A DNA stretch of 23,699 nucleotides from a virus, in the IMG/VR virus record IMGVR_UViG_3300023301_000103, positions 1 to 23,699 of that record, one strand, 5' to 3'. The position numbers and the translations under genes are program-made. Shown here piece by piece: positions 1 to 23,699 of the stretch (position 1 is the stretch's first letter; each line of letters begins with the position of its first letter). The notes under the pieces were generated by a model. The model saw only the letters and a program-made list of their open reading frames with translations, had not been told where the DNA came from and ran no database searches.

Positions 1-132
1 TGTGATATGATAATTACGCCATGCGTTCCCACTCTATAATGGACTGGGGCTAAAGGCTATCGAACTACTAGCATTTGTATTATGTATGATTAGTAAGTGG
101 CATGGCGGGCATGGCACCAACCAGGAAGAAAA
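1..132. other. left-edge stretch without a recognisable gene
   Basis: No convincing complete gene lies in these first 132 bases. Reading the + strand from base 1 gives an open frame of 12 codons ending in TAA at 37-39, which could be the last codons of a gene that begins outside the window, but it is too short to recognise. A TATAAT string lies near 35-40 without a good -35 box. No tRNA cloverleaf was seen. Confidence 0.3.
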
Positions 133-315
133 ATGGATAATGACAAGAAGAAAGATTGGCTAGAACATGCTTTATATTGTAGTGCTAGTAAGGCGCATCA
201 TGACCTAGTACCCATAGTCAAATCATTAAGTGAAAAATATGAACACGTCACAATGTTTATGTGCCAGAAATGTTTTCATACTATAGCTATGGATGAGGTC
301 TGGATGTATCGTTAG
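133..315 (+). CDS. small hypothetical protein with Cys/His pairs (60 aa)
   Basis: I do not recognise this 60-residue protein. The start at 133 is preferred over an in-frame GTG at 97 because AGGAAG at 123-128 lies just upstream of the ATG. The N-terminus is very charged (MDNDKKKD). Cys16, the His22-His23 pair, Cys44-x-x-Cys47 and His49 could coordinate a metal, but there is only one clean CxxC, so a zinc ribbon is a guess. Its last codon and stop overlap the stop of the lysozyme-like gene on the opposite strand (312-315), so the two genes converge with no room for a terminator between them. Its promoter is not visible in the window. Confidence 0.55.
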   Translation: MDNDKKKDWLEHALYCSASKAHHDLVPIVKSLSEKYEHVTMFMCQKCFHTIAMDEVWMYR

Positions 316-782
316 GATTTAAGGAACCGCTTATAATCAGCAATACTTTTATCCTTTTCAGACTTCCCGAGATGGGTATTGAAATATTTTTTGTAATAAT
401 CCCATATGCCATCCACATCATCGCTTTTTGGAAGTTCTGCTGCAAAGCGTCTGTAATGAATCCTTGCCATAACAGTTGCAAACTGTAGGTCATAAACCAT
501 TCGTGTTGCATTGGGAATGTTTGGCGCAGCAAAGTTTATAGAAATGAGCGTTAGTAGAGCGCTACGATTAAAAATATAGTTATTCCAAATATCAGCATAG
601 GTAACGGGTTCCATTTGGAATATACCAAGTGCTGGTCCTTGTACCTGAACTAATAGAGAGCCGCCATTTGATTCAGTGGCACAGGTAAATACGAGCAATT
701 CTTCTGCATCTTTGGAATACATTTGCAATTTTGATAGTACAGGTATGATAATATGCTTTCTAAACTGAGCAATATTTAACAT
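312..782 (-). CDS. lysozyme / lytic transglycosylase-like phage protein
   Basis: A 156-residue protein with the hallmarks of a compact lysozyme-fold family found in phages: the segment TESNGGSLL (about residues 36-44) carries the likely catalytic Glu37, followed by QGPALGIFQMEP (48-59), the Gly/Gln-rich substrate-groove motif of transglycosylase-like enzymes, then a tryptophan-rich helix (DIWNNY). The C-terminal part, with RIHYRRF, LPKSDDVDGIW and YFNTHLGK, matches the conserved tail of that phage family as I remember it. It would cleave peptidoglycan glycan strands, either at infection or at lysis; no signal peptide or membrane segment is seen, so release would need a holin or virion packaging. 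It is the only recognised gene on the - strand. AGGA lies about 10 bases before the ATG. Function is inferred from motifs; the family is often annotated as hypothetical. Confidence 0.75.
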   Translation of the reverse strand: MLNIAQFRKHIIIPVLSKLQMYSKDAEELLVFTCATESNGGSLLVQVQGPALGIFQMEPVTYADIWNNYIFNRSALLTLISINFAAPNIPNATRMVYDLQFATVMARIHYRRFAAELPKSDDVDGIWDYYKKYFNTHLGKSEKDKSIADYKRFLKS

Positions 783-840
783 TCTTTAGAAATCCTATAT
801 AATGTATAGTGCATCCTACCACAAAACTTATGGTGTATAA
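775..840. promoter_or_regulatory. divergent promoter region between lysozyme-like and TerS genes
   Basis: The gap of 58 bases separates two divergent genes. On +, a perfect TATAAT at 798-803 lies 17 bases after TTTAAC (775-780), a half-match to a -35 box. On -, TATATA lies 17 bases after TTGTGG, reading away from 840 toward 790. Both are sigma70-like readings by eye; the -35 boxes are weak and overlap the start of the lysozyme-like gene on one side. Confidence 0.35.
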
Positions 841-1428
841 ATGATTAAGGACTTTGATGCTAATTCAATCTATGAGAAAATTAAGAAGAAGAATACGCGA
901 TATGTGGAAAAAATTCATTGCCCCTTAGTAATTGATAGGTTTCATTCAAAGGGAACCGTTAGCTCATTTTGCGTTGAAATATTTATTAGCGATTCAACAT
1001 TTTATTCATGGGTAAACAAGTACCCCATGTTTGCTGAGTGTTACCGCCTAGGGCATATGATTGCAAAAGAGAACTGGGAAGAAGAAGGACGCATTGGTAA
1101 AGACGAAGATTTTTTTAACCTAGACTACTGGAAGGTAGTCGGTAGCTCACGCTTTGGAGTAGGCCGAACCAATCGCATTAGAGTTGATATGGGTGCCGAC
1201 AGTTCGCCTTACGATCAATACAAACATTTAATCACGCAAGCATCTATGGGTGAGTATACGGCTGCCGAAATTAAACAGCTGATGGAATCTATTAATGTTG
1301 GAATCAGAGTTTACGAATCCTTTAAACTTCAGGATGAAGTTGATAAGATGAAAAGCGACTTATTAAAAATGAAGAAGAATGATGGCAACAGTATTATCGC
1401 AATTGAAGGAATTAAGAAAGCAAATTAA
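841..1428 (+). CDS. probable terminase small subunit (DNA-packaging, HTH)
   Basis: A 195-residue protein. Residues about 24-83 read like the DNA-binding part of phage small terminases: a conserved segment (IHCPLVIDRFHSKG), a helix-turn-helix about 39-60 (S-F-C..IFISDSTFYSWVNKYP), then the typical FAECYRLGHMIAKENWEEEG. The C-terminal half is helical and Lys-rich and would serve oligomerisation and large-terminase contact. It should recognise viral DNA and regulate the large subunit encoded at 22736. The gene sits two genes before the portal, a common place for small terminases, but far from the large subunit within this window. The start has no clear Shine-Dalgarno sequence (GGTG is the best); no upstream in-frame alternative is better. 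The tail of the gene is overlapped by a small ORF in another frame. Confidence 0.7.
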   Translation: MIKDFDANSIYEKIKKKNTRYVEKIHCPLVIDRFHSKGTVSSFCVEIFISDSTFYSWVNKYPMFAECYRLGHMIAKENWEEEGRIGKDEDFFNLDYWKVVGSSRFGVGRTNRIRVDMGADSSPYDQYKHLITQASMGEYTAAEIKQLMESINVGIRVYESFKLQDEVDKMKSDLLKMKKNDGNSIIAIEGIKKAN

Positions 1429-1516
1429 GATTCCATATCGAATTCAATTTGTTGACCATGAAATTCTCGAAGAGGACTTTGAAGACAAAGTTATTTATAT
1501 TTATATTTGGATTTAA
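1382..1516 (+). CDS. overlapping small ORF (44 aa), translationally coupled
   Basis: An ATG at 1382 (or 1379) opens a 44-codon frame, shifted relative to the small-terminase gene, that starts inside it and continues through the otherwise non-coding gap to TAA at 1514-1516. The product starts MATVLSQLKELRKQIK and contains a charged, ordinary-looking segment (QFVDHEILEEDFEDK) ending in an aromatic/Ile tail. GAAGA precedes the start by a few bases. The composition looks protein-like rather than random, and the ORF fills the gap between the preceding and following genes, ending just before the next gene's Shine-Dalgarno sequence. I do not recognise the product. An alternative is that it is reached by a +1 frameshift from the small-terminase frame. 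Confidence 0.45.
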   Translation: MATVLSQLKELRKQIKIPYRIQFVDHEILEEDFEDKVIYIYIWI

Positions 1517-1529
1517 GGGGGGTAATATT

Positions 1530-1805
1530 ATGGGAATTTTCAAGAAAGCTGAGAAATGGATAAGTAAACATTATCCGCATGAACATAGTGCTGATAGACG
1601 TGCAGCTAATGAAGCCACAAAAGCACAGATGGATTATTATACTAGTGCTAAAGAAGATCTGCACAAACAAAGTGAAAGTATAGCAAGAGAAAAAGAAGTT
1701 GAAGCCACAAAGATACATGAAAAGCAAATACGTTCCCTGAGGAATCAATTCCGTAATCCTGGGTTTATGGGTTCCAGCGTAGAAGATAATAGCCAGCTCG
1801 GTTAA
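1530..1805 (+). CDS. small phage protein upstream of portal (91 aa)
   Basis: The start at 1530 is chosen because AAGGGGGG at 1515-1522 is a strong ribosome-binding site; an in-frame ATG at 1449 would add 27 residues overlapping the small ORF before it. The product is hydrophilic and helical: MGIFKKAEKW, a His-rich stretch (KHYPHEH), a long charged helix, then a C-terminal motif of the form RSLRNQFRNPGFMG ending in QLG. Small proteins with this Arg-rich segment, PGF motif and terminal LG are common next to portal genes in podoviruses, with no assigned function known to me. It stops 15 bases before the portal start and is clearly in the same operon. A head-assembly or connector role is inference from position. 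Confidence 0.7.
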   Translation: MGIFKKAEKWISKHYPHEHSADRRAANEATKAQMDYYTSAKEDLHKQSESIAREKEVEATKIHEKQIRSLRNQFRNPGFMGSSVEDNSQLG

Positions 1806-1820
1806 TTCAAGGAATTTTAA

Positions 1821-3416
1821 ATGCAAATGCAGATAGCAAGCTCTGATGATACTATCTTGGAGCAATTTTTAAAGAGATACAAGCGAGCGCAAGGGATATC
1901 TGATTTATGGCAGAATTTACATCAAGCTTGCTATTACTTTGCTATTCCGAGCCGCGACAAGTATTGGAAGCCACAACAGCAACAGGGTGATTTACGCGGT
2001 ACTCGCGTGTACGATACGACAGCGATTGAAGCTACAAAAACGTTTGTATCTAAAGTGCATACAGCTATGACGCCTCCACAAACTCAGTGGGCTTATTTTT
2101 CTGTTGATAGCATTTGGGCAGAACAAAATGCAGACGAAGCAGAAGAAGCACAGTTAATACTTGATAACTATATGCGCAAGCTTTTTGGTTATTTACATGA
2201 TTCAAACTTTGATGTTGTAATTAATGAGTGCTATTTTGACCTGGCTATAGGAACTAGTTGTCTGGTTTGTAACAGCTACACTGAGAAACAGCCGTTACTA
2301 TTTACGTCAATTCCAATGGACAAATTGGCTATTGAAGAAGCGATGACTGGGCGCATTGAATCATGGTACAGGAATTGGGAACACGTTAAAATATCAGAGA
2401 TTAAGATACGTTGGCCTAAAGCTATAATTGCTCAAGAATATCTTCATGAAGTAGCGATTGATATTAACGCCTCAATTTCCATGATTTATGAGGGCGTGAT
2501 GTACATGCCAAATGAAGATAAAAAGTATTGCTACATGGTGTGCACAGGCGAGCACATTCTTCACAGAGAATACTTTGAAGTTAATCCGGGTATAGTATGG
2601 CGCTTTCAGAAGATTAACAATGATGTATATGGACGCGGTCCGATTATGGATGCTCTACCGTCTATAATCAGCTTGAATGAATTGGCGCGTATCGAATTGG
2701 CAGCAGCTAACTTGAATACGTTCAGACCGTTCATGGCATTTAGTGACACAGTATTTAATCCGCATACATTCAAGATGCAGCCCATGTCTATTATTCCAAT
2801 TTCACCTATTGGTGTGAATGGACAGGTTCCGTTGATTCCTTTGCCTGATACGTCTAATCCTCAGTTTTCTCAATTAACAATACAAGATTTAAGGCTGCAA
2901 ATACGTTCTCTATTATTTGCCGATTCTGCAATACCGGAAGGAAAACAACCAGCATCTGCCACTGAGCTGATGATTACGCAGCAAGAGTTAGCCCAAAGAA
3001 TTGGGCCACTGTTTTCACGTTTACAACAAGAGTTTTTATACCCTGTAATTGAGCGTGTTGGCTATGTACTGGATAAGATGGGATTACTTCCTAAGCCTGA
3101 TTTAAAGGGCATCAAGATTGAATTTCAATATCGCTCACCCTTGGCATTAGCGAAAGGGCAAGAGCAGATAGCGCGGTTCACTCAGTTTTTCCAAATACTG
3201 CAAGGTGTGCTTGGCCCGGAAATGGCTCCTGCATACTTAAATCCCGGTAAGTTCCCATGGATGCTTGCTGACTTAATGCAGATTGACACACGCTTTTTAA
3301 ACACACCAGAAGGCGTACAAGCAGCAATGCAGCAGCTACAAAACCAAGTATCAGAACAAGAAGACTCAGAACAGCAGCAAGGACAGCAGCAAGGACAACA
3401 GGAGCCAATAGCATGA
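1821..3416 (+). CDS. head-tail connector / portal protein (T7 gp8-like)
   Basis: 531 residues, almost the same length as T7 gp8 (536). The N-terminal part (about residues 14-90) shows the family signature: a helix with RYKRAQGISDLWQNLH, then FAIPSRDKYW, then RVYDTTAIEATKTFVSKVHTAMTPPQTQWAYF. Later segments such as YGRGPIMDALPSI (about 270-285), with LNELARIELAAA next, and the conserved PEGKQPASATELMITQQ region (about 375-390) are typical of the bacteriophage head-to-tail connecting family. Twelve copies would form the DNA channel at the unique vertex, dock the terminase and anchor the tail tubular proteins. The C-terminus is unusually Gln-rich (poly-Q with EQEDSE). AAGGAATTTTAA precedes the ATG. 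The next gene overlaps the end by 4 bases (ATGA), showing coupling. Confidence 0.93.
   Translation: MQMQIASSDDTILEQFLKRYKRAQGISDLWQNLHQACYYFAIPSRDKYWKPQQQQGDLRGTRVYDTTAIEATKTFVSKVHTAMTPPQTQWAYFSVDSIWAEQNADEAEEAQLILDNYMRKLFGYLHDSNFDVVINECYFDLAIGTSCLVCNSYTEKQPLLFTSIPMDKLAIEEAMTGRIESWYRNWEHVKISEIKIRWPKAIIAQEYLHEVAIDINASISMIYEGVMYMPNEDKKYCYMVCTGEHILHREYFEVNPGIVWRFQKINNDVYGRGPIMDALPSIISLNELARIELAAANLNTFRPFMAFSDTVFNPHTFKMQPMSIIPISPIGVNGQVPLIPLPDTSNPQFSQLTIQDLRLQIRSLLFADSAIPEGKQPASATELMITQQELAQRIGPLFSRLQQEFLYPVIERVGYVLDKMGLLPKPDLKGIKIEFQYRSPLALAKGQEQIARFTQFFQILQGVLGPEMAPAYLNPGKFPWMLADLMQIDTRFLNTPEGVQAAMQQLQNQVSEQEDSEQQQGQQQGQQEPIA
3371..3394 (+). repeat. 12-bp tandem repeat in portal C-terminus
   Basis: The 12-mer ACAGCAGCAAGG occurs twice in tandem at 3371-3382 and 3383-3394, followed by a partial third copy. 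It encodes the QQQGQQQGQQ tract at the portal C-terminus and is a candidate slippage site whose copy number may vary between related phages. Confidence 0.8.
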
Positions 3417-3751
3417 CAGAAAAGAACCCGTTAATCGAACCGGAAAATTACTTTGATGGCTACAATCAGAGCGCAAAAAATGCGGCAATAGCAGCACCAG
3501 GCCAAGTCGCATTTGATGAATTATGTTTTACAGTTCTTGGTTTAACCGAAGATGGTAAGAAGCTGATAGAGATACTTAAGGAGCGTTTCATCATGCCACC
3601 CGTTCCTGCTAAGTTAGGATTAGACTTTCCAGTCTCGGCAACCTACTACGAGGGGTTTAGAGAGGCGTTCAGGCAACTGATAGGCTATGTTGAAGGGTAC
3701 AAGGCAAGAAAGCTCTACGAGGCCAAGCAAGCAGAGGAGCGCATTAATTAA
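3413..3751 (+). CDS. Bbp19-like conserved phage protein
   Basis: A 112-residue protein overlapping the portal stop by 4 bases and followed by the scaffold with a 1-base TAATG overlap, so it is firmly inside the head operon. The central pattern FTVLGLTEDGKKLIEILKERF, and later ATYYEGFREAFRQLIGYV, resembles the small Bbp19-like domain seen between portal and scaffold genes in many podoviruses (named for Bordetella phage BPP-1). No enzymatic motif is visible and no function is established that I know of; position suggests a role in early head assembly. Family assignment is by remembered pattern and moderate in confidence. Confidence 0.7.
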   Translation: MTEKNPLIEPENYFDGYNQSAKNAAIAAPGQVAFDELCFTVLGLTEDGKKLIEILKERFIMPPVPAKLGLDFPVSATYYEGFREAFRQLIGYVEGYKARKLYEAKQAEERIN

Positions 3752-4491
3752 TGAGTTTATTCAATAAAATAATGGAGAACACTGAAAATGCTGAATCAAA
3801 CACCGAAGTTTCAAGTGCTGAATCCAGTTCTGAATCCAGCATTAGCTCTAGCACTGAACCTTCGTGGTGGTGGGACAAAGCCACTCCAGGAACAGGAAAT
3901 AGACCTGACTGGCTTCCAAGTCAGTTCAAAAGCGCAGAAGACGCATCAAGAAGCTATTCGGAGTTATCAAAGAAAATCGGCACAGCTCCTGACACCTACG
4001 ACTGGGGTGCAGGGAAATCATGGGTAGAGCCTGATTACGTTCCCATGCAGGAATTAGCAGCCTTTGCCAAGAGCAACCATGTGCCACAAGGTGTTTTTGA
4101 TAAGATGCTGGATACAGTAGGAAAGTACCTTGATGAGTTTAAAGTTGACTATGCGGAAGAAAAGGCTTTGTTAGGAGAAAATGCAGAAGCAAGAATTAAC
4201 ACACTTAATAACTGGGCTAAATCTAACTTCACAGAGAATACATTTCATGCGCTAACTGCAAATATGCAGACAGCAGATGCTGTTAAAGCAATCGAAGAGA
4301 TTAGGAATAAGATGATTGAAAATAATACTATGATACCAACCGGAAATGAAAATTTAGCAGAAGGCATTGAAACGCTGGATGATATCGAAAATGAAATGGT
4401 AACTAACTTTGCACAGTACAATTCCGATGCAAAATACCGACGTCAAATTACAGCTAAAATTGAAAAGATAGAAAAGAGAAAAGGCAAATAG
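3751..4491 (+). CDS. capsid scaffolding protein (T7 gp9-like)
   Basis: 246 residues, acidic at the N-terminus with a Ser/Glu low-complexity tract (SAESSSESSISSSTE, about residues 23-37), then the well-conserved RPDWLPSQFKSAEDASRSYSEL (about 51-72) and PDTYDWG, which is the signature of phage scaffold/capsid assembly proteins of this type. The C-terminal region is helical and ends in a basic tail (EKIEKRKGK), as expected for the part that binds the capsid inner face. It acts as a temporary core for procapsid assembly and is removed before packaging. The ATG at 3751 overlaps the previous stop and has AGGAG 11 bases upstream; an in-frame ATG at 3772 lacks a ribosome-binding site. Unusually, the capsid gene does not follow directly: about 2.6 kb separate them. 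Confidence 0.9.
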   Translation: MSLFNKIMENTENAESNTEVSSAESSSESSISSSTEPSWWWDKATPGTGNRPDWLPSQFKSAEDASRSYSELSKKIGTAPDTYDWGAGKSWVEPDYVPMQELAAFAKSNHVPQGVFDKMLDTVGKYLDEFKVDYAEEKALLGENAEARINTLNNWAKSNFTENTFHALTANMQTADAVKAIEEIRNKMIENNTMIPTGNENLAEGIETLDDIENEMVTNFAQYNSDAKYRRQITAKIEKIEKRKGK

Positions 4492-4513
4492 AAATTAACT
4501 ACTGGGGATTATT

Positions 4514-4693
4514 GTGAAGAATTCAAAATCTGGTCATGGATTAGCTAAGGGCAATGCAGGTCATGGAACAGCAAGTGGGGGTCTTGGTGGTGCACCAAAG
4601 GGAAATTCGCATGGAGCAAGCGTTAATCCAGTTAAATCTACCCAAGTTAAAAGCAATTCTGTAAAGACTAAAATGAAGGGCACTGGACTGTAA
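4514..4693 (+). CDS. Gly/Lys-rich 59-aa miniprotein with GTG start
   Basis: A GTG at 4514 preceded by GGGGA (4504-4508) opens 59 codons ending TAA at 4691-4693. The product is rich in Gly, Lys, Ser and Asn with almost no large hydrophobics: MKNSKSGHGLAKGNAGHG at the start, a Gly-rich centre (GGLGGAPKGNSHG), and a basic C-terminus (KTKMKGTGL). It is probably intrinsically disordered and may bind nucleic acid or virion surfaces; this is inferred from composition only. It starts 22 bases after the scaffold stop and so belongs to the head operon. I recall similar tiny Gly-rich products between scaffold and capsid genes in podoviruses but cannot name a family. It is easily missed because of length and the GTG start. 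Confidence 0.65.
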   Translation: MKNSKSGHGLAKGNAGHGTASGGLGGAPKGNSHGASVNPVKSTQVKSNSVKTKMKGTGL

Positions 4694-4731
4694 GTCATTG
4701 ACGGCATTAGCAATATTGATGTAGTATGACA

Positions 4732-4802
4732 GGCTCATGAGTTTCACAAGGACTTATGAGCCAGGGTGACTGTTTCAACCTACTTTGATAGGCGAAACTT
4801 TT
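4732..4802 (+). terminator. two consecutive hairpins ending the head-operon segment
   Basis: The first hairpin pairs GGCTCATGAG (4732-4741) with CTTATGAGCC (4753-4762): 10 bp with one G-U and an 11-base loop. The second pairs GTTTC (4772-4776) plus CCTA (4779-4782) with TAGG (4789-4792) plus GAAAC (4794-4798), followed by TTTT at 4799-4802. The second could be a weak rho-independent terminator, the first a stabilising or attenuating stem. They follow the last gene before the replication cassette. The U-tract is short, so termination is uncertain. Confidence 0.45.
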
Positions 4803-4867
4803 ACATTTAAACCGATTCAGACTCGGCTAAACATGTTAATAATTATAACATAAATAATTCACATGGC

Positions 4868-4906
4868 AATCCTTCTCTGAGCGGACAACTAATACGCAGA
4901 AGGATT
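4868..4906 (+). promoter_or_regulatory. inverted repeat sequestering the ribosome-binding site
   Basis: AATCCTTCT (4868-4876) is the perfect complement of AGAAGGATT (4898-4906), with a 21-base loop. The 3' arm contains the AGAAGGA Shine-Dalgarno of the gene starting at 4913. If formed, the stem would hide the site, allowing translational control by protein binding, temperature or ribosome passage. The geometry is read directly; the regulatory role is inference. Just upstream, TGTTA (4834-4838) and TAACA (4846-4850) form another small inverted repeat in an AT-rich stretch containing TATAAC, a possible operator/promoter. Confidence 0.45.
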
Positions 4907-4912
4907 TTGTTT

Positions 4913-5218
4913 ATGAGTATCGAGAAAAATACCCCTAATATTTTACGCCAACTTGGCCTGTCACTTACAACCATAATTAATTCATCAATGGACTCCATTA
5001 AAGACCCTGCATCCTTGGGCATTTACTGCTATTTATCATCTAAGCCTGATGGATGGGAGATAAGAGAAAAAGAATTGCAATCTAGATTTGGCAAGGGCAG
5101 GGAGTTTATCCGCGATAGATTAAAAGATTTAACAACGCTTGGATTTATTAACAAGATTTGCCATAGAGACTCAAGTGGAAAAATAACGCACTGGGAAACT
5201 ATATTAAAAAAGAAATAG
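4913..5218 (+). CDS. winged-helix DNA-binding protein
   Basis: 101 residues. The start is the ATG at 4913; the in-frame TTG at 4907 is too close to the AGAAGGA ribosome-binding site at 4898-4904. Residues about 34-80 form a winged helix-turn-helix pattern: LGIYCYLSSKP with GW.I.EKEL, then RFGKGREFIRDRLKDLTTLGFI, then a wing carrying KICHRDSSGK and ITHWE. This arrangement is typical of phage and plasmid replication-associated or MarR-like HTH proteins that choose between helix positions at iterated sites. It begins the replication cassette, upstream of the O-like initiator, and probably helps recognise the origin or represses the cassette. No enzymatic motif is present. The exact role is inferred from the fold and neighbours. 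Confidence 0.7.
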   Translation: MSIEKNTPNILRQLGLSLTTIINSSMDSIKDPASLGIYCYLSSKPDGWEIREKELQSRFGKGREFIRDRLKDLTTLGFINKICHRDSSGKITHWETILKKK

Positions 5219-5239
5219 GAAAGAAATAGTTAAAAACAA

Positions 5240-5259
5240 GGGCTACTAGCTGGTAGCCC
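5240..5259 (+). promoter_or_regulatory. 7-bp hairpin between the two replication genes
   Basis: GGGCTAC (5240-5246) pairs perfectly with GTAGCCC (5253-5259) around a 6-base loop. There is no U-tract after it, so a terminator is unlikely. It lies 28 bases before the next ATG (5288), upstream of AGAAGGA (5275-5280 region), and may be a processing or stability element separating the two messages. Confidence 0.5.
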
Positions 5260-5287
5260 ACACATCAACAACAAGAAGGATTTTAAC

Positions 5288-6205
5288 ATGGACCATACAT
5301 TTAATAAAGATCTAGCCGTAAGTTATGGATTAAATATTGCCACCTTTATGAATAATCTAGCTTATTGGACCATACAAAACTCTGCAAGTCGCCACCATTT
5401 TTATGATAATCGCTATTGGATGTATAATTCTTTGCCAGCATTGGCTATTGTTTTCCCGTATTGGACAACAAGTCAAATAAGAACAATTATAAAAAACTGC
5501 ATTTCTGGAGGATTAATTGTCACCGGAAATTACAACAAACACGCTTATGATCGCACGCAATGGTTTTCAATGACCGAGTTAGGTATGAGTTTTTATAGTG
5601 GTCTTTCCCGTCTTACAAACTGCAAACCTAACAGGGATGAAAACGGGGTGGAAATTGACGAAACTCAAGCCCAGCTTGATCTGCTAGAATTAACAGATCA
5701 AGCCCAGCCTCATCTGTCAATTCTAGCAGATGCATCTGTCAATTTTAGCACGACTATACCTATGGTAAACCCTAATGTAATCTTAAGTGTTATACCCGCG
5801 CGCGCGATTTTGCCAAATACATTCGAAGAATCTTATTACCAACCAAGAGACCAAAGCGAACAATTAGCAGTTACAGCTGATTTATCAAACCAAACATTCG
5901 ATGAATTTTATAAACTCTATCCAATCAAGAAAAATGAATTAAGGGCTCGAGCTATGTGGCTATCTCAAAACTGCCATGAGATATCAGCGCTAATTCTCGA
6001 TAAGTTAAAGCTGCAAATTGAAAAGGACGCACAATTTAGGGATGGATATGTGCCTAATCCTGATAACTATATCTCTGGGGAACGCTGGAACGATGAGGTT
6101 CAGGAGGTGAGATCAAAGCAGAATAATAGAACACCTGAAAAAACAAAAATAGATTGGCATGATACAAGCTGGATTCATTCCATGAACACTGATCTCTTAA
6201 AGTAA
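5288..6205 (+). CDS. replication initiator / O-like protein
   Basis: 305 residues. The N-terminal 95 residues (NKDLAVSYGLNIATFMNNLAYW, split here: NKDLAVSYGLN then ATFMNNLAYW; HHFYDNRYWMYNS; FPYWTTSQIRTIIKNC; GNYNKHAYDRTQWF) form a winged-helix module characteristic of phage and plasmid replication initiators. A variable linker (about 120-200) carries repeated acidic/Gln text. The C-terminal region (about 204-275) begins FDEFYKLYPIKKN and ends PDNYISGERWND, the domain shared with lambda O-type proteins and DnaD-like primosomal factors. It would bind the origin and recruit the helicase loader encoded next. AAGAAGGA is 7 bases before the ATG. The origin may lie in its own linker or in nearby intergenic DNA, but no clear iterons were seen. 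Confidence 0.75.
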   Translation: MDHTFNKDLAVSYGLNIATFMNNLAYWTIQNSASRHHFYDNRYWMYNSLPALAIVFPYWTTSQIRTIIKNCISGGLIVTGNYNKHAYDRTQWFSMTELGMSFYSGLSRLTNCKPNRDENGVEIDETQAQLDLLELTDQAQPHLSILADASVNFSTTIPMVNPNVILSVIPARAILPNTFEESYYQPRDQSEQLAVTADLSNQTFDEFYKLYPIKKNELRARAMWLSQNCHEISALILDKLKLQIEKDAQFRDGYVPNPDNYISGERWNDEVQEVRSKQNNRTPEKTKIDWHDTSWIHSMNTDLLK

Positions 6206-6226
6206 ATCCTAATTAGGAGAAAGACA

Positions 6227-6697
6227 GTGGATATAACAACCGAAGACATTAAAAAAGCATTAGTAAAAAATAGTTTTACTTACAAAAAGCCTTTTGTAAA
6301 TGCGGACGAAATGATTAAAGTATCTGAGATAGTTAATAAGCTATTCATGGATCTAGCTGGGATTTATCCCGCATTTAAGCAGTCGTGGGATGATAAGGAT
6401 GTTTTAAGCAGCTCAAAGCGACAATGGACAATTGGCTTTATAGAGCAAGGTATAAATAACTATGAGCTTATTGAAGCTGGATTATGCGCATGTAGAAAAT
6501 CAGGAGATAAATTTGTTCCGTCAATCGGTGAATTTATCGCAATGTGTTTACCTCCAAAAAAAGAGATCAAGCGGCAATCCGATACCAGACCTGACTGGCT
6601 GACTAGTCAGCAAGCGATTGAATCCGATGAACACAAAACACATAGGATGGAATTGGGAAAAAAAAGCTGTGCGGATTTACTTAAAATGTTGAGGTAA
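6227..6697 (+). CDS. replication protein P-like helicase loader
   Basis: 156 residues from a GTG start with AGGAGA at 6215-6220. The central block matches lambda P-type loaders: FMDLAGIYPAFKQSW (about residues 41-55), KRQWTIGFIEQGINNYELIEAG (about 64-86, with the RQW and GI motifs), then CRKSGDKFVPSIGEFIAMC (about 89-107), which corresponds to the F.PS.G.F..WC region of P. The C-terminal 50 residues are charged, with RPDWLT. It would bring the host DnaB helicase to the initiator complex. It follows the O-like gene by 21 bases. It is shorter than lambda P (233 aa), lacking part of the N-terminal and C-terminal extensions, which is common in small phages. Confidence comes from the block pattern plus the O-P gene order. 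Confidence 0.7.
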   Translation: MDITTEDIKKALVKNSFTYKKPFVNADEMIKVSEIVNKLFMDLAGIYPAFKQSWDDKDVLSSSKRQWTIGFIEQGINNYELIEAGLCACRKSGDKFVPSIGEFIAMCLPPKKEIKRQSDTRPDWLTSQQAIESDEHKTHRMELGKKSCADLLKMLR

Positions 6698-6703
6698 TTT
6701 AAT

Positions 6704-6994
6704 GTGTTCGATTACGCGATGTACAAAGTTAACCACGCGTGGCTGTATGGTGCAGTTAAGCCATTCTTTGAAAGCGTTGGAATCAATTTAATACGTGATG
6801 ATATGATCTTCATTAAAGATTGCTTAGGATGTATACCGTCAGAGTCCCATAGAAAGATGATGCGCGACTATCTAGATGTTTGGGCTACCAGTGTAGGTAA
6901 GAATAATATCGTTGAATGTATGCATGTTAATGCTCGTTATGAGGCAAGTGCCTTTTTACGGGTTAACACGCTAGAGAAGGCAGTGAATGTTTGA
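6704..6994 (+). CDS. hypothetical protein of the replication cassette (96 aa)
   Basis: I do not recognise this 96-residue protein. It starts at a GTG (6704) with GAGG at 6691-6694, just after the P-like gene's stop; an ATG one base pair of frames away at 6702 belongs to another frame. Visible features are an aromatic N-terminus (MFDYAMYKVNHAWLYG), a Cys pair around residues 40-43, a basic segment (ESHRKMMRDYLDVW) and a C-terminus containing NARYEASAFLRVN. No membrane segment. Tight spacing with the initiator and loader genes suggests a replication or accessory DNA-metabolism function, but that is guilt by association. It is the last solid gene before the capsid. Confidence 0.6.
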   Translation: MFDYAMYKVNHAWLYGAVKPFFESVGINLIRDDMIFIKDCLGCIPSESHRKMMRDYLDVWATSVGKNNIVECMHVNARYEASAFLRVNTLEKAVNV

Positions 6995-7073
6995 CAACTA
7001 TTGGAAACAGGTTAATAATACAACAACAACCAATCTCACCATATGTGAGACTAACGGGGCAACTCAGATCTAG
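6987..7073 (+). CDS. possible 28-aa ORF overlapping the preceding stop
   Basis: An ATG at 6987 with AGAAGG at 6975-6980 opens 28 codons (MFDNYWKQVNNTTTT at the start) ending TAG at 7071-7073. It overlaps the end of the 96-aa gene by 8 bases and has a plausible ribosome-binding site, so translational coupling is possible. It runs through a hairpin and the first copy of the 14-bp repeat, which argues against a conserved coding role. It may be spurious. Confidence 0.25.
   Translation: MFDNYWKQVNNTTTTNLTICETNGATQI
7034..7050 (+). promoter_or_regulatory. 6-bp hairpin upstream of capsid leader
   Basis: TCTCAC (7034-7039) pairs perfectly with GTGAGA (7045-7050) around CATAT. No U-tract follows. 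It lies at the boundary between the replication cassette and the capsid leader and could be an RNA-processing or operator site. Confidence 0.4.
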
Positions 7074-7111
7074 CGAGCCTTAACGGGGCAACTCGTATTA
7101 TTATCGGAGCC
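7052..7111 (+). repeat. 14-bp direct repeat, two copies, in capsid leader
   Basis: TAACGGGGCAACTC occurs exactly at 7052-7065 and 7081-7094, a period of 29 bases. Each copy is followed after 10-13 bases by GAGCCT, which can partly pair with the GGCAACTC of its own copy (CTC/GAG and GG/CC with a bulge). A degenerate third copy (TTAGCAGGGCAGTA) follows at about 7115. The repeats lie in the 165-base leader of the major capsid gene and are not coding. Function unknown: protein-binding sites, tandem RNA hairpins or a recombination scar are all possible. Confidence 0.7.
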
Positions 7112-7151
7112 TATTAGCAGGGCAGTAGCATTTTATCTATTCACTAATAGG
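7110..7151 (+). promoter_or_regulatory. inverted repeat reaching the capsid ribosome-binding site
   Basis: CCTATTAG (7110-7117) is the perfect complement of CTAATAGG (7144-7151), with a 26-base loop. The 3' arm overlaps the first bases of the AGGGGA Shine-Dalgarno (7149-7154) of the capsid gene at 7160. Pairing could modulate capsid translation. The loop is long, so the stem alone is modest in stability. Confidence 0.35.
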
Positions 7152-7159
7152 GGAACACC

Positions 7160-7990
7160 ATGTCCATTTCGTTAACTAACGTCCAACAGATTGAGTTTGA
7201 CCGATATGTTAAATCCGTATACCGCTCAAATGGTTTCTTGTTACGAGAAACAATGCGTACAAAATCCGATGTCATCGGTGCTTTCGTTGAGTTCAGAAAG
7301 GTTGACCAAGTAATTGCTGTTCCTACTGGCTACATGCAAGCGGTTACAATTCAAGACCCAGGCTATAACAAAGTAACTGCAACACTCCAAAAATACACAG
7401 CCGCAACTGGTGTGGATGAAGTTCAAGAACTTACTGTAAACTTTGATACCAAGTCTGAAAATGCAATGCTTGTCGCTAAAGCCATGGGCAGACGTTCCGA
7501 CCAAATCTGTATTGATGCCTTAGCTGCTGATCCAGGCGATACAATCCTCAACGGTGGAACAAACATGACGTATGCGAAGTTTACTCGCGTTATGGAATTC
7601 TTTGATGACAATGCCGTACCGCTTGAAGAAAGATTCTTTGCAATGACTGCGTCAAATATTCGCTCCTTGATGGCTGCACCAGAGTTTATTTCTACGTTCT
7701 ACACCAGCAACAACATTATCGACAAAGCTAAAATCCGTGAATACTTAGGTTTCAACGTGATCGTTATACCTAAAATGACAGAGGGCGGATTGCCTAAAAC
7801 TGGTAACATCCGTACTGCATTAGCATGGCATAAAATGTCGACAGGTATGGCTATTGGTCAAAACTTCCGTACAGAAGTGAACTACATCCCTCAAAATACC
7901 TCATATTTGATTAACGGTATTTTTAGTGCTGGCGCCGTGGTTATCGATAATAAAGGCGTGCTAGCCGTTGCGTGTGACGAATCGGTTTAA
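7160..7990 (+). CDS. major capsid protein
   Basis: 276 residues, short compared with T7 gp10A (345) but usual for a group of podovirus capsid proteins expected to have the HK97 fold. The N-terminal arm (about 8-60) has IEFDRYVKSVYRSNGFLL and R..SDVIGAFVEF; the middle contains ENAMLVAKAMGRRSDQICIDAL (split: AMLVAKAMGRRSDQ, ICIDAL, about 100-120), the standard capsid spine-helix text; and RFFAMTASNIRSLMAAPEF (about 158-177) matches the conserved P-loop/A-domain region. The C-terminal part carries ALAWHKMSTGMAIGQNF. Hundreds of copies assemble around the scaffold to form the head. Strong AGGGGA ribosome-binding site. It is preceded by an elaborate leader and followed by a hairpin across its stop, consistent with separate high-level expression. 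Confidence 0.9.
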   Translation: MSISLTNVQQIEFDRYVKSVYRSNGFLLRETMRTKSDVIGAFVEFRKVDQVIAVPTGYMQAVTIQDPGYNKVTATLQKYTAATGVDEVQELTVNFDTKSENAMLVAKAMGRRSDQICIDALAADPGDTILNGGTNMTYAKFTRVMEFFDDNAVPLEERFFAMTASNIRSLMAAPEFISTFYTSNNIIDKAKIREYLGFNVIVIPKMTEGGLPKTGNIRTALAWHKMSTGMAIGQNFRTEVNYIPQNTSYLINGIFSAGAVVIDNKGVLAVACDESV

Positions 7991-8000
7991 TCCGGTTCGT
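7977..8000 (+). terminator. hairpin across the capsid stop codon
   Basis: ACGAATCGG (7977-7985) pairs with CCGGTTCGT (7992-8000): 9 bp with one U-G wobble and a 6-base loop holding the stop codon TAA. A modestly U-rich tail (TCTTAAACTTCT) follows. It resembles a weak terminator or mRNA-stabilising stem; T7 likewise has its main terminator right after the capsid gene. The short U-tract makes partial read-through likely, which would give capsid excess over downstream proteins. Confidence 0.5.
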
Positions 8001-8027
8001 TCTTAAACTTCTATTGGAGAAAATAAC

Positions 8028-8843
8028 ATGGCTTTTAATATTCGAAGATTTACCCGAGTCTCACTTTCTGATAACACTGGTGCGACATCGGTAGTTCTTA
8101 ACCCAGATACTACCTCAATTACCGTAAACGGCCCTGCATTTTTCACTTACGCATCAGCAGATGATACGATTGCAACAATTTCTGCTGCTAATTACTTCAA
8201 TTCTGAGGCTGCAATTTACGGCCTTAAAATTGGCGATGTAATTTTAACGGTAGGAACTGACGCAAGTACAATGCTGCAAGTTGCTACAGTAAGTTTGACT
8301 GCATCTCCTAAAACAATAACAGTGGTTTCATTTACTGCTGTTGGCGTTGTTGGAACGGCTGACATTACTAATCTTGCGGTTACTACTGGTAAGATTGCTG
8401 ACAACGCAGTTACAAGCGGCAAACTTTCTGCCTTAGCCTTGCAGTATGTTGCGGTTCCTATTGCAGCTGCTGCTTTCAACGCGATGTATGTTACGCCAAT
8501 CCAGTTGGTTGCAGCAGGTGGCGCGAATACGCTGATTGTTGTAGATAAAATTGAATTGCTTATGACTTACGGCTCAGCGGCTTATGCTTCTGGTGGCGTG
8601 GCTCATGCGCAATACGCGAATACAACGTTTGGAGCAGGGGTTATAGCAACAACAACATTGGCTGCCGCAGCGTTCCAACCTACGGTATCTACTGGGTTTG
8701 TGTTTAATGGCGGGGTAGTTGCGCAAACCTTCTCCACTTGCGTCAACCTTGGTTTATTTTTAAGTAATATCACTGGGGCATTTACCACTGGAAACAGCGC
8801 GATGGTGGCTCATGTTTGGTTTAAAATTATCCCAACTGTATAA
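8028..8843 (+). CDS. virion decoration / head-fibre-like structural protein
   Basis: 271 residues, rich in Ala, Thr, Val and Gly with beta-strand character and no charged catalytic clusters. Residues about 50-95 (NYFNSEAAIYGLKIGDVILTV, written here as NYFNSEAAIYG and LKIGDVILTV) match a segment common in phage proteins encoded just after the capsid. Residues about 111-137 hold a short repeat, ITNLAVTTGKIADNAVTSGKL, i.e. two copies of an A-V-T-x-G-K-(I/L) unit seen in trimeric fibre and decoration proteins. The C-terminal half is a beta-rich domain. Likely role: capsid cement/decoration or a head fibre. GGAGAAA is a good ribosome-binding site. Exact function is inference from position and composition. 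Confidence 0.65.
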   Translation: MAFNIRRFTRVSLSDNTGATSVVLNPDTTSITVNGPAFFTYASADDTIATISAANYFNSEAAIYGLKIGDVILTVGTDASTMLQVATVSLTASPKTITVVSFTAVGVVGTADITNLAVTTGKIADNAVTSGKLSALALQYVAVPIAAAAFNAMYVTPIQLVAAGGANTLIVVDKIELLMTYGSAAYASGGVAHAQYANTTFGAGVIATTTLAAAAFQPTVSTGFVFNGGVVAQTFSTCVNLGLFLSNITGAFTTGNSAMVAHVWFKIIPTV

Positions 8844-8854
8844 ATTCCTAAATG

Positions 8855-8882
8855 ATTTGCGCTTGCTGATGTGGGCGCAGAT
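8855..8882 (+). promoter_or_regulatory. 8-bp hairpin before tail tubular A
   Basis: ATTTGCGC (8855-8862) pairs with GCGCAGAT (8875-8882), 8 bp with one U-G wobble and a 12-base loop. No U-tract follows. Downstream, the AT-rich stretch 8900-8924 contains TATATACAAT and could hold a promoter for the tail genes, but no good -35 box is evident. Confidence 0.4.
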
Positions 8883-8940
8883 ATTCGATCGCTAGGTTTT
8901 GTAGTATTATATATACAATATAACGAGCAGGAGAGATATC

Positions 8941-9534
8941 ATAGCACTTACAAAAACCAATATAATATCTTTGGCATTACTTCAGCTTGGACATGCCCCT
9001 ATAGTTTCATTGACGGATGGCGATCCATTAGTTACCAGTGCTGAAACTGCATTCGATTTCCTTTTGCCAAGTGTACTATCTTCTGGAAATTGGCGCTTTG
9101 CAACCCAAATCCAACAATTATCTTTATCCACAGAAACGGCACCCTATCCATGGAAATATGTCTATTTACTTCCGGCTGGATTTTTAAAGACTTTACGAAT
9201 GTGGCCTCAGATGTATGGCTGGGATATTTACAAGAATGAACGCATTTACACTAACTACAACAGTGAGCTTTACATGGAGTACGTCTTTCAACCAGATGTA
9301 AGCCATTTGCCTGCTCATTTTGTTCAGTATTTTGTTTACGAAATTAGTGCATACTTGGCTCTATCCAATGCACAATCAGCACAATTCTATTCGGTTCTTG
9401 AGGGTAAGCGCGTACAGATGCAAGCTCTATCACATGCGGTTGAAACTCAGAACAGGCCTAACTTTTCTCAAGTTGATTTTCCAGTGCTTAATAATCGCTT
9501 TATTGGTGGTATAGTAGGCAATTCATTCCAATAA
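8941..9534 (+). CDS. tail tubular protein A (T7 gp11-like), probable ATA start
   Basis: 197 residues from 8941, matching T7 gp11 (196). The N-terminus reads (M)ALTKTNIISLALLQLGHAPI, followed by SLTDGDPLVTSAETAFDFLL; this is the standard start of tail tubular A / gatekeeper proteins, in which the first residue is a Met followed by a helix with ALLQLG. LSSGNWRFAT (about 52-61), YPWKYVYLLPAGFLKTLRM (about 75-93) and YVYEISAYLAL-like text support it. In this frame no ATG, GTG or TTG occurs between the TAG at 8902 and 8971. AGGAGAG (8929-8935) lies 5 bases before ATA at 8941, whereas TTG at 8971 has no ribosome-binding site and would delete ten conserved residues. The protein forms the ring joining portal to nozzle. 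Start is unusual; a sequencing error or mutation is possible. Confidence 0.85.
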   Translation: MALTKTNIISLALLQLGHAPIVSLTDGDPLVTSAETAFDFLLPSVLSSGNWRFATQIQQLSLSTETAPYPWKYVYLLPAGFLKTLRMWPQMYGWDIYKNERIYTNYNSELYMEYVFQPDVSHLPAHFVQYFVYEISAYLALSNAQSAQFYSVLEGKRVQMQALSHAVETQNRPNFSQVDFPVLNNRFIGGIVGNSFQ

Positions 9535-9549
9535 CAAATTGGTGCATTA

Positions 9550-12090
9550 ATGACTCAAACTCTTTGGTCGCAAGATGTCTTTTCTAAAGGAGAATTGTCG
9601 CCTCTTATGTATTCGCGCGTATCTGTTGATGCTTATTATAAAGGCCTTAAGAAGGCTGCTAATATTTTAACATATCCGCAGGGTGCTGCTGGTAAACGGT
9701 TTGGCACAAACTACTTAGCGGAAATTACAGGTGTTACGGATTATAGAAACATCTACTTTTCTGAATTCCAGTATTACAACGAGTGTGTTTATCTTCTGGT
9801 TTTTATTCCGGATAAAATATTTATTTATCTTGAAGGGTTACTTGTATCAACTGTTAACTCGACCGGAATTCCAGCGGCTGCCATCGCATCGATGGACACC
9901 ACCGTTATTACAAATAGGTTCCGTGTATGTGCGCAAATAACTAACTTTGTGCCGCATGATTTAGTTCGAGATGATAGTGCATCGATAGCTAATTTGATTG
10001 CTGGATTTACAGCAACTACATTAACACTGACAACACCCCTTGTTATATCATTGATAAAGCCTGTTCGATTTGCAACGACTGGCACACTTCCGGTAACAAA
10101 TCCTCAAATACGAACAGGTGTAACATACTTTGTATACACTGCTACAACTACAACTGTTGAGATTTATTCAAGCGCTCTTGATGCAAAGGCTAGAACGAAT
10201 AAGTATGCGATTAGTAGTGCAGGAACCCTTCTTAATTATATTTATGTATTTAATACCTGGAAATTTGTTCCTGCTAAACTGATTAACCTACCGTGGTTTG
10301 ATTTTGACGCGGGGTACAATACGATAACATTTACTAATGCGGCAGCATCTGGCTTAGGAATTGTTGTAAATTTGAGCGGTATATTAACCGCCCCGGCCTC
10401 TTTAACAGCCAAATACATTGGCGGTATATTCTCAGGTTCAACTGGTGGCATAGGGCGCATTGTTGGCGTATCAAGTGTAACAAGTTTTACAATGGATATT
10501 GTAACTTCGTTTCCAACGGCTGGTGTTGCATTGCCTGGGAGCCTTTCTTTTCTAGCGGAGCCTGCATGGAGCAATGCGCGCGGATGGCCGTTAAAATGTT
10601 CCTCTTTCCAAAGTAGAGCCTATTTCGCAAACACTGATAGTTTGCCTAATGGATTGTGGGGTTCAGTCATAAATAATTACCTTAACTTTTATGATTTAGT
10701 AGGTGATGATGATGATGGAATAAGCCGCTATCCTTCCTCTGACAATGTGAACTATATTAAGTTTATTGTTCCTTACCGAAGTTTAACGATTCATACTAAT
10801 TCAGGGGTGTATTCAACACCATTATCTGAGGGCCAAGCATTAACACCTAAGAACTTTTCACTGTCTTTGCAGGACTCAACACCCGCTACAGTGATTGAGC
10901 CTCGCTCGATTGATAATCAAATCGTAGTGCTATCTGGCAATGATGTTCATTCATTGTTGTGGGATGGTTTTAATTCGGCATATACTTCAACGATTGCATC
11001 GATAACGAGTGAACACTTAATACGTAATCCAATTGATGAGATAGAATACATTGATTTAAATCATGCAGGTTCGCGTTATCTATTCATCATCAATGCTGAT
11101 GGAACAATGGCTATTTTTCAGACGTTGATATCTGAGGGTATTCAGGGATTTACGCCAGCGACTTTGACACAGTCATACGGAAAAGCTTATTTTAGATGGG
11201 GTACAAGTAGCCCTGATAGTCGATGTTGGTTTGTTACTGAGCGTGAGATTGCTGAAGCAATAGCCACAATAAATATTACAGGTTTCACTTCAAGTACGCT
11301 CACAGCTGTTGCAAGCAATTACTCTTTGACAGAACCTATACAGGTGATGTTTACAACGGCTGGTAGTTTACCTGTATCATCACCACAGATAGCAATATTA
11401 ACGTATTATTGGGCGCTTGGTGTAACTGCCGATACCTTCAAAGTGTACGCCTCAAAGGCTGATGCACTGGCCGATGAAAATGCTTATGCATTTACGAGTT
11501 CAGGTGCAACTTCAACAGTTCAAGCATGGCCTTTGTCTACGAAGTTTTACATTGAAGAATTGAGTTTCACAAGTTATGTGGATTGCGCCACCATTCACAC
11601 AGGTTCAGCCGTATCTAGCATTTCAAGCCAAGCAAGATTCAACGGTCAAGATATCGTCATCAATGGTGATGGCTTCGGGTTTGAAGATTTAGTAACAAGC
11701 GGTACAATCGAATTAAAGGCGCATGGCAGTGCAGTAACAGCTTCTGAAATTCAGGCAGGGTTTCCTATCCAAGTTGAAATTCAAACTATGCCAGTCGCAC
11801 CCAGTGGCACAAGTGGATACAAAACATCAGGGTTTATATTCGCAGAGCATGTGCGAGTAGCAGCTTTAACCTTTGCCGACACAATAGGCGGTAGTGTAAA
11901 TGGGCAGCCAATAACAATGACAAACATGTCTCAGGTAATACCTGGCATACCTCCTACACCGATGACTGGCTCTATGCAAATCAGTGTGATGAAAGGATGG
12001 AGTGATTATCTATCACCTGCAATAACCATTACACATGCAGAGCCGTTTGATATCAAACTGACCGGAATATTTTATAAGATAGAGGTGTAA
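9550..12090 (+). CDS. tail tubular protein B (T7 gp12-like nozzle)
   Basis: 846 residues (T7 gp12 is 794). The N-terminus has the familiar signature of this family: LWSQDVFSKGELSPLMYSR then YYKGLKKAANILTYPQGAAGKR with FGT. The region FQSRAYFANTDSLPNGLWGS (about residues 352-371) and the FKSxT/YxSLTIHTNSGVYS-like block (about 410-420) are further shared parts, as is IVVLSGNDVHSLLW. Six copies form the tail nozzle that closes the tail tube and carries the fibres. A beta domain of about 90 residues is present twice, at about 150-239 and 576-666, with matching text (GFTATTLTL/GFTSSTLTA; TTGTLPVTNPQI/TTAGSLPVSSPQI; VEIYSSALDA/FKVYASKADA), suggesting an internal duplication of a common phage tail insertion domain. 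GGTG lies 5 bases before the ATG. Confidence 0.88.
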   Translation: MTQTLWSQDVFSKGELSPLMYSRVSVDAYYKGLKKAANILTYPQGAAGKRFGTNYLAEITGVTDYRNIYFSEFQYYNECVYLLVFIPDKIFIYLEGLLVSTVNSTGIPAAAIASMDTTVITNRFRVCAQITNFVPHDLVRDDSASIANLIAGFTATTLTLTTPLVISLIKPVRFATTGTLPVTNPQIRTGVTYFVYTATTTTVEIYSSALDAKARTNKYAISSAGTLLNYIYVFNTWKFVPAKLINLPWFDFDAGYNTITFTNAAASGLGIVVNLSGILTAPASLTAKYIGGIFSGSTGGIGRIVGVSSVTSFTMDIVTSFPTAGVALPGSLSFLAEPAWSNARGWPLKCSSFQSRAYFANTDSLPNGLWGSVINNYLNFYDLVGDDDDGISRYPSSDNVNYIKFIVPYRSLTIHTNSGVYSTPLSEGQALTPKNFSLSLQDSTPATVIEPRSIDNQIVVLSGNDVHSLLWDGFNSAYTSTIASITSEHLIRNPIDEIEYIDLNHAGSRYLFIINADGTMAIFQTLISEGIQGFTPATLTQSYGKAYFRWGTSSPDSRCWFVTEREIAEAIATINITGFTSSTLTAVASNYSLTEPIQVMFTTAGSLPVSSPQIAILTYYWALGVTADTFKVYASKADALADENAYAFTSSGATSTVQAWPLSTKFYIEELSFTSYVDCATIHTGSAVSSISSQARFNGQDIVINGDGFGFEDLVTSGTIELKAHGSAVTASEIQAGFPIQVEIQTMPVAPSGTSGYKTSGFIFAEHVRVAALTFADTIGGSVNGQPITMTNMSQVIPGIPPTPMTGSMQISVMKGWSDYLSPAITITHAEPFDIKLTGIFYKIEV

Positions 12091-12091
12091 C

Positions 12092-12601
12092 ATGTTGCCA
12101 GCATTATTAGCTTTTCAAGCGGCAGGACTGGTATTAGATTACCGTTCTACTCGAAACAATCAGAAGTTAATCCAGCAAGGCCGAAGATTAGAAAATGCTG
12201 CTTTTGAAACTAATTTAGAAGCAGTTAGGCTTGAATCAAGTGAGGCTTCTTTAGCATCTATGCAAGAATTACGCCAAAATCTTGGTACTCAGATTGCACA
12301 ACAAGCGGCACGAGGAAATGCTGCTGGGGCAGGCATGTCAATTACTATGCAAGCAGAATCTGTAGGTTCATTCAATAAAGACGAGAAAACAAGAAGAATG
12401 AATTTACTTGCTAAAGAATCCAGCTTAAGAGCTTCTAACATTCTTTCAGGTTTGCATACGTTACAATCCGAAACACAATTAGGCCAGGCTCTTACATCAA
12501 GGATTTTCAATACAATCCCAACCTCACAAATTTCCGATAAATTTGGAAAGACTGCATTTGGTAAAAAAATGGGATTTGGACTATCAGAGGGAGTTTCTTA
12601 A
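12092..12601 (+). CDS. internal virion protein (T7 gp14-like)
   Basis: 169 residues (T7 gp14, 196). After a hydrophobic N-terminal segment (LLAFQAAGLVLDY) the protein is helical; QELRQNLGTQIAQQAARGN (about 59-77) and the GAGMS tract, then DEKTRRMNLLAKESSLRA and LHTLQSETQLGQALTSRIFN, match the conserved order of the smallest ejection protein. It would be ejected first and form the pore in the outer membrane for DNA entry. Starts 1 base after the nozzle stop, with GAGGTG upstream, and shares TAATG with the next gene. Position directly before gp15- and gp16-like genes supports the call. Confidence 0.85.
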   Translation: MLPALLAFQAAGLVLDYRSTRNNQKLIQQGRRLENAAFETNLEAVRLESSEASLASMQELRQNLGTQIAQQAARGNAAGAGMSITMQAESVGSFNKDEKTRRMNLLAKESSLRASNILSGLHTLQSETQLGQALTSRIFNTIPTSQISDKFGKTAFGKKMGFGLSEGVS

Positions 12602-14925
12602 TGGCTCAACAATCGATCGGCAGTGAAACACGTTCTCACGCTGGAAGTCGTCCTTTAGAGGAAATTCCTACTCTTCAACAGAAAGAAAAGTTGCAGGTTG
12701 AGCGGCCTGTACCGGGCTATGGAGCTGCTTTTTCTGCTCTGGCTTTAACCCCGGATGCAATTGGCCAATTTGGGGCAAGGCTCGCTCAAAGTTCAGCACA
12801 GGCCTCTGCAAAGAGTGCAGGAACAGAATCAGGACGTGATCCACATGGCGATATTCTTCCTCCTATAACTGACGTGGACAAGGTATATGGCGAAGCGTAC
12901 AGTGCACAATCTCAAGCAACTTTAGGCCTGCAAGCTCAATCAATGATGAACAAAGGGCAAGAAGAATTAGACAAGGCATATAAATTATCACCCGGCATGA
13001 TTTCTACATTTAATGAAAATATGAGTGAAGGCATGAAGGAGATACTTGATCTAGCTCCTTCAAGTATTAAAGCAAATCTGCAAAATCAATTTGAGAATCA
13101 CCTTTTATCTACGGCACATAATTATAATGAAAAGTTGATTTCGCAGAATAAAGAACAGACTAAGGCTACAGCTGCCGCATATGGAGCAACGCAAGCAAAG
13201 ACTATTTTTGATAGCCAGTTTACAGATAATCCAGAATCAGGTGAACAGATTTATCAGGATATGAAGTCAGTCAATGCAGCTAATCGAGCTGTTGGCATGA
13301 TGTCTCCTGCACAAGAGACGGCTGCTAACAAAAAGAATGAGCTTCTTCTTCTTTCAGGACGATATGGCGCGGCTGCGCAAACTGCATTGAAGCAAGGGAA
13401 ACTTCCTGAATTTTTGCATGACTTTAGTCAAAACAAAATACCTTCACCAAATAAAGGCGAAGGAAGTCTTGGTGAGTCAGATAAAGAGGCTTTGGGCAAA
13501 CAAATACTATCTTTTGCAAGTCAACAAGAGGCATTTGAAAGTCGGGACCAGCAATTGCTTCAAGCTCAATCAAAGCTAGATGTTGCTCAAGGCACATTGT
13601 CTGATACTAGGTTGATTGAATATAAAGAGCAGATGACACCTACTAATTTTGCTAATTTCTATTCGTCACTTTTAAAAGCTAATAATAAAAGTACATCGGC
13701 TAAAAAGACCTCTGAGGCTCTTGATCACAGTTGGAGTAACATTGAAGACTGGGAAAGATTTTCATCAAGTGCTAAAGATAAAAAGTATTTTGAATTGCAA
13801 GATTTAGCAATTGCGAAGAACCCTGATATAACCCCCATGCAAGCAAAACTTGGTACAGCAATTGCTGCTGCCGGTTCAATTGCTGCATTTAACAAAGAAT
13901 TAGATAATGGAATGAGTTCAGGTAATGCCCAGCAAATGCTTGAATATGGGAATGCGTACAGTGCTATGCACAATATTGATGCAACCAAAGTATCTGGTGT
14001 AAGTAGTGAAGCATTGGCTATTAATCATACATTCCATAATATGCTTGACCGTGGCGTACCGGCTGATATTGCTGCACAGCAATCACGAGAAGTTATTACC
14101 CAAAGAACGCCTGAGCAACGCAAGAATATTGATGAAAATTGGAAAGACTTCCATGGGAAGCGGCTTAGTACGTCGAGTCAAAGACAGCATTATGCAAACA
14201 GCTTAATGGATGGTTCAACTTCATATGGGTTGTTTGTTAAGAATATCCCTATGAAAGATGCAGTTAGAACTCAAATACTCCAAGCATTTGAAGAAAACTT
14301 TAGGCTGTCTGGTAATGCAGATGTTGCTAAAGAAATGACTAAGACGCAAGTTAGGGGCAGTTATGGAGATACAGAAATCAATGGGATAAAAGAATGGGTT
14401 TACATGCCTCCTGAAACGGTTGTTAAACTAGATTCAAAAGCAGTTCCCTTAATGCACGATGAAATGAAAGAGCAATTGGCTGCGCAGTTTGCTTATGGAA
14501 AAGATGCCTTTGATAAGGGTTTTGTTAGTACTTATTATGAGTTAGGAGAAAATGAACCCGGTAAACCACCTGTTGTTTATGAGGTTCATGCACATGGAGT
14601 AAAGTCTAAGTTCACAGTAAATATTGTTACAGCACCGGGACAATCATTATTTGGCGATCCGGCTAATCCATCATTATCAGCTTATGATATTACTTTGAAG
14701 AATGATAAAGGAGTAATGCAGGCATTCTTTAATACAGCCTTTGCGAATGGCGTACCGCCTTACTATCGGCCTAATATTAACGCTTTAAAAAAACGATACG
14801 AAGAAACTCAAAATTTGAATGGCAATCCTATTAGTTTTCATGACGCAGCACAGAAAGTTATGACACAGCATGAAAAAAACAAAAACGCAGCTGAAATGCG
14901 ACAGCAGCCTATGATATTATTTTGA
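12601..14925 (+). CDS. internal virion protein (T7 gp15-like)
   Basis: 774 residues (T7 gp15, 747). Mostly helical, rich in Gln, Ala and Lys, with no catalytic motif visible. The N-terminus has conserved GYGAAFSALALTPDAIGQFGARLAQ (given as two parts: GYGAAFSALAL and TPDAIGQFGARLAQ), and the middle has long helices such as QQEAFESRDQQLLQAQSKL. No membrane segment is evident. It is expected to stack with the gp16-like protein to build the periplasmic tube for genome ejection. The ATG overlaps the previous stop (TAATG) with AGGGAG upstream. Assignment rests mainly on size, composition and position between gp14- and gp16-like genes. Confidence 0.8.
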   Translation: MAQQSIGSETRSHAGSRPLEEIPTLQQKEKLQVERPVPGYGAAFSALALTPDAIGQFGARLAQSSAQASAKSAGTESGRDPHGDILPPITDVDKVYGEAYSAQSQATLGLQAQSMMNKGQEELDKAYKLSPGMISTFNENMSEGMKEILDLAPSSIKANLQNQFENHLLSTAHNYNEKLISQNKEQTKATAAAYGATQAKTIFDSQFTDNPESGEQIYQDMKSVNAANRAVGMMSPAQETAANKKNELLLLSGRYGAAAQTALKQGKLPEFLHDFSQNKIPSPNKGEGSLGESDKEALGKQILSFASQQEAFESRDQQLLQAQSKLDVAQGTLSDTRLIEYKEQMTPTNFANFYSSLLKANNKSTSAKKTSEALDHSWSNIEDWERFSSSAKDKKYFELQDLAIAKNPDITPMQAKLGTAIAAAGSIAAFNKELDNGMSSGNAQQMLEYGNAYSAMHNIDATKVSGVSSEALAINHTFHNMLDRGVPADIAAQQSREVITQRTPEQRKNIDENWKDFHGKRLSTSSQRQHYANSLMDGSTSYGLFVKNIPMKDAVRTQILQAFEENFRLSGNADVAKEMTKTQVRGSYGDTEINGIKEWVYMPPETVVKLDSKAVPLMHDEMKEQLAAQFAYGKDAFDKGFVSTYYELGENEPGKPPVVYEVHAHGVKSKFTVNIVTAPGQSLFGDPANPSLSAYDITLKNDKGVMQAFFNTAFANGVPPYYRPNINALKKRYEETQNLNGNPISFHDAAQKVMTQHEKNKNAAEMRQQPMILF

Positions 14926-14977
14926 AGAATGATATAGGCGTTCATGGTGTCATTAAAAATATTGGAGAAACGTTCTA

Positions 14978-17900
14978 ATGGCGATTAAAGATTTCGAGTA
15001 TAAAACTCCTGAGGAACTAGCTACTCCTGATTTACCTTTAGAGGTTCAAGGAGCGACTACTTCAAATGCTATTGTTCCTAATCCACAATTCATACCACAA
15101 GAGCAGGCGATTGAAGAAGTAAACAAACCGGGATTTTTTAGTACAGCCTATCATTCTTGGAAGGAATATAACGAGTTTGCTGAAGCAGGCGCGTTTATTT
15201 CAAGAAAATTTGGTGAGGAAAATCCAGCGTTTGATGAAGATTCCGAAGGCTTCAATCCATACCATGAAGATAATTTATCTACAGTTGACCAGAAGTATTG
15301 GCCATATATATTGGATTCCAAAAGCCCTAAAGATATGGCCTTTAGAAAGAACTATGCTTACGAGCAAATGACTGAGGATAAAGAATACGAAAATGGATCG
15401 TTGCTTGGTAAAATTATTGGTGGTGTAGTAGGTGCTGTAACAAGTCCCACATCTTATATTCCTATGGCGGCTATGGTCAAATATGGAAAAGTTGGTGCTG
15501 GTATTATTCAAAATGCCGCAAGGATAACTCCTGGATTATTGGCTAGCAATATAGCACACAATGCGTTTGCCCAAGGCACTGATGCCAGCGGTAACATGAG
15601 TAAATTCGTGGAGAATAGTTTTCGCGATCAGATTTATGGCACTGCATTAATTGTTGGTGGCGGTGCTTTTCTTGGACCGGCTATGCGTGCACTTCAATTA
15701 CAGAATGTAAAGCGCGTGTTTAATGAAACAGCAGATGGCGTACTATTTGAAATGGGTTTAGGTAGTAAAGGAGAGCATGCTGGTTTTGTTGCCACAAGCG
15801 CACCCGGATTTAATCTAAGTGCTGCCAAACTTGATGCCGCTCAAGATTTTGCAGATTCAACCTTTGCTAAATCTGGACTTTTTGCCATTCCTTATTCTGA
15901 AAAGGTTTTAGGAATTGTTAACCCTGTTGTGCGTATGCAGACAAGTCTCTTTGAAACAACTCGCTACTATGCGGATAGGATGGCTTCAAAGTCTTATCGT
16001 ACAGAAGGATCGAACGCAGGAAAGGCACAATTGCCAACGGCTGAAGATATGCTTCAAATGACAAAGAACCAGCAAAAGCTTTTTGATATGCAATATAAAC
16101 GTGCATTTTATGAAGCCAATGGTATTGACCAAGGATTGCAAGGCATACAAGCCATACAGCATTTGAGAAAAAGACTTGACAATGAAATGGTAATGGATTC
16201 GGATGAATTTGGAAAGCAAATAAGAAACGTTATTTATTCAGGCACTCAACATGCCAGTAGCCAAGTAAATGAACAAGCTGCTGTTATACGTAAATATGTG
16301 GATGGTATTTATAAGCGGTTTAACATTGCTCATAACCTTTCAGAAGACATTATCCCAGTTCGTACCGCGGTTGATTACCTCATGCGAAATTATAATATTG
16401 ATGAAATGGTTGCACGTCCTGATGAATGGGATACTGCTGTTTCAGCTGGATTAAAAACACAAGATGCAGAAATTGAACGCCTTACCTCACCGCTTAATCG
16501 ACTCGAACACGAAATAAAAATGATATCAGAGCTAAAATTAGAAGGGCTGTCTGACAGTGGGGAATTAGCAACGCAGTTAAAAAATGCGAGGCTTCAACTC
16601 AGAAATGCCAAACTAACTCTAGAAAATGAACTTTCAGATAATCCAGATTTAGCTATACTGCTCGAAGATCGCATTTACTTAAATAGCAAAGAAGCGGCTG
16701 ATCTGACAAAACTGACAAGTCCCAGAGATATTGCATCTAAAGCAATGGATAAATCCAAAGATAAAATATCCGATCTAAAAAAGCAACTATCAGCCAAAAG
16801 AACACAGGCATTAAATGTTAAGGATGCTGATTTGCAGCAATTGCATGCTGGTAAAATGCAGGAGCTTGAATTAAAGGTAGCAGAACAAGAAGCTCGATTG
16901 AAAGAATATGAAGCGGAACATTTTGCTGAAGAGAACAAACTTCATGAAGCTGCATACACCGGGCAGATAAACAGAAAATTCTTTACTAAAAATTTAGAAT
17001 CAGGCGAAATCAAATTTAGAGATCCAAATGAAGGTCCAAAGTTTAGAGACGTTTACAAAGATGATGATGCACGTATTGTAGCAGCTCAAGCATGGCATTC
17101 AACTATTCTCAATAATACACCGGAACAAATCAATAACCATGTTCTAGGAAGCATGATGCCTAGCACTTTTGCTAATCCAATTAAGAAACGTTCTATCATG
17201 CTGCCCGATACTTTATTTAATAATTCTAATTTCTTAGATAATGATTTACCGAAGAACATAGCAAATTATGCAAATCTATTGAACAAGAGAAGCATTTTAA
17301 AAGAAATGTTTCAAAGTGACCTTGGTGAAGATGGCCCATACTCTATTGGTCAACAGATGAAAGAGAATCATGATCGCTTAAAAGATGCGATTAACAAGAA
17401 AGATAGTACTGAAAAAGAAAAACAAAAAGCACGGAAGGTGCTTCAAGTTAAGTTTGATAATGCTCGTTCTGATATGCAAGCGATGCATCAGACCTTTCTT
17501 GGAACTCGAATGATGGATAAGCAAATGAAGAATCTATCAAACTTTTCAAGAGGTGTAAGGAATGTTGCGGTTGTCAAAATGCTTGGTGCTGTTCCAATAG
17601 CACAACTTACAGATATGTTTGCTAATATTTTAAAACATGGACCATGGGCTACTATGGTAGATGGTCTTATTCCTATGCTTCGCAGTGCAAATGGTATGAT
17701 GAAAGGTGAACATGCAGCACTCTACAAAGAAAACGCCTCTCAACTTGGTTTGTCTTTAGAACATCTTATCGGTGGCTATGAAGCTAAATTATACAATGCA
17801 GATGCTACTAATTATGTTGCTTTAGGTGGAGCTGCTGGGACTGTTTTAAAAGGCACTGATAAATTAGCACAATTATCAGGCAACGTTTTTGGAACTAACT

Positions 17901-18769
17901 ATATTGAGAACTTTAATCAGCGTCTTACTGCAAACATTGTTCAAGGTAAGATAATGCGTTCCATGTTTAAGTATAAAGAAGGAACTTTATCCAAGAATGA
18001 ACTTGACCATCTGCTTTTATATGGACTTGACCCTAAAGTACATGCCGATTCATTTATTAAAAATTATACAGAAGCTGGTGGTCATCATAATGGAACAGGC
18101 GGTTATCAGAGCTTATATTATCAATGGGCAGATGATAGTGCTAATGTAGCTATGTCTCAGGCTATACATAGAGCTGTTAATGATACGATTATTCGCAAAG
18201 GCATGTTTGATACTCCTTGGACGTTTAGCAGTCCACTTGCATCCCTTGTAACTCAATTTATGGGATGGTCATTTGCTGCCTTTAATCGGTATACTGTTCC
18301 TACTATGCAACGGCTAGATGCCAATAAAATACTTGGCATTATGGCTCTGTTTGCAGCAGGAACTTGGATTGACCCTCTAAGAAGGTTATCAAGAGGTGAA
18401 GACTTGGACTATGGCGAAGAAAGCATGGAGAAATTCTTTTTTGCAGGATTTAATAATTCAGGGGTTGCTGGATATTTATTAGAAGGCACTCAAGCGTTAG
18501 ACTCAATGTCTGGAGCTAATTTTCTTAAATCGATACAAAATGATAAATTTAAAGGCCGAGATAGTGGTTTAGCGGGGTTTGGTCCAGCAGGTAGTATAGC
18601 CAGTGATGCGCTTAAAGTTGTGAGCATGGTTGCTACTAATAACTGGAATGAAAATGATTTAAAAAGATTATTGAAGTTTATGCCGTTTTCGCAAGCTTGG
18701 TATTTAAGAGTTCTTACCGTTAAATTTGCTGAGAGCCGAAATTTACCTTTGAATCGTGAGGAAAACTAA
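14978..18769 (+). CDS. large internal virion protein (T7 gp16-like), no transglycosylase domain
   Basis: 1263 residues (T7 gp16, 1318). The N-terminal 140 residues lack an ES..G..QF-type transglycosylase signature, unlike T7 gp16. Hydrophobic Gly-rich segments at about 145-190 and 220-235 (IIGGVVGAVTSP, GTALIVGGGAFLGPAM) may insert in the inner membrane. A long coiled coil spans about 495-660. The C-terminal part (about 1080-1263: PWTFSSPLASLVTQFMGWSF, LRRLSRGEDLDYG, then GFGPAGSIASDALKV and FMPFSQAWYLRVL) carries the conserved text of large ejection proteins. Together with the previous two products it forms the ejection channel through the inner membrane. GGAGAAA precedes the ATG; its stop overlaps the fibre start (ATGA-type overlap at 18769). 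Peptidoglycan opening may be delegated to the separate lysozyme-like gene at 312-782. Confidence 0.85.
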   Translation: MAIKDFEYKTPEELATPDLPLEVQGATTSNAIVPNPQFIPQEQAIEEVNKPGFFSTAYHSWKEYNEFAEAGAFISRKFGEENPAFDEDSEGFNPYHEDNLSTVDQKYWPYILDSKSPKDMAFRKNYAYEQMTEDKEYENGSLLGKIIGGVVGAVTSPTSYIPMAAMVKYGKVGAGIIQNAARITPGLLASNIAHNAFAQGTDASGNMSKFVENSFRDQIYGTALIVGGGAFLGPAMRALQLQNVKRVFNETADGVLFEMGLGSKGEHAGFVATSAPGFNLSAAKLDAAQDFADSTFAKSGLFAIPYSEKVLGIVNPVVRMQTSLFETTRYYADRMASKSYRTEGSNAGKAQLPTAEDMLQMTKNQQKLFDMQYKRAFYEANGIDQGLQGIQAIQHLRKRLDNEMVMDSDEFGKQIRNVIYSGTQHASSQVNEQAAVIRKYVDGIYKRFNIAHNLSEDIIPVRTAVDYLMRNYNIDEMVARPDEWDTAVSAGLKTQDAEIERLTSPLNRLEHEIKMISELKLEGLSDSGELATQLKNARLQLRNAKLTLENELSDNPDLAILLEDRIYLNSKEAADLTKLTSPRDIASKAMDKSKDKISDLKKQLSAKRTQALNVKDADLQQLHAGKMQELELKVAEQEARLKEYEAEHFAEENKLHEAAYTGQINRKFFTKNLESGEIKFRDPNEGPKFRDVYKDDDARIVAAQAWHSTILNNTPEQINNHVLGSMMPSTFANPIKKRSIMLPDTLFNNSNFLDNDLPKNIANYANLLNKRSILKEMFQSDLGEDGPYSIGQQMKENHDRLKDAINKKDSTEKEKQKARKVLQVKFDNARSDMQAMHQTFLGTRMMDKQMKNLSNFSRGVRNVAVVKMLGAVPIAQLTDMFANILKHGPWATMVDGLIPMLRSANGMMKGEHAALYKENASQLGLSLEHLIGGYEAKLYNADATNYVALGGAAGTVLKGTDKLAQLSGNVFGTNYIENFNQRLTANIVQGKIMRSMFKYKEGTLSKNELDHLLLYGLDPKVHADSFIKNYTEAGGHHNGTGGYQSLYYQWADDSANVAMSQAIHRAVNDTIIRKGMFDTPWTFSSPLASLVTQFMGWSFAAFNRYTVPTMQRLDANKILGIMALFAAGTWIDPLRRLSRGEDLDYGEESMEKFFFAGFNNSGVAGYLLEGTQALDSMSGANFLKSIQNDKFKGRDSGLAGFGPAGSIASDALKVVSMVATNNWNENDLKRLLKFMPFSQAWYLRVLTVKFAESRNLPLNREEN

Positions 18770-21294
18770 TGAGTACAGCAGTAACTATAAATGATGTTGC
18801 ACCAAAAACCCAGTTTACAGCAACCAATTTGCAAACTGTTTTTTCTTGTAACTGGACGGCAAACGCCACCACAGATATTTTGGTTTATGCCAGAGCCACA
18901 GGCGTTGAAGCTAATGATCTTTTGCAGCTCATAAGTACAGTTGATTATTCAGTGACGTTTATTGGTGGAACAGAAACGGTTAGGGTTACTTTTGCTGTTG
19001 GTAGAACGACTGGTGATATTGTTACTGTTGTTCGGAATACACCCGCAGATAGAACTAACCTTTATGTAAATACAAATTTCACCCCTTCAATGCTAAATAA
19101 TGACTTTGGAATTCAGACACTTGTTGCGCAACAAAATAAACTTTATGATGTCAATATAGCTCCTCGTTATCAAGTTTCTGCAACGATTGCCTTGCCACAG
19201 GATATTCCAAATTCACAAAAGACTGGCGATACTGTTCTTCCTATTCTTGTTGCTAATCAAATCTGGGCTAAGAACAATGCCAATGATGCCATTATAGCTT
19301 ATGACGTTCCTGCAAGTGGTGGCGTGGCTCCAAAGCTTGCTAAATATCTAGTGCAGACCGCTGATGCAGAACTTCCCAATTCCCAAGCAATGGGAGCATT
19401 GGCAAGTGGTTTAGTAGTTAACACGACCACAACTGGGGTTCAATTAACCCGAGTCCTCACTGGCACAGCAAATCAAACTACAATTACAAACGGCAGTGGA
19501 ATATCCGGGAACCCAACCGTTGCCATAGCCGCAAATCCAATTATTCCCGGAACAGAAGGCATTGCTTTACCCGCAGGAACAACCGCAGAAAGGTCAGTGG
19601 TGCCTATTAATGGCGAGTTTAGATATAATACTTCAACCACATTTATTGAATATTATAATGGCTCTGTATGGATTGGCCTAGGTGATGGCGGGGTTGTTGA
19701 TTCTATAACCGGTACAGCAAATCAAATTAATGTAGATTTAACTAACATTGCTATACCAATTCTTTCCTTATCCTCAACATTGAATTTGCCGGGTACCTTT
19801 TCAATTCAAGGAACCACTGCGGTTTCTGCGATTATTAATGATTCAACATTGGCAACGGCTTCGGCTACTAATGTTTCAACAGCTGCTGCAATGAAGGCTT
19901 ATATTGACGCCGTAGCAACAGGGCTAAACATTCAAGGCTCATGCGTTGCAGGGTCTACGACAGCCCTCACAGTGACTTATGATAACGGTGCGTCTGGTGT
20001 TGGGGCGACTCTAACAAATGCTGGTGTTCAAGCTGCAATTAGCTTGGATGGCGTATCGCCTACAGCCGGTCAAAGGGTTTTAATTAAGAACCAAGCCAGC
20101 ACCTTTCAGAATGGCATCTACACGACAACCACGGTTGGTTCTGGCGCAACAAACTGGGTGCTTACAAGGGCAACAGATTTTGATACACCGGCAGAAATTC
20201 AGCCTGGCGATTTAGTTATTTTGACGGGCGGCACAACACAAGCAACTTCTTCTTGGATTCAGGCGGAAACTGTTGTAACCGTTGGTACTGATGCAATTAC
20301 GTTTATACTGTTTACAGTAGGCTTTCCTGTTGGTGTGGCAAACGGTGGAACGGGTTTAACGTCTCTTGCAACTTTTCGATTGCTTGCCGGTGGCACTACA
20401 AGCACAGGCGCGATGCAGCAGGTTGTGGATGGTGTTGCCGGAACATTGCTTAGGTCTGCTGGTGCTGGTGCGCTGGCTACGTATACAACAACAACCTATC
20501 CAGCCACTAATGATCTTAATACCATAATGTTTGCGTCAACTGCTAACGTGCTTGGCGTTATTACACCAGCCAACAGTTCAATACTAATAACAAGCGCGGG
20601 GGGCGTGCCGTCTTGGCAAACAACCTTGCCCGCAGGGTTAACATATCCGGGATCTGGTGGCTTAAAATCTTTTCAAGTATTCACCTCAGGAGCCGCGCTA
20701 ACTTACACGAAACCGGCTAACATTACTTCTATATTGGTTGAGGTTGTTGGCGGTGGAGGTGGTGGTGGTGGTGTTGCTGGGGCTGCTGCTTCACTTCAAA
20801 TGGGTGGTGGAGGTGGTTCTGGTGGTTATACTAGGCTTTGGGTTCCATCCGCTGCGGCAACCTATACGTATACCGTAGGAGCTGCTGGGGCTGGGGGGGC
20901 TTCTGGTAATAACCCGGGAACCTCAGGCTCAACAACAACCTTTAGCGCATCATCTTTACAAGCAACCGGAGGTTCCGGTGGCACTGGTTCGGCTGCCGTG
21001 TCTAACGCAAGCGGAGCATCAAGAGCCGGTGGGGCTGGTGGTAGTGCCTCAAATGGTAACTTGAATAGTGCTGGCGGTGCTGGGCAGGCTTCGTTTTTCT
21101 TGTCAGGGATTGGTCATTCAGGTGGCGGTGGAAATTCAATATACGGTGGGGGAGGTATGTCAGCAACTGGTACTGGAGCAGGAGCTGCGGCATTGAATTA
21201 TGGCTCTGGTGGTGCTGGAGCAGGATCAACAACAACCAATCTTGCTGGAGGTTCTGGCTCTGCTGGCTTAATCGTAGTCTGGGAATTTGCTTAA
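18769..21294 (+). CDS. tail fibre with T7 gp17-like N-terminus and Gly-rich tip
   Basis: 841 residues. Residues 1-150 form the T7-type fibre attachment domain: TQFTATNLQTVFSCNWTA-like start, then VDYSVTFIGGTETVRVTF, NTPADRTNLYVNTNFTPSML and LPQDIPNSQKTGD. A middle shaft contains GTTAERSVVPINGEFRYNTS with YYNGSVWIGLG (about 268-303), a motif of many fibre proteins, and a beta domain with GQRVLIKNQAS (about 435-450), resembling the tail-fibre domain of other phages. From about 635 to the end the protein is a Gly-rich domain (VVGGGGGGGG, GGGGGSGGYT, ending SAGLIVVWEFA), like receptor-binding tips built from polyglycine-II helices. It binds the host surface. GAGGAAAAC precedes the start, which overlaps the preceding stop. 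Confidence 0.88.
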   Translation: MSTAVTINDVAPKTQFTATNLQTVFSCNWTANATTDILVYARATGVEANDLLQLISTVDYSVTFIGGTETVRVTFAVGRTTGDIVTVVRNTPADRTNLYVNTNFTPSMLNNDFGIQTLVAQQNKLYDVNIAPRYQVSATIALPQDIPNSQKTGDTVLPILVANQIWAKNNANDAIIAYDVPASGGVAPKLAKYLVQTADAELPNSQAMGALASGLVVNTTTTGVQLTRVLTGTANQTTITNGSGISGNPTVAIAANPIIPGTEGIALPAGTTAERSVVPINGEFRYNTSTTFIEYYNGSVWIGLGDGGVVDSITGTANQINVDLTNIAIPILSLSSTLNLPGTFSIQGTTAVSAIINDSTLATASATNVSTAAAMKAYIDAVATGLNIQGSCVAGSTTALTVTYDNGASGVGATLTNAGVQAAISLDGVSPTAGQRVLIKNQASTFQNGIYTTTTVGSGATNWVLTRATDFDTPAEIQPGDLVILTGGTTQATSSWIQAETVVTVGTDAITFILFTVGFPVGVANGGTGLTSLATFRLLAGGTTSTGAMQQVVDGVAGTLLRSAGAGALATYTTTTYPATNDLNTIMFASTANVLGVITPANSSILITSAGGVPSWQTTLPAGLTYPGSGGLKSFQVFTSGAALTYTKPANITSILVEVVGGGGGGGGVAGAAASLQMGGGGGSGGYTRLWVPSAAATYTYTVGAAGAGGASGNNPGTSGSTTTFSASSLQATGGSGGTGSAAVSNASGASRAGGAGGSASNGNLNSAGGAGQASFFLSGIGHSGGGGNSIYGGGGMSATGTGAGAAALNYGSGGAGAGSTTTNLAGGSGSAGLIVVWEFA

Positions 21295-21306
21295 AAAGGA
21301 AACAAT

Positions 21307-21762
21307 ATGACATTCGAAGAAATTATGATAACAGCATACGCAGCCGAGTTTGCAAAAAATCAATTTGGTATGGCGGATGATGGTGAAGGGGTTTTTATAT
21401 CGTTTTGGGTGGTTCCTAACGTTACGCAACCAACACATGCCAAAGTCATGGCACTAGATACGCCAGCCCTAGAGTTTAAGTTAGCCTATGACACGTTCTT
21501 GTCTGCCTATCTTGAGCAACTTAGAACTTTAATAGATGGCGTTGCTCGACAAAGAAATTACGACAATGCGATATCTTGCGTATCTTATGTAAGCAGTAGC
21601 GATTTGAAGTGGAAGCTTGAAGCTGAAACATTTAGCGCATGGCGTGATGCATTCTGGAATTATCTTTACACGCAGCAAGTTTTGATTTTAAATAAGACAA
21701 GGCCAATACCAAGCATCGAACAATTAAACGCAGAACTGCCGGTTATAAGCTGGCCTAACTAA
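21307..21762 (+). CDS. probable tail fibre chaperone / assembly protein
   Basis: 151 residues directly after the fibre gene, 12 bases apart, with AAAGGAAACAAT before the ATG. The C-terminal half has the pattern LRTLIDGVARQRNYDNAISCVSY then LKWKLEAETFSAWRDAFWNYLY (about 77-120): a helical module (..VA..R.Y......SY......F..E...F..WRD..W.Y.Y) that recurs in phage proteins encoded after tail fibres and in the C-termini of some fibre-associated proteins. It may help fold or trimerise the fibre or be a tail assembly chaperone. The N-terminal part has beta text (GEGVFISFWVVPN) but no recognised enzyme motif. Role is inferred from the position and the module. Confidence 0.65.
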   Translation: MTFEEIMITAYAAEFAKNQFGMADDGEGVFISFWVVPNVTQPTHAKVMALDTPALEFKLAYDTFLSAYLEQLRTLIDGVARQRNYDNAISCVSYVSSSDLKWKLEAETFSAWRDAFWNYLYTQQVLILNKTRPIPSIEQLNAELPVISWPN

Positions 21763-21772
21763 GGGTAACAAA

Positions 21773-21988
21773 ATGAATAAAGCAGATTTATTAGCAAGAA
21801 TTGAGCAGATTAAAGCTGAAATGGATAATACTATTAAGCATCAAACAGCTTTAGTATCACACTTAAGTGAGTGCAGTTTTTGGCTTGCTAATTTTGAAAA
21901 GCTTGAAGCTGAAAATGCGGCAATATTACCCACCCAAGATGAGGTTGCAATTGAGATAAACGCCACTATTGAAGATAAAATAGCTTAA
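21773..21988 (+). CDS. small coiled-coil protein (71 aa)
   Basis: 71 residues, starting MNKADLLARIEQIKAEMDNT; the first 60 residues look like an amphipathic helix with heptad-spaced Leu, Ile and Ala (coiled coil), followed by an acidic C-terminus. No signal peptide or membrane helix. AAGGG precedes the ATG by a short space and it follows the fibre chaperone by 10 bases. Similar short coiled coils lie beside fibre and lysis genes in many phages, but I cannot assign a function. Confidence 0.6.
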   Translation: MNKADLLARIEQIKAEMDNTIKHQTALVSHLSECSFWLANFEKLEAENAAILPTQDEVAIEINATIEDKIA

Positions 21989-22096
21989 AACGTTGTTTTC
22001 TTTCTTTGCACAAGGTAAAACAGTTAAGTCCTGATCCGTTTTATTCCTCTTTTTTCGGGTTAGGTGTCTTAACCAATACTAAAAAGGAATTTAAAA
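21989..22096 (+). other. 108-base gap with small inverted repeats
   Basis: No gene is seen here. GGTTA and TAACC form a 5-bp stem near 22060-22075, and GTTAAG (about 22024) is complementary to CTTAAC (about 22068). A six-T run at about 22052 precedes the first stem rather than following it, so this is not a classical terminator on +. An open frame running from 22006 into the next gene in another phase looks like a shadow. Confidence 0.4.
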
Positions 22097-22270
22097 ATGA
22101 AAAGAAAAATACCAGCACTTCAATTCATTGTTATAATTGTAATACTTTTTATTGTTGGTGTCTCAGCCACTTACTTATCCGGGAAAAAAGACTCGCTAGT
22201 AGAACAGTTGGCAGAAGCTGCATTAAGAACACAGGGTATTAATTTAGATTTTAGCCCAGAGTATGACTAA
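22097..22270 (+). CDS. 57-aa single-pass membrane protein, possible holin or lysis accessory
   Basis: ATG at 22097 with AAAAAGGAA a few bases upstream opens 57 codons ending TAA at 22268-22270, overlapping the next start (TAATG). The product begins MKRKIPALQ, has one strongly hydrophobic segment (about residues 8-27: FIVIIVILFIVGVSATYL) and a soluble C-terminus with KKDSLVEQLAEAAL and ending DFSPEYD. The charge pattern (Lys/Arg-rich N-terminus) predicts N-in, C-out. Small membrane proteins with an (E)LAE... D(L/F)SPE C-terminus are recurrent near phage lysis and packaging genes, in my memory, without established function. A class II/III holin or spanin-like accessory role is possible; the T7 holin occupies a comparable position (gp17.5, between fibre and terminase). 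Confidence 0.65.
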   Translation: MKRKIPALQFIVIIVILFIVGVSATYLSGKKDSLVEQLAEAALRTQGINLDFSPEYD

Positions 22271-22701
22271 TGCCAGTAGTTAGACGCAAAAAACGACCAG
22301 CCGGTGTTCTAGTATCCAAGCGAACGAAGCAAACTATTGGGCCTGAAACTCGCGTGCAAATTATGCTCGTAGAATACATCAAACTAAAATACCCAAGAGA
22401 GAGCCAGTTTTTAATACGCATAGGGAATGAAGGACGCAGAAGCGCATTAGGCCATACTATAGCCGTGCAAAGTGGCCTCATGATTGGCGCATCTGATATA
22501 TTCCTTGCATTCCCTCATCGCTCTTATCATGGCCTGTTCTTAGAGCTAAAACGCGAGAAGTGGAAGCTTACCGAATCTCAAAGAGAACACTTCGAACGGC
22601 AGGACGCTTTTATTAAACGGATGCAGTCCGTGGGTTATGCGGGTTACTTTGCAATTGGGTTTGATGAAGCTAGGAAGGTTATTGATGGGTATTTGAGTTA
22701 G
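22270..22701 (+). CDS. VRR-NUC domain nuclease
   Basis: 143 residues. The pattern fits the VRR-NUC family of PD-(D/E)XK nucleases: Glu26 and Gln30 in ETRVQIMLVEYIKLKYP, then IRIGNEGRRS (about 50-58), Gly70 and Gly73, SD at 75-76 in GLMIGASDIFLA, E-L-K at 92-94 in GLFLELKRE (Asp76, Glu92 and Lys94 as the metal-binding core), and Gln104, followed by VGYAGYFAIGFDEARKVIDGYL. The family resolves branched DNA or has structure-specific nuclease activity; in phages it may trim replication intermediates before packaging. It overlaps the small membrane gene by 1 base and sits just before the large terminase, so it is transcribed late, suggesting action at the packaging stage rather than early replication. 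The extra basic N-terminus (RRKKRPAG) could bind DNA. Confidence 0.85.
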   Translation: MPVVRRKKRPAGVLVSKRTKQTIGPETRVQIMLVEYIKLKYPRESQFLIRIGNEGRRSALGHTIAVQSGLMIGASDIFLAFPHRSYHGLFLELKREKWKLTESQREHFERQDAFIKRMQSVGYAGYFAIGFDEARKVIDGYLS

Positions 22702-22735
22702 TGTTATTAACAGAAAAACATGGAAACATTTCTAG

Positions 22736-23699
22736 ATGTATTTAAAAGTGCCAACGATCAGCCCATATTCCCACCAGCTTAGAATGTTTAAAGCTGTTAT
22801 GGAGAATAAGAATCTAATTTGTGTAATTCATCGCCGTTCAGGAAAGGATATAGGCTGCCTGCAAATCTGGGTTTTAAGGGGCTTAATGCGCGTAGGTACG
22901 CATGTTTACTTATTTCCTTTATACAGCCAAGCAAGGAGCGTAATCTGGAATGGCCTCGACTTTGACGGGAAACCTTTCATAGACAATATCCCTCCATCAC
23001 TTATAGCAAAAAAGAACGAAGCCAGAATGGAAATTACACTTATTAATGGTTCACGTTTAATCCTGGCAGGTAGCAATAATATCGATAGCCTCATGGGTAC
23101 GAATCCAGTAACAATTATCTATTCAGAGTTTGCCTTGCATCATCCAATGGCAAGGCCATATTTAACGCCCATCCTCTTGCAAAATGGTGGAATAGAAATA
23201 ATCCAAAGTACGCCAAGAGGTATGAATCATCTTTATGAACTTTATCAATTAGTGAAAGATAATCCAAATTACCATGTGGAGCATTTGACAATAAAGCAAA
23301 CATACAAGCATGATGGAACTCACATCTTCACCGAAAAGAACTTAGAGGACGCAAAGAAAATGGGTATGTCCGAGGAGATGATTCAACAAGAGCTGTATTG
23401 TAACTTTGAAATTGGAAACATTGGCGCGTACTTCACCAGAGAATTAGGAGATATGGAACGAGAAGGAAGAATACTTGACCTAACCCCTAATCCTAATCTA
23501 CCTCTTCACACAGTCTGGGATTTAGGCGGTACAGACGCCACCGCAGGATGGCTATTCCAAACTGATGGGAATAATATTAACTTGCTTGGCTTAATACAAC
23601 ACTCAGGCTATGGATTAAAGTATTACCTCGAGCGCGCTGAAGAACTCAGAAATCTATGGAAATGCCAGTGGGGATACCATTTCGGGCCACATGATATAG
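22736..23699 (+). CDS. terminase large subunit, 3'-truncated by window end
   Basis: The frame from the ATG at 22736 stays open to the edge (321 codons). The N-terminus reads MYLKVPTISPYSHQLRMF, the Q-motif-like PY.HQ. A Walker A variant, HRRSGKD, lies at 32-38; Walker B-type IIYSEFA has Glu131, with Ser in place of the usual Asp as seen in this family; STPRGMNHLYELY (about 155-170) is the coupling motif III region. WDLGGTDA (Asp262) begins the RNase H-like nuclease domain and HFGPHDI the second nuclease block. It is the packaging ATPase and nuclease that cuts concatemers and drives DNA into the procapsid. A later ATG at 22784 would remove the conserved N-terminus, and upstream codons contain TAG at 22733. 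The ribosome-binding site is weak (GGAA about 10 bases upstream). The C-terminal third is missing. Confidence 0.92.
   Translation, partial: MYLKVPTISPYSHQLRMFKAVMENKNLICVIHRRSGKDIGCLQIWVLRGLMRVGTHVYLFPLYSQARSVIWNGLDFDGKPFIDNIPPSLIAKKNEARMEITLINGSRLILAGSNNIDSLMGTNPVTIIYSEFALHHPMARPYLTPILLQNGGIEIIQSTPRGMNHLYELYQLVKDNPNYHVEHLTIKQTYKHDGTHIFTEKNLEDAKKMGMSEEMIQQELYCNFEIGNIGAYFTRELGDMEREGRILDLTPNPNLPLHTVWDLGGTDATAGWLFQTDGNNINLLGLIQHSGYGLKYYLERAEELRNLWKCQWGYHFGPHDI

Follow-up and report, generated by a model that had tools for sequence, protein, structure and literature searches.

A replication-initiation module inside the head operon of a metagenomic podovirus, probably moved from the early arm and later replaced in place

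Phage modules are expected to be swapped at set positions, so that early genes replace early genes and head genes replace head genes. The locus described here raises the question of how replication-initiation genes came to lie between the scaffold and major capsid protein (MCP) genes of a podovirus known only from metagenomes. The window, which is the whole 23,699-nucleotide stretch of record IMGVR_UViG_3300023301_000103, carries the portal gene at 1821-3416 (PF12236, 1.9e-79), a small protein gene between portal and scaffold at 3413-3751, the scaffold gene at 3751..4491, and the MCP gene at 7160..7990 (PF19821, 1.5e-47; PHROG 3437, 2.6e-43). The scaffold matches PHROG 1052 'head assembly' at 1.2e-5 and PF05396 at an E-value of 7e-5, the latter under the curated cut-off, and its orthologs in relatives stand directly before the MCP gene. 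Between the scaffold end at 4491 and the MCP start at 7160 lie a winged-helix ORF, an O-type initiator, a P-type loader and a 96-aa ORF; the gene order and coordinates hold, and the split of the scaffold and capsid genes by a replication cassette, as proposed in the initial annotation, is borne out. From the scaffold to the MCP, the genes, hairpins, repeats, promoter and leader given below are all on the plus strand.

Profile searches also confirmed that the O-like and P-like proteins are replication proteins. The O-type initiator (305 aa, 5288..6205) matches PHROG 11233 'replication initiation protein' at 1.4e-28 and the DnaD-like PHROG 6493 at 2e-14, and the lambda P-type helicase loader (156 aa, 6227..6697) matches PF06992 Phage_lambda_P at 6.4e-20 and PHROG 109 'P-like helicase loader' at 3.5e-24. 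In addition, a five-member profile of the P family matches the lambda P chains of two PDB structures, 8v9t and 6bbm, at 2e-19 and 2e-14. Matches to PHROG 11233, 6493 and 270 support a DNA-binding initiator gene directly upstream of P, and the O-P gap is 21 bp. The AlphaFold models of the O proteins of the window and of the sister phage L002 are of low confidence (pLDDT 39-41), and the winged-helix fold consequently rests on the profiles. The last gene of the cassette, ORF96 (96 aa, 6704..6994), has a weak match to PHROG 852 (E 0.024) and is absent from L002. The early arm of G041 contains a homolog of the window O, with 39% across the tblastn match. A peptide-pattern search of IMG/VR returned no close relatives of the O and P of the window, which occur in one assembled record only.

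By comparing the scaffold-MCP interval across the 78 related contigs that contain both genes, the history of the split may be traced. The distance is 119-409 bp in 75 of them, and the exceptions form one species-level group of three contigs (L002, L003 and L004), which come from three metagenomes, are 99.7-99.8% identical to each other and also carry a cassette at this site; their flanks are mostly 91-99% identical to the window (about 96%). An ancestral split layout is rejected, since 75 of the 78 relatives are without it; the same split in all relatives (seen in 3/78) and profiles that deny O and P a replication role, the two outcomes that the initial annotation had named as refuting its reading, did not occur. 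The insertion of an O-P module into the head operon is supported, as the site is empty in close and distant relatives and most long contigs keep O or O-P in the early arm. An O-P pair is also present at a second head-operon place in L060, between p8028 and p8971. Scanning bacterial genomes with the MCP alignment for a prophage or host link gave none.

The cassette of L002-L004 occupies the same site with different content, namely a 260-aa O (PHROG 270, 1.8e-19) and a 229-aa P (PHROG 109, 1.4e-17; PF06992, 1.5e-11). In fact, the winged-helix ORF of the window (4907..5218) is 94% identical in amino acids to residues 1-101 of this 260-aa O; the blastn match ends at 5211, and the final codons and stop derive from new sequence. 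The ORF had been taken for a separate gene, but it is the truncated N-terminus of another O, with the N-terminal domain only. Relative to L002, identity is lost abruptly after CTATATTAAAAAA at the 5' junction (5211..5212) and resumes at GTGAATGTTTGACAACTATT at the 3' junction (6982..6983). This implies that a second O-P probably took the place of a first module at the same site, with the winged-helix fragment as the remainder; the entry of a module into the head operon, as originally suggested, stands, and the replacement is the step missing from that account. Exchange of this kind is also seen in the early arm, where G003 and G004 have flanks that are 87-92% identical and different O-P genes, with the breakpoint also within the 5' part of O.

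At the 5' side, a glycine-rich ORF of 59 aa (4514..4693) is present only in the window and L002-L004 and has no family match in profile searches (Pfam, PHROG). It is followed by the 5' leader of the cassette, which contains a hairpin with a 13-bp stem and no T run (4732..4762, conserved in L002 and L004); the fold of 4694-4843 reaches -42.4 kcal/mol (z -4.4). A further hairpin adjoins the start of the winged-helix/O reading frame (4868..4906, z -2.6, conserved in L002), and a small hairpin before O, GGGCTACTAGCTGGTAGCCC (5240..5259), appears terminator-like in the scan on the minus strand only. The cassette is not distinct in base composition (36-41% GC, compared with 40% overall).

The situation at the 3' side is different: of the hairpins and leaders that the cassette was thought to own at both ends, those at the 5' end hold, whereas the 3' leader is an ancestral MCP control element. 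The MCP promoter, TTGACA-17-AATAAT (6991..7019, 11/12 of the consensus), lies just downstream of the cassette, and a promoter of at least 10/12 is found in the scaffold-MCP gaps of 56% of relatives versus 5% of shuffles; its -35 box overlaps the scaffold stop codon in L037, L046 and L053 and the ORF96 stop in the window. The leader RNA (7056..7112, 15 bits in the window) is a hairpin with two GG-AYAM / C-CC internal loops, and the element precedes the MCP gene in nearly all searched relatives, with covariation in 12 of 15 pairs. An alternative stem pairs its 3' CC with the GGGG of the MCP Shine-Dalgarno sequence (7110..7153), and 27 of 33 distinct leaders fold in this way. Judged from this comparison, the promoter and leader are ancestral MCP control elements that are not part of the cassette.

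The string GTTAATAAT occurs exactly twice, at 4835 and 7011 (0.5 expected), and 9 of 100 shuffles equalled this, in line with the earlier view that it lies on both sides yet is too short and AT-rich to count as a target duplication. As a target-site duplication it is rejected: the 3' copy is the MCP promoter's -10 box, and the sister phage L002 does not conserve the 5' copy.

Comparison of the clade exposed the covarying MCP leader RNA, a separate find that is absent from Rfam: leaders from six sources gave no gathering-level match there, and at a relaxed threshold the window gave chance matches only. RNAalifold on a plain MAFFT alignment of the leaders recovered hardly any structure, as the alignment had put the two hairpins out of register; the structure emerged once the element was aligned by itself and refitted with a covariance model. 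In the distant marine clade, this model detects only the inner hairpin. A search of the open-access literature for reports of replication genes located in head operons, or of an MCP leader of this kind, found none.

Inside the window O gene, three iteron-like repeats, ATCTGTCAATTCTAGCA (two direct and one inverted, 5679..5750), probably mark a replication origin, as judged from their sequence. None of 100 codon shuffles was as repetitive as this gene, and the repeats of the L002 O gene likewise exceed codon shuffles. The presence of such repeats within both O genes suggests that the initiator can move together with its origin and the loader as a single unit. The AT content around the iterons is 57-61%, with no clear peak, and no adjacent AT-rich tract stands out.

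In longer relatives, the early arm holds either O with a gene in the P position (G003, G004, G005 and G018) or an O (G011, G041, G044 and G031), and parsimony suggests that the direction of the move was from the early arm into the head operon. Contigs of the window lineage stop short of this arm; the window breaks off within TerL, L002 extends it by just 127 bp on the left, and searches that used TerL and the gene at the left end to find this arm returned only relatives at 41-69% and 50-61%, plus L002/L003. Based on the results presented above, we favor a move from the early arm followed by in-place replacement via two junctions, with a probability of about 0.78. An O-P module with iterons in O would have left the early arm in one small lineage and landed between the scaffold gene and the promoter and RNA leader of the MCP; an unrelated O-P would then have been swapped in by recombination inside the old O (5211/5212) and before the MCP promoter (6982/6983), and the winged-helix ORF would be the N-terminal leftover of the previous O. 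Since the MCP promoter and leader are untouched, the head genes would keep working. The cassette may be the working, perhaps the only, O-P of the phage: O would bind its own iterons, P would deliver the host DnaB helicase to the melted origin, and the phage DNA would be replicated by the host polymerase. A tentative and rather doubtful extension is that this lineage starts replication from the late operon, with the head-operon O-P supplying either its sole origin and loader or a second, late set, with firing tied to head-gene transcription and with the site serving as a docking point for swapping initiator-origin-loader units. The other reading offered initially, in which replication is expressed together with head assembly, may thus hold as well.

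Several other explanations have to be weighed against relocation and replacement. The head-operon O-P might be a second system that fires from a second origin with head assembly while the early arm keeps a normal O-P. The unseen early arm of the lineage, where long-contig relatives have recombination/SSB genes and most also an O, leaves room for this, and the cassette sits in the late operon and has a promoter-like site (4816-4843) with a -10 string similar to the one before MCP. However, that site scores no more than 9/12, L002 does not conserve the -10 string, the promoter scan overall is at chance (15 found versus 15.2 expected), and two O-P modules are seen in no relative with a sequenced early arm; a second system is unlikely. 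That the winged-helix ORF and O act together as one two-protein initiator or regulator, rather than being remnant and replacement, is suggested by its intact 103-codon frame and a DNA-binding domain that is complete by profile. On the other hand, the fragment matches the start of a complete O and stops at the replacement junction, and its 4 nonsynonymous and 0 synonymous changes, small numbers as they are, give no hint of purifying selection, while the genes flanking the cassette have pN/pS of about 0.07-0.22; we consider a joint function quite improbable.

The cassette could also be cargo that a mobile element, either a homing endonuclease or a transposon, brought in between scaffold and MCP. 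That the operon does admit endonuclease genes is seen in L036, L050, L055, L061 and L067, whose head-operon gaps contain minus-strand genes of the endonuclease VII type, and a 14/15 direct repeat, AAACAKGTTAATAAT, flanks the cassette. Nevertheless, the four cassette ORFs match no transposase or endonuclease family at a significant E-value, terminal inverted repeats are lacking, the 5' copy of AAACAKGTTAATAAT is not conserved in L002, and the only flanking repeats, GTTAATAAT/AAACAKGTTAATAAT, are promoter sequence, which makes a mobile element very unlikely. Least credible of all is a misassembly that fused an early-arm O-P with the head operon: although the window's O-P is confined to a single record, an O-P is located at exactly the same place in three metagenome contigs, and the junctions fall inside and beside the O-P genes, with flanks of ~96% identity running through.

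Under relocation and replacement, an entire replication-initiation unit would have entered one of the most conserved stretches of a podovirus genome and then been exchanged at that position; having an origin of its own probably made this possible. The locus provides a testable case of whether replication timing can shift to late transcription, and it shows us that what looks like a 'winged-helix gene' can be all that is left of an initiator that was replaced.

Compared to known systems, the insert resembles morons and homing endonucleases in adding genes to late-operon intergenic gaps, with endonuclease VII-type cases in the same clade, but it is a sense-direction replication module without an endonuclease. 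The comparison with T7 made initially holds for the order of the head genes and not for the rest, as the closest isolates are of the HTVC010P/MEP301 type, and the window has the podovirus portal (PF12236) and PF19821 capsid in the order typical of that group. By MCP, these isolates are Methylophilales phage MEP301 (37%) and Pelagibacter phage EXVC031P Hodr (31%), with portals at 26-31%. MEP301, which is without its own RNA or DNA polymerase (PMC8024684), shares the order portal, small protein(s), scaffold and MCP, but its scaffold-MCP gap is 184 bp without O-P; around the MCP of Hodr, only hypothetical proteins are annotated. Similarly, Vibrio phage 1.179.O and its relatives have the portal, a scaffold-position gene and the MCP ordered as in the window, but in Vibrio phage 1.179.O the MCP starts 69 bp past the preceding gene, with no replication genes between. 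As in lambda and lambdoid phages, the initiator is followed by a P-type loader (PF06992) and iteron-like repeats lie inside the O gene; in lambda and Stx phages, the origin is in the middle of O (PMC7466680). Unlike the lambda module, which belongs to the early region, the window O-P sits inside a podovirus head operon between scaffold and MCP with a truncated older O in front, and the N-terminus of its O belongs to PHROG 11233, unlike that of lambda O. In Stx phages, the replication type differs between related phages at one locus (PMC8951638), and the window and its sister phage likewise vary in replication type at a single locus.

The 23.7-kb virus record covers a podovirus structural arm, its right end falling within the large terminase gene. 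In the window, five ORFs separate scaffold (3751-4491) from the major capsid protein (MCP) gene (7160-7990). The first encodes 59 aa; it is followed by a cassette with a winged-helix ORF (4907-5218), the O-like gene (5288-6205; lambda-type replication initiator), the P-like gene (6227-6697; lambda P-type helicase loader) and the 96-aa ORF96 (6704-6994). In profile searches, the O-like protein matched PHROG 11233, "replication initiation protein" (1.4e-28), and the P-like protein matched PF06992 (lambda P, 6.4e-20) and PHROG 109 (3.5e-24); therefore, the gene calls of the initial annotation were correct. A five-member P profile also recovered lambda P among solved structures. The split of scaffold from MCP is real. 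When 2.9 million viral contigs were scanned twice, using MCP and portal, 80-odd relatives emerged (MCP identity 57-99%), and among the 78 distinct contigs with both scaffold and MCP found, the gap between the two genes is 119-409 bp in 75, nearly all of them at 119-206 bp. The remaining three (L002, L003 and L004, one species-level group that is sister to the window) have a gap of 2057 bp, and the window has one of 2668 bp. In contrast to the window, MEP301 and Vibrio phage 1.179.O, both of them named isolates, have adjacent scaffold and MCP genes. An old, stable layout, which the initial annotation had set against its reading of an insertion, is rejected because 75 of the 78 contigs keep the two genes 119-409 bp apart; the split is not general. 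Many contigs of the clade have their two ends in common, at the borders between the structural arm and the early arm (the genome part where longer relatives keep O or O-P): on the left about 4.4-5.0 kb before MCP if the cassette is lacking, as at the left end of the window, and on the right just after TerL. These shared ends are either physical ends or assembly breaks due to very variable early arms.

A predicted promoter lies immediately downstream of the cassette. ORF96 ends in GTTTGACAAC, whose TTGACA forms the -35 element of a predicted sigma-70-type promoter at 6991-7019, with AATAAT 17 bases on and 11/12 matches. A promoter with at least 10/12 matches occurs in the scaffold-MCP gap of 56% of the relatives without the cassette vs 5% of shuffles, and in several of them (L037, L046 and L053) the -35 element overlaps the scaffold stop codon, as it does the ORF96 end here. 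Judged from these sequence positions, the cassette sits exactly between scaffold and the predicted MCP promoter, which is left intact. The nine-base string GTTAATAAT, which had been noticed on both sides of the cassette, is the -10 region of this promoter at 7011, and its copy at 4835, which is not conserved in L002, falls within a weaker promoter-like site.

Comparison with L002 reveals a further step. Identity between the two sequences is 91-99% as far as window position 5211 and returns to this level from 6983; the stretch in between does not align. In L002, the winged-helix frame continues into a 260-aa initiator (PHROG 270, 1.8e-19), followed by a 229-aa P (PHROG 109, 1.4e-17). Since identity is lost after 5211 and the L002 frame runs on, the winged-helix ORF of the window is the first 101 codons of an O of the L002 kind, with its stop supplied by the new sequence. 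This ORF shows 4 nonsynonymous and 0 synonymous differences from L002, and pN/pS is 0.07-0.22 for portal, scaffold, MCP and neighbours; the pattern agrees with a functionless stump, the numbers being small. A parallel exchange is found in the early arm, where G003 and G004 have flanks 87-92% identical and different O-P genes (L087:13061-14658 vs L094:10490-12294); the 5' breakpoint is again within the start of O, and a short N-terminus is common to both O proteins. Elsewhere in the window, the gene after MCP (8028-8843) is strongly diverged or replaced relative to L002 (7982-8839; 62-75% identity, flanks 95-99%).

In contigs of 12.9-33 kb, the early arm adjoins the structural arm and encodes SSB, a PD-(D/E)XK nuclease and another conserved gene, "rec292", which has no Pfam match, with O or O-P among them. 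O plus a gene in the P position is present in G003, G004, G005 and G018, and O in G011, G041, G044 and G031; O was recognised in none of four other long contigs (G024, G032, G042 and G045). The window's O is homologous to that of G041, and the O proteins of G003 and G031 resemble that of L002. In addition, L060 carries an O-P pair elsewhere in the head operon (L060:2309-3752, between p8028 and p8971), with a terminator-like hairpin and T run upstream. Since this site is separate from that of the window and L002, O-P has entered the head operon of the clade at two different places. In L036, L050, L055, L061 and L067, minus-strand genes of the Endonuclease VII type have also been inserted in the gaps between MCP, p8028 and p8971. 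Insertion of an O-P module into the head operon, as initially proposed, is the right reading, extended by in-place replacement as seen against L002. Contigs of the window's species cover no early arm. We infer that the module moved once in this lineage, from the early arm to the head operon. The relocated module is presumably functional: O would bind the repeats in its own gene, P would load host DnaB, and expression may start from a promoter in 4694-4906 or come by read-through from scaffold.

Leader elements had been assigned to both ends of the cassette. At the 5' end this holds, with strong hairpins at 4732-4762 and 4868-4906, present in L002 too; at the 3' end it does not, as the covarying leader RNA there belongs to MCP. 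This element (7056-7112; diverged, 15 bits) lies intact between the MCP promoter and MCP. It is a hairpin with an outer stem P1 and an inner stem P2, both interrupted by one kind of asymmetric internal loop (GG-AYAM facing C-CC). A model that was built from nine leaders and then refitted detects a single copy in each genome, immediately upstream of MCP, and the leader also precedes MCP in most of L005-L081 and in L087, L133, L135, L137, L140, L141, L143 and L146; it has no Rfam match. Changes on both sides occur in 12 of 15 pairs, with 114 double-change cells vs 31 in shuffles, a count in which the alignment, being fitted to the model, somewhat favours the structure; slid structures used as a control fail. 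In 27 of 33 distinct leaders, the MCP Shine-Dalgarno is an alternative pairing partner for the 3' CCC of P1 (the window span reaching 7153), and this modelled pairing suggests a translational switch. The leader RNA is therefore a candidate translational switch or capsid operator. As a pure DNA pattern, the inner hairpin was found in 38 contigs of the whole IMG/VR set. In 34 of them it sits just upstream of an MCP homolog, and in about half of the 34 the MCP identity is only 26-28%. As a by-product, the leader may turn out to be of wider use than the cassette itself.

The O gene of the window contains ATCTGTCAATTCTAGCA three times (two direct, one inverted) at 5679-5750. L002 and L060 carry other repeat clusters in their O genes, unrelated in sequence. 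In the window, L002, L060, G004 and G018, the O gene is more repetitive than every one of 100 codon shuffles, and in G003 more than 99 of 100; the repeat counts of the P genes and MCP are not outstanding against codon shuffles. The portal gene (1821-3416) also exceeds its shuffles, probably due to the low-complexity, glutamine/glycine-rich C-terminal tail encoded at its 3' end. Lambda and Stx phages have their origin, an array of iterons, midway along O (PMC7466680), and the iteron-like repeats of the window likewise lie inside O. By analogy, they may constitute a working origin, in which case initiator, origin and loader would move together as a unit. Exchange of replication modules is known among lambdoid phages; what is unexpected is its place within a podovirus head operon.
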